Notes under the pieces: generated by a model | What the model was told of the DNA's origin: nothing | The model's database searches: none | Seen by the model: the letters and a program-made list of their open reading frames with translations, nothing else | Shown here: positions 1 to 64,000 of the stretch, in pieces | Layout: each line of letters starts with the position of its first letter | How positions within the stretch are numbered: the first letter of the stretch is position 1 | NCBI GenBank assembly: GCA_019510125.1 | Contig: JAEKKX010000006.1 | Coordinates: 372,001 to 436,000, forward strand | Source: Lysobacterales bacterium | Lineage (GTDB): Bacteria; Pseudomonadota; Gammaproteobacteria; Xanthomonadales; Xanthomonadaceae | Direction of reading: 5' to 3' | Length of the DNA: 64,000 nt | Made by a program: the position numbers and the translations under genes

Positions 1-701
1 AACACGTTGGCCATCCACTGCAGCCCGAACCGCGCGGAGAGGTAGACCACCGTCCAGCCGCGCAGCACCGAGACCGCCACCTGGATCACGACCAGCATCG
101 CGAAACCGATGCCGAGCACGGTCAGCAGCGACGCGTCGGCCGAGACCAGCACCTGGTCCACGACCCACTGCATGTAGAACGGGGTCGCGAGCACGAATAC
201 CTGCAGCGCGAGCGACAGCGTCAGCAGCAGCGCCAGCGCGCGCCAGAACCCGCGCACGGGCCCGGTCAGCTTGCGCAGGCTCACCGCTTCGCGGCGCGCG
301 TCCGGGGTGAATTCCTGGCCGGGCTCCAGTTCCAGCGCGACGCCGGTGAAGTGGCGCGAGACCTCGGCGATCGGCAGCGTCCGTCGCCCGAGCGCGGGGT
401 CGAGCACGACCACGCTGTCGCGGCGCACACTTTCGAGGACCACGAAATGGTTGAGGTCCCAGTGCAGGATCGCGGGCGTGTCCAGCCGCGACAGGCCTTC
501 CAGTTCCAGGCGCAGGGCGCGACCGTGCAGGCCGAGCTTGCCGGCGATGTCGATCAACTGGCTCAGGCGCAGGCCCTTGAGCGACATCGGGAACCGGCGC
601 CGCATCTCCGGCATGCCGATCTCCAGCCCGTGGTGCGCGGCGACCATCGCCAGGCACGCGAGCCCGCACTCGGAGGCCTCGGTCTGCACGACGCCCCGCA
701 T
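1..701 (-). CDS. C39-peptidase ABC exporter of bacteriocin/RiPP type (partial, C-terminus beyond left edge)
   Basis: About 233 N-terminal residues are visible. Residues 1-130 form a C39 cysteine peptidase domain. The motif QTEASECGLACLAM carries the catalytic Cys, HWDLNHFVVL the His, and VLDPALGRR the Asp. A basic linker follows, then the first transmembrane helices of the exporter domain from about residue 150. Such proteins cut a double-glycine leader from a peptide and export the core across the inner membrane. The ATPase domain lies outside the window. An in-frame TGA, which is also the stop of the ATP-grasp gene, lies 57 nt upstream, and the ATG at 701 is the only plausible start, though it has no clear ribosome-binding site. 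The adjacent ligase and HlyD adaptor indicate a dedicated peptide secretion system. Confidence 0.9.
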   Translation of the reverse strand, partial: MRGVVQTEASECGLACLAMVAAHHGLEIGMPEMRRRFPMSLKGLRLSQLIDIAGKLGLHGRALRLELEGLSRLDTPAILHWDLNHFVVLESVRRDSVVVLDPALGRRTLPIAEVSRHFTGVALELEPGQEFTPDARREAVSLRKLTGPVRGFWRALALLLTLSLALQVFVLATPFYMQWVVDQVLVSADASLLTVLGIGFAMLVVIQVAVSVLRGWTVVYLSARFGLQWMANV

Positions 702-755
702 CAGGCGGCCCCGCGGCGGGCGGGCGCGGCGACGGCCGCGGGCAGGGAGGTCGCG

Positions 756-1796
756 TCAGGCATGGGCGGATTCCGCCTCCGCCGTCGGCGTCGTGGCCGT
801 CGCGGTCGAGAACAGCCTGCGCCGGAACGCGGCCGCGAACTCGCGGGTGAGCGCGCCGTCCACGATCTCGTCCAGCCAGCCCCAGGCGCCGTCCTGGTTG
901 CATTCCAGGAACCAGGCGTCGCCGTCGGGATCGACCACGATGTCGACGCTGCCGGAGAACAGGCCCATCGCCGCCATGTAGGCGCGGAGCCGGTCCACCA
1001 GCGCGTTGTCGATGCCGCAGGGCTTGTAGTCGAGCAGGTGGACGCCCTTGCGCCAGTCGACGGTCGAGGACTGCAGCGCCTGCGAATCGATCCGGAACGC
1101 GTGCGGCTTGCCGTCGATCATCACCACCCGCAGTTCGTGGTCCTTGCGGATCTCGTGCTGGAAGACGTGCGGGCAGTAGCCGATGTCGCCGTCCTCGGCG
1201 CCGGACAGCGCCGCTTCGGAGACGCGCATGGTCATGATGTTGAAGGGCACGCTGCCGCCGGAGGGACCGGGCGCGACCTTGCCCGCGCTGAGCGACTTGA
1301 GGATCAGCCCGGACGGCGCGTCGCGCATCAGCGCCAGCGCGGCCGCCTTGTCGGTGGTGACCAGGGTCATCGGCACCTTCAGGCCGACGCCGGACGCGAC
1401 GATCTGCTGGTAGGGCTTGAGCAGGCAGCGCTTGGCGTCGAACGAATTGACCACCCGGTCGCCGTACAGGCAGGAGACGAGCTGGTACAGCGCGCGCCAT
1501 TCGCGCGCCACGAAGCTGGTGACGCTCGGGTCGTCGCCTTTGACGTAGACCGTGGTGCCCGGAATGATCTTGCTGCGATCCCAGATCAGCAGCCGGTCGG
1601 GCAGCGGGACGCCGCCGACCGACAGCCCGGTCCTGCCGGCGCCGTCGACGGTCAGCGAAACCCGGACGTCGTCGCGATAGTCGAGCACTTCGACCCGGAG
1701 GTCGCCGCCGCGCGCCATCTCGTCGGCCACGCGCTCGACGTGCGGGTCGGCCCGGGTGCCCAGGATCACGAAGGCGTGGTCGCGCTGGCTGTTCAT
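756..1796 (-). CDS. Graspetide (microviridin)-type ATP-grasp ligase
   Basis: A 346-residue protein resembling the MvdC/MvdD family, whose members form ester or amide side-chain crosslinks in RiPP precursors. The central segment FQHEIRKDHELRVVMIDGKP, followed by RIDSQ and DWR, matches the family pattern of a basic/acidic ATP-grasp strand. The C-terminal ECNQDGAWGWLDE is the metal/ATP-binding strand, close to the E-x-N-x-x-G-x-W-x-W-L pattern of MvdD-like enzymes. I chose the ATG at 1796 because GAGGA lies just upstream; the ATG at 1820 would add 8 residues. It stands between an HlyD adaptor and a C39 exporter, which fits peptide maturation rather than RimK or glutathione roles. No precursor peptide is visible in the window, so the substrate is unknown. 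Confidence 0.75.
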   Translation of the reverse strand: MNSQRDHAFVILGTRADPHVERVADEMARGGDLRVEVLDYRDDVRVSLTVDGAGRTGLSVGGVPLPDRLLIWDRSKIIPGTTVYVKGDDPSVTSFVAREWRALYQLVSCLYGDRVVNSFDAKRCLLKPYQQIVASGVGLKVPMTLVTTDKAAALALMRDAPSGLILKSLSAGKVAPGPSGGSVPFNIMTMRVSEAALSGAEDGDIGYCPHVFQHEIRKDHELRVVMIDGKPHAFRIDSQALQSSTVDWRKGVHLLDYKPCGIDNALVDRLRAYMAAMGLFSGSVDIVVDPDGDAWFLECNQDGAWGWLDEIVDGALTREFAAAFRRRLFSTATATTPTAEAESAHA

Positions 1797-1902
1797 TCCG
1801 TTGTCCTCGTCATGGTCCATTCAAAGCGTTGCCCGGCCCGCGCGCGCAGATGGCAGCGACGCGGCGACGCGGCGTGCGGGGGGCGTCCGGTGCGCGCGGA
1901 CG

Positions 1903-3162
1903 TCAGTCACCGAGGTTCCCCGACAGCGACTGCAGCGGATCGAGCACCCATTCCCAGAGCATCCGGCGCTCGCCCAGGATGTCCGCCTCCAGCAGCATGC
2001 CGGCGCGCAGGCGCTGCCGGGCGCCCTTGATCGCGATGTCCTGGCGATCGATGTCCACGCTCACCAGGTAGTACGGCTCGTCCTCGCCGCCGCCGGGGAG
2101 GCCGGACGCGACCGAACGATCGATCACGCTGCGGCCCACCTGCGCGACGCGGCCGCGGTGGTGGCCGAATTTCTGGTACGGGTAGGCCTGGTAGCGGATC
2201 AGCACCGGGTCGCCCTCGTGGATGAAGCCGATCGCGCGGCTGGGCACCAGCAACTGCGCCTGCAGCCTGCCGTCGCCGGGGATTACGCTCATCACCGCCT
2301 GGCCTTCGCGGACCGGTTCGCCGGCCTTGAGCACCTGGCCGGCGATCCCGCCCGCCACCGGCGCGACCAGCGCGATCGCGCTCGCGGCGTGGGTCTGCAC
2401 GGTTTCCTGCTGCAGCTCGGCGCGCTCGCGCGCGAAATCGGCGCGGGTGCGCGCCAGCACCGAGCGGGTTTCCTCGCGGCGCTGGCGCAGGTCCGCGATC
2501 TGGCGGCCGAAGTCGATCGCCTGCCGCTGCATCTGCCGCAGCGCGAGGGTCTGCTCGATCACCGCGCCCTGCTGCTGCTTGACCTGCAGCTCGCCGACGT
2601 AGCGCTGCTCGAGCAGCGCTTCGTAGCGGCCGAGCGCTTCCCTGGCGAGCGCGACCTGCTGTTGGCGCAGGGAAATCTCGCCGTCGAGCTGCGCCGCCTG
2701 GCTGGAGAGGAACGCGAGCTGCTGGTCGAGGCCCTGCAACTGCGAGGACACTTCGGCATCGCGCGCGTGGCCGGAGGATTCGAGGCTTTCCGCGCGCGTG
2801 CGCAGCCGTGCGCGCAGGGCGGTCGAGGTGTCGCCGTCCTCCGGCGTGGCGCGCGGCACCTGCACGATCGCGAGCACGTCGCCGGCGGCGACCCGGCCGC
2901 CTTCGGCGACGTTCACCCGCGCCAGCGTGCCGGTCGCGGGCGAGACCACGGTGGCGAGGCCGCGCACCGGCACCAGTTGGCCGGTCACCCGGTTGCGCCG
3001 GGTGTAGCTGCCGAACACGAGGAACAGGATCACCGCCAGCGCGATCGCCGCGGCGCAGGCCGCGAGCACCCAGGTGCGCACGGGCTGGATCAGCGAGATC
3101 TGTCCGAACCGGCCGTCCTTCTGCTCATCCAGCACTTCTTGTCGGAAGAGCGATTGCGTCAC
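1903..3162 (-). CDS. HlyD-family periplasmic adaptor of the peptide exporter
   Basis: A 419-residue membrane-fusion protein. A short cytoplasmic N-terminus is followed by one transmembrane helix (about residues 29-50, TWVLAACAAAIALAVILFLV). Next come a lipoyl/beta-barrel half, a long alpha-helical coiled-coil hairpin rich in Gln and Arg (about 115-270), and the second lipoyl and beta-barrel half. It should link the C39 ABC exporter to an outer-membrane channel, like CvaA or LcnD adaptors; no TolC gene is in view. The start is GTG at 3162, with AGGGAGCGA upstream. It is the first gene of the three-gene set, and an in-frame ATG does not occur near the conserved N-terminus. Function is secure at family level; the cargo is inferred from the neighbours. 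Confidence 0.88.
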   Translation of the reverse strand: MTQSLFRQEVLDEQKDGRFGQISLIQPVRTWVLAACAAAIALAVILFLVFGSYTRRNRVTGQLVPVRGLATVVSPATGTLARVNVAEGGRVAAGDVLAIVQVPRATPEDGDTSTALRARLRTRAESLESSGHARDAEVSSQLQGLDQQLAFLSSQAAQLDGEISLRQQQVALAREALGRYEALLEQRYVGELQVKQQQGAVIEQTLALRQMQRQAIDFGRQIADLRQRREETRSVLARTRADFARERAELQQETVQTHAASAIALVAPVAGGIAGQVLKAGEPVREGQAVMSVIPGDGRLQAQLLVPSRAIGFIHEGDPVLIRYQAYPYQKFGHHRGRVAQVGRSVIDRSVASGLPGGGEDEPYYLVSVDIDRQDIAIKGARQRLRAGMLLEADILGERRMLWEWVLDPLQSLSGNLGD

Positions 3163-3547
3163 CCATTCGCTCCCTGGGCCATCCTGTCCTTCATTACTCC
3201 GTGCCGACTCCCTGTCTGATCGCGGTCCCGAGCGCTGCGGCGGCATCGGCGCCGTCGCCACGCGCGGACCCGTGCGATGCGGTCCGTTTCCGTGATATCG
3301 GCCCGCGGAGGGCCTGCTGATCGATTCTAGCAGGGGTTTTCCGGCAGGGGTCGGGCAGGCCGGGACGGGTCTCGCGGAGGCGCCTTCCGGCACCGGTGTG
3401 CTGCAGTGCAACGATCCGGTCCACGCCTCCGTGCAGGCCGGGATCACGCTTCGGACGACGGGGTATGATCGATGGCGACCGTGCTTCCGCACCTGCGCAT
3501 CCGCGTGCGCCGGCCGGCCATGATCCGCGCCACTGGAGGAGTTCGTC
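3163..3547. promoter_or_regulatory. Divergent intergenic region between exporter operon and EreA/ChaN-like gene
   Basis: No convincing gene is seen in these 385 bases. On the minus strand a TAGAAT (rc of 3324-3329) could be the -10 box for the HlyD/ATP-grasp/exporter genes. On the plus strand TATGAT at 3464-3469 could be the -10 box for the gene at 3548. I searched the minus strand for a short precursor gene. The only small frame directly ahead of HlyD encodes 11 residues with no core-like Thr/Asp/Glu pattern. Confidence 0.45.
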
Positions 3548-4765
3548 GTGAAAGGACGCCAGCCGCCGGCTGACGATCGCGCATCCGCAATCGCCCGGCC
3601 GGACCAGGGTCTCGCGTCGGCCGTCGCGTCGGCCCTCACGCTGGGGGTCTCGCTGGCGACCGTCGCGAGCGGCGTCGCGCGGGCGGACCCGCTGGCCGAC
3701 GGCGCGGACCCGCTGGCGCACAACCGTCCCTGGCAGGCGCTGGTGGAAATGGGCGAAACACCCGCCAATCCGCAGATGGCCGCCCAGGTGGCGACCTTCC
3801 TGGGCCGGGAGCGGGCCGCCTGCGCCGCTGCCCCGTCCCGCGTCCCGCGCCTGCCGCCGGACGCCGAGTATCGCGATGCGCTGGACGTGATCGACGGCCT
3901 GGCCCGCGACGCGCGCGTGGTGATGCTCAACGAATCGCACGACAGGCGCGCCCACCGGGTGTTCCTCGGTCGCCTGATCGAACGGCTGGATGCGCTCGGT
4001 TTCGATGCGCTCGCGGCGGAGACCTTCGCCCCCGCCGCGCCGGCCACGCTGGCGGACGGCGTGCCCGACGCGGCCACCGGCTTCTACACCGCCGATCCCG
4101 CCTTCGCGGACGCGCTGCGGCGCGCGCACGCGCTGGGCTGGCAGTTCGTGCCCTACGAATCGCAGGTCGGCATGGCGCGCGAGACCCGCGAAACCGCGCA
4201 GGCCGAGGCCCTGGCCGCGTGGATCGAGGCGCATCCCGGTCGCCGGCTGCTGGTGTACGCCGGCGGCTCGCACATTTCCCGGGACCCGGCCGAAGGCTGG
4301 ATGGCGGCGCGATTCGTCGCCCGCACCGGGATCGTGCCGCTGGCGATCGCGCAGGGCGCGACCGCGTGCCCGGACAGCGCCGGCGACTGGCCGATCGACG
4401 CGCCGTCGCCGGTCGTGGCGATGCGCGGCGACGCGCCGATGCGTCCCGGGCCGGTCGATCTGGTCGTGCTGCATCCGCCTTCGGCCGTCGCCGCGGCCGA
4501 GGCCGCGCGCGGCGCGCGGGTGGCGGTGTGCGTGGCCGCGCGCGACGAAGCGACGCTGCTGCGCGCGTTCGGCGACGGCGAGGACGATCAGGCGATCGCG
4601 CGCGACCAGGCGGAGGTGCCCGCCGCGGCGACGCGGGTCGAACTGCGCCTGCCGCCGGGGCGCTACCGGATCGCCCGGGAAGATGCGCGCTCACTGGTGA
4701 CCCTGGGCCGGGTGACGGTGGACGAGGCCAACGCCGGCGGCTGCCTGCGCGTCGATCCGCTCTGA
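3548..4765 (+). CDS. Secreted EreA/ChaN-like protein of unknown substrate
   Basis: A 405-residue protein with an N-terminal export signal (hydrophobic stretch about residues 24-45, ending GVARA). The mature part contains VVMLNESHDRRAHRVFLGRL followed by FDALAAETF. This resembles the N-terminal catalytic or ligand-binding core of the EreA/ChaN (erythromycin-esterase and haem-binding) fold, where a Glu-x-x-His motif sits after a beta strand. A second matching segment, LLVYAGGSHISRD, lies near residue 236. The start is GTG at 3548, with GGAGGA 7 nt upstream. Members range from esterases to haem-binding lipoproteins, so no activity is assigned. It is a single gene, read away from the peptide-export locus and converging on dusB. 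Confidence 0.65.
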   Translation: MKGRQPPADDRASAIARPDQGLASAVASALTLGVSLATVASGVARADPLADGADPLAHNRPWQALVEMGETPANPQMAAQVATFLGRERAACAAAPSRVPRLPPDAEYRDALDVIDGLARDARVVMLNESHDRRAHRVFLGRLIERLDALGFDALAAETFAPAAPATLADGVPDAATGFYTADPAFADALRRAHALGWQFVPYESQVGMARETRETAQAEALAAWIEAHPGRRLLVYAGGSHISRDPAEGWMAARFVARTGIVPLAIAQGATACPDSAGDWPIDAPSPVVAMRGDAPMRPGPVDLVVLHPPSAVAAAEAARGARVAVCVAARDEATLLRAFGDGEDDQAIARDQAEVPAAATRVELRLPPGRYRIAREDARSLVTLGRVTVDEANAGGCLRVDPL

Positions 4766-4792
4766 AAGGCCTACGCGTGCGGCCCACGCGCT

Positions 4793-4865
4793 CGGTAGAG
4801 CGGCCTTCAGGCCGCTGCCTCCGGTTTCCCATCGACACGGCAGCGGCCTGAAGGCCGCTCTACCG
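4793..4865. repeat. Perfect 27-bp inverted repeat (REP-like), probable bidirectional terminator
   Basis: Arms 4793-4819 and 4839-4865 are exact reverse complements with a 19-nt loop. Each arm also contains the smaller palindrome GCGGCCTTCAGGCCGC. The element sits between two convergent genes (the one ending at 4765 and dusB ending at 4895), so it can end transcription from both sides, although no T-run is present. The GTAGAGCGGCCTT-type sequence resembles dispersed palindromic repeats of Xanthomonadaceae. Confidence 0.75.
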
Positions 4866-4894
4866 GGCGCCGGCCGCCGGAGACGGAGGCGCGC

Positions 4895-5908
4895 TCAGGC
4901 GGCCGCGTCGAGCGTCGGCGCCACGCCGGCGATCAGCGCATCGAAGTAGTCGCGGGTCAGCCGCAACTGCGCGTCGGCGGTTTCGGCGCGGTTGACCACC
5001 GCGCGGAACGCCTGGCGCTGCTCATCGGTGTGTTCGGGGCGATCCTTCGCGTACCAGCCCAGGTGCTTGCGGGCGATGCGCACGCCCTGCGGCTCGCCGT
5101 AGAACGCGTGCAGGTGTTCGAGGTGGCCGAGGAGGATGTCGCGGACCTCCGCCAGCGTCGGCGGCGGCAGGGTCTCGCCGGTGGCGAGGAAATGCGCGAC
5201 CTCGCGGAAGATCCACGGCCGGCCCTGTGCGGCGCGGCCGATCATCACCGCGTCGCAGCCGGTGATGTCGAGCACCTGCCGGGCCTTCTGCGGCGAATCG
5301 ATGTCGCCGTTGGCGATCACCGGGATGCGCAGTGCGGCCTTGATCGCGGCGATGGTGTCGTACTCGGCGACGCCGGCGTACTGCTGGTCGCGGGTGCGGC
5401 CGTGCACGGCCAACGCGGCGATGCCGCTGTCCTCGGCGATGCGCGCGATCGCCGGCGCGTTGCGCGCGTCGCTGGCCCAGCCGGTGCGGATCTTCAGCGT
5501 CACCGGCACGTCGACCGCATCCACGACGGCGGCGAGGATGCGGCCGACCAGCGCCTCGTCGCGCATCAGCGCCGAGCCGGCCCAGGCGTTGCAGACCTTC
5601 TTCGCCGGGCAGCCCATGTTGATGTCGATGATCTGCGCGCCGTGGTCGACGTTGTAGCGCGCGGCGTCGGCCATCACCGCGGGCACGGTGCCGGCGATCT
5701 GCACGCTGATCGGCGCGGGTTCGCCGGCGTGGTCCATCCGGTGCAGCGACTTGCGGGTGGCCCAGAAGCGCGGATCGGACGTGGTCATCTCCGAGGCCGC
5801 CAGCCCCGCGCCCAGGCGCTTGCACAGTTGCCGGAACGGCTTGTCGGTGACCCCGGCCATCGGGGCCAGGAGCACGCGGGGCTCGATGAGGTGTGGGCCG
5901 ATGCGCAT
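4895..5908 (-). CDS. dusB: tRNA-dihydrouridine synthase B
   Basis: A 337-residue flavoprotein that reduces uridine in the tRNA D-loop using NADPH. The N-terminus MRIGPHL, followed by APMAGVTDKPFR, is the family signature. NMGCPAKKVCNAWAGSAL carries the catalytic Cys, and HGRTRDQQY and NGDI form the FMN/phosphate site. The length fits DusB (about 320-340). I set the start at ATG 5908 because MRIGP matches known DusB N-termini; an in-frame ATG 9 bases further upstream is possible. The fis gene that often follows dusB in other gamma-proteobacteria is absent. It converges on the inverted repeat at 4793-4865. Confidence 0.95.
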   Translation of the reverse strand: MRIGPHLIEPRVLLAPMAGVTDKPFRQLCKRLGAGLAASEMTTSDPRFWATRKSLHRMDHAGEPAPISVQIAGTVPAVMADAARYNVDHGAQIIDINMGCPAKKVCNAWAGSALMRDEALVGRILAAVVDAVDVPVTLKIRTGWASDARNAPAIARIAEDSGIAALAVHGRTRDQQYAGVAEYDTIAAIKAALRIPVIANGDIDSPQKARQVLDITGCDAVMIGRAAQGRPWIFREVAHFLATGETLPPPTLAEVRDILLGHLEHLHAFYGEPQGVRIARKHLGWYAKDRPEHTDEQRQAFRAVVNRAETADAQLRLTRDYFDALIAGVAPTLDAAA

Positions 5909-6128
5909 CGGCGGCATTGTACGGCCGCGGCCGGGGCGGCCCCGGCGCGACGCCGTCAGGATGCGCAAGCGCCGTGCGAAGACGGCGCTTGCGCCAGCGG
6001 CGAACGGCCGGGGCGGGCGGGTCGGCCTGCGGGATGTTTCCGGCGCGTTCCCGGTCTTCCCCCGCGCCTCGCGCAGGGGAAGGTGGCCGGGGGCCTCCCC
6101 GCGCCGGACTGCGGGGGAGGCGCGCGCG

Positions 6129-6464
6129 TCAGGCGGTCTCGTCCTCGACCGTCGCCGTCGGGGCGTTGGCCTTCACCGAGGCGATGCCGTTGTCGCGGCC
6201 GGCCTCGTCGACGTACATCTGGCTGCTGCCGATGACCTGGCTGTTGCCGGCCTTCAGATTGAAATGGAACTTGCCGTTGGCGGCGGTCTTGCGCTCGTAG
6301 CGGGCATCGTCCGGGGCGTTCTTCTTCACCGATTCGATGCCGTTGGTGCAGCCGCCGCGGTCCTTGTAGCCCTCGCTGGTGAGGATCACCTGGCCGTTGC
6401 CGGCCTTGAGGTTGAACTGGAACTCGCCGTTGCTGCGCTTGCTGATGACGAACTTGCCGGCCAT
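6129..6464 (-). CDS. YegP-family (DUF1508) protein, two tandem repeats
   Basis: A 111-residue protein made of two copies of the DUF1508 unit. The pattern GKF-x-I/F-x...FQFNLKAGNGQVI recurs as FHFNLKAGNSQVI, and each copy is followed by NGI-x-SVK-x-NAP. This two-repeat arrangement is the standard YegP architecture. The fold is a small beta-rich domain, and the biochemical role is unknown. GAGGAG lies a few bases before the ATG at 6464. It appears to be a single gene 63 nt downstream of the ribokinase gene on the same strand, so it could be cotranscribed with it. Confidence 0.9.
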   Translation of the reverse strand: MAGKFVISKRSNGEFQFNLKAGNGQVILTSEGYKDRGGCTNGIESVKKNAPDDARYERKTAANGKFHFNLKAGNSQVIGSSQMYVDEAGRDNGIASVKANAPTATVEDETA

Positions 6465-6526
6465 GCGGATCTCCTCGGGACGGGTGGAACCCGGAGGGTA
6501 GCAGCCGCGCCCGGCGGCCGGGGGCG

Positions 6527-7519
6527 TCAAACCGGGAATCGTGCGGCGACCTCCGCCGCGGTGGGCATGGCCGCCGCGGCGCCGGCGCGCTCGGTGGACA
6601 GCGCGGCGTAGCGGTGGGCGGCGCGCAGGTGGGTCGCGAACGGGGCCTCCGGGCGCAGCGCCAGCGCCGCCGCCAGCGCGCCGTTGAAGGCGTCGCCCGC
6701 GCCGGTGGTGTCGACCACTGTCGCGGCTTCGGCCGGCAGCCGGTACCACGCGGTCTCGTCGCCGCGCAGGGCGCCGTCCGCGTGCGAGACGAAGCAGCCG
6801 GCGGCGCCGAGGGTCACCACCACGGTGCCGCCGGGCAGCAGGTCGCGGCACAGCGCGTGCAGCCGGGGCGAGTCGAGGCTGGCGAGGTCGCCGCCGTCGA
6901 TGCGCTGGCCGAGGTGGCGCGCGGCCAGCGCCGCCATCTCGGTCTCGTTCGGGGTGAGCACGTCGGCCAGCGCCAGCAGCTCCCGCGGCAGCGCCACGTT
7001 GGCCGGCGCCGGGTTCAGCATCGCGCAGCGGCCGTGCGCGCGGGCCAGGCGCAGGGCCGCGGCGACCGCCTCAAGCGGCGATTCCAGTTGCGCCAGCACC
7101 ACCGCGACCGATGCCGCGCCGGCGGCCTGCGCTTCGACGAAGCCGGGAGTGAGCGCGGCGTTGGCGCCGGGGCCGACGACGATGCTGTTGCGCCCCTGCG
7201 CGTCGACGAAGATGCCGGCGGTGCCGGTCGGCGCGTCGCTGCGCTGGTCGCGCAGGTCGATGCCGTCGGCGGTCGCCAGCGCGCGCGCCAACTGGCCGCC
7301 GACGTCGTCGCCGAGCGCGCACACGAACGCGGTGGCGGCGCCGCTGCGCGCGGCCGCGGTGGCCTGGTTGAAGCCCTTGCCGCCCGGGCCGCTGGCGTAG
7401 TCGCCGGAGAGGGTGGCGCCGGGGACGGGCAGCGTTTCGCAGCGCCAGACGTGATCGACGTTGAACGAGCCGACGACGACGACCGATGCGGCGGCGGGGG
7501 AAGGAGCGGATGGCGTCAT
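6527..7519 (-). CDS. rbsK: Ribokinase (PfkB family)
   Basis: A 330-residue sugar kinase that phosphorylates ribose at O5 with ATP. Near the N-terminus VVVVGSFNVDHVW and GPGGKGFNQATAAARSG form the substrate-binding PfkB signature 1. Near the C-terminus DTTGAGDAFNGALAAAL is signature 2, with the catalytic base Asp and the anion hole. Length and motif spacing are normal. The gene lies 150 nt downstream of a concentrative nucleoside transporter, so the pair can be read as a salvage unit: nucleosides are imported, cleaved elsewhere, and the ribose is phosphorylated here. Some PfkB members prefer other sugars, so ribose is the likely rather than proven substrate. Confidence 0.85.
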   Translation of the reverse strand: MTPSAPSPAAASVVVVGSFNVDHVWRCETLPVPGATLSGDYASGPGGKGFNQATAAARSGAATAFVCALGDDVGGQLARALATADGIDLRDQRSDAPTGTAGIFVDAQGRNSIVVGPGANAALTPGFVEAQAAGAASVAVVLAQLESPLEAVAAALRLARAHGRCAMLNPAPANVALPRELLALADVLTPNETEMAALAARHLGQRIDGGDLASLDSPRLHALCRDLLPGGTVVVTLGAAGCFVSHADGALRGDETAWYRLPAEAATVVDTTGAGDAFNGALAAALALRPEAPFATHLRAAHRYAALSTERAGAAAAMPTAAEVAARFPV

Positions 7520-7669
7520 TGCGTGGGGATTCCGGGGACGGTGGACGACGACACCTCCGGATCGCTCCGGAGGTGTCGGGGACGTGGAGGCGAACGCGGG
7601 ATGCGGCGGCGCGCGGCCGTCCGCATCCCCGGGCCGGACCGATCGGCGCGACCGATCGGCGCGGGCCGG

Positions 7670-9004
7670 TCAGCGCAGGCCGATCAGGACGCCGGCGATG
7701 GTCGCGGTCATCAGCGTGGCGATCGAGCCGCCGAGCACGGCGCGCAAGCCGAAGCGGGCGAGGTCGGCGCGGCGTTCGGGCGCCAGGCCGCCGATGCCGC
7801 CGATCTGGATCGCGATCGAGGCGAAGTTGGCGAAGCCGCAGAGCGCATAGGTGAGGATCAGCCGCGAGTGCTCGCTGATCGCGCCGGGCCCGGCGCCGAC
7901 CGGGGTCTGCGAGAGCTGCAGGTAGGCGATGAACTCGTTGAGCACCACCTTCTGGCCGATCAGGCCGCCGGCGATCACCGCGTCGTTCCACTCGATGCCG
8001 ATCACCCAGGCGATCGGCGCCAGCACGTAGCCGAGGATCAGGCCGAGGTTGAGCTTGACCTTCTGCGCTTCGCCGATCGCGCCGTCGTTGAGCATCATGT
8101 TGAGGCTCTGGTAGCCCGGGACGTGCAGGTCGCCGAACCAGCCGATGATCGCGTTGAGCATCGCGATCAGGGCCACGAACGCCAGCAGCATCGCGGCGAT
8201 GTTGATCGCCAGCTTCATGCCGTCGGAGGCGCCGGCCGCGGCGGCGTCGATCACGTTCTTGCTCTCGCGCTCGACGTGCAGCGTGACCTTGCCGCCGGTC
8301 AGCGGCGTGCCGGTCTCGGGGATCAGGATCTTGGCGATCAGCAGTGTGGCCGGCGCGGCCATGATCGAGGCGGCGAGGAAGTGCTTGGCGTAGAGCTGCT
8401 GCTGCAGCACGTCGGTGCCGGCGAGCATGCCGATGTAGACCGCCATCACCCCGCCGGCGATGTGGGCCATGCCGCCGATCATCATCGTCAGCAGTTCGGA
8501 GTCGGTCATCCGGTTGATGTACGGGCGCACCGTCAGCGGCGCCTCGGTCTGGCCGATGAACACGCTGGCGCAGACGCTGGTGGTCTCGGCGCCGGAGACC
8601 TTCATCACCTTGGTGATCGCCATCGCCATCATCTTCACCACCCACTGCATCACGCCCAGGTGGTAGAGCACGGCCATGAACGAGGCGAAGAAGATCACCG
8701 TCGGCAGCGCGTGGAAGATGAAGATGAAGCCGTACTTGTCCTGGTCGGCGAGGCCGCCGAGGATCATCTTCGAGCCTTCGTTGGTGAAGCCGATCAGCTT
8801 GACGAAGATCGCGCCCAGCCCCTCGAAGATCGTGCTGCCCCACGAGGTCATCAGCACGAACGAGGCGAAGACGATCTGCAGCGCGACGCCGGTGGCGACC
8901 AGCCGCCAGTCGACCGCGCGCTTGTTGTTCGAGAACAGCCACGCGATGCCGAGCAGCACCGCCAGACCGAACAGGCCGAAGCCGATCCGCATCAACGCAT
9001 CCAT
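7670..9004 (-). CDS. Concentrative nucleoside transporter (CNT/NupC family)
   Basis: A 444-residue inner-membrane protein with about ten hydrophobic segments. It shows the CNT gate and core motifs: GQTEAPLTVRPY (substrate-binding helix), an NxxS-like NEFIAYLQL, and CGFANFASIAIQIGGIG near the C-terminus. CNT proteins import nucleosides with Na+ or H+. The ATG at 9004 has GGGGAG upstream. The ribokinase gene follows on the same strand after 150 nt, which supports a nucleoside-salvage role. The exact nucleoside range cannot be read from sequence. Confidence 0.9.
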   Translation of the reverse strand: MDALMRIGFGLFGLAVLLGIAWLFSNNKRAVDWRLVATGVALQIVFASFVLMTSWGSTIFEGLGAIFVKLIGFTNEGSKMILGGLADQDKYGFIFIFHALPTVIFFASFMAVLYHLGVMQWVVKMMAMAITKVMKVSGAETTSVCASVFIGQTEAPLTVRPYINRMTDSELLTMMIGGMAHIAGGVMAVYIGMLAGTDVLQQQLYAKHFLAASIMAAPATLLIAKILIPETGTPLTGGKVTLHVERESKNVIDAAAAGASDGMKLAINIAAMLLAFVALIAMLNAIIGWFGDLHVPGYQSLNMMLNDGAIGEAQKVKLNLGLILGYVLAPIAWVIGIEWNDAVIAGGLIGQKVVLNEFIAYLQLSQTPVGAGPGAISEHSRLILTYALCGFANFASIAIQIGGIGGLAPERRADLARFGLRAVLGGSIATLMTATIAGVLIGLR

Positions 9005-9147
9005 CCCCACTCCCCGAGCCTTCGACCAAATCCGGGCAGCGTAGGGCAGCCGGGCGGGGCGGGCAACTGGCCCGGGTCCGTTCAGCCAGCGCCGCGGATC
9101 GCGCCCCGGCCGGCCGTTCCCCGGAACGGGCCGGTCGCGGGCCCGGG

Positions 9148-10293
9148 TCAGGTGTCGCGGGCGACCACCCGGTTGGCGCCTTCGCGCTTGGCCACCTGCA
9201 GCCGGCGGTCGGCGCTGCGCAGCAGCGAGGACACGTCGGCGCCGTCGGCCGGGTGCGACGACAGCCCGCCGCTGAAGGTGATCTTCAGCGGCTCGCCGCC
9301 GCGCTCGGGCACGAACGGGCGCTCGGCCATCAGTTGGCGCAGGCGGTCCAGCCGCTCCCAGGCGTTGCCGATCGGACAGTTCATCAGCAGCACGAACTCC
9401 TGGCCGCCGATCCGGACCAGCCGCTCCTGCGGCTGCAGGATCTCGCGCATCGACCCGGCGATGTGGCGGATCGCGCGGTCGCCGGCGAGGTGGCCGTAGG
9501 CGACGTTGACCCGCTTGAAGTCGTCGAGGTCGAGCAGCGCCAGGGTCAGCGAGCGGCCTTCCTCGCGCACCGTCTCCAGCACCCGCGGCATGCGCTGCAC
9601 CAGCCAGGCGCGATTCGGCAGCCCGGTGAGGCCGTCGCTGCCGGAGGATTCGATCAGCCGCTGCATGCGGTACACGATCGTCGCGGTCAGCACGGTCATC
9701 AGCAGGATCAGCATCTGGCGCTCGACCTGCGCACCGAGCGAGACCGTGCCGTAGTCCACCGACACCAGTTGTTCGGGCTGGTCGGCCGAGAAGTACAGCG
9801 CCGCCACCAGCGCGCTGTTCTGCAGGATCGACAGCGCGCCGGCGTAGAGGGTCAGGCGGCCGTCGTTGCGCAGCGCGGTCATGCAGATCGAGATCAGGTA
9901 GAAGCACCAGATGATCATGCTGTTGAACGGCGCCACCGGGTCGCCCAGGGCCAGCAGCCCCAGCACCAGCGTGGTGGTGGTGACGTCGTAGGTGGTGGTG
10001 GCGTAGGGCAGCCAACTGTGGCGGCGGCGGTTGCGCGCCAGCGCCAGCCAGATCTGCGCGCACAAATTGATGAACACCGAGGCGCCCAGCCCGACCACCA
10101 GTTCGGTGACGTTGCCTGCGCCCTGGTTGCCGATCATCGCCAGCGGCACCAGCAGCAGGGTCAGCGCCGACAGCGTCGCCCGCACCCGCGCGACCAGCAG
10201 TTCGCCGCCGGCGCCGAGGTCGAGCATCACTTCGTCCGGGCGCGCGAACAGCGTCCGCAGCAGATCGCGTTTCCAGTCGCCGGTGATGCTCAT
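9148..10293 (-). CDS. Membrane GGDEF-family protein with degenerate GGQEF active site
   Basis: A 381-residue protein. The first 215 residues hold about six transmembrane helices with no recognised sensory domain. The C-terminal 160 residues form a GGDEF domain with DGLTGLPNRAWL and LLDLDDFKRVN at expected places. The active-site loop reads RIGGQEF, with Gln298 replacing the acidic third residue that coordinates Mg-GTP. The usual ND-x-x-GH motif reads NVAYGH. Diguanylate cyclase activity is therefore doubtful, and a degenerate receptor or partner role is possible. There is no EAL domain, and no I-site RxxD is obvious. Topology and family are clear; the activity loss is inferred from the substitution. 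Confidence 0.88.
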   Translation of the reverse strand: MSITGDWKRDLLRTLFARPDEVMLDLGAGGELLVARVRATLSALTLLLVPLAMIGNQGAGNVTELVVGLGASVFINLCAQIWLALARNRRRHSWLPYATTTYDVTTTTLVLGLLALGDPVAPFNSMIIWCFYLISICMTALRNDGRLTLYAGALSILQNSALVAALYFSADQPEQLVSVDYGTVSLGAQVERQMLILLMTVLTATIVYRMQRLIESSGSDGLTGLPNRAWLVQRMPRVLETVREEGRSLTLALLDLDDFKRVNVAYGHLAGDRAIRHIAGSMREILQPQERLVRIGGQEFVLLMNCPIGNAWERLDRLRQLMAERPFVPERGGEPLKITFSGGLSSHPADGADVSSLLRSADRRLQVAKREGANRVVARDT

Positions 10294-10461
10294 GCCGAAG
10301 CGGGCCCGTGTTCGTCGATGGCACAGGATAGCGTCGCCGCGGGCGCGTCGTCCGTGACGCGCGACGGCGTCCGCACCGGCGCGCGGGCGTCCCGCGGGCG
10401 GGGTCGCGCACGCCGCCGCGCGGACACCGCCTGCCGCGCGGCGCCGGCGTCCGCCGCCGGA

Positions 10462-11100
10462 TCAGTGCGTGGTCGCGGGCGCGGACGGCGACGCGGCGCC
10501 GGCGTCGGCCGGTATCGCGCCCACCGACACGCCCTTCACCGCCACCCACGCCGCCAGCGCGAGGAACAGCGCCGCCGCGGCCATCCGCGCCGCCTTCAGC
10601 GGCAGCTTCGACGCGAACCGGCTGCCCAGCGCGACCACCGGCACGTTCGCCAGCAGCATGCCGATCGTGGTGCCGAGCACCACCGGCCACAGCGTCGGCG
10701 ACTTCGCCGCCAGCACGATCGTGGCGATCTGGGTCTTGTCGCCGATCTCCGCCAGGAAGAACGCGATCGTCGTGGCGACGAAGGCGCCGCGGGCCGGCAG
10801 CTTCTCGCCGTCCTCGTCGATCTTGTCGGGCACCAGCGTCCACAGGCCGATCGCGGCGAAGCTGGCGACCACGATCCAGCGCAGCATGTCGGGGGTGAGG
10901 TGCGAGGCGATCAGCGCGCCGACCCAGCCGGCCAGCGCGTGGTTGAAGATCGTGGCGACGAGGATGCCGCCGATGATCGGCCAGGGGCGCCGGAAGCGCG
11001 CCGCCAGCAGCAGCGCCAGCAACTGCGTCTTGTCGCCGATCTCGGCGATGGCGACGGTCAGGGTGGACACGCCGAGCGTGGAGAGGGATGTCAGATCCAT
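10462..11100 (-). CDS. GDT1/TMEM165 (UPF0016) family manganese exporter
   Basis: A 212-residue inner-membrane protein with two homologous halves of three helices. Each half starts with the family signature EIGDKTQ (about residues 20 and 117). The acidic residues of this motif bind the cation in GDT1/TMEM165 transporters, and bacterial members export Mn2+. The assignment is reinforced by a yybP-ykoY-type manganese riboswitch in the leader (11160-11281). The start at 11100 is preceded by CGGAG. The C-terminal tail after residue 195 is Ala/Pro-rich and probably disordered. It is a single gene, divergent from the aldo/keto reductase. Confidence 0.92.
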   Translation of the reverse strand: MDLTSLSTLGVSTLTVAIAEIGDKTQLLALLLAARFRRPWPIIGGILVATIFNHALAGWVGALIASHLTPDMLRWIVVASFAAIGLWTLVPDKIDEDGEKLPARGAFVATTIAFFLAEIGDKTQIATIVLAAKSPTLWPVVLGTTIGMLLANVPVVALGSRFASKLPLKAARMAAAALFLALAAWVAVKGVSVGAIPADAGAASPSAPATTH

Positions 11101-11107
11101 GCGTAAC

Positions 11108-11281
11108 TCCGGGGCCGGGCTTCGCGCTGAGGCGAAGGCAAACGCCGCGCAGCCCGGCCCGGGAGACGCGACGCCTGCCTTCGGTCTTGCCCGCGGTCGC
11201 CGAGCGACCGTTCCGCGCCATGGCCTGCGGGCCAAGTGTGTTGACGCGGGGACCGGCCTGGGCCGGTGGGCTACTCCCCGG
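11108..11281 (-). promoter_or_regulatory. yybP-ykoY manganese riboswitch plus RBS-proximal hairpin
   Basis: Read on the minus strand, the aptamer contains the conserved blocks in order. These are GGGGAGTAG (rc of 11271-11279), GTCAACA (rc of 11239-11245), GCAAGACCGAAGGCAGG (rc of 11174-11190) and a closing GTCTCCC near 11161-11167. The downstream hairpin GGCCGGGCTGCGCG/CGCGAAGCCCGGCC abuts CCCCGGAG, the ribosome-binding site of the gene at 11100. This suggests that Mn2+ binding controls translation, and perhaps transcription, of the exporter. In this family Mn2+ turns expression on. Matching was done by eye against the known consensus. Confidence 0.85.
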
Positions 11282-11364
11282 AGGAGGGGGCGCCCAGTGT
11301 AGCCGTTCGGCGACCGCCGCGGCGCAGGTACACTGGCGCCCCCGCCACGGCCACGGATCGCACC

Positions 11365-12336
11365 ATGCTGTATCGACGTCTCGGCGCCACCGGCCTGCAG
11401 GTGTCCGCGCTCGCCTTCGGCGCGTGGATGACGTTCGGCCGGCAGATCGGCCGCGGCACCGCGCGCGACCTCGTCGCGATGGCGTGGGACCACGGCGTCA
11501 ACCTGTTCGACAACGCCGAGGGCTACGCCGACGGCGAGGCCGAGCGGGTGATGGGCGACGTGATCGCCGACCTGCGCCTGCCGCGCGACGGCTTCGCGGT
11601 CACCAGCAAGGTGATGTTCGGCTCGGCCAGCGATCCGCTGCCGATGCAGAAGGGCCTGTCGCGCAAGCACGTGCGCGACGCCTGCGACGGCGCGCTGCGG
11701 CGGCTGCGGGTGGACTACCTCGACCTGTATTTCTGCCATCGCCCCGACCCCGACACCCCGGTCGAGGAAACCGTGTGGGCGATGGACGCGCTGATCCGCC
11801 AGGGCAAGGTGCTGTACTGGGGCACCTCCGAATGGCCCGCGGCGATGATCCGCGAGGCGGCGCGGATCGCGAAGCAGCACGACCTGCACCCGCCGTCGAT
11901 GGAGCAGCCGCAGTACAACCTGCTGCATCGCGAGCGGGTGGAAATGGAATACGCGCCGCTCTACGCGGAACTCGGGCTGGGCACGACGACGTGGTCGCCG
12001 CTGGCCTCCGGCCTGCTCACCGGCAAGTACGACGCCGGCATGCCGGCCGACGCGCGCCTGGGCATGGAAGGCCAGGGCTGGCTGCAACGGATGGTGGTCG
12101 GGCCGCAGGACGCCGATCGCCCCGGGCGCGCGCGTCGCTTCGTCGCGATCGCGCAGGAACTCGGCGTCGCCCCGGCGCCGCTGGCGATCGCCTGGTGCCT
12201 GCGCAACCGCCACGTCTCGAGCGTGCTGCTCGGCGCGAGCCGGCTGGAGCAGTTGCGCCAGAACCTCGACGCGCTCGACCTGCTCGCGACCGTCGAGGAC
12301 GCCGCCTGGCGGCGGATCGAGGCCGCGACCGCCTGA
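11365..12336 (+). CDS. Aldo/keto reductase (Kv-beta/YghZ-like)
   Basis: A 323-residue NADPH-dependent reductase with a TIM barrel. The catalytic tetrad can be placed: Asp and Tyr in FDNAEGYADGE, Lys in VTSKVMF, and His in FCHRPDPDTP. The C-terminal cofactor site includes the SRLEQLRQN segment. The N-terminus MLYRRLGATGLQVSALAFG and the overall pattern are closest to the potassium-channel beta-subunit-like group (L-glyceraldehyde 3-phosphate reductase type). The substrate is not predictable. It is a single gene whose transcript ends at the hairpin 12363-12388, with its promoter region shared with the divergent riboswitch-controlled exporter. Confidence 0.9.
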   Translation: MLYRRLGATGLQVSALAFGAWMTFGRQIGRGTARDLVAMAWDHGVNLFDNAEGYADGEAERVMGDVIADLRLPRDGFAVTSKVMFGSASDPLPMQKGLSRKHVRDACDGALRRLRVDYLDLYFCHRPDPDTPVEETVWAMDALIRQGKVLYWGTSEWPAAMIREAARIAKQHDLHPPSMEQPQYNLLHRERVEMEYAPLYAELGLGTTTWSPLASGLLTGKYDAGMPADARLGMEGQGWLQRMVVGPQDADRPGRARRFVAIAQELGVAPAPLAIAWCLRNRHVSSVLLGASRLEQLRQNLDALDLLATVEDAAWRRIEAATA

Positions 12337-12362
12337 GCGATCGGCGCGTGCCGCCACGACGC

Positions 12363-12394
12363 GAACGCCCCGCCGAAGCGGGGCGTTCTGCTTT
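12363..12394 (+). terminator. Rho-independent terminator of the aldo/keto reductase gene
   Basis: An 11-bp perfect stem (GAACGCCCCGC, loop CGAA, GCGGGGCGTTC) is followed by TGCTTT. It lies 26 nt after the stop codon at 12336 and also faces the convergent PDZ gene. Confidence 0.8.
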
Positions 12395-12427
12395 GCGGGC
12401 AGCGCTTGCCGGCGACGTCCGGCGCGC

Positions 12428-13657
12428 TCAGTCCACGCGCGGCGGCGGCGGCGGGAGCGGCGGCAGCGGCGGCAGCGGCGCTTCGGCGCCCGCGCCCGCC
12501 TTCGGCGGCGGCGGCGACATCGGTGGCGTGGGCGGCATCGGGGGCATCGGCGGCATCGGCGCGATCGGCATCGCCTGCGGCACCTTGATCTTCGCCGATG
12601 CGGCCTTGCGATCGCGCAGGTAGTCCACCGGCACCGCGCTGTCGGCCGGCTTGCCGCGCAGGGCGTCCATCACCGCCCGCGGCGTGTCCACCGCCCGGCC
12701 ATCGACCCGCTGGATCACGTCGCCGGGCTGCAGATTCTCCAGCGCCGGCCCGGTGCTGAGCACCAGCACGCCCTTGTCGGTGCCGAAATAGCGGCCGAGC
12801 TGCGCGTCGACCGAGGCGAGGTTGAGCCCGTTCCAGCGGAAGGCCTCGGCCAGCCGGCGCTCGCCGCCCGCGCCCGGCGCGCCCGCCCGGTGGACGGACA
12901 TGCGCAGCGGGTCGGCGCACGCCGCGTCGCCGTGCCTGCATTCGATCCGGATCACCCGGCGTTCGGCGCGGCCGTCCGCGCCCGGCCCATCGCCCTCGAA
13001 CGCAAACGCCTGCACGTCGATGCCGTCCGGCGCGGACGTCCACGTCGGCACCGGCGCGAGCTCGATGCCGTCGGCCTGCACCTCGGTGCGATCGTCGACC
13101 CGGCGCACGATCACGTTGCCGCCCGGGCGCATCATCCCGCCGTCGGTGGTGAAGATCATGACCCGCTGGTCGCGCCTGGGCGTGACCTCGACGTCCGCTT
13201 CCTTGCCGTCGCGGGCGTAACGCAGCCGCACCGCGGTCTTCTCGTCGAGTCCCTGCAGCAGCGCGCGGGCGGATTCGACGCGCGCCTCGGGCGTGGCCCC
13301 GTCGAGCGCCTTGCCGCCGATGCGCAGCAGGCGGTCGCCGGCCTTCAGGCCCGCACCGGCGGCGGCGCCGTCCGGGGTGACGCCGGCGATGCGCACGCCG
13401 GCCTGCGGGTCGGGCGCGAGCAGCACGCCGACGACCGGGCGCGGCTGCAGATGCAGGCCGGGGCCGAAGCCGGGCGTGCCCGCGGTGAGTTCGGCGTAGC
13501 GTTTCGCGGCGCGGTCGAGCTCGGCGCGCGCGGCGTCGATCTCTTTCCGGCGCGCGTCGTCGGACGGCTTCGGCGCCGATTGCGAATGCACCGCGCCGGC
13601 CAGCGGCAGGGCGGCGGCGACGGCGATGACGAGCAGGGAGCGGCGGAATCTGGACAT
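12428..13657 (-). CDS. Secreted PDZ-domain protein
   Basis: A 409-residue protein with a signal peptide (MSRFRRSLLVIAVAAALPL, cleavage near HSQS). After a short helical segment comes a PDZ domain (about residues 70-165). It contains VGVLLAPDPQAGVRIAGVTP and AGLKAGDRLLRIGGKALDG, typical of DegP/HtrA PDZ loops. A second degenerate PDZ-like half (about 285-360: LENLQPGDVIQRVDGRAVD) follows. The C-terminal ~45 residues are a Pro/Met-rich low-complexity tail with repeated PMPPMPP and PLPPLPP. No trypsin-like protease domain is present, so this is a scaffold or inhibitor-type protein rather than HtrA. It lies downstream of a sigma factor/anti-sigma pair on the same strand, suggesting an envelope-stress role. 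Confidence 0.8.
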   Translation of the reverse strand: MSRFRRSLLVIAVAAALPLAGAVHSQSAPKPSDDARRKEIDAARAELDRAAKRYAELTAGTPGFGPGLHLQPRPVVGVLLAPDPQAGVRIAGVTPDGAAAGAGLKAGDRLLRIGGKALDGATPEARVESARALLQGLDEKTAVRLRYARDGKEADVEVTPRRDQRVMIFTTDGGMMRPGGNVIVRRVDDRTEVQADGIELAPVPTWTSAPDGIDVQAFAFEGDGPGADGRAERRVIRIECRHGDAACADPLRMSVHRAGAPGAGGERRLAEAFRWNGLNLASVDAQLGRYFGTDKGVLVLSTGPALENLQPGDVIQRVDGRAVDTPRAVMDALRGKPADSAVPVDYLRDRKAASAKIKVPQAMPIAPMPPMPPMPPTPPMSPPPPKAGAGAEAPLPPLPPLPPPPPRVD

Positions 13658-13687
13658 CGTGAACCTCGTGCGGAGGGGCGGGAAAAA

Positions 13688-13752
13688 GATGCGGCGGAAG
13701 GGTGCGGGGAACGGGTGCGCGGAAAAGGTGCGTTGAAACGGTGCGTTGAAAA
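13688..13752. repeat. Short degenerate tandem repeat (about 13 bp, five copies)
   Basis: Five imperfect copies follow one another: GATGCGGCGGAAG, GGTGCGGGGAAC, GGGTGCGCGGAAAA, GGTGCGTTGAAAC and GGTGCGTTGAAAA. They fill the spacer between the anti-sigma-like gene (stop at 13771) and the PDZ gene (start 13657). No reading frame is needed across it. Confidence 0.7.
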
Positions 13753-13770
13753 GCGGCGGGAAGCCCGCGC

Positions 13771-14661
13771 TCAGTCGACGCGGACCAGCGCGCCGTCGAG
13801 CTGGCGGCCGCTGGCGGCGAGCACGCGCAACTGGCTTTCCAGCCCGGTGGCCTGCTGCAGCAGATCGACCCTCGTCCGCCACAGCCGACGCTGCGCATCG
13901 AGCGACAGATCCGGCTGCGCGAGCTGCGCGTCGACGGTGGCGATCTCGGCGTCGTAGCCGCCGGCCAGCGCCGCCGCAGGACCGCTGTCCACGCGCGGAT
14001 CGCGGGCGAGGGCCAGCAGCGCCTCGAGCTGCGCGGACGCGGCATACAAGGTGTCGAGCGAGGCGTCGTCGTCGCCGGTCGCGCGCGCCGGCGCGGCGTC
14101 CGTGGCGGTCGCCGTCGTGGCGGCGTGCCGTTGCACCGGCGGCTTGTCCCGCGCCGCGAGCGCGCGCCCGCGCGGCGACGTGCGCGGCGCGGCGCGCATT
14201 TGGTCCGCCGCCGGTCGGACCCGCGGCGGATCCACGGCAGCGACATCGATGCGGGTGTTGGGGCGGGTGTCGGCGGTGGCATCGTTGGCGGTATTGCCGG
14301 GCACGACGGTGGGCGCGGCCGTGCGCACGTCGGCGGAGGTGGCAGGCGTCGCTGCGGGCGTCGCGTCGGCAGGCGTCGTCGCCGCCGTCCGCGGCGGCGT
14401 GCCGGTCGCGGGCGGATCGGCCGGACGGCGCAGCGCGAACGGCAGCAGCGCCAGCGCGCACAGCCCGGCCGCCAGCGCCAGCCCGATCCGGCGGCGGCGC
14501 GCGCGGGCGGCGTTGCGCGCGGCGACCGCCTGCGCGAGCGCGGGCCAGCGCGAACCGTCGGGCGCGTCCTGCGGCAGTGCGGCGAAGGCCTCGCGCCAGT
14601 CGCCCGGTGCGGGCGGCGGCGGCAGGTTCGAGAACGAAGCGTGGCGGGATGCGTCAGCCAT
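13771..14661 (-). CDS. Membrane anti-sigma-factor-like protein
   Basis: A 296-residue protein with one transmembrane helix at about residues 59-76 (GLALAAGLCALALLPFAL) preceded by a run of arginines, giving a cytoplasmic N-terminus. The first 55 residues (WREAFAALPQDAP and following) would face the sigma factor. The periplasmic part is a long Ala/Thr/Pro-rich linker (about 80-210) followed by a helical region (SAQLEALLALARDPRVDSG and following). No zinc-type ZAS motif (HxxxCxxC) is present. The start overlaps the sigma gene by 8 nt, so translation is coupled. The anti-sigma role is inferred from topology and position, not from a recognised domain. Confidence 0.7.
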   Translation of the reverse strand: MADASRHASFSNLPPPPAPGDWREAFAALPQDAPDGSRWPALAQAVAARNAARARRRRIGLALAAGLCALALLPFALRRPADPPATGTPPRTAATTPADATPAATPATSADVRTAAPTVVPGNTANDATADTRPNTRIDVAAVDPPRVRPAADQMRAAPRTSPRGRALAARDKPPVQRHAATTATATDAAPARATGDDDASLDTLYAASAQLEALLALARDPRVDSGPAAALAGGYDAEIATVDAQLAQPDLSLDAQRRLWRTRVDLLQQATGLESQLRVLAASGRQLDGALVRVD

Positions 14662-15313
14662 GGGCGGCCTCGCGGACGACGGAATCGGAAGCGGCAGGAT
14701 CGGAAGCGGCAGGATCGGAAGCGGCAGGATCGAGCAGGGCGCGCAGCCGACGCCCGCCGCGCGCCAGTTGCGATTTCGAGAAGCTCGGCGTGCGCTGCAT
14801 CAGCGTCGCGATCTCCTTGTGGGTGTAGCCCTCGGCGTGGTACAGCCAGAGCACGGTGCGGGTGGTCGCCGGCAGCGCCTCGAGCGCGCGCTGCAGCGCC
14901 GCGGCGTCGGCGGCGGCCGGCGGCGGCGGGGTGTGGTCGTCGACCGGATCGAGCGCGTCGAAGCCGTCGAACCCTTCGTCGATCGCGCCGGTGCGGCGCC
15001 GGCGCAGCGCCATCAGCGCCTCGTTCACCGCGATCCGCCGCAGCCAGGCCCAGTACGGCGCGTCGCCGGCGGCGGCGCCGCCGCCGCGGAAGTCGCCGAT
15101 CCGGTCGAACGCCTTGAGCATGGTGTCCTGGAGCACGTCCGCGGCCTGCTCGCGATCGCCGCACACGCGCAGCGCCAGGGTGAACACCGGCCGCTCGAAC
15201 CGCCGGTAGACCTGCTCGAACGCCGCCGCGTCGCCCCGGCGCAGGCGCGCGAGCAGGGCGTCGGGCACGTCGACGGCGAAAGCGGAGAGCGGCGAGGGCG
15301 TCTGCGGAGTCAT
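14654..15313 (-). CDS. ECF-type RNA polymerase sigma factor
   Basis: A 219-residue sigma-70-family protein. Region 2 is seen at about residues 18-95, with FEQVYRRFERPVFTLALRV, DREQAADVLQDTMLKAF and the YWAWLRRIAVNEALMALRRR segment. Region 4 at about 140-190 includes ALPATTRTVLWLYHAEGYTH and KEIATLMQRTPSFSKSQLARG, a helix-turn-helix for -35 recognition. The C-terminus carries three exact copies of Asp-Pro-Ala-Ala-Ser encoded by a 15-bp tandem repeat. The gene overlaps an anti-sigma-like membrane protein gene, and a PDZ protein gene follows. Such operons are often autoregulated. The target promoters are unknown. Confidence 0.88.
   Translation of the reverse strand: MTPQTPSPLSAFAVDVPDALLARLRRGDAAAFEQVYRRFERPVFTLALRVCGDREQAADVLQDTMLKAFDRIGDFRGGGAAAGDAPYWAWLRRIAVNEALMALRRRRTGAIDEGFDGFDALDPVDDHTPPPPAAADAAALQRALEALPATTRTVLWLYHAEGYTHKEIATLMQRTPSFSKSQLARGGRRLRALLDPAASDPAASDPAASDSVVREAAHG
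14686..14730. repeat. Three perfect 15-bp tandem repeats inside the sigma factor gene
   Basis: The unit CGGAAGCGGCAGGAT occurs three times without a mismatch. It is a multiple of three bases, so copy-number change keeps the reading frame and only varies the count of Asp-Pro-Ala-Ala-Ser near the C-terminus of the sigma factor. Confidence 0.85.
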
Positions 15314-15436
15314 CTGAAAGGACAGGATGCGCCCGGAGGCGAAACCGTCGCAGGCCGGTCGCGCACGCCCGCCGCGCCCGCCTGCCGGCCGCCGTCCGGC
15401 CCTATACTGGCCCGAATTCGGAAGGGAGGGTTGCAG

Positions 15437-16384
15437 ATGGGTCCGTTCATCGGTTTCGTGCTCGTCGTCGTCGGCGTCATCATCTTCTTCAAGGCCGTGC
15501 GCATGGTGCCGCAGGGCTACGAGTGGACGGTCGAGCGGTTCGGCAAGTACACCCACACCATGACCCCGGGGCTGCACTTCCTGATCCCGATCTTTTACGG
15601 GGTGGGCCGCAAGATCAACATGATGGAACAGGTGATGGACGTCCCCAGCCAGGACGTGATCACCAAGGACAACGCCGTGGTCAAGGTCGACGGCGTGGTC
15701 TACTTCCAGGTGCTGGACGCGGCCAAGGCCGCCTACGAGGTCGCCCAGCTCGAGGTCGCCATCCTCAACCTGGTGATGACCAACATCCGCACCGCGATCG
15801 GTTCGATGGACCTCGACGAGTCGCTGTCCAAGCGCGACGAGATCAACGCCAAGGTGCTGACCGCGGTCGACCACGCCACCCATCCGTGGGGGGTGAAGGT
15901 CAACCGCATCGAGCTCAAGGACATCCAGCCGCCGCGCGACCTGGTCGCCTCGATGCAGCAGCAGAAGATGGCCGAGCAGAACAAGCGCGCCGCGATCCTC
16001 GAGGCCGAGGGCGTGCGCCAGTCGGCGGTGCTCCGCGCCGAGGGCGAGAAGCAGTCGGCGATCCTGGAGGCCGACGGCAAGCGCGAGGCCGCGTTCCGCG
16101 AGGCCGAGGCCCGCGAGCGCCTCGCGCAGGCCGAGGCCAAGGCGACGCAGATGGTGTCCGACGCCATCGCCAGCGGCAACGTCAACGCCATCAACTACTT
16201 CATCGCCCAGAAGTACATCGAGGCGTTCAAGGCCCTGGCCGAGGCGCCGAACCAGAAGTTCATCATGATGCCGATGGAGTCCAGCGGCGTGCTCGGCTCG
16301 CTCGCCGGCATCACCGAACTGGCGAAGGAGGCGCTGGCCCACCAGCAGGCCGGCAAGCCGCCGTCGATGCCGCGCAAGGACTGA
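15437..16384 (+). CDS. SPFH/stomatin-like membrane protein (QmcA type)
   Basis: A 315-residue protein anchored by an N-terminal helix (GPFIGFVLVVVGVIIFF). It is followed by an SPFH/Band-7 domain (about 25-190) with PQGYEWTVERFGKYTHTMTP and KVDGVVYFQVLDAAKAAYEV. A long charged helix rich in Glu, Ala and Lys (about 190-260) mediates oligomerisation. Bacterial QmcA-type proteins form large rings in the inner membrane and often pair with NfeD proteins and the FtsH protease. GGGAGGG precedes the ATG at 15437. The NfeD gene starts 3 nt after its stop, giving the classic SPFH-NfeD operon. Earlier in-frame codons belong to the opposite-strand sigma gene. Confidence 0.93.
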   Translation: MGPFIGFVLVVVGVIIFFKAVRMVPQGYEWTVERFGKYTHTMTPGLHFLIPIFYGVGRKINMMEQVMDVPSQDVITKDNAVVKVDGVVYFQVLDAAKAAYEVAQLEVAILNLVMTNIRTAIGSMDLDESLSKRDEINAKVLTAVDHATHPWGVKVNRIELKDIQPPRDLVASMQQQKMAEQNKRAAILEAEGVRQSAVLRAEGEKQSAILEADGKREAAFREAEARERLAQAEAKATQMVSDAIASGNVNAINYFIAQKYIEAFKALAEAPNQKFIMMPMESSGVLGSLAGITELAKEALAHQQAGKPPSMPRKD

Positions 16385-16387
16385 ACC

Positions 16388-16861
16388 ATGGACCTCGGCG
16401 GCTTCGAGATCGGCGGCTTCCGGATCAGCACCGACGTTTTCGGCTGGGCGGTGGTCGCGCTGCTGCTGGTCGGCATGGAAGTGCTGGCGCCGGGCGCGTT
16501 CATGCTGTGGCTGGCGTTCGCCGCCGGCGCGATGATGGTCATCGTCTGGCTGATCCCGGGGCTGCCGTTCCTGGCCCAGGCGGTGCTGTTCGTGGCGCTG
16601 GGTTTCGCCTCGGTGCTGGCCTACCGCAAGTACTACCGCAGCCGCCTGGAAACGCCGAGCGACCAGCCCGCGCTCAACCGCCGCGCCGCGCAACTGGTCG
16701 GCCGCATCGTGCCGCTGGAGCGCGCGATCGAGCGCGGCACCGGCCGCGTGCAGATCGCCGACGCCTACTGGGAGGTCAGCGGTCCCGACCTGCCGGCCGG
16801 CGCCAGCGTGCGCATCGTCGGCGCCGACGGCATGACCCTGAAAGTGGAAGCGGTGGACTGA
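16388..16861 (+). CDS. NfeD-like membrane protein
   Basis: A 157-residue protein with two or three transmembrane helices in the first 85 residues (FGWAVVALLLVGMEVLAPGA, MLWLAFAAGAMMVIVWLIPG). A C-terminal soluble OB-fold domain of about 60 residues follows (QLVGRIVPLERAIERGTGRV, ending in WEVSGPDLPAGASVRIVGAD). This is the short NfeD form without the serine protease domain, and it partners SPFH proteins. It directly follows the SPFH gene with only three bases between. Confidence 0.9.
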   Translation: MDLGGFEIGGFRISTDVFGWAVVALLLVGMEVLAPGAFMLWLAFAAGAMMVIVWLIPGLPFLAQAVLFVALGFASVLAYRKYYRSRLETPSDQPALNRRAAQLVGRIVPLERAIERGTGRVQIADAYWEVSGPDLPAGASVRIVGADGMTLKVEAVD

Positions 16862-16910
16862 CGTGCAGCCCACCCGCTTCCGCGACGAACGCAGACCGAG
16901 GAGCGTCCCG

Positions 16911-17558
16911 ATGTCCCTGTCGAAGCTTGCCCGTCCCGGGTTCCCGATCGGCCTGTGCGCCGTCCTGTTCGCGCTGTCGGCCTGCGATCGCGCGCCGGCG
17001 CCCGAGGCGGCGACGCCCGCGCCGGAGGCCGCGCCTGCGCCTGCGCCGACGACCGCACCGGCGCCCGCCGCCGCCGCGCCCGCGGCGACGCCTGCGCCGA
17101 TGAGCGCCGCCGCCGCCGCGCTGATCGGCCAGATCGTGCCGCCGTATCCCGACGGCCTGGCCGAGATCGGCGGCGGCTGCGTGCCCGGCGCCGAAGGCTA
17201 CGAACACGTCTGCGACTTCGGCATCGCGATGCTCGGCAGCGGCGCCGCCGACGGCCAGGCGGCGATGGCCCGCTACGTCATCGCCTCGCGCAAGGCCGAG
17301 CCCGCCGGCAAGGATCCGCGCTGGGAGGTGCTCGACGCCGTCGACGCTCCGGCGATGCAGCCGGGCGACCAGCTCCAGCTCGGCGGCTGCAAGCTCGACG
17401 GCAAGGACGCGGCCGGGCTGATCGCCGCGGTGCGCTACGGCGCGCAGGAGCAGAGCAGCGACCTGCGCTGGGTGCGCCGCTTCGACACCGACGCCGGCAA
17501 GCTGGTCGAGGTCGAAGCCTCGCGCGTGAGCTGCGCGAATCCCGCCGCCGGCGTCTGA
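16911..17558 (+). CDS. Hypothetical lipoprotein
   Basis: A 215-residue predicted lipoprotein. The signal peptide ends in LFALSAC, with the lipidated Cys at about residue 25. Then comes a 40-residue Ala/Pro-rich spacer (repeated [20 protein letters not shown]) and a globular domain of about 140 residues with four cysteines ([26 protein letters not shown] and a C-terminal RVSCANP) that probably form disulfides. GAGGAG lies before the ATG at 16911. I do not recognise the globular domain. It is downstream of the SPFH-NfeD pair on the same strand with a 49-nt gap, so cotranscription is possible. Confidence 0.75.
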
Positions 17559-17614
17559 CCCGCGGCTGCGGCGGCGGCTTGCGATCGCGGCTTCCGACGG
17601 CATTCTCCGCACCC

Positions 17615-17645
17615 TTGCGTATCCTCGGGCCCGGTCTGGGATAAT
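17615..17645 (+). promoter_or_regulatory. Candidate promoter for gcvT
   Basis: TTGCGT at 17615-17620 and GATAAT at 17640-17645 are separated by 19 nt. A start site near 17650 would place the ATG at 17674 inside the transcript and would exclude the upstream ATG at 17644 as the start. No glycine riboswitch pattern is visible in this short leader. Confidence 0.5.
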
Positions 17646-17673
17646 GCAGGACTTTCCGCAGCCGGCGCCCGCA

Positions 17674-18774
17674 ATGACGCAGAAGACCATCCTCAACGAC
17701 GCCCACCGCGCCCTCGGCGCGAAGATGGTCGACTTCGGCGGCTGGGACATGCCGCTGAGCTACGGCTCGCAGATCGACGAGCACCACCAGGTGCGCCGCG
17801 ACGCCGGCATGTTCGACGTCTCGCACATGACCGTGGTCGACCTGCGCGGCGCCCGCGTGCGCGAGTTCCTGCGCCGTCTGGTCGCCAACGCGGTGGACAA
17901 GCTGCAGAAGCCGGGCAAGGCGCTCTACACCTGCATGCTGAACGACCGCGGCGGCGTCATCGACGACCTGATCGTCTACTTCCTCGCCGAGGACTTCTTC
18001 CGCCTGGTGGTCAACGCCGCGACCCGCGACAAGGACCTCGCCTGGATCTCGGCGCAGGCCGCGCCGTTCGGCGTCGAGGTGACCGAGCGTCCCGAACTGG
18101 CGATGATCGCCGTGCAGGGCCCGAACGCCCGCGCGAAGGTGCTGGACCTGCTGTCGGCCGACACCGCGCCGGCGGCGGCGAAGATCACCCGCTTCGCCGC
18201 GACCGAGGCGGTCACCCGCGACGGCATCCCGCTGTTCCTCGCCCGCACCGGCTACACCGGCGAGGACGGCTTCGAGATCGTGGTGCCGCAGGACCGCGCG
18301 GTCGCGCTGTGGGACGCGCTGCTGGCCGCCGGCGTGAAGCCGGCCGGCCTCGGCGCGCGCGACACGCTGCGCCTGGAGGCGGGCATGAACCTCTACGGCC
18401 AGGACATGGACGAGGACGTGACCCCCTACGAGGCGGCGCTCGCGTGGACCGTGTCGCTGGACGCCGGCCGCGACTTCACCGGCCGCGCCGCGCTGGAGGC
18501 GCAGCAGGCGGCCGGCGTGCCGCGGCGGATGATCGGCCTGGTGATGGACGAGAAGGGCGTGCTGCGCCACGGCCAGGCGGTGCGCACCGCCGCCGGCGAC
18601 GGCGAGATCCTCTCCGGCACCTTCTCGCCGACCCTCGGCAAGGCGATCGCGTTCGCGCGCGTCCCCGCCGGCGACCTCGGCGCGGTCCGCGTCGACATCC
18701 GCGGACGCGACGTGCCCGTGCGCGTCGTCAAGTTTCCGTTCGTCCGCGACGGCAAGGCGCAGGAAGGCATTTGA
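17674..18774 (+). CDS. gcvT: Glycine cleavage system T protein (aminomethyltransferase)
   Basis: A 366-residue tetrahydrofolate-dependent aminomethyltransferase. It takes the aminomethyl group from lipoyl-GcvH and releases ammonia and methylene-THF. Signature segments are [14 protein letters not shown] at the N-terminus, [12 protein letters not shown], the THF-binding [13 protein letters not shown], and [19 protein letters not shown] with the catalytic Asp region. The length is typical (about 365). The ATG at 17674 was chosen because the upstream ATG at 17644 overlaps the likely -10 box. gcvH follows 67 nt downstream on the same strand; gcvP is not in the window. Confidence 0.96.
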
Positions 18775-18841
18775 CCGCCGCCGCCGCGCTTCTAAACTAC
18801 ACCCCTTCCCCCACCGGCAAGCGCCACCTGCGGAGCCCACG

Positions 18842-19237
18842 ATGAGCGAGATTCCCGGCGACCTGAAGTTCATGAAGTCCCACGAGTGGGCCCGCGTCGA
18901 AGGCGACGGCAAGGTCACGGTCGGCATCTCCGACCATGCCCAGGGCCTGCTCGGCGACCTGGTCTATGTCGAGCTGCCGAACGTCGGCGACCGCGTCGAG
19001 GCCGGCAACGCCTGCGCCGTGGTCGAGTCGGTCAAGGCCGCCTCCGACGTCTACGCGCCGGTCAGCGGCACCGTCGTCGCGGTCAACGCCCCGCTGACCG
19101 ACAAGCCCGAAACGATCAACGAGGACGCCTACGGCGAGGGTTGGCTGTTCGTGGTCGAGATCGAGGACACCGACCAGCTCAACGAACTGCTCGGCCCGGA
19201 CGACTACGCCGAGCTGCTCGAGGGCGAGGATCACTGA
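18842..19237 (+). CDS. gcvH: Glycine cleavage system H protein (lipoyl carrier)
   Basis: A 131-residue lipoyl-domain protein that shuttles the aminomethyl group between GcvP, GcvT and the dehydrogenase. Lys65 in [13 protein letters not shown] is the lipoylation site. [11 protein letters not shown] at the start and [17 protein letters not shown] near the end are family hallmarks. Its length is normal. It forms an operon with gcvT. CGGAG lies before the ATG, and a strong terminator follows at 19276-19303. Confidence 0.97.
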
Positions 19238-19275
19238 TCGCGTCCGCGCGTCGCCGCGCGCCCGAGCGAACGAGA

Positions 19276-19303
19276 GCCGTCCGCATCCGCGGGCGGCTTT
19301 TTT
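19276..19303 (+). terminator. Terminator of gcvTH
   Basis: Stem GCCGTCCGC / GCGGGCGGC (9 bp, one G-U pair, loop ATCC) is followed by six T residues. It starts 38 nt after the gcvH stop codon. Confidence 0.88.
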
Positions 19304-19734
19304 CTTGTCCGGCGCATCGGCTTGTGGTCGTCGCGGCGCCGGCGGACGCCGCGAACGCGCGATCGGACGGCGTCGCCGAGGCGTGCCGATGCGCGCGCGA
19401 CGCCATTTCCGGTCGCGCAACGTTCGCGCAAATCCGCGCATTCGGGCTTGTGCGACGCGAAATCCGGACCGCTTCGACCAACGTCGCACGACGCGCTTTC
19501 GCCGCCCTTCATCCGCGCCGCGCGGCGCCGGCGCGATCCGTCCGGCGCGACGCGCGACGTCGTCGCGCATCCGGATCGCGGAAACAAAACCGCTGAAAAA
19601 AAGCGCTTTCGCCCAAACGCCGTCGCGCACCGCGCGGCGCCGTCGCGGCGCGCGTCGTGCGCCTTGCGCGACGCCGGGCGCGTCGCGCGATCCGCGACCG
19701 CGACGCGCGCCGGAATTTTTTTCGCGTCGGGGTG
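19304..19734. other. Long non-coding stretch upstream of the histone-like gene
   Basis: About 430 bases without a convincing gene. Open frames exist on both strands, but all are Arg/Ala/Pro-rich low-complexity translations with no ribosome-binding site and no family resemblance. The sequence is unusually rich in GCGC and CGCG runs. It ends in an A/T-rich patch (GGAATTTTTTTCGCG) just before the promoter at 19735. I see no tRNA or known structured RNA in it. Confidence 0.5.
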
Positions 19735-19763
19735 TTGACAGTGGAAAAAACCGTGATTAGGTT
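19735..19763 (+). promoter_or_regulatory. Strong sigma-70 promoter
   Basis: TTGACA at 19735-19740 and TAGGTT at 19758-19763 are spaced by exactly 17 nt, with an A-tract in the spacer. Transcription would start near 19770. The next well-supported gene on this strand is the histone-like gene at 20179, so the transcript would carry a ~400-nt leader. Confidence 0.7.
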
Positions 19764-19769
19764 TCGCCC

Positions 19770-20178
19770 CAAGTATCGCCTGCGCGGAAGTGAGTGAGTC
19801 CCTCCAAGACGAAAACGCGAAGCACAACTCGAACTTTCTTCCGGATCGAGGTTCCGGTGGAAACAGGCTTCGTCTCCTCCGCGAAATGTCGTGCCGCCGC
19901 CGGGCCAGTGACCTTCGGGTCCATCCGCCCGCATCCCCAGACCCTCGACCAGGACGGTCCCGGGTTTTCTCCTGTCCAGGGCGGCCTTGCCGTCGCGGAC
20001 GCGAGGCGGTCCGGCGTCGTCATGTCTTTCCCCCGGTCGTCGCGGTCGCGACGCCGGATCGAATCCGTACCGGCTTGCCTTGCGCGCCGGCGGTGGGTGG
20101 CGGGTCCGACTCCCGCGATCCCGTTGTTGTCTGGGCCGCATTACCCGAAGCAAGTCCACTGACGAGGAGAGCCATACC
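19770..20178 (+). ncRNA. Candidate long 5' leader (or separate small RNA) ahead of the histone-like gene
   Basis: This inferred transcribed region lies between the promoter at 19735-19763 and the ATG at 20179. Two GTG-initiated open frames (19790 and 19794) cross it, but their translations change character along their length and match no family I know, so I treat it as non-coding. It contains several GC-rich palindromic segments. The role is unknown; possibilities are a regulatory leader or an independent RNA. A small conserved peptide cannot be excluded. Confidence 0.35.
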
Positions 20179-20562
<384 letters not shown>

Positions 20563-20589
20563 TCGCGTCACCCCGATCTGCTGTACCGA

Positions 20590-20629
20590 ACTCCCTCTCC
20601 GCGTGCCCAGGCGGAGAGGGAGTTTTTTT
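20590..20629 (+). terminator. Strong terminator of the histone-like gene
   Basis: A perfect 13-bp stem (ACTCCCTCTCCGC / GCGGAGAGGGAGT, loop GTGCCCAG) is followed by TTTTTTT. It lies 28 nt after the stop codon. Confidence 0.93.
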
Positions 20630-20809
20630 ATGGGCGGACGCCGGCGGGGCGCGGTTCGGCGTCGTCGCGCCTGCCGTCGCCGATGCTTCGGCGCGACGGC
20701 GATCCGGCCTCCCGCGGGTGACGCACTCCCGTGGGGGCGCTCTCCCCGATGAAGCTCTGCCGGGTGACGTTCTCCCGGATCACGCTCCGGTGGATGACGC
20801 CCGGACGGG

Positions 20810-22279
20810 TTACTCGGGCTTTGCGTTCGAGACCGAGCTTTCGGCGCCGCCGCTGGCGGTGGGCGCATCGGGCAGCTTGGGCAGCCCCTGCGCGTAGAGG
20901 CCTTCCTCCAGCGGCTCGGGCTCGCTGTCCAGCCACTGCTGCGGGGTCAGTCCGATCGCCCGGTCGAGGATGGTCGGCAGCAGCCCGGAGGGCGCGCTGC
21001 TGTTGGCGTTCCAGAGGATGACGACGCCGAGGTCGCGTTCGGGCACCATCGCGATCGTGCCGCGGTAGCCCTGCACCGCGCCGCCGTGGAAGACCACGCG
21101 GTGGCCGGCGTAGTCGAGCACGCGCCAGCCCAGGCCGTAGCCGGCGGCGTTGAGGCGTTCGCGCCGCCACGACGAGCCGCGGGTCTCGGCCGGCGTGTCG
21201 ATCAGCGGCGCATGCAGCGTCGCCAGCAGCGCCGGCGGCAGCACCTCGGGGCGATGCCCGGTCTGCGCGACCAGCCACTGCGCCATGTCGCTGATGCTGG
21301 CGTTGACGCCGGCGGCCGGGGCGACGCGGTAGTAGGTCGGCTTGGGCATCACCGACGACCAGCCGCGGCCGGCGCGCACGTGCGGCTTCGCCCAGCGCGG
21401 GCTGGCGAGGATGCCGTCCAGGCCGTAGCTGGCGTCGCGCATGCCCAGCGGCGTGAAGATGCGGTCGGCGACCCAGCGCTCGAACGGCTCGCCGCTGGCG
21501 CCGCCGACGACGTCGCCGATCAGGCTGTAGGCGACGTTCTGGTAGGCGTAGCATTCGCCGGGCGCGCACTGCATCGGCGTATACGCCATCTTGCGGATCA
21601 GCGAGGGGTATTCGGCGTTGCCCTCGATGTCGCGGTCGAAGCTGTTGTGGCCGAGGCCGACGCGGTGGCTCAGCACCTCGGCGACGGTGAGCTCCAGCGC
21701 GGCGCGCGGTTCGGAGAACTGCAGGGTCGGGTAGTAGTCGACGACCCGGCTGTCCCAGCGCAGGCGGCCCTGGTTGACCAGCAGGCCGGTGGCGGTGGCG
21801 GCGAAGGACTTCGACAGCGAGGCCAGCCGGAACACGGTGTGTTCGTCGACCGGCTCCGGACTGTTCACGTCGGTGACGCCGTAGCCGCGCGCGCTGAGGA
21901 TGCGGCCCTGGTAGACGATCGCCATCGCCAGGCCGGGCACCTTCTGGCCGGCGACGAGGTTCTGGGCGATCGCTTCGAGTTCGGGGACGCTGAAGCTGGT
22001 CGCCAGCGGCATGACCTGCAGCCCGTTGCCCGGGAACACGCGCGCCATCGTCGCGCGCGGCGAGTACACGCTGCTGTTGCCGAGCACAGCGCCGTCGGCG
22101 AGGCTGCTGTCCCAGCGCAGGGGCGTCTGCGCGGAGACGCCGGCGGCCACCGGCAGCAGCAGCGCGGCGAGCCCGGCGGTCAGCGGCAGCAGCGCGAAGC
22201 GTCGGCGCGCGGGGCGCGGCCGTTGCGGGGACCGCGTGGCGGGCCGTGCGGTGTGGCGCTGCCGGGAATCGTCTTTCAT
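20810..22279 (-). CDS. Serine hydrolase of the class C beta-lactamase/EstB family
   Basis: A 489-residue exported enzyme. A twin-Arg-like basic region and hydrophobic stretch (about 23-46, ending AGVSAQ) form the signal. The serine-beta-lactamase-like domain shows Ser154-Leu-Ser-Lys157 in RLASLSKSFAATA. Tyr-Gln-Asn in YAYQNVAYSLIGDV serves as the second motif (Y-x-N), and HGGAVQGYRGT as the third (HxG). The C-terminal ~60 residues extend beyond the core. Family members include esterases, D-aminopeptidases and penicillin-binding-type hydrolases, so the substrate is not assigned and resistance is not implied. I use ATG 22279, preceded by a GGGGG tract; another ATG at 22321 is possible. Confidence 0.87.
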   Translation of the reverse strand: MKDDSRQRHTARPATRSPQRPRPARRRFALLPLTAGLAALLLPVAAGVSAQTPLRWDSSLADGAVLGNSSVYSPRATMARVFPGNGLQVMPLATSFSVPELEAIAQNLVAGQKVPGLAMAIVYQGRILSARGYGVTDVNSPEPVDEHTVFRLASLSKSFAATATGLLVNQGRLRWDSRVVDYYPTLQFSEPRAALELTVAEVLSHRVGLGHNSFDRDIEGNAEYPSLIRKMAYTPMQCAPGECYAYQNVAYSLIGDVVGGASGEPFERWVADRIFTPLGMRDASYGLDGILASPRWAKPHVRAGRGWSSVMPKPTYYRVAPAAGVNASISDMAQWLVAQTGHRPEVLPPALLATLHAPLIDTPAETRGSSWRRERLNAAGYGLGWRVLDYAGHRVVFHGGAVQGYRGTIAMVPERDLGVVILWNANSSAPSGLLPTILDRAIGLTPQQWLDSEPEPLEEGLYAQGLPKLPDAPTASGGAESSVSNAKPE

Positions 22280-22632
22280 CGCATCTGCCCCCTGCGTATG
22301 CTTCGCCTGCGGGTCGGTCATGGTCGTTGTCGCGCCGTCGCTTGCGCCCGCGGATCGCGGACGCGCCCACCGTTCGGTCGGGCCGGCCCTGTCGTCGGGC
22401 CGGTTCGATGCCGGCCTCCGGGCGATCATAGCGTCCCTTCCGCGATTTGCATGAACAAGGGGAAGTTCGATGGTTATTTTGTTGATCCTGCTCGCAATTC
22501 CCGCGGCCGGCATGGCGCGTGCGGCCGGGATCCGCAACTGCAGGCCCCGCGCTCGGGACGCCCGCCGCTTCGCAGGCGCGCCCGCGGCGCCGAACGCGTC
22601 GTGCTGATCCGCTCCCCGTCGTCGTCCCCGGC
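22280..22632. other. Divergent intergenic region with one possible small ORF
   Basis: It separates the serine hydrolase (minus) from the M48 peptidase (plus). A frame at 22470-22607 could encode 45 residues starting MVILLILLAIPAAG, with AAGGGGAAG just before its ATG. Its second half is Arg/Ala-rich and resembles nothing known. It may be a small membrane peptide or an unused frame. No terminator hairpin was found. Confidence 0.3.
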
Positions 22633-24543
22633 ATGAACTTCTTCGATCGCCAGGCCGCCGCGCGCCGGGCTTCGGTCCGGCTGGTGCTGCTGTTCGCGCT
22701 GGCGGTGGCCGGCATCGTGCTCGCGGTCGATTTCGCGGTCTGGCTGGCGTTCGCGGCGAAGGACACTGCCACCCCCGGACAGACCGCCGCGGCGCTGGCG
22801 CTGGCGTCGCTGCTGACCCTCGCGGCGATCTGGCTCGTCTCGCTGCACCGCATCGCCACCCTCCACGGCGGCGGCGAAGCGGTGGCCCGGCAACTGGGCG
22901 GCGTGCCGGTGCCGATGCAGACCACCGACCCGCAGTTGCGCCGGCTGCGCAGCGTGGTCGAGACGATCGCGATCGCCTCCGGCCTGCCGATGCCCAGGCT
23001 GTTCGTGCTCGAACAGGAGTCGGCGATCAACGCCTTCGCCGCCGGCCATGCCCCCGCGGACGCGGCGATCGTGGTCACCCGCGGCGCGCTCGAACGGCTC
23101 GATCGCGACGAACTGCACGGCGTCATCGCGCACGAGGCCAGCCACGTCCTCAACGGCGACATGCGCCTGAACCTGCGCCTGGTCGGGCTGCTGTCGGGCA
23201 TCCTCGCGCCGGCGCTGGCCGGCCGCAGGATCCTCGACCACGCGCGCGCCGCCGGTCACGGCAGGCGGCGCATCGCGGTGCTCGGCGCCGGCGCGGCGGC
23301 GATGGCGTTCGGCGGCCTCGGCCTGCTGTTCGCGCGGATGATCAAGGCCGGCGTCAGCCGCTCGCGCGAACGCGTCGCCGATGCCGAGGCGACGCAGTTC
23401 GCCGGCCGGGCCGCGGGCCTGTCCGGCGCGCTGAAGAAGATCGCCGGCCTGTCCGCCGGATCGCGGCTGGGCCGGCGCGCCGACGCCGAGGACATCGGCC
23501 ACCTGCTGTTCGCCGACGGCGTCGGCCTGCACGGGCTGTTCGCGACCCATCCCGCGCCGCTGCAGCGCATCCGCGCGCTGGAGCCGACGTTCGACGCCGG
23601 CCAGCTCGCCGCGCTGCAGCGACGCTGGGCCGCCGAGCCGCCGGACGGCCTCGCCGAGGACGTGCGCAAGGGGCGGCGCGACGACGGCGGGGCGCTGCCG
23701 GACCGCGAAGCGACCTTCGCGCTGGACCCGGCGGCGATCGCCGCACTGGTGGCGCATCCGGGCGTGGAGGACGTCCGCCGTGCGGACGCGATCGTGGCCG
23801 CGATCCCCGCCGCCGTGCGCGCGCTCGCCGCCGATCGCGACAGCGTGGCGCCGCTGGTCGTCGGCCTGCTGCTGGACGCCGATCCGGCGGTGCGCGCGCG
23901 CCAGCACACCGAGATCGCCGCGCGGCTCGGCCGCGAGGCCGCGGTGCATGCGCAGGCGCTGCGCGACGAACACCTCGAAGCGCTGCATCCGATGCTGCGC
24001 CTGCCGCTGGCGGCGCTGGCCTTCCCGGTGCTGGGCCAGCGTCCGCGCGCGGCGATCGGCCTGGTGCTGGACACCGTCCACGCCGTGGTCAACACCGACG
24101 GCCGCGTCGCGCTGTTCGAATACGCCCTCGGCACGCTGCTGCAGACCCAGATGCACGAGGCGCTGGACCCGACGCGCCACGCGCCCTACGGACGCCTGCG
24201 CGCGGGCGAGGCGCAGGCGCAGGTGGCGACGCTGCTGGCGGTGATCGCCCGCGCCGGCCACCGCGATGCCCACGAAGGCCTGCGCGCCTACCTCGCCGGC
24301 CTGCAGCGGATCTTCCCGGACGCGCACATCGACTACGCGCCGCCGGCGAACGGCGTGCTCGCGCTCGACGACGCGTGGCCGGTGCTCGACGCGCTGGCGC
24401 CGGTGGACCGGCAGCGGCTGGTCGAGGCGATCGCGGTCGTGGTCGGCCACGACGGTCGCGTGTCCGTCGCCGAAGCCGAACTGCTGCGCGCGCTCTGCGG
24501 CCTGCTGCACTGCCCGCTGCCGCCGGTGCTGGAGCGGCGCTGA
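22633..24543 (+). CDS. M48-family membrane zinc metallopeptidase (HtpX-like) with C-terminal helical domain
   Basis: A 636-residue protein. Two transmembrane helices (about 15-40 and 52-72) precede a gluzincin domain with the zinc motif HEASH at residues 167-171 (VIAHEASHVLNGDMRLNLRL). The downstream SRSRERVADAEATQFAG carries the third ligand Glu. Further hydrophobic segments lie between them. The C-terminal third (about 400-636) is a helical domain with TerB-like patterns (NTDGRVALFEYALGTLL and AVVVGHDGRVSVAEAELLRA). M48 proteases with this tail occur in many proteobacteria and are thought to act in membrane-protein quality control. No LemA gene is adjacent. Confidence 0.88.
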   Translation: MNFFDRQAAARRASVRLVLLFALAVAGIVLAVDFAVWLAFAAKDTATPGQTAAALALASLLTLAAIWLVSLHRIATLHGGGEAVARQLGGVPVPMQTTDPQLRRLRSVVETIAIASGLPMPRLFVLEQESAINAFAAGHAPADAAIVVTRGALERLDRDELHGVIAHEASHVLNGDMRLNLRLVGLLSGILAPALAGRRILDHARAAGHGRRRIAVLGAGAAAMAFGGLGLLFARMIKAGVSRSRERVADAEATQFAGRAAGLSGALKKIAGLSAGSRLGRRADAEDIGHLLFADGVGLHGLFATHPAPLQRIRALEPTFDAGQLAALQRRWAAEPPDGLAEDVRKGRRDDGGALPDREATFALDPAAIAALVAHPGVEDVRRADAIVAAIPAAVRALAADRDSVAPLVVGLLLDADPAVRARQHTEIAARLGREAAVHAQALRDEHLEALHPMLRLPLAALAFPVLGQRPRAAIGLVLDTVHAVVNTDGRVALFEYALGTLLQTQMHEALDPTRHAPYGRLRAGEAQAQVATLLAVIARAGHRDAHEGLRAYLAGLQRIFPDAHIDYAPPANGVLALDDAWPVLDALAPVDRQRLVEAIAVVVGHDGRVSVAEAELLRALCGLLHCPLPPVLERR

Positions 24544-24606
24544 GCCGTGGCCGGGCCGTCGCCGGGCCCGCGGGGAACTCGCAGGCGCACCGACTCTCCA
24601 ACCTGC

Positions 24607-25566
24607 ATGCGCCGCGCCGCCGTCGCCCTTGCCGTCCTGCTCGCGAGTCCGTCCGCGCCCGCGGCGACGCCGGTCGACGACGCGCGCCTGGTGCAGGCGG
24701 GCGACACCGCGCTGCGGATCGAGATCGACGGTGTCGCCGACCCGGCGCGCCGGGCGATGCTGATGGACTGGGCCGAGGAGGCGGCGCGGGCGACCGTGCT
24801 GCCGTCGGGGCGCTTTCCGCTGACCTCGGCGCGGGTGCGGATCGCGGAGATCGACAGTCGCGACCCCAGCCCGGTGCCCTGGGGCCAGACCCGTCGCGAC
24901 GACGACGTGGCGGTGCTGCTGTTCGTGCGCCGCGAAGCCGATCGCGCGGCGCTGCGCGCGGACTGGACCGCGGTCCACGAGTTCGCGCACCTCGCCCATC
25001 CCTTCCTCGGCGATCGCGGGCGCTGGCTCGCCGAAGGCTTGGCGAGCTACCAGCAGAACGTGCTGCGTGCGCGCGCCGGCCTGACGACGCCGGAGGATGC
25101 CTGGAGGAAGCTCGATGCGGGCTTCCGGCGCGGCGAAGCGAATGGCGCGGGGACCACGCTGGAACGGCTCGGTCGCCGTTCGACCATGCGCGTTTACTGG
25201 GCCGGCGCCGCGTACTGGCGGGAGATGGACCTGCGCCTGCGTCGCGATCACCACGGCTCGCTGCAGGCGGTGCTCGACGGTTACGCGCGCTGCTGCCTCG
25301 ACGGCACCGCGCACGTCGCGCCGGAGGACTTCGTCGCGGCGCTCGATCGCGTCGCCGGCACCGACCTGTTCGCGCGCCGTTATCGCGACTACGCCGCCGC
25401 GACGACCTTCCCTTCGCTGGCCGACGGCGACGCCGCGCTCGGCATCGCCCGCGACGGCGACGGGCTGCGGTTCTCGGACGACCCGGCCGCCGCGGCGCTG
25501 CGCGCGGCGATCATGGGCGGCGACGTGGCGCCGGTCAGCGCGCGAGCGCGAAGGTCGCCGCGATGA
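24607..25566 (+). CDS. Secreted gluzincin (M61/peptidase MA-like) metallopeptidase
   Basis: A 319-residue protein with a signal peptide (MRRAAVALAVLLASPSAPAA). The zinc motif HEFAH is at residues 124-128 (AVHEFAHLAHPFL). Glu143 in WLAEGLASYQQN is the third zinc ligand, spaced as in M1/M61-like gluzincins. The rest has DYAAATTFPSLADGD and other segments like peptidase-MA proteins. It lacks the PDZ domain of true M61 glycyl aminopeptidases, so substrate and exact family remain open. It starts 63 nt after the M48 gene on the same strand and converges, with a 32-bp overlap, on a minus-strand membrane protein gene. Confidence 0.8.
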   Translation: MRRAAVALAVLLASPSAPAATPVDDARLVQAGDTALRIEIDGVADPARRAMLMDWAEEAARATVLPSGRFPLTSARVRIAEIDSRDPSPVPWGQTRRDDDVAVLLFVRREADRAALRADWTAVHEFAHLAHPFLGDRGRWLAEGLASYQQNVLRARAGLTTPEDAWRKLDAGFRRGEANGAGTTLERLGRRSTMRVYWAGAAYWREMDLRLRRDHHGSLQAVLDGYARCCLDGTAHVAPEDFVAALDRVAGTDLFARRYRDYAAATTFPSLADGDAALGIARDGDGLRFSDDPAAAALRAAIMGGDVAPVSARARRSPR

Positions 25567-25927
25567 TCGGCGCGCAGATCGCGGCGAGGACGAGGAACAG
25601 GCGCAGCAGTGCGCGCTGCGACGCCGCGAAATCCGGTCGCCGGTGGCGGGCGGCGTCGCGTCCGGCGATGCGGCGCAGCGGCGACAGCGCGTGCAGGACG
25701 AGATTGGAGAGCATCAGCGCGACCGGGACGGCGAGCAGCGCGCCGCAGCATGCGACCACGATCGCGGCGCCATCGGGTACCGTCGCCAGCGTGGTGTCGG
25801 TCGCGCGCGCCAGCAGGGCGACCAGCCCCACGGCGGCGGCGAGCATGCCGCCCCACAGGATCGGCAGGACGACGAGCAGGAACACGGCGGGCCTGCCGCC
25901 GGACCGGATGCCCGTGGCGCGGATCAC
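25535..25927 (-). CDS. Small membrane protein of unknown function
   Basis: A 130-residue protein with three hydrophobic helices (VFLLVVLPILWGGMLAAAVG, AIVVACCGALLAVPVALMLS and LFLVLAAICAPIIAATFAL). The start is GTG at 25927, which overlaps the TGA of the zinc-ribbon gene in a GTGA arrangement, so the two are translationally coupled. I do not recognise the family. Its 3' end overlaps the end of the convergent metallopeptidase gene by 32 bases. Support comes mainly from coupling and topology. Confidence 0.6.
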   Translation of the reverse strand: MIRATGIRSGGRPAVFLLVVLPILWGGMLAAAVGLVALLARATDTTLATVPDGAAIVVACCGALLAVPVALMLSNLVLHALSPLRRIAGRDAARHRRPDFAASQRALLRLFLVLAAICAPIIAATFALAR

Positions 25928-26346
25928 ACTTCGCTCGGGCCTTCGATCAGCGGCTTGAGCTTCCTGATCAGCCGGTCGAACGCGGTGTCGTACTCGCTGT
26001 CGTCGACGAAGTCGCGGAACTCGCCCGCGTCGTAGAAGCGGCCGTAGCAGAACTTGCAGCTCTCGAAGCGGATGTGCGGCTGGTGCGGATCGACCATGTG
26101 GATCAGCGGATAGTGGCCGCAGGCCGGGCACAGGATGGTGTCGGCGGCCGGCGCGGTCGGGTCGAACGCGTCGTCGGCGGCGGGCGGCTGCGGCGCGGTC
26201 GGATCGATGCGCTCGGCGTCGTCGCGCAACTGCACGTGCGCCATGTTCTCGAACCACATCCCGTTGCAGCCTTCGCAGCGATGGACCACCGCCTCCTCGT
26301 AACCGGGGAGCAGGCGCATCTCGGCATGGCATTTCGGACAGTGCAT
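25924..26346 (-). CDS. Zinc-ribbon (TFIIB-type) protein
   Basis: A 140-residue soluble protein with two CxxC zinc-ribbon pairs at the N-terminus (MHCPKCHAEM and HRCEGCNGMWFE, resembling the zf-TFIIB family). Two further pairs lie near residues 75-105 (LCPACGHYPLIHM and SCKFCYGRFYDAGEF). The linker between them is Asp/Pro/Ala-rich. Double-ribbon proteins of this kind occur widely in proteobacteria without a known role. It is coupled to the small membrane protein that follows, and is single-gene otherwise. Confidence 0.8.
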   Translation of the reverse strand: MHCPKCHAEMRLLPGYEEAVVHRCEGCNGMWFENMAHVQLRDDAERIDPTAPQPPAADDAFDPTAPAADTILCPACGHYPLIHMVDPHQPHIRFESCKFCYGRFYDAGEFRDFVDDSEYDTAFDRLIRKLKPLIEGPSEV

Positions 26347-26395
26347 GGGCGTCGGCGAAGTCGTGGCGGGGCGCCCATTCTGCCCCGGTGGCGGC

Positions 26396-26866
26396 TCAGT
26401 CGCCCAGCGACTTCACGAACCGCACCGCACCCTCGCCGAAGCCGCAGGCGCGGTAGAAGGCGTGGGCCTCGGTCCGGTGCCCGGCGCTGGTGACTTCCAG
26501 CCGGGCGGCGCCGCCGGCGCGGGCGCGACGCTCGGCATCGCGCAGCAGCGCGCGGCCGACGCCGTGGCCGCGGGCGTCGTCGCCGACCACCAGCGCGGTC
26601 ACCCGGCAGGTGGTCGTGCCCAGCGGCAGGTAATACATGAAGTCCAGCGCCAGCAGGCCACAGGCGGCGCCGTGGCGGCGGGCTAGCAGCAGCGCCTGGC
26701 GGTCGTTGCCCAGCACCGCGGCGATGCGCTCGGCGGCGTCGCCGGCGTCGCAGGGGTAACCGAGGGCGCCGAGCAGGGCGGCGACATCCTCGGCGTCCGC
26801 CGGGGTCGCGTTGCGCAGGTCGAGATCGGCCTCGACCGCGGCGGCGGGCGCGCCGGGCAGGGGCAT
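26396..26866 (-). CDS. GNAT-family N-acetyltransferase
   Basis: A 156-residue protein with the GNAT acetyl-CoA site TALVVGDDARGHGVGRALL (Q/R-x-x-G-x-G/A pattern, here RGHGVG). C-terminal motif B is LEVTSAGHRTEAHAFYRACG. The N-terminal LRNATPADAEDVAALLGALG is also typical. The acceptor is unknown. The gene starts only 4 nt after the stop of clp, so the two are probably cotranscribed. Confidence 0.87.
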   Translation of the reverse strand: MPLPGAPAAAVEADLDLRNATPADAEDVAALLGALGYPCDAGDAAERIAAVLGNDRQALLLARRHGAACGLLALDFMYYLPLGTTTCRVTALVVGDDARGHGVGRALLRDAERRARAGGAARLEVTSAGHRTEAHAFYRACGFGEGAVRFVKSLGD

Positions 26867-26870
26867 CCGG

Positions 26871-27560
26871 TCAGCGGGTGCCGTACACGACCACGGTCTT
26901 GCCGCGGGCGTGCAGCTTGCCGTCGGCCTGGAGCTTCTTCAGCACCCGGCCGGCCATCTCGCGCGAGCAGCCGACCAGCCGCGCCAGCTCCTGGCGGGAG
27001 ACCCGCAACTGGGTGCCCTGGGGATGGCTCATGGCCTCCGGCTCGCGGGTCAGGTCGTGCAGGGCGCGGATGATCCGGTCGGTGACGTCCAGGAAGGCCA
27101 GCCGGCCGGCCTTGCGGCTGGTGTCCAGCAGCCGGCGCGAGAGCTGGGCGCCGATGGCGTAGATCAGTTGGGCGGCGTCGCCGCCGAGCGGGCCCTCGAG
27201 CAACTGGTACAGGCGCTCGTAGCCGATCTCGGCCAGCTCGCACTGGGTGCGGGTCCGCAGCACGACCTCGCGGCGGTCGCTCTCGACGAACAGCCCCATT
27301 TCGCCCACGAACTCGCCCGGTCCGAAATAGCCGAGCACCAGTTCGCGCCCGTCCTCCTCCTCGGTGATGATGCTGACCGAGCCGGAGATGACGTAGTAGA
27401 GCGTCCCCGCCGGGTCGCCTGGACGGAAGACTTCGGTCCGGGGCGGGTAACGGCGTCGGTGGCAATGCGACAGGAACCGCTCGATCGTCGCCACCGTGGG
27501 CGCGAGCGGATTGGCGTTGCGTCGGAGGGGGGTCAACGTGGCCACGGGGGGTCGGTTCAT
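26871..27560 (-). CDS. clp: Clp, CRP-family global regulator (c-di-GMP responsive type)
   Basis: A 229-residue regulator. The cyclic-nucleotide-binding domain spans about residues 25-140 (FRPGDPAGTLYYVISGSVSI, FGPGEFVGEMGLF). The C-terminal winged helix-turn-helix (about 180-215: VSRQELARLVGCSREMAGR) is nearly the same as in CRP and Vfr. The whole protein resembles Xanthomonas Clp, which controls extracellular enzymes, pili and polysaccharide and is released from DNA by c-di-GMP. Glu98 in RREVVLRTR aligns with the Glu I recall as important for that response. The window's pilus, glycan and protease genes are plausible but unproven targets. A promoter lies at 27586-27614. Confidence 0.93.
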   Translation of the reverse strand: MNRPPVATLTPLRRNANPLAPTVATIERFLSHCHRRRYPPRTEVFRPGDPAGTLYYVISGSVSIITEEEDGRELVLGYFGPGEFVGEMGLFVESDRREVVLRTRTQCELAEIGYERLYQLLEGPLGGDAAQLIYAIGAQLSRRLLDTSRKAGRLAFLDVTDRIIRALHDLTREPEAMSHPQGTQLRVSRQELARLVGCSREMAGRVLKKLQADGKLHARGKTVVVYGTR

Positions 27561-27585
27561 GCGAGCCTGAACGTAGTAAAGGGCA

Positions 27586-27614
27586 AGAGTAGGCCTTTGT
27601 CACGTTTCGGGCAA
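27586..27614 (-). promoter_or_regulatory. clp promoter
   Basis: On the minus strand TTGCCC (rc of 27609-27614) and TACTCT (rc of 27586-27591) are separated by exactly 17 nt. The spacer contains ACGTGACA, half of a CRP-like TGTGA site, so autoregulation is conceivable. Confidence 0.6.
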
Positions 27615-27736
27615 ACTGCGGCACGGATGCCACCTCGGGCGCCTGCCGGGTGCTGCGACGCGGCAACGGCTCGCCCCCGTTGCCGCAATGCCGCATAATC
27701 GCGCCCCCGTACTCCGCCCCCAGAGGAACCGATGCC

Positions 27737-28531
27737 GTGGTCAAGCCGCTGCCGCGCCTGAAGCTGCAAGGTTTCAACAACCTGACCAAGTCGCTGTCCT
27801 TCAACATCTACGACGTGTGCTACGCCGCCTCCGAAGAGGAGCGCCAGCGCTACATCGCCTACATCGACGAAGAGTACAACGCCGACCGCCTCACCCAGAT
27901 CCTCACCGACGTGGCGGAGATCATCGGCGCGAACATCCTCAACATCGCACGTCAGGACTACGACCCGCAGGGCGCGTCGGTGACCATCCTCATCTCCGAG
28001 GAGCCGGTGATCGACAAGAAGGCGGCCGGCAAGGAGATCATCTCCGACGCCGTGGTCGCGCACATGGACAAGTCGCACATCACCGTCCACACCTATCCGG
28101 AAACCCACCCGGACAACGGCATCGCCACCTTCCGCGCCGACATCGACGTCTCGACCTGCGGCGTGATCTCGCCGCTGAAGGCGCTGAACTACCTGATCGA
28201 GAGCCTCGAGTCGGACATCGTGGTGATGGACTACCGGGTGCGCGGCTTCACCCGCGACATCAAGGGCAAGAAGCACTACATCGACCACAAGATCAATTCG
28301 ATCCAGGACTACCTGGCCAAGAACATCCGCTCGCGCTACGAAATGCTCGACGTGAACGTCTACCAGGAAAACCTGTTCCACACCAAGATGCACCTCAAGG
28401 ACTTCGACCTCGACCAGTACCTGTTCGAGGAGAAGGCCAAGAACCTGTCGTTCAAGGAGCGGATGAAGGTCGAGGCGCGGCTGCGTCGCGAGATCGAGGA
28501 GCTGTACCAGGGCCGCAACCTGGTCGAGTGA
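27737..28531 (+). CDS. speD: S-adenosylmethionine decarboxylase proenzyme (gamma-proteobacterial type)
   Basis: A 264-residue pyruvoyl enzyme that makes decarboxylated AdoMet for spermidine synthesis. Self-cleavage occurs before Ser113 in [13 protein letters not shown], which becomes the pyruvoyl group. The segment [17 protein letters not shown] carries the conserved Cys. The length equals the E. coli type (264). The start is GTG at 27737 ([14 protein letters not shown] follows), with GAGGA upstream; this matches the N-terminus I recall for Xanthomonas SpeD. It is divergent from clp, and its transcript ends at 28581-28606. Confidence 0.96.
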
Positions 28532-28580
28532 TCCTCCCGCGCGATCCTGCCGCGCGGTCCTTCCACGCGCGCGACACGCG

Positions 28581-28606
28581 AAAAAGCCGGCGAAAGCCGG
28601 CTTTTT
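28581..28606 (+). terminator. Terminator of speD (bidirectional)
   Basis: A perfect 11-bp stem AAAAAGCCGGC / GCCGGCTTTTT with loop GAAA. The A-tract on the left arm lets it work for transcripts from either strand; it lies between speD and the convergent coq7. Confidence 0.9.
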
Positions 28607-28631
28607 CCGTTGCGCGGGATGATCGAATTCC

Positions 28632-28741
28632 GTAGGGCGGGCCCTGGCCCGCCGTTGCGGTCGTTCCGATCGCGCCGCGCGGTTCGATCGTCGTTCTGCG
28701 CGACCGGCAAACCGGCGATGGCGGGCCGAAGCCCGCCCTAC
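28632..28741. repeat. Inverted pair of REP-like palindromes overlapping the coq7 stop codon
   Basis: The left element 28632-28653 (GTAGGGCGGGC...GCCCGCC) and the right element 28720-28741 are reverse complements except for the three central bases. Each is itself a hairpin. Such inverted REP pairs (REPIN-like) are dispersed in Xanthomonadaceae and related genomes. The TAG stop codon of coq7 (28738-28740) lies inside the right element, so the element supplies the end of the gene. Confidence 0.72.
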
Positions 28742-29379
28742 AGGCGGTAGGCGACCGCCTTCATCAGCTTCGACGCGGTCGCCATCAGGGTCGGGATCGG
28801 CGGCGGCAGGCGCTTCGCGCCGGCGGCCTCGGCATGGTCGGCGTGGCGCGCCTCGTCGTCCTTCATCACTTCGAGGATCGCCCGGCTGCGCGCGTCGGCC
28901 GCGGGCAGGGTGCGCAGGTGTTCCTCCAGGTGGGCCTCGACCTGACGCTCGGTCTCGACCACGAAGCCGAGGTTCCAGCCGTCGCCGCGCAGGCCGGCGG
29001 CGACGCCGATCGCGTAGCTGCCGGCGTACCACAGCGGGTTGAACACGCTGGGCCGGCTGTCGAGTTCGCGCAGGCGGGCCGCGCACCACGCGAGATGGTC
29101 GGTTTCCTCCTGCGCGGCCGCCTGCAGTTGCGCGCGCGTGGCCGGGTCGCGCGCGACCGCGGCCTGGCCGACGTACAGCGCCTGCGCGCAGACCTCGCCG
29201 ACGTGGTTGATGCGCATCAGCCCCGCGGCGTGGCGGCGTTCGACGTCGTCCAGCACGACGTCGGCTTCGGCGTCGCCGGGGTTCGGGCGCGCGGCGCGGG
29301 GCGCGCCGGCGACGGTTTCCAGCGCGTTCTGCGCATCGGCGAGCAGGCGATCGAAGGCGGTGAGCTGTCGGACGGTCAT
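28738..29379 (-). CDS. coq7: Coq7-type demethoxyubiquinone hydroxylase
   Basis: A 213-residue di-iron hydroxylase of the ubiquinone pathway (C6 hydroxylation of demethoxyubiquinone). The ferritin-like carboxylate/His set is visible: [20 protein letters not shown] (Glu and nearby residues), EETDHLAWC (ExxH), [14 protein letters not shown] and [12 protein letters not shown] (second ExxH). The ATG at 29379 overlaps the stop of the GlcF-like gene (ATGA), so the genes are coupled. The final codons run into a REP-like palindrome, which may have reset the C-terminus. Confidence 0.93.
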
Positions 29380-30509
29380 GGCAGGCATTCTGCAAGGAAT
29401 TCCAAGGGATGTCGCACCGGTACGTCGGTCCCGTTCGCCAGATGCAGGCGGCAGCCGATGTTGGCGCTGAGCAGCACCGACGCGCCGCTGCCGGCGAGCT
29501 GGTCCAGCAGCGGTTGGCGGAAGCCGGCGGCCCGGTCCGGGTCGGTCAGCATCGCGGTGCCGGCGGCGCCGCAGCAGCCGAAGCCGGCGTCGAGCTCGAC
29601 GACATCGAGGCCCGGCACCCGCGCCAGCAGGCGGCGCAGCGCGCCGTCGCTGCGGACGACGTTGCGCTGGGTGCAGGGCAGGTGCAGGGCGATGCGCTCG
29701 CCGCGCGGGGCGAAGCGCAGGCGTTCGACGCGTTCGGCGAGGACGTCGATGGCGTCGCGGACCGCCGCCCGACCGGCGAGGCTGTCGGCCAGCGCCGCGT
29801 GGCAGCCGCTGGCGAGCCCCAGCACCAGCGCATGGCCGGCGAAGGCGCGGCGATTGGCCTCGGCCAGCGCCGCGGCACGGTCGGCGTCCCCGGCGTGGGC
29901 GTGCAGGGTGCCGCAGCAGGTCTGCGCGGCGGGCGCGTGCAGGGCGATGCCCGCGGCGGCGCACAGGCGCCGGACCGCCGCGTGCAGGGCGGCGTCGTAG
30001 CCGCGGGACACGCAGCCGACGAACAGCGCGGCCTCGGCGTCCGCGGCCGGTGGCGTTGCGGCCGATGCGGGCGCGTCCGCCGCCGCGGGCGGGCGCGGCA
30101 GCGGACGGGCGGCGCGCGGCAGCAGCGGCCAGGCCTCGCGATAGACCGTCAGCAGCCCCGACAGCAGCCGCGGCCGGGCCGTCAGCGCCTCGACCAGCCG
30201 CTGGCGGACGCCCGGCGGTCGGCGGACGCGCTGGCGGGTGCGGGCGGCGGTCAGCAGCGCCCCGTATTCGACCCCGGCCGGACAGACCGCCTCGCAGCGG
30301 CGGCAGCCGAGGCAGGCGTCGAGGTGGGCCTCGACCGCGGCGGTCGGGACCAGCGCGCCGCCGTCGATCCCCCGGATCAGCGCGATCCGTCCCCGCGGCG
30401 ATTCGGCCTCCAGCCCCGCCAGCCGGTAGGTCGGGCAGGTCGGCAGGCACAGGCCGCACTGCACGCAGCGGTCGGCGAGGGCGGTCGGGGACGGGGCGGC
30501 GTCGGTCAC
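29376..30509 (-). CDS. GlcF-like iron-sulfur protein (glycolate oxidase Fe-S subunit family)
   Basis: A 377-residue protein. Two [4Fe-4S] ferredoxin motifs occur near the N-terminus: [14 protein letters not shown] and [14 protein letters not shown]. Two cysteine-rich CCG-type domains follow ([11 protein letters not shown] ... [11 protein letters not shown] and LPCTQRN ... [10 protein letters not shown]). This is the GlcF/GlpC/LutA architecture for electron transfer from an FAD-dependent 2-hydroxyacid dehydrogenase. No glcD or glcE is nearby, so the partner is unknown. The start is a GTG at 30509 without a strong ribosome-binding site. It is coupled to coq7 through an ATGA overlap. Confidence 0.82.
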
Positions 30510-30561
30510 CCCGACATCTTCCGGGAACCCGCGCCCGCGCGCGAGGCCGGACCGGCCGCGG

Positions 30562-30590
30562 TTGCGGGGACCGGCGGCGCGGGCTATCAT
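30562..30590 (+). promoter_or_regulatory. rplM-rpsI promoter
   Basis: TTGCGG at 30562-30567 and TATCAT at 30585-30590 are spaced by 17 nt, giving a start near 30597 and a leader of about 160 nt before rplM. Confidence 0.65.
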
Positions 30591-30637
30591 CCCGCCTCTT
30601 TGCGACCCCGCCCCGTGTCCGTTTCCGTGGACATCGT

Positions 30638-30706
30638 CCGTGGAGCCGGCGCCGCGAGAGACCGCAACGACAACGCGCGGCGAAGTTCCGCCGGCCGGCT
30701 CCACGG
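30638..30706 (+). promoter_or_regulatory. Hairpin in the rplM leader, candidate L13 autoregulatory structure
   Basis: CCGTGGAGCCGG (30638-30649) and CCGGCTCCACGG (30695-30706) are perfect complements, 45 nt apart, within the transcribed leader. The enclosed sequence can fold further. Ribosomal operons often carry such leader structures that are bound by one product (L13 is known in some bacteria). This particular role is inference. Confidence 0.5.
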
Positions 30707-30757
30707 GAGCCGCCGTCCGGAACCAGCCCGACCAGGCACCTCAACCAGAGTTCCGTC

Positions 30758-31186
30758 ATGAAGACCTTCACTGCCAAGAACGAGACCGTCCAGCGCGACT
30801 GGTACCTCGTCGACGCCACCGACAAGACGCTCGGCCGTCTCGCCGTCGAGCTGGCCCGCCGCCTCCGCGGCAAGCACAAGCCCGTCTACACCCCGCACGT
30901 CGATACCGGCGACTACCTCGTCGTGATCAACGCCGAGAAGATCGCGGTGACCGGCAACAAGCTGCAGGACAAGAAGTACCACCGCTTCACCGGCTACATC
31001 GGCAACCTCAAGACCGAGACCCTCGCCGAAGCGCTGGACCGCCACCCGGAGCGCGTCATCGAGATCGCCGTGAAGGGCATGCTGCCGAAGAATCCGCTCG
31101 GCCGCGCCATGTACAAGAAACTCAAGGTGTACAAGGGTTCCGAACACCCGCACGCCGCCCAGCAGCCGCAAGTCCTGGATATCTAA
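30758..31186 (+). CDS. rplM: 50S ribosomal protein L13
   Basis: A 142-residue ribosomal protein. [38 protein letters not shown] and [20 protein letters not shown] are hallmark segments; the length is identical to that in E. coli. It is followed after 3 nt by rpsI, the standard two-gene operon. It sits behind a good promoter and a structured leader. Confidence 0.98.
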
Positions 31187-31189
31187 ACG

Positions 31190-31582
31190 ATGGCTACTCA
31201 GCAGAATTACGGCACCGGCCGTCGCAAGTCTTCCGTCGCCCGCGTCTTCCTGCGCAAGGGGTCCGGCAACATCACCGTCAACGACCGTCCGCTGGACGAG
31301 TTCTTCGGCCGCGAGACCGCGCGCATGATCGTGCGCCAGCCGCTGGAGCTCACCCAGACGCTCGACAAGTTCGACGTGGTCGTCACCGCCATCGGCGGCG
31401 GCACCACCGGCCAGGCCGGCGCCATCCGCCTGGGCATCGCCCGCGCCCTGGTCGAGTACGACGAGACCCTGAAGTCCGAGCTGCGCAAGGCCGGCTTCAT
31501 GACCCGCGACGCCCGCGAGGTCGAGCGCAAGAAGATCGGTCTGCACAAGGCCCGTCGCGCCACCCAGTTCTCCAAGCGCTAA
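31190..31582 (+). CDS. rpsI: 30S ribosomal protein S9
   Basis: A 130-residue ribosomal protein ending in the conserved basic tail ([16 protein letters not shown]), which reaches the P-site t[22 protein letters not shown] at the N-terminus is the family signature. Cotranscribed with rplM. Confidence 0.98.
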
Positions 31583-31667
31583 TCTTCCCGGCGCCGATCC
31601 GGCGCCGCCGTCGCACCGGGACCCGACGGGTTCCGGCCGCGACTGGCCCGGGACCGCGGTTTGGCGC

Positions 31668-31673
31668 TACAAT
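31668..31673 (+). promoter_or_regulatory. -10 box of the tRNA-Gln promoter
   Basis: TACAAT at 31668-31673 lies 20 nt before the mature tRNA start. The -35 region is GC-rich and poorly matched (TGGCCC near 31644). Confidence 0.45.
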
Positions 31674-31692
31674 CGCGGTTCGCACGCTCTAC

Positions 31693-31767
31693 AGCCCCGT
31701 CGCCAAGCGGTAAGGCACCTGACTCTGACTCAGGCATTCGGTGGTTCGAATCCATCCGGGGCTGCCA
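31693..31767 (+). tRNA. tRNA-Gln (anticodon CUG)
   Basis: A 75-nt cloverleaf with encoded CCA. The acceptor stem is AGCCCCG/CGGGGCT. The D-arm holds AAGCGGTAAGG. The anticodon stem-loop is CCTGA-CTCTGAC-TCAGG with CTG as anticodon. The T-loop is GGTTCGAATCC. It closely resembles E. coli tRNA-Gln. A strong terminator follows immediately. Confidence 0.96.
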
Positions 31768-31774
31768 ATCTCGA

Positions 31775-31806
31775 AAGCACCCGCCGCAAGGCGGGTGCTT
31801 TTTTTT
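31775..31806 (+). terminator. Terminator after tRNA-Gln
   Basis: A perfect 11-bp stem AAGCACCCGCC / GGCGGGTGCTT with loop GCAA, followed by an eight-base T run. Confidence 0.94.
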
Positions 31807-32077
31807 CGCGCATGTCGCACGCCTGCGCAGGCCTCCACCCCCGGGAAACACCGTTCCATCGACCCCGCCGCGACATCGCCCCGGCCCGGAAATGCGACTG
31901 AATGCCGGAATCGACCGAGGGGAAGTTCACGCTTTGGCAATCGATTCCGGGCTGCCCGCTGACCTGTCATTTCTTACAGGTACACGGCCCCGTACGGTGA
32001 CCGCTATGTTCCTTCGGCCGGTCCACCGACCGGCGCATGGTTGACGTACATCATTGACATTGACGACAGGGGAAGTT
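31807..32077 (+). promoter_or_regulatory. Leader/promoter region of the hemerythrin-like gene
   Basis: No gene is seen here. A perfect 10-bp inverted repeat, CCGGAATCGA (31905-31914) / TCGATTCCGG (31941-31950), has a 26-nt spacer and could be a hairpin or operator. Three closely spaced TTGAC motifs lie at 32041-32065. The promoter itself could not be fixed with confidence. Confidence 0.35.
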
Positions 32078-32605
32078 GTGTTCGATTTTCTAAGGAAGTG
32101 GCTCGGGGGAGAGCCGAAGCCGACCTCGCGCGCCTTGCCGCAGGGCGCCCCCACCTTCGAACAGCGTCGCGCCGGCGGGCCCATCGCCTACGACGCCGAT
32201 CTGGTGCCCGCGCTCAAGCGCGACCATGCGGACCTGGTGAAGCTGTACGGCGCGATCGGCGACCTCGCCAAGCAGGGCGATTTCCAGCAGGTCCCGCAGA
32301 TGCTCAACGCGTTCAAGGTCCACCTCGAGGGCCATCTGATCGCCGAGAACGTGCGGTTCTACAACTACGTCGAGAACAGCATGCAGGGCGATCCGGAGAA
32401 CACCGCGCTGGTGCGCAGCTTCCGGCGCGAGATGAACGCCATCGCCCGCGGCGTGGTCGACTTCGTCAAGAAATACCAGCTCGGCAACTTCGACCAGGAG
32501 ACGCGCCAGGCCTTCCTGGTCGACTACCAGACGGTCGGCGGACTGCTGGCGCAGCGCATCGAACGCGAAGAGGGCAGCCTGTACCCGCTGTACCTCCCGC
32601 ACTAG
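32078..32605 (+). CDS. Hemerythrin-like (HHE) cation-binding domain protein
   Basis: A 175-residue soluble helical protein. The HHE pattern is visible as LKRDHADLVKLYG, FKVHLEGHLIAENVRFYNYV and a C-terminal REEGSLYPLYLPH; His and Glu residues are spaced for a di-iron site. Such proteins bind O2 or NO or sense redox. The start is GTG at 32078 with AGGGGAA upstream. The length fits single-domain hemerythrins with an N-terminal extension (MFDFLRKWLGG). Next to it on the same strand is DUF3050, another predicted metal-binding helical protein, and beyond that the quorum-sensing pair. Confidence 0.78.
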   Translation: MFDFLRKWLGGEPKPTSRALPQGAPTFEQRRAGGPIAYDADLVPALKRDHADLVKLYGAIGDLAKQGDFQQVPQMLNAFKVHLEGHLIAENVRFYNYVENSMQGDPENTALVRSFRREMNAIARGVVDFVKKYQLGNFDQETRQAFLVDYQTVGGLLAQRIEREEGSLYPLYLPH

Positions 32606-32808
32606 CGATCGGCGGTCCGCGGGGGCGGGCGCCGGATCGTGCACAGAACAGGCGAGACAGGGACGACTCGCCGGGGCCGACGCGATGGCGGCGGCCCGAT
32701 GGGACCGGGACCGGCGCTGCCGGTGCCGGCAGGTCCGGGCGGACCAGGGATGGCGCCGGCCGGGATTCCCTTCGTCGTTCAACGCAGTGCCCGATCAAGG
32801 AGATCGCC

Positions 32809-33660
32809 ATGAAGAAGGAAACGGACGCCACACACCAGGACGCCAAGCAGGATGCGGTCCTGACCCCGGCCATGCGCCGGCTGCGACACGAACTGGAAAC
32901 CCACCCGGTCTTCGCCGAGATCGACGGCATCGAGGCGCTCCGCGCCTTCATGCAGGTCCACGTCTTCGCGGTCTGGGATTTCATGTCGCTGGCCAAGCGG
33001 CTGCAGCGGGACCTCACCTGCGTCGAGCTGCCGTGGATGCCGCCGGCGGATCCGGTGGCCGCGCGCCTGATCAACGACATCGTCCTCGCCGAGGAAAGCG
33101 ACGTCGACGCCGACGGCCATCCGGCCAGCCACCTCGACCTCTACCTGCAGGCGATGCGCGACGTCGGCGCGCCGACCGCGCAGTTCGACACGTTTATGCG
33201 CGCGCTGCGCAGCGGCGCCGGGCTGTCGGCGGCGCTGGAGACGGCGGCGGCGCCGGAGTTCGTCCGCGCGTTCGTCGGCCATACCCTCGGCACCGCCTGC
33301 GACGGCACCACGCTGGAGACGATGGCCAGCTTCTTCTACGGCCGCGAGAACGTCATCCCGGCGATGTTCCAGAGCCTGCTCGACCGCTGGGGCCTGAGCG
33401 AGGCGCAGGCGCCGGGATTCGTCTACTACCTGCAGCGCCACATCGAGCTGGACGGCGACAGCCACGGCCCCGCCGCGAGCCGCCTGATCCACAGCGAACT
33501 CGCCCGCCGCGAGGACGCGCTGCAGGAAGCGCGCGACGCCGCCCGGCTCGCGCTGCAGGCCCGGCGCGCGCTGTGGGACGGTGCGGCGGTGCAACTGCGC
33601 GCGCTGCGCGAACACGCCGCGTCCCCGCACGCCCGCGCGACCGCCCAGGTCGCGGCCTGA
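32809..33660 (+). CDS. DUF3050 protein (heme-oxygenase-like fold)
   Basis: A 283-residue protein. The DUF3050 pattern is seen as LETHPVFAEIDGIEALRAFM, QVHVFAVWDFMSLAKRLQRD and LAEESDVDADGHPASHLDLY. Conserved His and Glu/Asp residues (HVFAVWD, EE, H) occur as in heme-oxygenase-like di-iron proteins. Its function is unknown. AAGGAGA precedes the ATG at 32809. Convergent to it are the AHL synthase and LuxR genes. Proteins of this fold include non-heme oxidases that modify fatty or amino acids, so a biosynthetic role under quorum control is conceivable but untested. Confidence 0.85.
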   Translation: MKKETDATHQDAKQDAVLTPAMRRLRHELETHPVFAEIDGIEALRAFMQVHVFAVWDFMSLAKRLQRDLTCVELPWMPPADPVAARLINDIVLAEESDVDADGHPASHLDLYLQAMRDVGAPTAQFDTFMRALRSGAGLSAALETAAAPEFVRAFVGHTLGTACDGTTLETMASFFYGRENVIPAMFQSLLDRWGLSEAQAPGFVYYLQRHIELDGDSHGPAASRLIHSELARREDALQEARDAARLALQARRALWDGAAVQLRALREHAASPHARATAQVAA

Positions 33661-33715
33661 ACCCCCCGCCGTGCGCGTCCGCCGTGCGCCCCGTGGCGCA
33701 CGGCGGCGGCCGCGG

Positions 33716-34327
33716 TCATGCAGCGTGCGCCACGGCGTCGGCGTCGGCGTCGCCGGTCGCGCCCAGCGCGGCCAGGTTGGACGCCACCGGCATCCGGAAG
33801 GCGAGGCTCATCGCCTCGCCGATGCGCTGCGGTGGCCCGAGCCGTTCGACTTCCAGGCCGAGGTGCCGCAGCAGGCGTTCGACCGGCGCGCTGGTGACGC
33901 CGACCAGCGCCTCGATCCGCCGTGCGTCGGCGAAGCGGAACATCGCCCCGAGCAGGCCCGCGGCCGCGTCGCCGAAACCGAAACCGCTGCCGGCGGCGTC
34001 GGGCGCGACCGCGAACCGGCTGACCTCCCAGATCTCGGGCGCGTTCGGCGGCGGCAGGTCGCGCAGCAGGTAGGGGAAGATGTCGCGCAGCATGTTCGGG
34101 CCGGTGGTCGGCAGCAGCCGGCAGCAGCCGAGCGCCTGCGTCGCGCCGTCGTGCGCGATCACGTAGTGCGGGCCGATCAGGTCGAACCAGTCGTGCTCGC
34201 GTCCGTGCTCGGCGCGGACCTGCCAGCGCAGGCGCTCATGGAACACGGCGCAGCGGAGCCGGTACATGCTGTCCAGCAATGCCGCGCCGAGGCCGGGATC
34301 GCCTGCGTGTCCGGTGACGATGTGCAT
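33716..34327 (-). CDS. LuxI-family acyl-homoserine-lactone synthase
   Basis: A 203-residue autoinducer synthase. Conserved catalytic-core residues are visible: RLRCAVFHERLRWQV (Arg, Phe, Glu, Trp), EHDWFDLIGPHYVIA (Asp residues for AdoMet binding), GCCRLLPTTGPNML (GxxRLL) and EIWEVSRFAV (E-x-SRF). GAGGAG lies before the ATG at 34327. A LuxR gene lies directly upstream on the same strand, with a candidate lux box at 34399-34419 between them. LuxI proteins are rare in Xanthomonadaceae, which usually signal with DSF. The acyl chain cannot be predicted. Confidence 0.92.
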   Translation of the reverse strand: MHIVTGHAGDPGLGAALLDSMYRLRCAVFHERLRWQVRAEHGREHDWFDLIGPHYVIAHDGATQALGCCRLLPTTGPNMLRDIFPYLLRDLPPPNAPEIWEVSRFAVAPDAAGSGFGFGDAAAGLLGAMFRFADARRIEALVGVTSAPVERLLRHLGLEVERLGPPQRIGEAMSLAFRMPVASNLAALGATGDADADAVAHAA

Positions 34328-34650
34328 CGGGGTGTCTCCTCGTGGGGTGGAAGGAAACCCCAGTGAGCAGAAGCCCTGTCGTTCGTTGCAGCTGAAGGAC
34401 CTGACAGGTTGATGCAGGTCCGTTCGCGATGGCGATGGCGACACGGAAACGCGGGTGTCCCGGATCAGCCCGGCATCGCCTCGGGATCGCAGCGGAATCG
34501 CGCTGCGACGCGCGGCGATCGGCGACCCGCGGCCGCCATCGGAAACTGCGCGAAAACGACGGCCGCAACGGGTCGGCGAAGCCGGCTGTCGAAGCCGGCC
34601 CGGGAAGTGGTTCGGAAAGCGGTCCGGAAGCGGGGACGAACGTCGCGCCG
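34328..34650 (-). other. Intergenic region between luxR- and luxI-type genes
   Basis: It contains the candidate lux box 34399-34419 and otherwise no gene. The part nearer luxR is GC-rich with short frames of no resemblance to known proteins. The luxR gene has no clear terminator, so some read-through into luxI is possible. Confidence 0.45.
34399..34419 (-). promoter_or_regulatory. Candidate lux box for the AHL synthase gene
   Basis: A 21-bp dyad ACCTG-N11-CAGGT (minus strand ACCTGCATCAACCTGTCAGGT), with an internal second match ACCTGTCAGGT. It resembles LuxR-type operators (ACCTG-N10-CAGGT in lux/las boxes), though the spacer is one base longer. It lies about 72-92 nt before the synthase start codon, a suitable place for activation by the adjacent LuxR protein. 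Confidence 0.6.
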
Positions 34651-35403
34651 TCAGGCGCGCAGCGAGACGATCAGTCCGAGCGAGATCGCCCGCGCGATCG
34701 CGGCCTGGCGACCGCTGACGCCGAGTTTGTGGGTGGCGTTCTGCAGGTGGAAGATCGACGTGCGTTCGCTGATGTTGAGCAGTTGCCCGATTTCCCAGCT
34801 CGTCTTGCCTTCCGCGGCCCACGACAGGCACTCGCGCTCGCGACGGGTCAGCGCCGGCAGCGGCGCGGGCGTACGCGAGCGCAGGAACTGGCGTGCCGCC
34901 TCGTGGACGAAGTGCGAGAGCAGGTGCAGGGTCGGCAGCAGCATTTCGAAGTCGGCGGCGCTCAGCGTGCGCGAGGAGAACGACATCAGCCCCCACGACA
35001 CCCCGGGGCCGTGCAGCGGCACGCTCACGCCCTGGCGCAGGCCGAATTCGCCGGCCTCGCCGAACATGTGGCGCACCTTCTGCAGGTGCGGGTCGAGGAT
35101 CCGCCGGTGGTGCAACTGCGCTTCCTCCCACGACACCGGCGTGGCGTGGTCGTGGCAGTGGCTGATCACCGGGTCGATGCCGATGTAGTCCATCGCGAAG
35201 TAGTGCGTCACCCACTCTTCGGGATAGGTGCCGAGCCGCAACTGGTCGGGATGCTCGTTCACCAGCGGCAGATCGACCGCGTAGAACCAGTAGTCGATGC
35301 CGAGCGGGCGGACGGTGCGTTCGATCCGCGCGGTGAGCGCTTCGGTGTTCGCCGCGTCGGCGAATCCGCGCATGGTGTCGATGTCGATCTGCGTCCTGCT
35401 CAT
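34651..35403 (-). CDS. LuxR-family autoinducer-binding transcription factor
   Basis: A 250-residue regulator. The N-terminal autoinducer-binding domain (about 15-165) has DYWFYAVDLP, TYPEEWVTHYFAMDY and GIDPVISHC, matching the conserved Trp/Tyr/Asp-Pro ligand pocket, plus VPLHGPGVSWGLMSF. The C-terminal LuxR HTH (about 180-240) includes LTRRERECLSWAAEGKTSWE and LLNISERTSIFHLQNATHKL. The start was set at ATG 35403 because MSRTQIDIDT begins the conserved part; upstream in-frame codons exist. It is cognate to the adjacent synthase by position. Confidence 0.92.
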   Translation of the reverse strand: MSRTQIDIDTMRGFADAANTEALTARIERTVRPLGIDYWFYAVDLPLVNEHPDQLRLGTYPEEWVTHYFAMDYIGIDPVISHCHDHATPVSWEEAQLHHRRILDPHLQKVRHMFGEAGEFGLRQGVSVPLHGPGVSWGLMSFSSRTLSAADFEMLLPTLHLLSHFVHEAARQFLRSRTPAPLPALTRRERECLSWAAEGKTSWEIGQLLNISERTSIFHLQNATHKLGVSGRQAAIARAISLGLIVSLRA

Positions 35404-35665
35404 GGCCTGTCCTGGTGGCGCCGCCCACGGGAGCGGCGACGCGTCCTCGGGCAGGACGACGCGCGGCATGACGCGACGCGAGCCGGGCCTGCCCCCTTCA
35501 CGCCCGTTCTTCACGGTAAATTAGCAGGCTTGCCGCGCGCTGCGAACCCGCTGCGCGGTCGCGACCGTGACGATGTTGGCGAAGCATGCCGTCGGATACG
35601 ATCGCAAACCCGGACTCGATCGATTCGATCTATCGAGTCTTCGTCGCAATGGTCTCGGAACGCGC

Positions 35666-36418
35666 ATGGTCGCCACCTTCTCCCCTCCGTTCTCTCCGGC
35701 CGACGCGCTCGGCGATCGCCTGCGCGCGCGCGGCTACGCGGTGTTCGCGCCCGACCAGGTCGCCGCGCTGTGCGACACGTCGCTGCCGGCGCTGCAGGCG
35801 CTGGAGCCGTCGTGGGACACGCTGCCGCCGGACGACTACCTGCGCGACGGCGGGCGTTACCGGCACCGGCGCTACGGCGGCTTCCTCGTCGGTCGTTCGG
35901 GCATCACCCGCGCCGCGCACCGCGCGCACTACCAGCCGCCGGACTACAACGCGCTGCACGGCGGCCTGCAGCGCTGGTTCGCGCCGATCGCCGACGAGAC
36001 CGCCGCCGCGCCCGCCTGGACCGGCCTGCTCGCGGGCCTGGGCGCGCGGCTGCGCGCGCTGCGCGAGGCCGACCCGTGGTACGTCGAGGCGCACCAGTTC
36101 CGGATCGACACCGCCGACGGCATCGGCCGGCCCACGCCGGAGGGCGCGCACCGCGACGGCGTCGACTTCGTGGCGGTGTTCCTGGTCGCCCGGCACGCCA
36201 TCCGCGGCGGCGAGACCCGCGTGTTCGACGCCGACGGCCCCGACGGCCAGCGCTTCACCCTGGACGCGCCCTGGAGCCTGCTGCTGCTGGACGACACCCG
36301 GGTGATCCACGAGTCCACGCCCATCCAGCCGCTGTCCGCGGCCGACGCCGGCGGTCATCGCGATACCCTCGTGCTGACCTTCCGCGCCGGCGGCTTCCAG
36401 AGCGAGGGCGAGGCCTGA
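35666..36418 (+). CDS. 2-oxoglutarate/Fe(II) dioxygenase (BsmA/IDO-like family)
   Basis: A 250-residue putative dioxygenase of the 2OG-Fe_dioxy family that includes amino-acid hydroxylases. The iron triad is suggested by HRDGVDFVAVFLV (H-x-D) and a distal His in RVIHESTPIQP. An Arg in HRDTLVLTFR may bind 2-oxoglutarate. The start at ATG 35666 is chosen for the globular domain; a GTG at 35567 would add 33 residues. It is divergent from luxR with a 262-nt gap, so it could be part of the quorum-sensing locus. Its substrate is unknown. Confidence 0.75.
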   Translation: MVATFSPPFSPADALGDRLRARGYAVFAPDQVAALCDTSLPALQALEPSWDTLPPDDYLRDGGRYRHRRYGGFLVGRSGITRAAHRAHYQPPDYNALHGGLQRWFAPIADETAAAPAWTGLLAGLGARLRALREADPWYVEAHQFRIDTADGIGRPTPEGAHRDGVDFVAVFLVARHAIRGGETRVFDADGPDGQRFTLDAPWSLLLLDDTRVIHESTPIQPLSAADAGGHRDTLVLTFRAGGFQSEGEA

Positions 36419-36501
36419 CCGCCGGCCCGGCGTCGGACCGCCGTCGATCGGGGGCGATCAGTTACAATTGAAACCATTTCACGCATGGCACCGAGGTCCC
36501 G

Positions 36502-37485
36502 ATGAAGCTGGGTTCCCTGAAGGAGGGCGGCCGCGACGGCACCCTGATCGTCGTCTCCCGCGACCTCACCCGCGCCGTGCGCGCCGACGCCGTCGCGCCG
36601 ACCCTGCAGCGGGCGCTGGAGGACTGGTCCAACGTCGCGCCGCGCCTGAACGCGCTGTCGGAGGCGCTCAACGCCGGCGCCGCCGAAGGCGCCTTCGACC
36701 TCGACCTGCAGGCGCTGGCGGCGCCGCTGCCGCGGGCCTACGAGTTCGTCGACGGCTCGGCCTACCTGCCGCACGTCGAGCGCGTGCGCCGCGCCCGCGG
36801 CGCCGAGGTGCCGGAGAGCTTCTACGTCGATCCGCTGATGTACCAGGCGGTCAGCGCCGGCTTCTACGGCCCGCGCGACCCGGTGCGGGTGCCGAGCGAG
36901 GACTACGGCATCGACCTCGAGGCCGAGGTCGTGATCGTCACCGACGACGTGCCGATGGCGGTGACGCCCGCGCAGGCGGCCGAGCACATCCAGCTCGTCG
37001 GCCTGGTCAACGACGTCTCGCTGCGCAACCTCATCCCGAACGAGCTGGCCAAGGGCTTCGGCTTCCTGCAGTCCAAGCCGCGCTCGGCGCTGTCGCCGGT
37101 GTTCGTCACCCCGGACGAGCTGGGCGACGCCTGGCGCGACAACAAGGTCCACCTGCCGCTGGTCACCCACATCAACGGCGCGTGGTTCGGCGCGCCGGAG
37201 GCCGGCGTCGACATGCAGTTCGACTTCGCGCAGTTGGTCGCGCACGCCGCCAAGACCCGCCCGCTGAGCGCCGGCACCATCGTCGGCTCGGGCACCGTCG
37301 CCAACGAGGACACCTCGCTGGGCGCGTCGTGCTTCGCCGAGAAGCGCACGGTCGAGACCCTGGAGACCGGCAAGCCGGTCACGCCGTTCATGTCCTTCGG
37401 CGACGTGGTCCGGATCGAGATGCGCGCCCGCGACGGCGCCGACATCTTCGGCGCGATCGAACAGCGGATCGAACGCCCGGCGTGA
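36502..37485 (+). CDS. Fumarylacetoacetate hydrolase family protein
   Basis: A 327-residue FAH-fold hydrolase. The metal-binding acidic set is at DYGIDLEAEVVIVTDD (E-x-E), and the downstream LVGLVNDVSLRNLIPNE, KPRSALSPVFVTPDELG and TIVGSGTVANED segments are typical. The last step of tyrosine catabolism cleaves fumarylacetoacetate to fumarate and acetoacetate, and a maleylacetoacetate isomerase gene lies 820 nt downstream, which supports this substrate. A TACAAT at 36466-36471 is a likely -10 box. hmgA and hppD are not in the window. Confidence 0.88.
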   Translation: MKLGSLKEGGRDGTLIVVSRDLTRAVRADAVAPTLQRALEDWSNVAPRLNALSEALNAGAAEGAFDLDLQALAAPLPRAYEFVDGSAYLPHVERVRRARGAEVPESFYVDPLMYQAVSAGFYGPRDPVRVPSEDYGIDLEAEVVIVTDDVPMAVTPAQAAEHIQLVGLVNDVSLRNLIPNELAKGFGFLQSKPRSALSPVFVTPDELGDAWRDNKVHLPLVTHINGAWFGAPEAGVDMQFDFAQLVAHAAKTRPLSAGTIVGSGTVANEDTSLGASCFAEKRTVETLETGKPVTPFMSFGDVVRIEMRARDGADIFGAIEQRIERPA

Positions 37486-37602
37486 GCGCGCCGTCCGGCA
37501 CGGACGCAACCGGCCGGGCGCGCTGAAGGCGGGCCCGATGGCGCGCGCTGACGATCGATTCCGCGCGCGCTATCCTCGGCCGGCCCCGGGGAGGAGGACG
37601 CC

Positions 37603-38220
37603 ATGCGCAGCGGACGTGGATCGCGATTCGCCGCCGCCGGGCTGGCGCTGCTGGCGGCCTGCGCGGTGCTGCTGCAGGCTTGGCTGTCGCTCGCGCTGGT
37701 CCGCGGGCAGGGCGGCGGCGCGGGGCAGGCGCTGTGGACGCTCGCCGGCTACTTCACGATCCTGAGCAACCTCTTCGTCGCCCTCACCGCCGCCGCGCAG
37801 GCTCTGGCGCCCGGCGCGCGGTTGGCGGGGCCTTCGGTGCGCGGCTGCGCGACCACCGCGATCGTGCTGGTCGGCATCGGCTACCACCTGCTGCTGCGCC
37901 AGGTCTGGGATCCGCAGGGCTGGCAGCGCGTCGCCGACGACCTGCTGCACTACGCGGTGCCGGCCGCGGCGCTGCTGCACTGGCTGGCGTTCCCGCCGCG
38001 CGAACCGCCGCCGGCGACCGCGCCGCTGCGCTGGCTGGTCTATCCGCTGGCGTACTTCGGCTGGGTGCTGGCGCGCGGCGCGTGGCAGGGGACGTATCCG
38101 TACCCGTTCGTCGACGTCCCGGCGCTCGGTTACGCCCGGGTCGCGTTCAACGCCGTCGGCCTGGCGATCGCGTTCCTCGCCGCGGGCGCGCTGCTGCGAT
38201 GGACCGCCGTGCGGCGCTGA
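37603..38220 (+). CDS. Pr6Pr-family membrane protein
   Basis: A 205-residue integral membrane protein with about six hydrophobic helices. The pattern LWTLAGYFTILSNLFVALTA and VGIGYHLLLRQVWDPQGWQR, with LLHYAVPAAALLHWLAF and RWLVYPLAYFGWVLARGAWQ (ending TYPYPFVDV), fits the FAR-17a/Pr6Pr group of uncharacterised bacterial proteins. It has no catalytic motif I can name. It lies between the FAH and maleylacetoacetate isomerase genes on the same strand; any link to tyrosine degradation is positional only. Confidence 0.78.
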   Translation: MRSGRGSRFAAAGLALLAACAVLLQAWLSLALVRGQGGGAGQALWTLAGYFTILSNLFVALTAAAQALAPGARLAGPSVRGCATTAIVLVGIGYHLLLRQVWDPQGWQRVADDLLHYAVPAAALLHWLAFPPREPPPATAPLRWLVYPLAYFGWVLARGAWQGTYPYPFVDVPALGYARVAFNAVGLAIAFLAAGALLRWTAVRR

Positions 38221-38305
38221 CGACGCGCCGTCGCTTCCCGTCCCGGGGCGAGGGCGGTATCGTGCCGGCCAGGCGCGCGGGCGCCGCCGCTGTGGGGAAC
38301 CGACC

Positions 38306-38962
38306 ATGCACGATGCCCTGAAGCTGTACGGCTACTGGCGCTCCAGCGCCGCCTACCGGGTGCGGATCGCGCTCAACCTCAAGGGCCTGGACTACGACAG
38401 CGTACCGGTCCACCTGGTCCGCGACGGCGGCGAACAACATCGCCCCGAGTACGCCGCGACCAACCCGCAGCGGCTGGTCCCGGTGCTGCAGCACGGCCAG
38501 CGCATGATCCGGCAGTCGCTGGCGATCATCGAGTACCTCGACGAACTGTGGCCGGACCCGCCGCTGCTGCCGGGCGCGCCGCGCGAACGCGCGCGGGCGC
38601 GGGCGCTGGCGCTGCTGGTCGCCTGCGACATCCATCCGCTCAACAACCTGCGCGTGCTGCAGTACCTGGAGCGCGAATACAACGCCCCGGTGTCCGAACG
38701 CGACGCCTGGGTCAGGCACTGGATCGTGGAAGGCTTCGGCGCATTCGAGGCGATGCTGGTCGAGGACCTGACCCGCGGCGACTTCTGCGAAGGCGAGTCG
38801 CCCGGTCTGGCCGACTGCTGTCTGGTCCCGCAGGTCTACAACGCGCGCCGCTTCGGCGTCGACCTCGACCCGTATCCGAACATCCGCCGCATCGAGGCGG
38901 CGTGCCTGGCGCTGCCGGCGTTCGACGCGGCGCGGCCCGAGCGCCAGCCCGACGCGGCCTGA
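38306..38962 (+). CDS. maiA: Maleylacetoacetate isomerase (GST zeta class)
   Basis: A 218-residue glutathione-dependent isomerase. The N-terminal thioredoxin-like domain has YGYWRSSAAYRVRIALNLKG, with the zeta-class Ser-Ser active site, and NPQRLVPVLQ with the cis-Pro. The C-terminal helical domain has GLADCCLVPQVYNARRFGVD, characteristic of MaiA. It converts maleylacetoacetate to fumarylacetoacetate, the substrate of the hydrolase encoded upstream. Its transcript ends at a strong hairpin. Confidence 0.93.
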   Translation: MHDALKLYGYWRSSAAYRVRIALNLKGLDYDSVPVHLVRDGGEQHRPEYAATNPQRLVPVLQHGQRMIRQSLAIIEYLDELWPDPPLLPGAPRERARARALALLVACDIHPLNNLRVLQYLEREYNAPVSERDAWVRHWIVEGFGAFEAMLVEDLTRGDFCEGESPGLADCCLVPQVYNARRFGVDLDPYPNIRRIEAACLALPAFDAARPERQPDAA

Positions 38963-38984
38963 TCCGCCGCCGACGCCCGCAACG

Positions 38985-39014
38985 AAAAACGCCCCGGTCT
39001 CCCGGGGCGTTTTT
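38985..39014 (+). terminator. Bidirectional terminator between maiA and pilU
   Basis: Perfect 13-bp stem AAAAACGCCCCGG / CCGGGGCGTTTTT, loop TCTC, followed by more T residues. The A-run on the left arm serves the convergent pilU transcript. Confidence 0.92.
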
Positions 39015-39047
39015 TTGCGTCGCCGGCGCGGCCGGACGTCGGTGCCG

Positions 39048-40178
39048 TCAGTGCTGGAATGGGGACGAACCGTCGCCGCCCTCGAACGCCACCGCGTAGG
39101 GGTCGTGCTCGGCGCCGGCGCCTTCGGACAGCCGGAACTTCAGCGCCAGGCCGTCGCGCGAGTCGGCCGCGCGCAGCGCTTCCTCCATGCTGATCTTGCC
39201 TTCCTTGGTGAGCCGGAACAGGCACTGGTCGAACGACTCCATGCCTTCCTCCAGGGTCTCCTCCATCGCCTGCTTGATCTCGTGCACCTGGCCGCGGCGC
39301 AGCAGGTCGCGGATCATCGGCGTGTTGATCAGCACTTCCACCGCCGGCAGGCGGCGGCCGTCGGTGCCGCTGACCAGGCGCTGGCTGACCACCGCCTTGA
39401 GGTTCAGCGCGACGTTCATCAGGACGTTCTTGTGCGCGCTTTCCGGGAAGAAGTTGAGGATGCGCTCGATGGTCTGGTCGGCGTTGTTGGAGTGCAGCGT
39501 CGCCAGGCACAGGTGGCCGGTCTCGGCGAAGGCGATCGCCGCCTCCATCGTGGTCGCGTCCAGGATCTCGCCGATCAGGATCACGTCCGGCGCTTCGCGC
39601 ATCGCGTTCTTGAGCGCGTTGTGGAAGGCGTGGGTGTCGAGCCCGACCTCGCGCTGGTTGACGATCGACTTCTTGTGCCGGTGCAGGTATTCGATCGGAT
39701 CCTCGATGGTGAGGATGTGGCCGGCGGCGGTGGTGTTGCGGTAGTCGATCATCGACGCCAGCGTGGTCGACTTGCCCGAGCCGGTGGAGCCGACGATCAG
39801 CACCAGGCCGCGCGGCGCCATGATCACGTTCTTCAGCACCTGCGGGAGCTGCAGCTCCTCGATGCTCGGGATCACGCTGCGGATCGCGCGGATCACCATG
39901 CCGACTTCGCCGCGCTGCTTGAACACGTTGACGCGGAAGCGGCCGGCGTCCGCCAGCGACAGCGCCATGTTGAGTTCCAGGTCGCGCTCGAACTCGGGCA
40001 CCTGGCCCTCGTCCATCAGCGAATAGGCGATCTTCTTGACCATGCCGGCCGGCAGGCCGGTGTTGCCGAGCGGATAGAGCTTGCCTTCGACCTTGATGTG
40101 CACCGGCGCGCCGGTGGTCAGGAACATGTCCGAGGCGTTCTTGTCCGTCATCAGCTTCAGGAAATAGCCGATGTCCAT
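39048..40178 (-). CDS. pilU: Type IV pilus retraction ATPase PilU
   Basis: A 376-residue secretion-type ATPase that powers pilus retraction with PilT. The N-terminal part MDIGYFLKLMTDKNASDMFL is PilU-like. Walker A is GSTGSGKSTTLASMI, the Asp box is HILTIEDPIEYLH, and Walker B is PDVILIGEILDATTM. The His box is in GHLCLATLHSNNAD. The C-terminal tail beyond residue 345 is acidic (GAGAEHDPYAVAFEGGD). GGGAGGG precedes the ATG at 40178. pilT, normally next to pilU in Pseudomonas and Xanthomonas, is not adjacent in this window. Confidence 0.95.
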   Translation of the reverse strand: MDIGYFLKLMTDKNASDMFLTTGAPVHIKVEGKLYPLGNTGLPAGMVKKIAYSLMDEGQVPEFERDLELNMALSLADAGRFRVNVFKQRGEVGMVIRAIRSVIPSIEELQLPQVLKNVIMAPRGLVLIVGSTGSGKSTTLASMIDYRNTTAAGHILTIEDPIEYLHRHKKSIVNQREVGLDTHAFHNALKNAMREAPDVILIGEILDATTMEAAIAFAETGHLCLATLHSNNADQTIERILNFFPESAHKNVLMNVALNLKAVVSQRLVSGTDGRRLPAVEVLINTPMIRDLLRRGQVHEIKQAMEETLEEGMESFDQCLFRLTKEGKISMEEALRAADSRDGLALKFRLSEGAGAEHDPYAVAFEGGDGSSPFQH

Positions 40179-40361
40179 CGATGACCCTCCCCGTGACTGT
40201 TGGATGACTTGCCGCCGCGGTCGCGGGATGCCTGCGTTGCATCGCCGGAGGTCGGTGACGACAATGGGGCCGCGCCGGTGGCCGGTGGTCCGACGGTCGT
40301 TCCGAGCACGCGTCGCGTCGAAACCGTGACCGCGTTCCCATCCTGCTTCGAAACGGTCCCC

Positions 40362-40784
40362 ATGCCCGCAAGCTTCGCACAAATGCCGCGCGTCCCGCAG
40401 CACCCGTCGCGCCTTCGCGCATGGCGCTTCGCGGCGCCCCTTGTGATCGCGCTCACGTTTCCGGCGCCTGGCCGGGCGAAGACGCCGCCGCCCACGGCCG
40501 AGATCGACGCGGCGCAGGTCGCGATCCTGCGCGCCGAAGGCGCGGACGCGGAGCATTACGCCAACGAAGCGCTGCTGCGCGCGCGCGCAGCGCTGGCGCA
40601 GGCGCAGGCCGCGCTCGCCGCGCGGCGCAAGGACGATGCCGTCGCGCAGGCGCGACTGGCCGCCGCGGAAGCCGATTACGCCCAGGCGCGCAGCCGCGAA
40701 ATCGTCCTGCAGGACGAACTCGCGCGCCGCCGCGCCGAGATCGTCGAACTGCGGCAGAAGCTCGATATGGCGGTGGCGCCGTGA
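40362..40784 (+). CDS. DUF4398-like periplasmic helical protein
   Basis: A protein of about 140 residues. A signal-type N-terminus (RAWRFAAPLVIALTFPAPGRA) is followed by a helical domain. That domain carries DAEHYANEALLRARAALAQAQ and ARLAAAEADYAQARSREIVL, the Ala-rich heptad pattern of DUF4398 proteins found with OmpA-like outer-membrane proteins. I use ATG 40362; ATG 40383 is equally possible as neither has a good ribosome-binding site. The stop overlaps the GTG start of the next gene, so they form a coupled pair probably acting at the cell envelope. Confidence 0.65.
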   Translation: MPASFAQMPRVPQHPSRLRAWRFAAPLVIALTFPAPGRAKTPPPTAEIDAAQVAILRAEGADAEHYANEALLRARAALAQAQAALAARRKDDAVAQARLAAAEADYAQARSREIVLQDELARRRAEIVELRQKLDMAVAP

Positions 40785-41449
40785 GCGCCGCCCGCCGCGC
40801 CGCCGTCCTGCTGGCGCTCGCGATGGCGCTGCCCGCAGGCGCCACCGAGCCGGATCCGGAGGTCGCCGCGCTGGTCCGGCGGCTGCAGGCGCTGGACACC
40901 GATCCGCAGCGCAACGCCTTCGCCGCCTACGAACGCCTGCAGGCGCGGCAGGCGCTGCAGCAGATCGACGCGGCCCGCCGCAAGCAGCGTCCGCTGGCGG
41001 TGGAGATCGCCCGCATGCGGGTGGAGACGGCCGAGATCGCCGCGCGCACCGAAGCCGATCGCGGCGAACTGCAGCGCATGGACACCGAGCGCAGCGAACT
41101 GCTGGTCGAAGCCAGCCGCCGCGACGCCGAGCGCGCCCGCGCCGAGGCCGAGCGGATGCGGGTCCAGGCGCAGATCCAGGCCGAGGAGGCCGAGCGCCTG
41201 CGCGCCGAAGTCGAAGCCGAGGCCCGCGATCGCGAGCAGGCCGAAGGGCTGCTCGACACCCTGGCCGCCGGCGAGGCCGAAAAGCTGCGCCTGGCCAAGG
41301 AACGCGAGGCCGAACTGGCGCGCCAGGCGGCGGCGCTGGGGGCGGGACAGCCGGCGCCGAAGACCGGTTCGCAGTCCAAGCCCAGGCCGAAGCCCAAGCC
41401 CCGCGCGAAGCCGGCGACCTCGTCGAAACCGAAGCCGCCGTCGCGCTGA
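40781..41449 (+). CDS. Periplasmic coiled-coil protein with Lys/Pro-rich tail
   Basis: A 222-residue protein. The start GTG at 40781 overlaps the previous stop (GTGA). A signal peptide (VLLALAMALPAGA) is followed by a long charged coiled coil (about 30-185) in which Glu, Arg and Ala heptads dominate (ERLRAEVEAEARDREQAEGL). The last 30 residues are a Lys/Pro/Ser tail (KPRPKPKPRAKPATSSKPKP) that may contact cell-wall or outer-membrane polyanions. I recognise no named family. It and the preceding DUF4398-like gene look like one functional unit. Confidence 0.65.
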   Translation: MSAARRAAVLLALAMALPAGATEPDPEVAALVRRLQALDTDPQRNAFAAYERLQARQALQQIDAARRKQRPLAVEIARMRVETAEIAARTEADRGELQRMDTERSELLVEASRRDAERARAEAERMRVQAQIQAEEAERLRAEVEAEARDREQAEGLLDTLAAGEAEKLRLAKEREAELARQAAALGAGQPAPKTGSQSKPRPKPKPRAKPATSSKPKPPSR

Positions 41450-41878
41450 GGTTTTCGCTTCAATATTGTTTGAAATGAATGGGTTGCCGTCATTTCCCGA
41501 AGGCGGCGATGCGGCGTTCTGCCGCCCGCTGAACTTCCCGACGAGCGCGCTTGCCGGCCGGCGAAGGGAGGAGTAGGGTCGAACTCCGGAGGCCCGTCCG
41601 CCTCCGGTGGAGCCGCGGATCCCGGATGTTCCCGCAAGACGCCAACCAGGAGCAGGCCGCCGCAAGCCAGGCGGTCGCGGGCGCCCCCGAGCGGGGTGTC
41701 CGCAGCGTGGTTCCGCAGGTTTCCCCAGTCGCGCCCCGCGCCTTCGCAGGCCGGGGCGTTTTCGTGTCCGGTCGCCGCCTCCGCGACGGCCGCCTCCCCC
41801 TGTCCCGCGCAACCCGCGTCACCACCCCGGATCCGTCCGTCGTGGCCGGATCCGTCATTCCCTCGTGAGGAGGATTCC
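41450..41878. other. Intergenic stretch without a recognisable gene
   Basis: In 429 bases I see no supported gene. A weak terminator-like hairpin (CGCCCCG 41732-41738 / CGGGGCG 41752-41758, then TTTT) is present. An A/T-richer patch near 41450-41480 (CAATATTGTTTGAAATG) contains the palindrome CAATATTG. Open frames on both strands are Arg/Pro-rich and appear to be a by-product of the base composition. Confidence 0.45.
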
Positions 41879-42097
41879 ATGTTCGAAGGGCAACCCCAGA
41901 CCGAAGTCGAAGCGCTGATGAAGGCCAACACCGAGTTCCGCCAGCTCTACCAGCGCCACAAGGAACTGGACAAGCAGGTCCTCGACGCCGAACTCGGCGT
42001 GCTGCCGATCGACGACACCCGGCTGGCCCAGATGAAGCGCGAAAAGCTCGCGGCGAAGGATCGCCTCACCCGGATGTACGACGAACTGCACCACTGA
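41879..42097 (+). CDS. DUF465 (YdcH-like) small protein
   Basis: A 72-residue helical protein. The family pattern is clear: FRQLYQRHKELDKQV, then LDAELGVLPIDDTRLAQMKR and EKLAAKDRLTRMYDEL. DUF465 proteins are short helical hairpins of unknown role. GAGGAGGA lies 6-8 nt before the ATG at 41879. Confidence 0.9.
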   Translation: MFEGQPQTEVEALMKANTEFRQLYQRHKELDKQVLDAELGVLPIDDTRLAQMKREKLAAKDRLTRMYDELHH

Positions 42098-42235
42098 CGA
42101 CGCCTCGGGCGCCCGGCGCCGCCGGGGCGGCCCGGCGGACGACGGCAGGGCAGGGCGCACGCCCGTCGCCCGTCGTCGTCCGCGGCGGTCCGGGGGACCG
42201 CCCTGCCGCCGCGCCGCCCGCCGCGACGGCGATGC

Positions 42236-42241
42236 GATAAT
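42236..42241 (+). promoter_or_regulatory. -10 box of the cystathionine beta-synthase gene
   Basis: GATAAT at 42236-42241 would give a start near 42248, only about 26 nt before the ATG at 42274. The -35 region is GC-rich with no clear match. Confidence 0.4.
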
Positions 42242-42273
42242 CCGGCCTTTCCTCCAGCGAGTCCGGTGCCGGC

Positions 42274-43749
42274 ATGTCGAAGCCCCCGTCGAATCCCTCC
42301 CCGTCGAATCCCTCCCCGTCGAATCCCTCCCCGTCGAATCCCTCCCCGTCGAATCCCTCCCCGTCGAATCCCCCCGCGGTCCGTGATTCCGTCCTCGAAC
42401 TGATCGCCGACACCCCGATCGTCCGCGCCCACCGCCTCGATGCGGGCGTGTGCAACCTGTTCCTCAAGCTCGAAAGCCAGAACCCCGGCGGCTCCATCAA
42501 GGACCGCATCGGCCTGCGCATGATCGAGGCCGCCGAGCAGCGCGGCGACATCAAGCCCGGCGACACGCTGGTCGAGGGCACCGCCGGCAACACCGGCATC
42601 GGCCTGGCGCTGGTCGCGCAGCAGAAGGGCTACAAACTGATCCTGGTGGTCCCGGACAAGATGAGCCGGGAGAAGATCTTCAACCTCAAGGCGATGGGCG
42701 CGGAGGTGGTGCTCACGCGCTCGGACGTGGCCAAGGGCCATCCCGACTACTACCAGGACATGGCCGAGCGGATCGCCCGCGAAACCCCCGGCGCCTACTT
42801 CATCAACCAGTTCGGCAACCCCGACAATCCGGCCGCGCACGAGCACGGCACCGGCCCGGAGATCCTGGCGCAGATGGCCGCCGTCGGCGGACTGGACGCG
42901 ATCGTCTTCGGCTGCGGCAGCTCGGGCACGATGACCGGCCTGTCGCGCTGCTTCGCGCAGCATTCGCCGCACACCGAACTGGTGCTGGCCGACCCGGTCG
43001 GATCGATCCTCGCCGAATACATCAACGAGGGCACGCTCAACGAGAAGTCCGGCAGTTGGATGGTGGAAGGCATCGGCGAGGACTTCCTGCCGTCGATCTC
43101 CGACTTCAGCCGGGTGAAGCGGGCCTACGCGATCACCGACAGGGAAAGCTTCCTGGCCGCGCGCGAACTGCTGCGCTGCGAGGGCGTGCTCGGCGGTTCG
43201 TCCACCGGCACGCTGCTGGCCGCGGCGCTGAAATACTGCCGCGAGCAGACCGTGCCGAAGAACGTGCTGGTGTTCGTCTGCGACACCGGCAACAAGTACC
43301 TGTCGAAGCAGTACAACGATTACTGGATGCTCGACAACGGCTTCCTCGCCCGCGAAAGCCACGGCGACCTGCGCGACCTGATCCTGCGCCCGTACAGCCA
43401 GCGCGACACGGTGGTGGTCGGGCCGAAGGACCTGCTGGTCACCGCGTACCAGCGCATGAAGCTCTACGAGATCTCGCAGATGCCGGTGATGGAGGGCGAC
43501 CGGATCGTCGGCATCCTCGACGAGAGCGACGTGCTGCTGCACGTCTACGGCGACGAGGCCCGGTTCCGCGACCCGGTCTCGACCGCGATGGTCAGCAAGC
43601 TGGACATCCTCGACGTGCGGGCGCCGGTGGAGGCCCTGCTGCCGGTGTTCGACCGCGGCCACGTCGCCATCGTCATGGACGGCGACCGCTTCCTGGGACT
43701 GATCACCCGGATCGACTTGCTGAACTGGCTGCGCCGTCGCGTTCAGTAA
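42274..43749 (+). CDS. cbs: Cystathionine beta-synthase with C-terminal CBS domains
   Basis: A 491-residue PLP enzyme that condenses serine with homocysteine to cystathionine. The first ~33 residues are a low-complexity Ser-Asn-Pro-Ser-Pro repeat. The catalytic domain follows, with the PLP Lys in NPGGSIKDRIG, the phosphate loop GTAGNTGIGLAL, and GCGSSGTMTGLSR. Two CBS domains occupy about 375-491 (VVGPKDLLVTAYQRMKLYEI and MVSKLDILDVRAPVEALLPV) and may bind a regulatory nucleotide or AdoMet. No heme-binding N-terminus of the animal type is present. With the following gene it completes reverse transsulfuration from homocysteine to cysteine. Confidence 0.94.
   Translation: MSKPPSNPSPSNPSPSNPSPSNPSPSNPSPSNPPAVRDSVLELIADTPIVRAHRLDAGVCNLFLKLESQNPGGSIKDRIGLRMIEAAEQRGDIKPGDTLVEGTAGNTGIGLALVAQQKGYKLILVVPDKMSREKIFNLKAMGAEVVLTRSDVAKGHPDYYQDMAERIARETPGAYFINQFGNPDNPAAHEHGTGPEILAQMAAVGGLDAIVFGCGSSGTMTGLSRCFAQHSPHTELVLADPVGSILAEYINEGTLNEKSGSWMVEGIGEDFLPSISDFSRVKRAYAITDRESFLAARELLRCEGVLGGSSTGTLLAAALKYCREQTVPKNVLVFVCDTGNKYLSKQYNDYWMLDNGFLARESHGDLRDLILRPYSQRDTVVVGPKDLLVTAYQRMKLYEISQMPVMEGDRIVGILDESDVLLHVYGDEARFRDPVSTAMVSKLDILDVRAPVEALLPVFDRGHVAIVMDGDRFLGLITRIDLLNWLRRRVQ
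42286..42375. repeat. Coding 15-bp tandem repeat (six copies) in the cystathionine beta-synthase gene
   Basis: The unit CCGTCGAATCCCTCC is repeated five times exactly (42286-42360), then once with a single mismatch (42361-42375). It encodes Pro-Ser-Asn-Pro-Ser repeats just after the start codon. Copy-number change would keep the frame. Confidence 0.95.
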
Positions 43750-43817
43750 TCCCCGGTCCGCGCTGGGGCCGCCTTCGGGGGACGGTGTAAAATCGCCGGT
43801 CCCTCAAGGAGAGCCCC

Positions 43818-45005
43818 ATGACCGAGCATGCCGCCGAGCCGACCCCTGGCGTCCCCGCAGACTGGGGTCCCGGCACCCGGGCGATCCATGCGGGGCAGGC
43901 GCCGGATCCTTCGACCGGCGCGGTGATGACGCCGATCTACGCGACCTCGACCTACGCCCAGTCCAGCCCGGGCGTCCATCAGGGCTTCGAGTACTCGCGC
44001 ACCCACAACCCCACGCGCTTCGCCTACGAGCGCTGCGTCGCGGGGCTGGAAGGCGGCAGCCGCGGGTTCGCCTTCGCCTCGGGGCTGGCGGCGACCTCGA
44101 CCATCCTCGAGCTGCTCGACACCGGCAGCCACGTGGTCTGCATGGACGACGTCTACGGCGGCACCTTCCGCCTGTTCGAGCGCGTGCGCCGGCGCAGCGC
44201 GGGGCTGGACTTCAGCTTCGTCGACCTGACCGACCCGGCCGTGTTCGAGGCCGCGATCCGGCCGGAGACGCGCATGGTCTGGGTGGAAACCCCGACCAAC
44301 CCGATGCTCAAGATCGTCGATCTGCAGGCGGTGAGCGCGATCGCGAAGCGGCACGGCCTGCTGATGGTGGCCGACAACACCTTCGCCTCGCCGATCCTGC
44401 AGCGCCCGCTGGAACACGGCGCCGACATCGTGATGCACTCGGCGACCAAATACCTCAACGGCCACTCCGACATGGTCGGCGGCATGGCGGTCGTCGGCGA
44501 CAACGCCGAGCTCGCCGAACGCATGGCCTTCCTGCAGAACTCGGTCGGCGCGGTGCAGGGGCCGTTCGACAGCTTCCTCGCCCTGCGCGGCCTGAAGACG
44601 CTGCACCTGCGGATGAAGGCGCACTGCGAGAACGCGCAGGCGCTGGCCGAATGGCTGCAGACGCACGCGGGCGTCGAACAGGTGATCTACCCCGGGCTGG
44701 CCGCGCATCCGCACCACGCGCTGGCCGCGCGGCAGATGGACGGCTTCGGCGGCATCGTCTCGGTCCGGATCAAGGGGGGCTACGCCGGTGCGCAGCGCTT
44801 CTGCGAACGCACGGAGCTGTTCACGCTGGCCGAATCGCTGGGCGGCGTCGAAAGCCTCGTGAATCATCCGGCGGTGATGACCCACGCCTCGGTGCCGGTC
44901 GAGCGCCGCGCCGCGCTGGGCATCCACGATGATCTGGTCCGCCTGAGCGTCGGCGTCGAGACCCTGGACGACCTGCGCCACGACCTCGCACACGCGCTGG
45001 CATGA
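43818..45005 (+). CDS. Cystathionine gamma-lyase/synthase family PLP enzyme
   Basis: A 395-residue Cys/Met-metabolism PLP enzyme. YSRTHNPTRFAYERCVAGLE, the phosphate site FASGLAATS, and the Schiff-base Lys in HSATKYLNGHSDMVGG are typical. NPTNP-like WVETPTNPMLKIVD and the C-terminal ESLGGVESLVNHPAVMTH are also present. Next to cystathionine beta-synthase it most likely acts as gamma-lyase, releasing cysteine; a gamma-synthase role cannot be excluded from sequence. AAGGAGA precedes the ATG, and TAAAAT at 43788-43793 is a probable -10 box. Its stop overlaps the start of wzm (ATGA), so part of the glycan cluster may be read from this promoter. Confidence 0.92.
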   Translation: MTEHAAEPTPGVPADWGPGTRAIHAGQAPDPSTGAVMTPIYATSTYAQSSPGVHQGFEYSRTHNPTRFAYERCVAGLEGGSRGFAFASGLAATSTILELLDTGSHVVCMDDVYGGTFRLFERVRRRSAGLDFSFVDLTDPAVFEAAIRPETRMVWVETPTNPMLKIVDLQAVSAIAKRHGLLMVADNTFASPILQRPLEHGADIVMHSATKYLNGHSDMVGGMAVVGDNAELAERMAFLQNSVGAVQGPFDSFLALRGLKTLHLRMKAHCENAQALAEWLQTHAGVEQVIYPGLAAHPHHALAARQMDGFGGIVSVRIKGGYAGAQRFCERTELFTLAESLGGVESLVNHPAVMTHASVPVERRAALGIHDDLVRLSVGVETLDDLRHDLAHALA

Positions 45006-45856
45006 CCGCTACAGGGCCTCTTCCCGTGGCATACCCGCGTCCGCCGCGTGGTCCGGCCAGTTTGTTCGAGAGCCTGTGGCAGCATCGCAGGCTGATCGTG
45101 CAGCTCGTGCGTCGCGACGTCCTCGGCCGCTATCGTGGTTCGATGGTCGGCTTGGCTTGGTCGTTTCTCTACCCGCTGCTGATGCTGCTGGTCTACACCT
45201 TCGTGTTCAGCGTGGTGTTCGAATCGCGATGGCCCGGCGCGCTTGCCGGCGAATCGAAAGCGCGATTCGCCCTGCTGCTGTTCGTCGGTGTGCTGTGCCA
45301 TGGATTCCTGTCCGAGGTGCTGTTGAAGGCGCCGACGACCGTCGTGGGCAATGCCAACTACGTCAAGCGCGTGGTGTTCCCGCTCGAGACGTTGGGATTC
45401 ACGCTGGTGGGCTCGGCCGCCTTCCATATGCTGGTCGGCCTGATGATCCTGCTGGCCGTGAAGTTGGCGACGGAAGGCTCGGTCCCGCTGTCCGTCCTCT
45501 GGTTGCCGTTGGTGCTGGCGCCGCTTGCCTGTGTCGGCCTGGGCATCGCCTGGCTGTTCGCCGCGCTCGGCGTATTCGTCCGCGACATCGGCCAGATCGC
45601 AGGTGTGCTCGCGACGCTCCTGATGTTCCTCGCGCCGGTGTTCTATCCGGTGGCGGCGCTTCCTGTGAAGCTGCAGGCGTGGATGTCCGTCAATCCCATC
45701 ACCGTGCCGATCGAACAGGCGCGGCGCGTGCTGTTCGCCGGTCAGGCCCCGGAGCCCGGGCCGATGATGTTGTACTGGGGCGTCGCGCTGATGCTGATGC
45801 TTGCGGGCTATACCGTGTTCCAGTCGCTGCGCAGGGGGTTCGCGGATGTCCTCTGA
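45002..45856 (+). CDS. wzm: ABC-2 polysaccharide export permease
   Basis: A 284-residue integral membrane protein with about six helices. SLWQHRRLIVQLVRRDVLGR and YRGSMVGLAWSFLYPLLMLL at the N-terminus are the Wzm/TagG signature. It forms the channel through which a lipid-linked glycan is moved across the inner membrane. The ATG at 45002 overlaps the stop of the gamma-lyase gene, and the wzt start lies 11 bases inside this gene. The pair is the export heart of the cluster. Confidence 0.95.
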   Translation: MTATGPLPVAYPRPPRGPASLFESLWQHRRLIVQLVRRDVLGRYRGSMVGLAWSFLYPLLMLLVYTFVFSVVFESRWPGALAGESKARFALLLFVGVLCHGFLSEVLLKAPTTVVGNANYVKRVVFPLETLGFTLVGSAAFHMLVGLMILLAVKLATEGSVPLSVLWLPLVLAPLACVGLGIAWLFAALGVFVRDIGQIAGVLATLLMFLAPVFYPVAALPVKLQAWMSVNPITVPIEQARRVLFAGQAPEPGPMMLYWGVALMLMLAGYTVFQSLRRGFADVL

Positions 45857-47225
45857 GACGGCGCACACCGACGATGCGATCGTCGTCGCGGGAGTGTCCA
45901 AGTGCTATCCGCTCTACGCACGGCCTGAAGATCGACTCAAGCAGGCGCTGCTGCCGCGGCTCGCGCGCCTCGCCGGGCGGACGCCCCGCGCCTACTTCAA
46001 GGAGTGCTGGGCGGTGCGCGATGCGTCGCTGTCCGTGGCGCGCGGGGAGACGGTCGGTATCGTCGGTCGCAACGGATCGGGGAAATCCACGCTGCTGCAG
46101 ATGATCTGCGGTACGTTGGCGCCCACCGCGGGCGAAATCCGCGTGTCCGGTCGCGTGGCCGCGCTGCTCGAACTCGGCAGCGGATTCAATCCGGAATTCA
46201 GCGGACGCGAGAACGTGTATCTCAATGGCGCGATTCTCGGCATGTCGCGCGAGGAGGTGGATGCCAAGTTCGAGCGCATCGTCGCATTCGCCGAATTGCC
46301 GGATGTGATCGACCAGCCGGTGAAAACCTATTCCAGCGGCATGTACGTGCGACTCGCGTTCGCGGTGATCGCGCATGCCGACGCCGACGTGCTGGTCGTG
46401 GACGAGGCGCTGTCGGTCGGCGACGTCTTCTTCGCCCAGAAGTGCATGCGCTTCCTGCGTGAATTCAAGCGTACCGGCACGGTGCTGTTCGTCAGCCACG
46501 ATGCGGGTGCCGTGACGCAACTGTGCGACCGGGCGGTATGGCTGGAGGGCGGCTCCGTGGTACTGGACGGCCCCTCCAAGCAGGTCTGCGAGGCCTACCA
46601 CGCCAGTACCTACGGCGTGGCCCCGGTAGGGCGCGCCGACAGGACCGCGAGTCGTGCGTCTTCCGCGCCTGCGCCGTCGTCAGGCGTATCAGATGGCGAA
46701 GGCCCGGTCGGATATGCGGCAGCGGAGATCAGTCGCATGCGTGTGTTCGCCTTCGACCCCGATGCGGCGGGGTTCGGCGATGGTCGCGCGGACATCGTCA
46801 CTGTACGCCTGGAGAGCGAAGACGGTCTCGCGCTGGTGAACGTGGCGGGGGGCGACCGTGTCCACCTCGTGGTCGAGGCCGTCGCGCACGCCGATATCGC
46901 CAGTGCGGTGATCGGCTTCATCCTAAAGGACCGCCTCGGGCAAATGCTGATGACCTGCAATACCTGGCGCGACGACGACGTGCGCGTCCCCGTCGCTGCA
47001 GGCGCTCGCCTGCGCGCCGAGTTCGTGTTCGACATGCCCCATTTGCGCCGCGGTCGTTACACTCTCGACATCGCCGTGGCCGACGGTACGCCGCTGCAGC
47101 ACGTGCAGATGTCTTGGCGCTACGATGCCTGTGTCATCGAATGCGTCGAGACTACGGTGCTTGCCGGCATCTTCGGCCTGCCGTCCAGAACGACCTTCCT
47201 GCACACCCTGCCGGCCCACGGCTGA
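45846..47225 (+). CDS. wzt: ABC polysaccharide export ATPase with C-terminal glycan-recognition-type extension
   Basis: A 459-residue protein. The ATPase half (about 1-265) has Walker A GRNGSGKST near residue 74, signature YSSGMYVRLAFAV, Walker B ADVLVVDEALSVGD, and the H-loop VLFVSHDAGAV. A linker (about 268-305) leads to a beta-sandwich of about 150 residues (EISRMRVFAFDPDAAGFGDG and FILKDRLGQMLMTCNTWRDD). It resembles the carbohydrate-binding domain of Wzt in O8/O9a-type systems, which reads the capped end of the finished glycan. The presence of this domain and several methyltransferases suggests methyl-capped chain termination. Confidence 0.94.
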   Translation: MSSETAHTDDAIVVAGVSKCYPLYARPEDRLKQALLPRLARLAGRTPRAYFKECWAVRDASLSVARGETVGIVGRNGSGKSTLLQMICGTLAPTAGEIRVSGRVAALLELGSGFNPEFSGRENVYLNGAILGMSREEVDAKFERIVAFAELPDVIDQPVKTYSSGMYVRLAFAVIAHADADVLVVDEALSVGDVFFAQKCMRFLREFKRTGTVLFVSHDAGAVTQLCDRAVWLEGGSVVLDGPSKQVCEAYHASTYGVAPVGRADRTASRASSAPAPSSGVSDGEGPVGYAAAEISRMRVFAFDPDAAGFGDGRADIVTVRLESEDGLALVNVAGGDRVHLVVEAVAHADIASAVIGFILKDRLGQMLMTCNTWRDDDVRVPVAAGARLRAEFVFDMPHLRRGRYTLDIAVADGTPLQHVQMSWRYDACVIECVETTVLAGIFGLPSRTTFLHTLPAHG

Positions 47226-47246
47226 GCGACGGTCCGGAGTCCCGAC

Positions 47247-47831
47247 TTGCACACCAGTTCGTACCAGCACATGCAGCGTCTCGTGGAGACCCGTCTCGAC
47301 CGTGGTCGGGCGCTGCACGCGATCGACATCGGCTCGTACGACGTCAACGGTTCGTATCGCACGCTGTTCGATGTCCCCGGATGGCGCTACACGGGCGTCG
47401 ATCTGCAGGCCGGGCCGGGCGTCGATGTCGTGCTGTCCTCGCCGTACCGCCTGCCGTTCGCCAGCGCCAGCGTTGATGTGGTGCTGTCCGGCCAGGCCTT
47501 CGAGCATATCGAATTCTTCTGGCTCAGTTGGATCGAGATGCTGCGGGTACTGAAGCCCGGCGGCTTGCTGTTCCTGATCGCGCCTTCCCGTGGCCCCGAG
47601 CACCGCTACCCGCAGGATTGCTGGCGGTTCTATCCCGATGGCTACCGTGCTCTGGCGAAGTACGGCCGCTGCGAACTGATCGACGTCAATACCGACTGGG
47701 ATGCGCATCCCGATCCTTGGAGTGCGGCATGGGGAGACACGGTCGGCGTGTTCCGTGCGCTGCCGCGCGGGTGGATCGAGCGGGCGCGCTGGGCGCTGGC
47801 GCGCCGACTCATGCCGGTCTGTGAGGACTGA
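47247..47831 (+). CDS. Class I SAM-dependent methyltransferase
   Basis: A 194-residue protein. The AdoMet site [17 protein letters not shown] is followed by [17 protein letters not shown], with an acidic residue for ribose. [20 protein letters not shown] and [16 protein letters not shown] complete a Methyltransf_11 core. The start appears to be TTG at 47247, preceded by CGGAG; ATG at 47271 is an alternative and would remove eight residues. In this cluster it probably methylates a sugar of the exported glycan. One base separates its stop from the next start. Confidence 0.85.
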
Positions 47832-47832
47832 G

Positions 47833-49131
47833 ATGGCCGCCGAGACCTTCCAGATCGATGCCGGCATGGCCATGGTTCCCGATGCGCTGCCGCCCAGTGC
47901 GTGGACGGGGCACATTCCCTTCGCCTTCTGGTTGGTGTCCCAGTTGCAGCCGCGCACGCTCGTCGAATTAGGCACCCACCATGGCGCCTCGTTCCTCGCG
48001 TTCTGCCAGGCCGTTCGACGGGGCGGCCTTCCAACCCGCTGTTTCGCGGTCGACACCTGGGCGGGCGACGAGCACGCAGGGCAGTACGGCGACGAAGTGC
48101 TGGCCCAGCTTCAGGCTTACCACGGCCCCCGCTATGGCGCGTTTTCGACGCTGCTGCGCATGACCTTCGACGACGCGCTCGGGCAGTTCGAAGATGGCGC
48201 CATCGATCTGCTCCACATCGACGGTCTGCATACTTACGAAGCGGTCAAGCACGATTTCTTTTCGTGGCTGCCGAAGCTGTCTCGACGGGGCGTGGTGCTC
48301 TTTCACGACACGATGGTGCGGGAGCGCGGCTTTGGCGTGTGGACGCTGTGGGCGGAACTGGCCGCACGTTATCCGGCGTTCGAGTTCGGCCACAGCCACG
48401 GGCTCGGCGTCTTGCTGGTCGGCGCCGATGCGCCTGCGTCGCTGCGCGGACTCGCTTCGCTGTCGGGAAAGCCCGAGGGAGCGGCGGTTTCGGAGCTCTT
48501 CGCCGCGCTGGGTGCGCGTCTGCTAGGCGGGCTCGACGAAGCGTTGCGTGCGCAATTGCGCGACGTCGAGACGCGACTCGCGATCGCGAACGGTCCGTTG
48601 GATGCGGCGCTCGAGGCGCGCCTTCTGGAGTTGCGCGCCGGTGTTGAAGGCGAGTGGCGCCAGCAGGTCGCGGACGCACGCGATGCGGCTGCCGCCGAGT
48701 GGTCGCAACGCGTGATCGACGCGCGTGTCGAAGTGTCGCGGACGCTGGCGCATCATGTGCATGCGATGCGCGAGGAGGTGCGCTCGGAATGGGCCGCACA
48801 GATCTCGGCGCTGCACGAGGACCTTGAACGACAGCGGGCTGCCCTGTCCGAGGCGACTGCTGCGCAAGTCCACGTCGATGTCCTCCGGCAGGCGCTGGAA
48901 GAAACCCGCCTTTTGCTCGCCAGGGCGCAGGCCGAAGCGGCCGATGCGGCACGCGTCGGCGCTTCGATCCGCGCAGAGCTCCAGGATGCCCGCGCGGCAT
49001 GCGATGAGCGCGAAGCGCACTGTCGCGCGCTCGAGGCGCAGATCGCCTCGTTCGAAGCGTCGACGAGTTGGCGGGTCACCGCGCCGCTGCGTCGCGTGGC
49101 GGCGGCGATGCGTGGCCGGCGCGATGGGTGA
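47833..49131 (+). CDS. Class I methyltransferase fused to a coiled coil
   Basis: A 432-residue protein. Residues 30-200 form a Methyltransf_24-type domain: [55 protein letters not shown] and [10 protein letters not shown]. The remainder (about 230-405) is a long coiled coil rich in Arg, Glu and Ala. The final ~25 residues have [20 protein letters not shown], a tail motif often found at the ends of glycan-cluster proteins. The coiled coil may measure or scaffold chain length, as in WbdD. That comparison is by analogy only, since no kinase domain is present here. Its stop overlaps the next start by 8 bases. Confidence 0.82.
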
Positions 49132-52111
49132 TCGCTTGGGCCCGCGCGATCCGGTCGCGTGCGATCCCGCGCGGGCCCACGTGGCATTGCCGGCGGCGTC
49201 GCCGCCGCCTGCTGTGCGCGCACTGGCGATGGTGTTGGTGGACCCCCGCGTTTCCACGCAGCGGGCGCTCTCATCGTCCACGATGCCTTGGCGCACCGAC
49301 TGGTCCCTCCTCGATGCGCACCCGGATGCCGCGAGGCGCCCGGGAGCGCTCGGGCGTCCGGACCTTTGCGATGCCGCCTCGCGAGCGACGCTTCTGTCGC
49401 TGGCTGAACGCCACGGGGTAGGCGCGCTTTGCGTGCGCGTCGGAGCCGTTTCGGGCGATCTCGTCGGCGTCGACCTGGTCGAACGGCTGCTTGTCGAGGC
49501 GGGACGTCGCGTCAAGATCGGCATCTCGTGGGCGAACGACGCCTGGCGTGGCAGGGCGCAGGCCCGGCCAGAGGAAGATGCCGTGCTGCTCGCGATGCTG
49601 CTTGCCCGCATGGCGGACTCGCCGGCGGCGTTGCGCGTGGAGGATCGCTTGCTGGTGGTCGTAGAGCATCCCGAACCGGCCTGCATCGCACGCTTGCGCG
49701 CGGCTTGCGAATCGGCCGGGATCGCCATGCCGTTCGTGGTGGCGCGCGACGGGCAAGGCACGTTGCGCGATGGGGCAGAGATACAGGCTGACGCGTTGCT
49801 CGACCTGCCCTGGCCGCCGGAGCGCCTGCCCGGGTCAGCAGGCTTCGACCTCGCCGCGCTCGCCGCGAAGGCGCTCGCCACGGCGGGCGCCGGGCGCATA
49901 CCCGGCGTGGTTGCCGGCTGGGACGATCGACCCCGTCGCGGGAGTTCGGGTGCGTGGGCCGCCGATGCGGACGTCGATGTGTACGCCGCATGGCTCGAGG
50001 CTGCTGTCGTGCGGGCCGAGGCGCAACCCGTGGCGGGCATGCCCATGGTGGTCATCCACGGCTGCAACGGCTGGGCCGACGGCGCGTGCCTGGAGCCGGA
50101 TCTCGACGGTGGATATGCGTGGCTGCACGCCACGCGGGCTGCACTGTACCGGACCACGCAATGGCCCAAAGTGGCGTTCCTTTCCCATGACGCGCGCGCG
50201 CACGGTGCGCAGTACCTTGCCCTGAACATCGTCCGCGAGTGGCTGGCGCTCGGCGTCGAGCTCGAGATCGTCTTGCAGGACGGCGGTTGGCTGCGCTCGC
50301 GGTTCGAAGCCTTGGCGACCACCCACTGCCTCGCAGGGCTGGACGATGCCGGCATCGCTTCGGTGGCCCGGGGCCTGCGCGCCCGGGGCGTGGAGGTGCT
50401 GTTCGCGAATACCGCAGTCACCGGCCGCGTGGTGCACGCGTTCCGGGAGGCCGGGCTTCGCATCATCGGCCTGGTGCACGAACTGCCGGGACTGTTGGCG
50501 TATTACGAGCTGCAGTCCGCGCTGCTGGCGCTGGTCGAAGCCAGCGAACACGTGCTTGTTGCTTCGCGCGTGGTGCGCGACGGGCTCGAGACGATGCTGC
50601 CCGGTCACGACCTCTGCCACGTGATCCAGCGCCCTCAGGGCCTCTACACGCGCAACCGCTATCGCGACTGCCCGATCGAGAGCACGCCGCGCGTGGCGCT
50701 TCGCGATCGTCTTGGCATCGCCCACCATGCCGCTGTCGTGGTCACGGTGGGGTACGCGGATGCGCGCAAGGGCGCGGATCTCTGGGCGCGCGTCGCCGCC
50801 ATCGCATGCCGACGTCGTAGCGACCTGAGGTTCGTGTGGGTGGGGCATCGCGATCCTTCGCTGGCGCCGATCCTGGATGCCTTGCTCCACGATGCGGGCG
50901 TCGTCGATCGCGTCCATTTCCTCGGCGTCGACTTCGACACCGACGACATCTATGCCGGAGCCGATGCCTACGCGCTGACTTCGCGCGAGGATCCGTTTCC
51001 GTCGGTCGTGCTGGAAAGCCTGGCCGTCGGGACGCCGGTAGTGGCCTTTCAGGACACCGGCGGCGGTGCGGAACTGCTGGGCGAGGCGGGAGGTCTGTTG
51101 GCGCCGGCATTCGACGTCGTGGCGTACGCCGATGCGCTGCTGGCGGTGGTCAACGACCCCGCCCGGCGCGCGGCGCTGGGCTCGGCGGGGCGCGCGCGCA
51201 TCGAGCGCGACCATGGATTCCGCGAATACGTGCTGGACCTGCTCGCACTGGCGGGCGGCGAGTGTCCGCGGGTCGACGCCGTGGTGCCGAACTACAACCA
51301 CGCGCGCTATCTCCCCGACCGCATCGCATCGATCGAGGCGCAGACGCTTCCGGTGTCGCGCATGATCCTGCTCGACGATGCATCGGAGGACGCCAGCCCG
51401 GGCGTCCTGCAGATCATCGGCCAGTATTGCAATCCGGCGCCGCTGCTCGTGCGGCGGCGTGAAAACAGTGGATCGCCCTTTCTGCAGTGGCGGGAGGGCT
51501 TGCGGCGTGCGCGGGGCGAATTCGTATGGATCGCCGAAGCGGACGACGTTGCCGAGCCGGAACTGCTGGAACTGCTCGTCGCGGAAATGCGACGCGATTC
51601 GGGGATCGTCCTCGGCTATGCCCAATCCTGTCGCATCGATGGCGACGGCGGCGTTCTCGCTCCTGACTACCTTGGCTGGACCGACGATCTCGACCGCGAG
51701 CGCTGGCGTGCGCCGTACACGGTACAGGGACAGGTCGAGATCTCGCGTGCGCTGGCGGTCAAGAACACCATTCCCAACGTCAGCGCCGTGCTGTTCCGCC
51801 GTGATGCGCTGGAGGCGGTGCTGGAGGACCACATCGACACCATCGCACGGCTGCGGGTCGCCGGGGACTGGGCCACTTACCTGCACCTGGCATGCCTCGG
51901 CCGCATCCATTTCCAACCGCGCGTGGGCAACCGCCACCGTCATCACGCGCGCACCGTCACCTCACGCGTCGATGCGCAGCGCCACTACGACGAGGTCGTC
52001 GCGATGCAGACGCTGGCGTCGACGCTGGCGCCGCTGGGGGAAGACGTGCGGGGTCGCGCCGAGGCCCACCTGGCGTGGCTGCGCGACCATCTCCGGCTCG
52101 GGGAGTCCTGA
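49124..52111 (+). CDS. Large fused protein: WbsX/GH99-like domain, GT4 and GT2 glycosyltransferases
   Basis: A 995-residue protein. Residues about 55-330 resemble WbsX (GH99-like) domains: [15 protein letters not shown] and [20 protein letters not shown] match the WANE-W and NEWAEGA-LEPD patterns, although partly degenerate. Residues about 345-705 are a GT4 domain ([20 protein letters not shown], with the E-x7-E pattern in [20 protein letters not shown]). Residues about 715-990 are GT2 ([20 protein letters not shown], and the DxD-like [17 protein letters not shown]). It would therefore add at least two sugars, with the N-terminal domain of unknown activity. ATG 49124 overlaps the previous stop. 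Start position is the least certain point. Confidence 0.85.
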
Positions 52112-52114
52112 GTC

Positions 52115-53074
52115 GTGGCGATCCTGCTCCTCGGCGGCAACGGTTTCATCGGCAGTCATCTGGCCGAAGCCCTCAGTGCGCGCGGCGATCGCGTGGTGGT
52201 GCTCGATGCACGTGCGCCACGGACCGACACGCAATGGCGGGGTATCGACTATCGCCGCGCCGACCCGTTCGCTGCGGACGCTCTGGACGCCGCCCTGGCC
52301 GACTGCGATATCGTGGTTCACCTGGCCAGCGCCACTACGCCCGCGACCGCCGATGCCGATCCCGTGCGCGACGTCGAGGCGAATCTGATCGGGACGTTGC
52401 GTCTGCTCGAGGCGATGCGTCGCCATGGTCGCCGCCGGCTCATTTATCTGTCCTCCGGCGGAACCGTGTACGGCAATCCCACCGGGCTGCCCGTCGCGGA
52501 ATCGCATGCGCTCAACCCGATCTGCGCCTATGGCGTGGTGAAAGTGGCGGTGGAGCATTGCATCCGCATCCAGGCCGATGCCGGAATGCTCGACCCGGTG
52601 GTTGTGCGGCCCTCGAACCCGTATGGCGAGCGCCAGGCCGCCTCCCGGGCGCAGGGCCTGATTGGCATCGCGATGATGCGTTTGCTGAAAGGCGCGCCTG
52701 TGCAGTTGTGGGGGGACGGAGGCCACGTGCGAGACTTCCTGCACGTGGACGATCTCGTCCGCCTGCTGGTCACGGCGGTGCATGGCAATGTAAGCGGCGT
52801 GTTCAACGCCGGTGGCGGCCAGGGACATCGTCTCGATGAAGTGTGTGCGCTCATCGAGCGCGCGGCAGGTACGCCGCTGCGCATCGAGCGGCTGCCCGCT
52901 CGGCGCTTCGACGTGCGCGAGATCGTGCTCGACATCCGCGCAGCCCGCGACGCATTCGGGTGGGCGCCGTCCATCCCCCTGTCCGATGGCGTCCTGCGTA
53001 CCTGGCAGATCCTGTCCCGAGGCGCGCGCGCCGTGCCGTATCCCCCGCAAAGACCTTCCGCAAGCACCCTATGA
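52115..53074 (+). CDS. NAD-dependent nucleotide-sugar epimerase/dehydratase (SDR)
   Basis: A 319-residue extended SDR. The NAD site ILLLGGNGFIGSHLAEAL is followed by VHLASATTP, YLSSGGTVYGN (Ser) and the catalytic AYGVVKVAVE (Tyr-x3-Lys). NPYGERQ and WGDGGHVRDFLHVDDLVRLL are typical of UDP-glucose 4-epimerase/WcaG relatives. The start is GTG at 52115, with GGGGAG upstream. Its sugar substrate cannot be read from the sequence. It ends in ATGA overlap with the next glycosyltransferase gene, inside the same operon. Confidence 0.9.
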   Translation: MAILLLGGNGFIGSHLAEALSARGDRVVVLDARAPRTDTQWRGIDYRRADPFAADALDAALADCDIVVHLASATTPATADADPVRDVEANLIGTLRLLEAMRRHGRRRLIYLSSGGTVYGNPTGLPVAESHALNPICAYGVVKVAVEHCIRIQADAGMLDPVVVRPSNPYGERQAASRAQGLIGIAMMRLLKGAPVQLWGDGGHVRDFLHVDDLVRLLVTAVHGNVSGVFNAGGGQGHRLDEVCALIERAAGTPLRIERLPARRFDVREIVLDIRAARDAFGWAPSIPLSDGVLRTWQILSRGARAVPYPPQRPSASTL

Positions 53075-56000
53075 CGATCTCGCCGCCACCGCTCGCGTTC
53101 TTCACGATCTGTTCGAAGAACTTCATTGCCTATGCGCTGACACTGGCCGCGTCGATACGCGAGCACCATCCGGAAGCGCGCGTCTACGTGGCGCTGTGCG
53201 ACCGGCTGGACGCGGCGTTCGATCCCGCCGAGCTGCCGTTCGAGCTGGTGCAACTGGAGCAACTCGACATTCCGGGCCTCGCGGGAATGATCGAGCGCTA
53301 CAACATCACCGAACTCAACACGTCGATCAAGCCGTTCGTGTTCGAGTGGCTGTTCAGGCAGCGGGGTGAGCAGCGCGTGGTCTATCTTGACCCCGATATC
53401 CTCGTCGTCTCGCCGCTTGAGGACATCGATCGCCGCCTGGGCCTGGAAGCCGATGCCATCCTCACGCCGCACGTGCTCGACCCGGCCGAGGGAGGTGTGG
53501 AGATCGACGACATCAAGATGCTGCAGCTCGGCATCTACAACCTCGGCTTCTGCGCGCTCAACAATACGCCGCGTGTCCAGGATGTCGTCCGCTGGTGGCA
53601 GCGCCGGCTGGAAAGGCAGTGCGTCATCGACATCCCCAATGGCCTGTTCGTGGACCAGAAGTGGGCCGACCTGCTGCCGTGCTTCATCCCGCGGACGCAT
53701 ATCCTCCAGCATCCGGGCTACAACGTCGCCTATTGGAATCTGCAGCAGCGGCGCGTCGTGCGCGGGATCTCGGGCTGGACCTCGAACGACCTGCCGCTCG
53801 TCTTCGTTCACTTCAGCGGAAACAACCTGCAGGACGCGTCGGTATTCTCCCGGCACAGTTGGCAGCTCAATGCGGCCAACGTGGGCGAGATCAACGAGCT
53901 CCTCGGCGAATACCGCCGGCGCGTGTTCGCAAACGACCACGCGCGCTGGTCCAGGATGGCCTATGCCTTCAACTGGAATGGGGCCTCAGGCAAGAACGAA
54001 CACACGCCGCAGGACGCTGCAGTGGGCGGCGTCGCATCGGCACCGGCGGCGCCGGCTGCCGTCCAGTCGACCGCGTGGCCGCCACCGGTCCGGCGCAATC
54101 GCCGCTGGCGCAACGCCTTGGTCACCCTGGACCGCGCCCGAGAGCATGCGGGCGGTTGGTGGCCGATGCTGATGAAAGGCGTCAAGGTCTTCCGCCGCGG
54201 CGGGGTGCCGCTGGTGCGCGATACGGTGCGCAACCTCAACCTGATCTACCCGGTCGTACATCGCTGGGGCAATGCGCGGCCGGTAGCCGTCGCCGAGTAC
54301 CTCGGACCGAAGATGCCGGTGCCGGGCGTCGACGGAAGAGGAAAATTGCTGTTCATCGATTGGTCGACGCCACGTCCGGATTGCGATGCGGGCTCCATCA
54401 CCGCGTTCTACCTGATGAAGATCCTGATCGATCTCGGCTATGAAGTCGTCTTCATCCCGAGCGACCTGTTGTACCTCGGAGACTACACCGAGGCCGTGCG
54501 AGGGCTCGGTGTGCGTTGCCTGTCCGCCGACGACATCGGATCGGTCGAGGAGCACCTTCGGGCCGAGGGTGGGACCTATACCCACGCGCTGCTGTGCCGC
54601 GCGCCCATCGCGGCGCTCTACATCGACCAGATCCGCGCCCACGCCCCCGCCGCGCGCATCATCCTCAATACCTCCGATCTGCATTACCTGCGTGACCTGC
54701 GCGAGGCGGAGCTGTCCGGCGATCCTGCACAGATGGAGACGGCGTTGCGCTGGAAGGCGCACGAGCAGTCGATCATCCGCGCCTGCGACCACAGCATCGT
54801 GATGAGCGACCATGAGCTGCGCATCCTGCAGCACGAGCTGCCGGGCGCGGACATCCACCTCGTGCCGCTCATGTTCGTCGACATCCCGGGGCGTTCGGCC
54901 GGGTTCTCTGAACGCAAGGACATGCTCTTCATCGGCGGTTTCCCGCACCCGCCGAACGTCGATGCGGTGGTGTGGTTCTGCGACCGGATATGGCCGCTTG
55001 TGCGTCCGAGATTGCCGGGCGTGCGCGTGCATCTGATCGGCAACAAGCCGTCCGACGCCGTGCATGCGCTCGGCGCCATCGAAGGCGTGAACGTGGTCGG
55101 TTACGTCGAAGACCTCAAGCCGTGGTTCGACGGCATCCGCATGAGCGTCGCGCCGCTGCGTTATGGCGCCGGCATCAAGGGCAAGCTGGGCACCAGCCTG
55201 AGCTTCGGCGTGCCGTCGGTGGCCACCACCATCGCCGTGGAAGGCATGGGCATTCGTGATGGTGTGGAGGCGCTGGTGGCGGACGACGAGCAGGCCTTCG
55301 CCGATGCGGTGGTCCGGCTCTACACCGACGAAGCGCTGTGGGAGCGCATCAGCCTGGACGGCCTGCGTTTCGTCGACGACACGTATTCACTCGACGCGGG
55401 CCTGCGCCGGGTGGATGCCTTCCTGCGGACGGTGGAGGCGGGTTTGCCTGCCTTCCCCGGGTTCTTCATCGCCGACGCGGATGAGTACGCACGGCATTTC
55501 GCGATGGTCCAGCCCAAGATGGTGGATCGCGTGGAGGAGGAGATCAGGCTGATCCCGGCTGGCGCTTCGAGCTTCGAGATCGGTGGCTGGTGCGCGATCT
55601 GCCGGGAGCCGAGCCTGTTCCGGGCGAGCTTCGACTACAGTTGCAGTACGCGCCCGGACGGCGGCCCGATGCCCAACTGGCGCGAGCACCTCGATTGCCG
55701 GCGCTGCGGCTTCATGAACCGGATGCGCGCGGCCGTGCACCTCATGGAAGCCCGGGTGCGCCCCGGGCCCGATGCCGACGTGTACCTGACCGAGCAGTCC
55801 ACCGCGCTCTACCGTTGGATGAAGACGCGTTTTCCGCGCCTGGAAGGCAGCGAATACCTGGGCGACCGCGTGCCGTTCGGCGAGGTGCTCGATGGCTTGC
55901 GCAACGAAGACCTGACCGCAACGACCTGGCCGGACGCGCGCTTCGATGTCGTGCTTTCGCTCGACGTGTTCGAACACGTTCCTTCCGTCGAGGCCGCATT

Positions 56001-56376
56001 CGCGGATTGTTTCCGTATCCTCCGCCCGGGCGGTGCGCTGGTCTGGGCGGCCCCGTTCGCGCTCGACGACGAGGGCCGTTTGCGCGAATCCAACGTCGTC
56101 CGTGCCCGTCGCGACTCCGATGGCGGCGTGGTGCATCTCCTGGAACCCGAGTATCACGGCAATCCGGTCGATCCCGGACACGGCTCGCTGTGTTTCCGGT
56201 ACTTCGGGCTCGAGGTGCTGGAACAATTGCGCGCCGCGGGCTTCGAGCGCCCCGAGCTGGTGTTCTACTGGTCGCGGCCACTGGGTTACCTCGGGCGAGA
56301 ACAGGTGCTTTGCATCGCCCGCAAGCCCGCGTCCACCCCGCCCGTCACTTCCTCTCGAGAGTCCAGTCGTCCATGA
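53071..56376 (+). CDS. Trimodular glycan enzyme: GT8-like domain, GT4 domain and methyltransferase
   Basis: A 1101-residue protein. Residues 1-300 are a GT8-like (GT-A) domain: FFTICSKNFIAYALTLAASI, VVYLDPDILVVSPLEDIDRR (with DPD) and FVHFSGNNLQDASVF. After a linker, residues about 425-800 form a GT4 domain with RKDMLFIGGFPHPPNVDAVV and SVAPLRYGAGIKGKLGTSL. The C-terminal part (about 830-1101) has four cysteines in two CxxC pairs (WCAICREPS and DCRRCGFMN). An AdoMet methyltransferase core follows (FDVVLSLDVFEHVPSVEAAF). Start ATG 53071 overlaps the preceding stop. One polypeptide could transfer two sugars and methylate one. Confidence 0.9.
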   Translation: MTISPPPLAFFTICSKNFIAYALTLAASIREHHPEARVYVALCDRLDAAFDPAELPFELVQLEQLDIPGLAGMIERYNITELNTSIKPFVFEWLFRQRGEQRVVYLDPDILVVSPLEDIDRRLGLEADAILTPHVLDPAEGGVEIDDIKMLQLGIYNLGFCALNNTPRVQDVVRWWQRRLERQCVIDIPNGLFVDQKWADLLPCFIPRTHILQHPGYNVAYWNLQQRRVVRGISGWTSNDLPLVFVHFSGNNLQDASVFSRHSWQLNAANVGEINELLGEYRRRVFANDHARWSRMAYAFNWNGASGKNEHTPQDAAVGGVASAPAAPAAVQSTAWPPPVRRNRRWRNALVTLDRAREHAGGWWPMLMKGVKVFRRGGVPLVRDTVRNLNLIYPVVHRWGNARPVAVAEYLGPKMPVPGVDGRGKLLFIDWSTPRPDCDAGSITAFYLMKILIDLGYEVVFIPSDLLYLGDYTEAVRGLGVRCLSADDIGSVEEHLRAEGGTYTHALLCRAPIAALYIDQIRAHAPAARIILNTSDLHYLRDLREAELSGDPAQMETALRWKAHEQSIIRACDHSIVMSDHELRILQHELPGADIHLVPLMFVDIPGRSAGFSERKDMLFIGGFPHPPNVDAVVWFCDRIWPLVRPRLPGVRVHLIGNKPSDAVHALGAIEGVNVVGYVEDLKPWFDGIRMSVAPLRYGAGIKGKLGTSLSFGVPSVATTIAVEGMGIRDGVEALVADDEQAFADAVVRLYTDEALWERISLDGLRFVDDTYSLDAGLRRVDAFLRTVEAGLPAFPGFFIADADEYARHFAMVQPKMVDRVEEEIRLIPAGASSFEIGGWCAICREPSLFRASFDYSCSTRPDGGPMPNWREHLDCRRCGFMNRMRAAVHLMEARVRPGPDADVYLTEQSTALYRWMKTRFPRLEGSEYLGDRVPFGEVLDGLRNEDLTATTWPDARFDVVLSLDVFEHVPSVEAAFADCFRILRPGGALVWAAPFALDDEGRLRESNVVRARRDSDGGVVHLLEPEYHGNPVDPGHGSLCFRYFGLEVLEQLRAAGFERPELVFYWSRPLGYLGREQVLCIARKPASTPPVTSSRESSRP

Positions 56377-57434
56377 AGAACATCCTCATCGTGCTCGTGG
56401 CGCTGCTGCTCGCCGCCGCGGGCTGGCTGATCCTCCGCGACCAGACGGCGGAGCCCAGTGCCGCCGCCGAGCACGTACCGAGCGAATCTCCCGCTGCCGC
56501 TACCGCTGCCGCGCCGGATGCGGGGCAGGCGGCAGCGGCCGCCCAACCCGTGGCCGGGGCCGTGCTGCTGTGGCGCCGATTGCCTTCCGGCGACAACCTC
56601 CTGTGGCACTTCCGCCGCGATGGCGCGCCGATGACGCGGGCGGCGCAAGCCGCAGGTCCGGAATGGACAGCGGTCGCGCATGCCCCGGGCGGCTGGGGCG
56701 AGGGCGACCTCGTCGCCTGGCGCAATTCGGCAACCGGTGAGCTGCGACTGTGGCGACTGTCCGGTGAGGGCGAGCCGCGTTCGGTCGCGCTGCCCCCCGC
56801 AGGCCCGGACTGGCGTATCGCGGCGCTGGCCGATGCCGATGGAGACGGCGATGCGGACATCATCTGGATACGTCCTGGCGCGGAGGTCGCGGTGTGGACC
56901 CTGCAGGACGGCGCGGTGATCGACCAGGCCGTGATAGGCGATACCGGCCCGGGCTGGCGGTTGGCCGCCGTCGCCGACTTCGACGGCGACGGCCGTGCAG
57001 ACCTGTTCTGGCGCCGGGAAGACGGCGATTCGGCCGCAGTGTGGGCGCTGGACGGCGTCGCGGCTCCCGCCACGCGCAGCATGGCCGATGCGGGGGCCGG
57101 ATGGCGGCTGATCGCGGCGGCGCCGCTGGATGCAGAGCGTGGCGCCGACCTGCTGTGGCAGGACGCCACCGGCACGCTCGCCGGCTGGAGCGGCGCCGAC
57201 CCGGTGCGTACTTTCGCGTTGGCGCGTCCCGCGAGCGAGGGTTGGACCCTCCTGGACGCGCTCGACATCACCGGAGACGGACGCGCCGAGCTGCTTTGGC
57301 GGCGCGTCGCCGACGGTTCGGTGGGCGCATGGTCGCTCGCCGGCGATGGCCGGGTGACCGACATCGCGCTCCCACCGGTCGAGGCGGCTTGGCAGCCGGT
57401 CGCGCACGCGCTCGCCGATGCCTCCGCCGATTGA
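56373..57434 (+). CDS. Membrane-anchored FG-GAP/VCBS-like beta-propeller protein
   Basis: A 353-residue protein. An N-terminal hydrophobic anchor (NILIVLVALLLAAAGWLIL) is followed by an Ala/Pro/Glu linker (about 28-62), then about five or six 45-50-residue repeats. Each contains a GW-x-aa-x-D-DGDG-x-AD-x-xW core, for example RIAALADADGDGDADIIWIR and RLAAVADFDGDGRADLFWRR. Such calcium-loop repeats build beta-propellers that bind carbohydrates or proteins. It overlaps the preceding giant glycosyltransferase gene by four bases (ATGA). The repeats resemble those at the C-terminus of the protease encoded at 61191-63533. A cell-surface role related to the glycan is likely. Confidence 0.82.
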   Translation: MKNILIVLVALLLAAAGWLILRDQTAEPSAAAEHVPSESPAAATAAAPDAGQAAAAAQPVAGAVLLWRRLPSGDNLLWHFRRDGAPMTRAAQAAGPEWTAVAHAPGGWGEGDLVAWRNSATGELRLWRLSGEGEPRSVALPPAGPDWRIAALADADGDGDADIIWIRPGAEVAVWTLQDGAVIDQAVIGDTGPGWRLAAVADFDGDGRADLFWRREDGDSAAVWALDGVAAPATRSMADAGAGWRLIAAAPLDAERGADLLWQDATGTLAGWSGADPVRTFALARPASEGWTLLDALDITGDGRAELLWRRVADGSVGAWSLAGDGRVTDIALPPVEAAWQPVAHALADASAD

Positions 57435-57500
57435 CGGCACAATGGCGCTGCCCGGCAGGACAGGGGCTGCCGCAGCAACGCCACACTTCAGGATCCCGAC

Positions 57501-58238
57501 ATGAAAGAATGCAGCAAGTCGATCGCGCGACGGCTCTCCGACCCCAATTTCAGCAACCGTTATTTCGTCGGGAACGGCATCGACATCGGCGGCAAGCCCG
57601 ACCCGCTGGCGCTTTATGCCGGCATGTTCTCGCGCCTGGCCCACGTGCGGACCTGGGACTGGGAGGACGGCGACGCGCAGCACCTCGCGGATGTCGCCGA
57701 CGACGCGCTGGACTTCGTCCACAGCAGCCATTGCCTCGAACACCTCGTCGATCCGCGCGAGGGCCTGCGCAATTGGCTGCGCGTGGTGAAGCCGGGCGGT
57801 TACCTCGTGATCACGGTCCCGGACGAGGATTTGTACGAGCAGGGCATGTTCCCGAGCACGTTCAACCGCGATCACAAGTGGACCTTCACGATCTTCAAGC
57901 ACGCATCCTGGTGCGATCGCTCGCTGAACGTGCTCGACCTCGTGCGCGAACTGGGCGAGCAGGCGGAACTGGTGCGCGTCGAGCAACTGTCCTCGACGTA
58001 TCGTTTCGACCTGCCTCGCTTCGACCAGACGCTGACGCCGGTGGGCGAGTGCGGAATTGAATTCGTGGTGCGCAAGCGTCCAGCCGCGGAAATCGCGGCG
58101 CGCGGGCGCTGGCAGCGTCCCGCTGAACTCCCCGACCGCGAATTGCGCCTCCACTTCAACCAGTATCGCGATGACATGCGCGCGATGAAGTCGAACAACG
58201 ACGGCGCGCCGCCGTTCCAGAACGACGCGCCGCTATGA
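57501..58238 (+). CDS. Class I SAM-dependent methyltransferase
   Basis: A 245-residue protein. The AdoMet region reads RYFVGNGIDIGGKPDPLALY, followed by DALDFVHSSHCLEHLVDPRE and VVKPGGYLVITVPDEDLYEQ, a Methyltransf_11/23 core. The GIDIGG motif replaces the usual E/DxGxGxG but keeps the loop. The C-terminal half has FDLPRFDQTLTPVGECGIE and is cluster-specific. The ATG at 57501 is 66 nt after the FG-GAP-like gene, and its stop overlaps the heptose kinase start. Sugar O-methylation is the most likely job. Confidence 0.85.
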   Translation: MKECSKSIARRLSDPNFSNRYFVGNGIDIGGKPDPLALYAGMFSRLAHVRTWDWEDGDAQHLADVADDALDFVHSSHCLEHLVDPREGLRNWLRVVKPGGYLVITVPDEDLYEQGMFPSTFNRDHKWTFTIFKHASWCDRSLNVLDLVRELGEQAELVRVEQLSSTYRFDLPRFDQTLTPVGECGIEFVVRKRPAAEIAARGRWQRPAELPDRELRLHFNQYRDDMRAMKSNNDGAPPFQNDAPL

Positions 58239-59275
58239 TGCCGGGAATGCTCGTGCGCGCGCGCGCGCCGCTGCGCCTCGGCCTCGCCGGGGGCGGCACC
58301 GACGTCTCGCCGTACTGCGACCAGTTCGGCGGCAATGTGCTCAACGCCACCATCGACCGCTATGCCTACGCCGTGATCCGCACGCTGGATGCGCCCGTGG
58401 TGCGGTTCGTCGCAAGCGACCAGCCCGCCACGATCGAGCTGCCGCTTGACGCGCACTATCCGCTCGACGGTCCGCTGGCGCTGCACCGCGCGGTCTACAA
58501 CCATATGGTCGCCGAATACCTCGGCGGGCGCCCGTTGGCGCTTGAGCTGACGACGTTCTGCGATTCGCCCGTCGGCTCGGGCCTGGGCTCATCGTCAACG
58601 CTGGTGGTGACGATGATCCGCGCGTTCGTCGAACTGCTGAACCTGCCCCTCGACGACTACGCGGTCGCGCATCTCGCCTACCGGATCGAACGCATCGACT
58701 GCGGCCTGAAGGGCGGGAAGCAGGACCAGTACTCCGCCACGTTCGGCGGTTTCAACTTCATGGAGTTCTACGACGGCGATCGTGTCGTGGTCAACCCGCT
58801 GCGCATCAAGAACTGGGTGCTGTGCGAACTGGAAGCGTCGCTGTTGCTGTACTACTCCGGGGTCTCGCGCGAATCCGCGCGCATCATCGCCGACCAGAGT
58901 CGGAACGTCTCGCAGGGCGACGGCGGCGCGCTGGAGGCCATGCACCGGCTCAAGCAGGAAGCGCAGGCGATGAAGAACGCGTTGCTGCGCGGTGCGTTCG
59001 GTGAGGTCGTCGATTCGATGCGGCTGGGCTGGGAAAGCAAGAAGGGCACCGCAAGCACCGTGAGTACTCCCCGGATCGAGGCGATCCACGCCGCCGCCAT
59101 GGAGGCCGGTGCGTTGGCCGGCAAGGTGTCCGGCGCCGGTGGCGGCGGATTCATGATGTTCTTCGTCCGCCCTGACCGCCGGATGGACGTGATCCGCGCG
59201 TTGCGCGGCTTCGAAGGCGATGTGGCCAACTGCCACTTCACGAAACATGGCACACAGGCCTGGAGGCTCGAATGA
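58235..59275 (+). CDS. hddA: D-glycero-alpha-D-manno-heptose-7-phosphate 1-kinase (GHMP family)
   Basis: A 346-residue GHMP kinase. [20 protein letters not shown] at the N-terminus, the ATP loop [15 protein letters not shown], and [15 protein letters not shown] near the end are typical of HddA and its relative FKP. It phosphorylates C1 of D-glycero-alpha-D-manno-heptose 7-phosphate in the GDP-heptose pathway. The neighbouring gmhA, hddC and gmhB genes define the pathway. ATG 58235 overlaps the methyltransferase stop; ATG 58247 is an alternative. Downstream genes overlap by four bases each. Confidence 0.9.
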
Positions 59276-59856
59276 GGCAATATATCGACGCGCGCCTGGA
59301 GCGCGCCGTGGCGGTGATGCAGGCGCTGGCGGCGGACGCGTCGATCCGCGACCAGTTGGCGACTTGCGCCGCTCGCTGCGTCGAGTCCATGCGCAGCGGC
59401 CACAAGCTGCTGCTCGCGGGCAATGGCGGCAGCGCAGCAGACGCCCAGCACATCGCCGCGGAGTTCGTCAGCCGCTTCGCCTTCGATCGCCCCGGCCTGC
59501 CCGCCATCGCGCTGACGACGGACACTTCCATCCTCACCGCGATCGGCAACGACTATGGCTACGAGAAGGTGTTCGAACGCCAGTTGCAGGCGCTCGGGGC
59601 GGCGGGCGACGTGTTCATCGCGTACTCCACGTCCGGTCGCTCGCCGAACGTCCTGGCGGGGCTGCGCGAAGCCCGCGCACGAGGCGTCTATTGCATCGGC
59701 CTGACCGGCGCGGGCGAAGGGGCCATGGCGCCCCTGTGCGACGTGCTGCTGCGCGTGCCCAGCACCGATACCGCCGAGATCCAGCAGGGCCATGCCGTAC
59801 TCGGCCACATCCTGTGTGGTCTCGTCGAGGACGCGATGTTCGCGCGCGCCCAATGA
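59272..59856 (+). CDS. gmhA: Sedoheptulose-7-phosphate isomerase (GmhA-like SIS protein)
   Basis: A 194-residue SIS-domain isomerase. [20 protein letters not shown] is the substrate-phosphate site, and [17 protein letters not shown] with [18 protein letters not shown] completes the core. It converts sedoheptulose 7-phosphate to D-glycero-D-manno-heptose 7-phosphate, feeding HddA. Start and stop overlap the flanking genes (ATGA). Clustering with hddA and hddC assigns it to GDP-heptose rather than LPS-core ADP-heptose synthesis. Confidence 0.92.
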
Positions 59857-60554
59857 AGGAAGCCGTGATCCTGGCCGGCGGGTTCGGCACGCGTCTGCGC
59901 GCCGTGGTCAGCGATGTGCCAAAACCGATGGCGCCGATCGGCGAAGAGCCGTTCCTCGCGCTGCTGATGGCGCACCTGGCGCGGAACGGGTTCGAACGCG
60001 TCCTGCTGTCGGTCGGTTACCTTGCGGACGTCATCGTCGCGCACTTCGGCCATGCCTGGCGTGGCATGGCGGTGGACTACGTGCGGGAGGCCGCGCCGTT
60101 GGGGACCGGCGGGGCCATCCGAGCCGCACTGGCGCACTGCACGGCCGACCATGCCCACGTCTTCAACGGCGACACCTACCTGGGCCTCGATTGCCGGGAG
60201 ACCGAGGCATTATGGGAGTCGCGGCGCACGCCGATCATCGTCGCGCGCGAGGTACCCGACACAGCGCGCTACGGCCGCCTCGAGGTGGGAGCGGACGGCC
60301 ACGTCGCCGGCTTCCTCGAGAAGGCGGTCAGCGGCGGTCCGGGCTGGATCAATGCCGGGTGCTATGTCCTCCCCGTTTCGATCACCGCCGAGTTCCCGCC
60401 CGGGGACCCTTTCTCGTTCGAGACCGACTATCTTCGCGAAGCCGTCGCGTGTCGTCCGGTGCTGGCATGTTCGACCGACGCCGAGTTCATCGACATCGGC
60501 ACGCCGGAGGACTACGCGCGGGCACAGGCGCTGCTGGCGAGCCTCGCCGGATGA
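59853..60554 (+). CDS. hddC: D-glycero-alpha-D-manno-heptose 1-phosphate guanylyltransferase
   Basis: A 233-residue nucleotidyltransferase. The signature [20 protein letters not shown] and [12 protein letters not shown] binds the nucleoside triphosphate. [12 protein letters not shown] holds the metal Asp, and [12 protein letters not shown] with [10 protein letters not shown] is seen near the end. The family also includes glucose- and mannose-1-phosphate enzymes, but the operon partners make heptose 1-phosphate and GTP the probable substrates, giving GDP-D-glycero-alpha-D-manno-heptose. It overlaps gmhA and gmhB by four bases each. Confidence 0.85.
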
Positions 60555-61099
60555 GCGAGGCCGCGCGCGCGCTCTTTCTCGACCGGGACGGCGTGATCAA
60601 CCACGATGCGGGCTATACGCATGCGTGGGAGCGTTTCAGATTCGTCGACGGCATTTTCGCGCTGGGCCGTGCCGCGCGCGCGCGGGGCTATCTTCTGGTG
60701 GTGGTGACCAACCAGGCGGGCATCGGCCGAGGCCTGTATACCGAAGCAGACTTCCATGCGCTGACGGCGCGCATGTGCGAACGCTTCGCGCGCGAGGATG
60801 CGCCGATCGCGCGCGTCTATTTCGATCCGACCCATCCCGAGCACGGCCTCGGTGCGTATCGACGCGCGTCGCCGCTGCGCAAGCCCGCGCCGGGCATGCT
60901 GCTCGCCGCGCGGGACGATCTCGGCGTGTCCCTGCCGGCGTCCGTGTTGGTCGGGGACAAGCCATCCGACATCGAGGCCGGACAACGTGCGGGCGTCCGG
61001 GCCACGCTGCTCTATGCTCCGGAAGGTGAAACGCCGATCTGCACGCCGCCGCCGACGGCGGTCGTCCGCACCCTCGAGGAGGCGATCGACTGGCTTTGA
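60551..61099 (+). CDS. gmhB: GmhB-like D,D-heptose 1,7-bisphosphate 7-phosphatase lacking the zinc cysteines
   Basis: A 182-residue HAD phosphatase. ALFLDRDGVINHDAGYTHAW holds the nucleophile DxD motif, VVVTNQAGIGRGLYT is the second motif, and RKPAPGMLLAA with VGDKPSDIEAGQRAG carries the Lys and acidic motifs. In characterised GmhB a loop binds zinc through C-x-H and C-x-C; here the region reads YFDPTHPEHGLGAYRRAS, and the cysteines are missing. It is the last gene of the cluster. The heptose bisphosphatase role comes from context; the loss of the zinc loop may alter anomer preference. Confidence 0.85.
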   Translation: MSEAARALFLDRDGVINHDAGYTHAWERFRFVDGIFALGRAARARGYLLVVVTNQAGIGRGLYTEADFHALTARMCERFAREDAPIARVYFDPTHPEHGLGAYRRASPLRKPAPGMLLAARDDLGVSLPASVLVGDKPSDIEAGQRAGVRATLLYAPEGETPICTPPPTAVVRTLEEAIDWL

Positions 61100-61130
61100 T
61101 GCGTCGGCCGCCGCGGAAGTGCCGCCATGA

Positions 61131-61162
61131 AAAAACCCCGCCGTGAGGCGGGGTTTCTTGTT
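61131..61162. terminator. Bidirectional terminator between the glycan cluster and the metalloprotease gene
   Basis: A 10-bp stem AAACCCCGCC / GGCGGGGTTT with loop GTGA. T-rich sequence follows on the plus strand, and a six-base A run precedes it, which is a T run for minus-strand transcripts. It serves both convergent transcripts. Confidence 0.88.
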
Positions 61163-61190
61163 GCGGATCGGATGCTGCGCAGCACCCGGT

Positions 61191-63533
61191 TCAGGGGGTC
61201 AGCGCCCAGCCCGGCGCATAGCCTGCGAGGTAGGGCGTCTCGAAGTTGCCGTTGCCGAGGCTGCGCCACAGGTACAGGTAACCCGTGGTGGCATTGCCCC
61301 ACACCAGGTCGCCACGCCCATCGCCGTTGAGGTCGCCCGAGGTCATGATGCGGTAGTCGGTACCGACCGACTTGACGCCTGTCGAGGTCACGGTGGCGCC
61401 ATTCATGAACCAGTACGCCATCAGGCCCTGCGTGGTCTCCTCCCACACGATGTCGGAAGTGCCGTCGCCGTTGAGGTCGGTCACCGCCGCGATGTTCCAG
61501 CCGGCGGCGATGCCCGCCACGAACGACGTATCGAAGGTGCCGTCGCCGCGGCTGCGCCACAGGTAAAGGTAGCCGTTGGTCAGATTGCGCCACAGGATGT
61601 CGCCGCGGCCATCGCCGTCGAAGTCTCCAGCGCCCACGATGCGGTAGTCGGTGCCGACCGTGCGGACCCCAGTGGAGGTCGCGGTCGTGTCGTTCATCAG
61701 CCAATACGCCATCTGGCCCGCGGACGGGTTCTCCCAGATGATGTCGTCCTTGCCGTCGCCGTTGAGGTCGGCCAGGCGCGCAATGCTCCAGCCGGTTCCG
61801 ATCGCCCCCAGCCACGGCGTGGTGAACGTGCCGTTGCCGTTGCTGCGCCACAGGTAGTGGTAGTTGTTGGTGGTGTCGCGCCAGATGATGTCAGCGGCGC
61901 CGTCGCCGTTGAGGTCGCCGGTACCGGCGATGCGGAAGTTGGTGCCGACGCTCTGGACCCCCGTGCTCACCACGGTGGTGTTGTTCATCAGCCAATACGC
62001 GAACTGACCCGAGGACTGGTTGTACCACAGCAGGTCGGTGAGGCCGTTGGCGTTGATGTCGTTGCGGAACCTGCCCGGGAACGGCACCGCCGGGCTGCGG
62101 AACTGCGCCACCAGCGGCATCGAGATGTTCAGGCTGGCCGCGTTGTTGGCGTTGGCGGTGCCGGTCGGGCGACCGGTGTCGGCGTAGGTGACGCTCGGGT
62201 TGCCGAAGTAGCCGATGTTGAACTGGCTGCTGTTCGCCAGGCGGTAGGCCATGACCGTGTAGAAGCCGGTCGAGGTCGACTCGCGGTAGCCGTAGGAATA
62301 CGAGTGGGTGCCCGAATCGCCGCCGCTGTCCTCGACGTTGTGCTGCTGGCCCATGTTGTGGCCGAGTTCGTGCGCGAACGCGGTGTCGACGCAGCTGTAG
62401 GTCCGGCCGTCGGTCTCGTCGACGTCGGTGCCGTCGCTGACGACGGAGTAGCCGAAGTCGGCGTCGGTGTTGTCGATCGGGAAGCCGCCGCCGCCGAGCA
62501 GCCAGGCGATGCCGCAGCCGCCCTGTTCGGGCGACTTGAGCGGACGCAGCAGCGCCACCAGGTCGCCGCCGTACTGGTCGCGGGCGGTGCGCAGCGGGGC
62601 CAGTTCGGCCGGCACCGTCTGCGGGCTGCAGCTCGTGGTGGTGCAGGTCACGCCGGTCACGGCTTCCAGCGCCGTTTCGTTGCTGTTGGTGTCGGTGTAG
62701 GCGACCTGCAGCGTCTTGACCAGGCGGATGCGCGGGGTCACCTGGCTGTTGGCGTAGGCCTGGTTGGACAGGGCGACGAGGTTGGCGACGCGGGTCTCGG
62801 CGGCGGAGGCGCTGCCGAGCTTGCTGACCAGGCCGTTGGTGTAGCCGACGACGACGTCCACCGTCTGCGCCGGAGTGGCCTTGGTGTCGAACGTGGCCGA
62901 CGCGGCAGCGGCGGTCCGCTTGCTGGCGAGGGCGGCGGCGGCGGCGGTCGGGCGGACCAGCATGTCGTTGTCGCGGGCGCCCGGCATGCGGTTGCCGTCG
63001 ATCACGCGGCTCGGATCGGTCTCGACCAGCCAGGCGCGGCCGCCGGCGGTGGTCAGGCGCAGGGCCTCGGTCCCGCGCTGGCCGATGCGGCCGAAGACCG
63101 CCTTCTCGCCGAAGGTGATGACCGCGTCCTGGCCGTCGGCGGTGCGGCCGATCCAGGACCAGTTGCCGTCGAGGCCTTCCTCGATGCGCTGGAAGGCGAT
63201 GCGCACGGTTTCGCCGGAGGGCGTGGGCAGCTCGATCGCGCGCCCCTTGGCGGCGGCGTTCAGCGCGTGGGACTCGCTCAGTTGCACCGCGCGGTAGGTT
63301 TCCGCGCCGCGCTGGATCGTCTCGCGGCCGGGCGTGTAGGCGAGCAGGGCGCCATGGTCGGGCAGCGACGCGAACGTGGCGTGCCGGGTGGCAGCGGCCA
63401 GCGGGGTGGTGCGAAGCGTCTGCGGCGCCGCGGTCGACCGCGAGGCGATGGAGGACGAATCGGCGTCCTGCCGGTCGGCGGCGCACCCGGCGAGGGCCAG
63501 GGCTGCGGTCACGCTGAGGAAGAGATGGCGCAT
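61191..63533 (-). CDS. Lipoprotein metzincin metalloprotease with C-terminal FG-GAP-like repeats
   Basis: A 780-residue exported protein. The signal ends in LALAGC, a lipobox. After a ~200-residue N-terminal region comes a reprolysin-like protease domain. It has the zinc motif HELGHNMGQQH (His388, His392, His398, Glu389) and the Met-turn YTVMAYR. Residues about 490-780 are three long repeats of ~97 residues. Each contains AYWLMN, STGV-x-SVGT-x-x-RI, a DLNGDG-type calcium loop, W-R/E and YLYLWRS elements, and resembles FG-GAP/VCBS propeller blades. It is probably a secreted or surface protease that binds glycan or protein. It converges on the glycan cluster; its product could act at the same surface. 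Confidence 0.92.
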   Translation of the reverse strand: MRHLFLSVTAALALAGCAADRQDADSSSIASRSTAAPQTLRTTPLAAATRHATFASLPDHGALLAYTPGRETIQRGAETYRAVQLSESHALNAAAKGRAIELPTPSGETVRIAFQRIEEGLDGNWSWIGRTADGQDAVITFGEKAVFGRIGQRGTEALRLTTAGGRAWLVETDPSRVIDGNRMPGARDNDMLVRPTAAAAALASKRTAAAASATFDTKATPAQTVDVVVGYTNGLVSKLGSASAAETRVANLVALSNQAYANSQVTPRIRLVKTLQVAYTDTNSNETALEAVTGVTCTTTSCSPQTVPAELAPLRTARDQYGGDLVALLRPLKSPEQGGCGIAWLLGGGGFPIDNTDADFGYSVVSDGTDVDETDGRTYSCVDTAFAHELGHNMGQQHNVEDSGGDSGTHSYSYGYRESTSTGFYTVMAYRLANSSQFNIGYFGNPSVTYADTGRPTGTANANNAASLNISMPLVAQFRSPAVPFPGRFRNDINANGLTDLLWYNQSSGQFAYWLMNNTTVVSTGVQSVGTNFRIAGTGDLNGDGAADIIWRDTTNNYHYLWRSNGNGTFTTPWLGAIGTGWSIARLADLNGDGKDDIIWENPSAGQMAYWLMNDTTATSTGVRTVGTDYRIVGAGDFDGDGRGDILWRNLTNGYLYLWRSRGDGTFDTSFVAGIAAGWNIAAVTDLNGDGTSDIVWEETTQGLMAYWFMNGATVTSTGVKSVGTDYRIMTSGDLNGDGRGDLVWGNATTGYLYLWRSLGNGNFETPYLAGYAPGWALTP

Positions 63534-63810
63534 GAGGACTCTCGACTGTGGGCTCCGGCGAGCGGAGCAGGGGGGGCTAGGATACGCTCAAGCGGTGTCG
63601 ACCCGCATCCGGTGGGAGGACCGGGCGGGCCCGGACATGAGAGCGAGGGCGCACCAGGATGGCAACCGGGTTCACAGTCCCGGAAAAACGGTTCGGACGG
63701 GGGTCTTTCCGGATTCTAGAGGGTGCGCCGCGCTTTTTCATGCATCGTCTCGGCCGTGGCCGTTCAGGATCGCGGCCCTTCGGGAGGTCGGTCATCCGGC
63801 GGTTCGGCCT
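63534..63810. promoter_or_regulatory. Intergenic region upstream of the metalloprotease gene
   Basis: These 277 bases lie between the metalloprotease start and the stop of the next minus-strand gene. On the minus strand a TATCCT (rc of 63581-63586) may be the -10 box for the protease gene. A TAGAAT-like box (near 63715) lies further upstream. No other gene is supported. Confidence 0.35.
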
Positions 63811-64000
63811 TCAGCGCCCGGGAATCCGGCAGCAGCGCCACCCGGCCTTGAGCGTGCCCGGTGTTCCCCCGTTGTTCTTCGCCGAACAGGTGCTGCCCGA
63901 AGCGTAGACCAGCGGCATGTCCCAACTGTCCGATTCGCAGTTCACCGAGGCGCTGCCGTACCCGGCCGGGCAGGCGGCCGTCGCCACCACGCTGGCGGTG
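63811..64000 (-). CDS. C-terminus of a secreted cysteine-rich protein (partial, N-terminus beyond right edge)
   Basis: About 62 residues are visible, ending at TGA 63811-63813. The segment includes VATAACPAGYGSASVNCESD, then STCSAKNNGGTPGTLKAGWR and a final CCRIPGR. Five or more cysteines suggest a disulfide-rich extracellular C-terminal domain; I recall similar CPAGY...GWRCCR endings in xanthomonad secreted proteins. The upstream part of the gene is outside the window, so its main function cannot be judged. Confidence 0.65.
   Translation of the reverse strand, partial: TASVVATAACPAGYGSASVNCESDSWDMPLVYASGSTCSAKNNGGTPGTLKAGWRCCRIPGR

Follow-up and report, generated by a model that had tools for sequence, protein, structure and literature searches.

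Gene content of the locus

The window, i.e. the whole stretch of 64,000 nucleotides analysed here, opens inside a gene cluster whose features are listed below in window positions (base 1 corresponds to L009:16001, and L009:16000 is counted as 0 for negative positions):

1 to 701, minus strand: C39-peptidase ABC exporter, N-terminal part (PF03412, PF00664, PF00005)
756 to 1820, minus strand: graspetide-type ATP-grasp ligase, 354 aa (TIGR04187, TIGR04185 and TIGR04184 below cut-offs; member of an 11-member clade)
1903 to 3162, minus strand: HlyD-type periplasmic adaptor, 419 aa (TIGR01843, PF13437)
3548 to 4765, plus strand: divergent gene for a predicted exported Tiki/ChaN/erythromycin-esterase-like (Tiki/Ere-like) hydrolase, 405 aa (PF04187 under cut-off; conserved cassette; alignment; structural model and Foldseek)
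-1699 to -1496 (L009:14301-14504), minus strand: precursor gene, 67 aa (ORF, ribosome-binding site, pN/pS, 13 aligned homologues)

The consecutive minus-strand arrangement of an HlyD adaptor, an MvdC/MvdD-like ATP-grasp ligase and a C39-peptidase ABC exporter is as given in the original prediction, which did not include the gene at 3548-4765, a further member of the cassette. The left edge of the window cuts the exporter gene, which spans L009:14593-16701 (minus strand, 702 aa) and is separated by 88 bases from the downstream precursor gene, located outside the window. The exporter carries Peptidase_C39 (PF03412, E 2.8e-33), ABC_membrane (PF00664) and ABC_tran (PF00005) domains, all above Pfam cut-offs, and its best NCBIfam match is TIGR03796 NHLM_micro_ABC1 (E 1.8e-155, below its cut-off). 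The adaptor, the length of which is counted from a GTG start, matches TIGR01843 (E 4.6e-38, below cut-off) and PF13437 (above cut-off). The gene order hydrolase - HlyD - ligase - exporter - precursor is common to this genome, L041 and L042, and a comparison of 30 kb of this genome with 18 kb of L041 detected no matching ORF of at least 100 aa outside the cassette. The cluster is real and complete.

Ligase clade and precursor peptide

The ligase matches the NCBIfam families TIGR04187 (E 1.4e-41), MvdC (5.3e-34) and MvdD (3.7e-28), all below curated cut-offs, while no Pfam match was detected at E 0.1. RimK is matched at E 0.068 only, and CphA is absent from the five NCBIfam families listed at E up to 0.1. 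Six solved sequences match at E up to 0.01 (5ig8, 7m4s, 7mgv, 5ig9, 9bou, and 7drm), all of them ATP-grasp ligases of the graspetide type, 5ig8 and 5ig9 being microviridin-type relatives of MdnB/MdnC. The ligase is thus nearest in sequence to graspetide synthetases and not to RimK, and a RimK/CphA-type assignment was rejected.

In the tree, the ligase falls in a clade of 11 members (support 100/100), the loci of which come from Lysobacter, Oleiagrimonas, Stenotrophomonas, Alkalimonas, and MAGs; related bacteria with this design are rare. Five of 297 genomes of the family contain both a clade ligase (E <1e-80) and a strong match to the precursor (E <1e-20), and the other 292 contain neither; precursors of these five genomes contributed to the profile used. 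At E up to 1e-30, the 369 genomes of the class yielded the present member as a strong match plus a weak pair in G327, and the 398 genomes of the order yielded four members, one of them weak. Plasmid records matching the ligase number 55, all below 60% identity, and as the 15 listed are 25-37% identical, there is no clade member among the matches listed (15 of 55). Across the clade loci, the exporter is present in 8/11 and the HlyD adaptor in 7/11; neither lies within the flanks fetched for L055 and L056, and L057 sits on a 3.8 kb contig.

The original prediction placed the precursor to the left of the window, and leftward extension does reveal a candidate gene 1.5 kb outside it, so that a location inside the window was rejected. 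The 67-aa product, whose gene has a ribosome-binding site, consists of a leader ending in GG (MKPFVMKLHEQDHGELRELREHELEAVTGG) and a core ending in TVTVTPNGDGGDDGCDDDWAW. Comparison with L041 gives a pN/pS of 0.104/0.448, and both comparisons made for this precursor (pN 0.10 versus pS 0.42-0.45) indicate purifying selection; judging by these values, the ORF evolves as a protein gene.

An intact precursor was found in 10 of the 11 clade loci, the remaining one (L057) carrying a core-like ORF with an interrupted leader. Alignment of the 13 precursors from these 10 loci uncovers a common core pattern, TxTxT...DDGxD, with three near-invariant Thr donors (T47, T49, and T51, in 12/13 rows each) and three near-invariant Asp acceptors (D58 in 11/13, D59 in 12/13, and D62 in 13/13). 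Three of the 13 deviate: in L055, Trp replaces Thr47 and Ser replaces Asp58; in L058, Thr49, Asp58 and Asp59 are replaced by Glu, Asn and Trp, respectively; and in L056, Gly takes the place of Thr51. At the cleavage site, G29 is found in 13/13 rows and G30 in 12/13, the present precursor having GG. The leader has P3 in 12/13 and F4 in 13/13, followed by V, I or A, and by eye the strict motif Phhx(1,2)h fits four of the 13, namely this precursor (PFVMKL) and three others; according to Makarova et al. 2022 (PMC8939145), roughly one precursor in two has this motif. Weak matches to the precursor profile (E 5e-4 to 6e-3) in six further genomes (L163-L168) were rejected as family members, as none has the TxTxT...DDGxD core: in L164 and L165, small ORFs with GG lie close to other ligases, L163, L166, and L168 contain other GG-type small ORFs, and nothing convincing is present in L167.

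The ligase families, together with an adjacent precursor bearing a leader, Thr donors and Asp acceptors, agree with the graspetide-type locus originally predicted, and the GG before the core and the C39-peptidase exporter in the cluster argue for the predicted double-glycine leader processing. Comparison of the ligase with graspetide ATP-grasp profiles, which had been proposed as a check, led to TIGR04187 and not to a grouping with RimK or CphA. The lack of a conserved small ORF in relatives, which would have spoken against the prediction, is not what the clade loci display. We thus consider, with a probability of about 85%, that this Lysobacter-type bacterium carries a five-gene graspetide cluster, predicted to make, cross-link, trim and export a small ring-shaped peptide.

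Proposed pathway and alternatives

The 67-aa precursor would be made with its leader, to which the ligase would bind. Using ATP, the ligase would phosphorylate core Asp side chains and esterify them to the Thr side chains in TVTVT, resulting in two or, most probably, three macrolactones (Thr47, Thr49 and Thr51 with Asp58, Asp59 and Asp62), nested or interlocked. The C39 domain, at about residues 1-130 of the exporter, would cut after GG30, and the ABC part and the HlyD adaptor would export the 37-aa product. For the core without modification, the computed [M+H]+ is 4010.857, and removal of one, two or three waters would bring it to 3992.847, 3974.836 or 3956.826. In the least secure step, the predicted exported Tiki/Ere-like protein might open the peptide esters (for self-protection or recycling) or perform a last trimming cut.

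The product of the gene at 3548-4765 matches PF04187 at E 2.4e-5 (24.9 bits, under the cut-off of 27.7). Among eight Tiki/Ere-like members, matches at E up to 0.1 are to PF04187 in five, Erythro_esteras in one (0.045) and PEP_mutase in one (0.0046), and an E-x-H...H signature is invariant in the aligned proteins. A Foldseek search with the structural model returned eight PDB matches at E <=0.001, namely 5t09 (3.3e-6), five 6a8j/6a7h chains and two SRP GTPases, whereas EreC (6xcq) is matched at E 0.039 only (prob 0.14), which makes the fold match a moderate one. The Tiki/Ere-like profile matched only fluoroacetate dehalogenases among solved sequences (E 0.21 or worse, about 41 positions), which we attribute to chance. 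We suggest that the protein hydrolyses or trims the exported peptide.

Two alternatives concern individual steps. ATP-grasp superfamily ligases catalyse many reactions, and the enzyme might make amide or other linkages, or add amino acids in a RimK-like manner, the small ORF not being its substrate. The weak RimK match and a Lys at position 61 in 3/13 precursors are in favor of this possibility, but the core of the present precursor has no Lys, the near-invariant donors are Thr, graspetide ligases are the closest matches among both families and solved sequences, and ligase and precursor co-occur in the same few genomes; we regard it as very improbable. Less improbable, albeit still unlikely, is that the Tiki/Ere-like gene lies here by chance, as a free-standing periplasmic gene without a role in the pathway. 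It is missing in 3/11 clade loci, is divergent and not co-transcribed in the present lineage, and occurs without the ligase in relatives: homologues are found in 28/297 family genomes, only one of 12 regions fetched around such homologues contains a ligase, and ligase-free homologues in G171, G243, and G028 are 50-54% identical. However, the gene is present in the other 8/11 clade loci, and this genome and L041 have the cassette with it in common while their flanks differ. It is also on the ligase strand, adjoining ligase or precursor, in five loci (L044, L055, L056, L057, and L058), and lies between ligase and exporter in L044 and L058. A split homologue is further found beside a different ligase and a weakly SPASM-like protein (L150). 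Finally, the gene is present in 4/5 genomes with a clade ligase versus 24/292 others (Fisher p 3e-4), counts which are not independent as three of the four genomes belong to one genus.

Relation to known graspetides

Other clusters of the same bacterial family, which we take to be those labelled thatisin-like, also have a GG leader and a Thr/Asp core with a PNGD stretch, and one of them (L045) is present in the same genome. Their core, however, is TTHATGPNGDDPADPG, and the L045 ligase, which is 28% identical to that of the window, lies elsewhere in the tree. As the window clade is separate (100/100) and the core is not of the TTHATGPNGDDPADP type, a thatisin-like assignment was rejected. Microviridin-type ligases (MdnB/MdnC kin) are among the closest solved sequences, but the window has a single ligase and a Thr/Asp core without Lys, whereas two ligases are described for microviridins (PMC9826346).

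The C39 exporter and HlyD are both among the commonest partners of graspetide ligases (PMC8939145). PMC13097080 reports 24 published graspetide groups plus 19 new ones, and a high co-occurrence of NHLM-type transporters with eight groups (2, 8, 14, 16, 18, 20, 21, and 23). Like the window, these combine an ATP-grasp ligase with an NHLM-type exporter that carries a peptidase; the window probably differs from them in its ligase clade and TxTxT...DDGxD core. Makarova et al. 2022 (PMC8939145) also report a homologue of erythromycin esterase next to a graspetide ligase and suggest modification or resistance as its role. In gene content, the branch 4 / precursor cluster 2716 loci of gammaproteobacteria resemble the present one, with precursor, ligase, double-glycine peptidase and erythromycin-esterase homologue (PMC8939145), and the two may belong to the same family. 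On the other hand, the same study could not predict most of the branch 4 precursors, whereas a clear one is present here in 10/11 loci. The chances that the cluster falls in branch 4 / cluster 2716 or an already numbered group, with nothing new at the group level, are about even.

The undescribed family originally proposed is not established: clade and core are distinct from other graspetide loci seen in the same bacterial family, but the combination of ligase, C39 exporter and HlyD was already known. That the cluster represents a new graspetide group with a TxTxT...DDGxD hairpin core, whose dedicated periplasmic Tiki/Ere-like hydrolase would open the ester rings of the peptide, appears quite improbable. 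If true, this would provide graspetides with a macrolactone-opening enzyme for self-protection or recycling, comparable to erythromycin esterase acting on the macrolide ring. Judged by title and start of abstract, no published graspetide-opening enzyme or graspetide immunity was found among the matches listed, which does not mean that none exists. Of all parts of the locus, the recurring exported hydrolase holds the greatest interest. With the precursor located, what had been a set of enzymes becomes a pathway that can be tested on a short, defined substrate, and the 13 natural variants of the precursor from 10 loci indicate the Thr and Asp residues of importance.

Cassette and precursor gene

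The gene identities, the precursor and the cassette are established, and together they form a real and complete graspetide cluster; the graspetide class itself is already known. An HlyD adaptor, an ATP-grasp ligase and a C39 exporter were found on the minus strand, as the original prediction had it. The precursor gene, which had been expected beyond the left edge, appeared on leftward extension (L009, the left flank of the window; base 1 of the window is base 372001 of contig C44 of the source genome and L009:16001).

Genes of the cassette (window coordinates unless preceded by L009)
3548-4765, plus: predicted hydrolase gene, 405 aa, divergent from the HlyD gene
1903-3162, minus: HlyD adaptor
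756-1820, minus: ATP-grasp ligase (NCBIfam)
1-701, minus: C39-peptidase ABC exporter, N-terminal part
L009:14593-16701, minus: complete exporter gene, 702 aa, completed from the left flank
L009:14301-14504, minus: precursor ORF, 67 codons, 88 bases past the exporter stop

The precursor ATG is preceded by a ribosome-binding site (AAAGGAG), and the ORF translates as MKPFVMKLHEQDHGELRELREHELEAVTGG / RLSNVGLQPQEPIRLNTVTVTPNGDGGDDGCDDDWAW. The same ORF occupies the same place after the exporter in two relatives (L041:11810-12010 and L042:6946-7146), the proportion of changed sites being 0.104 nonsynonymous vs 0.448 synonymous in the comparison with L041, and 0.102 vs 0.425 with L042. All three genomes share the precursor and the order hydrolase, HlyD, ligase, exporter. 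Outside the cassette, no match at E 1e-15 was found between ORFs of at least 100 aa from the source contig (30 kb) and L041 (18 kb); L042 is a contig of 8.2 kb.

According to PMC8939145, double-glycine peptidase/ABC transporters and HlyD proteins are among the commonest partners of graspetide ligases, though its section 5 also states that graspetide loci do not typically encode the peptidase. Our cluster may belong to the same family as the gammaproteobacterial branch 4 / cluster 2716 loci of that paper, which likewise combine precursor, ligase and double-glycine peptidase with an erythromycin-esterase homologue. Three consecutive genes adjoin the cassette on its left (L009:9299-13068) and are possibly another biosynthetic set; they encode a 649-aa protein that no Pfam family matches, a ferritin-like protein (PF12902) and a DJ-1/PfpI protein. 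About 1 kb past the precursor of one relative (genome G204, L041:13000-13980) lies an open stretch that is NRPS-like: it matches AMP-binding and, weakly, condensation.

Ligase clade and predicted core

The ligase matches TIGR04187 (E 1.4e-41), MvdC (5.3e-34), MvdD (3.7e-28) and grasp-with-spasm (1.5e-17), vs 0.068 for RimK, one of the non-peptide ATP-grasp enzymes whose grouping with the ligase would have counted against the original prediction. As all NCBIfam scores are under the curated cut-offs, the ligase is a divergent member of the graspetide ligases. A Pfam search of the ligase gave no match, and a five-member ligase profile retrieved six solved sequences at E <=0.01, the best being 5ig8 (6.4e-34), 7m4s (AMdnB) and 7mgv (CdnC).

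A pattern scan of one genome per species (84,980 species) yielded 438 relatives, of which the best 80 were kept. Among these 80, nine gammaproteobacterial loci show 38-77% identity (E 4e-180 to 3e-70), followed by actinobacterial loci with identity <=32% and E 1e-19 or worse. The ligase tree comprised the window ligase and 58 of 59 loci: 30 of the 80 scan loci, 24 of 25 family loci (L033 was left out, having no match), L044, L045, L046 and L150. The window ligase and ten relatives (the nine loci and L044) are separated from the other loci by a branch whose support is 100/100; long branches were flagged by treekit, and the wider placement of this clade is weak. The clade is rare: its ligase occurs in 5 of 297 family genomes, with one strong match in 369 class genomes and three in 398 order genomes. 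In another gammaproteobacterial family, two adjoining, weakly related ligase-like frames (L156 and L157, G327:C335:18604-20215; E 8e-36 and 1e-31) were seen, one with an internal TAG.

A conserved small ORF, which the original prediction had made a point to verify in relatives, is indeed present: intact homologous precursors occur in 10 of the 11 clade loci (n=13 in total), namely our own, L044, L051, L052, L053 (four copies), L054, L055, L056, L058 and L059. In L057, the eleventh locus, the leader of a core-like ORF is interrupted, and this ORF was excluded from the alignment; the ligase and hydrolase ORFs there are open; L057 and L058 are two related loci within one Pseudomonadales MAG. In Lysobacter psychrotolerans, four tandem precursor genes precede one ligase (L053:5555-6890); their cores vary chiefly at the turn and ahead of the final Asp.

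Strong precursor-profile matches (E <1e-20) amount to eight copies in 5 of the 297 family genomes, the same five that carry the clade ligase at E <1e-80 (next ligase match 3.9e-20). Because all eight copies were in the profile, their scores are by construction; the co-occurrence test rests on the other 292 genomes, none of which has a strong precursor match or the clade ligase.

In the 13-row alignment, Thr47, Thr49 and Thr51 are each conserved in 12 rows, Asp58 in 11, Asp59 in 12 and Asp62 in all 13, and Val/Ile occupies position 48 in eight rows and position 50 in ten. This pattern suggests that the core folds as strand-turn-strand and holds at most three Thr-Asp esters. Counted against the graspetide reading are the deviating residues in the precursors of L055, L056 and L058, the presence of the exporter in 8 and of HlyD in 7 of the 11 loci, and the lack of both within the fetched stretches of L055 and L056. 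In the proposed pathway, the ligase would join Thr and Asp as esters, guided by the leader; the C39 domain would cut the precursor after GG; export would proceed via HlyD and a putative TolC-like pore encoded elsewhere; and a periplasmic hydrolytic step would act on the product.

The divergent, predicted hydrolase gene

Of the whole cluster, the recurrent, predicted exported hydrolase most deserves to be tested. Its gene is found in 8 of the 11 clade loci (our own, L044, L051, L052, L055, L056, L057 and L058) and was not found in L053, L054 and L059; it lies on the ligase strand in L044, L055, L056, L057 and L058, and in two of these, L044 and L058, it sits between the ligase and exporter genes. 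The N-terminus of all eight proteins includes a hydrophobic stretch (Kyte-Doolittle mean over the best 11 residues, 1.89 to 2.40), read as a predicted signal peptide, and all eight keep N128, E129, H131, R137, E158, R214, E215 and H242 (L051 being incomplete there). E-x-H...H is the active site in hydrolases of the Tiki/ChaN/erythromycin-esterase superfamily. PF04187 (Tiki/ChaN) is matched by five of the eight, under the cut-off in the member shown, Erythro_esteras by one (E 0.045) and PEP_mutase by one (E 0.0046). For the structural model (mean pLDDT 77, pTM 0.77; residues 1-58 under 50), the nearest Foldseek match is 5t09 (E 3.3e-6, TM to target 0.60), then 6a8j/6a7h (E 2e-4 to 3e-3); unrelated SRP GTPases score at similar E, and EreC comes only at rank 50 (E 0.039, prob 0.14).

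Since the proposed product is a macrolactone, an esterase would be an attractive role; that of a trimming peptidase fits as well. PMC8939145 is the only paper in the literature searched to combine 'graspetide' with 'erythromycin esterase'.

Homologues occur at 31 places in 28 of the 297 family genomes, in 4 of 5 clade genomes vs 24 of 292 others (Fisher p 3e-4; three of the four share one genus). Twelve regions around 13 of these places were inspected, and 11 of them have no ligase, exporter or HlyD match (L151 and L153 being short contigs). The twelfth, from another genus (L150:4006-10959), carries HlyD, a weakly SPASM-like protein (TIGR04193, E 4e-4, far under cut-off), a different graspetide ligase, a split Tiki/Ere-like ORF and a C39 exporter. 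As the gene also occurs without ligase, it appears to have been recruited into graspetide cassettes, not confined to them.

Other graspetide ligases

Within the bacterial family, small ORFs selected by composition near other graspetide-type ligases have cores unlike those of the clade.

Other core types and their loci
TTHATGPNGDDP.DP and near forms: L017, L022, L028, L029, L045
...EIDxADNGDxIP: L019, L030, L032, L035, L036, L039
A[VT]AGCTDP...WC: L023, L026, L046

The source genome itself encodes a second graspetide-type ligase with precursor (L045:7157-8591; C44, ~532.2-533.6 kb), whose core TTHATGPNGDDPADPG, which we take to be thatisin-like, is nearly unchanged in L017, L022, L028 and L029. 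PMC13097080 counts 24 graspetide groups plus 19 new ones, thatisin being group 16, and PMC9576775 describes a group 19 graspetide with a maximum of three dehydrations in Lysobacter capsici. In the source genome, a third graspetide-type ligase is matched at C4:56431-56985, beside a small ORF of another type (L046:7626-7808) that ends in ATAGCTDPTRQGDYRYSTTLGRDNGAWC and resembles those of L023 and L026.
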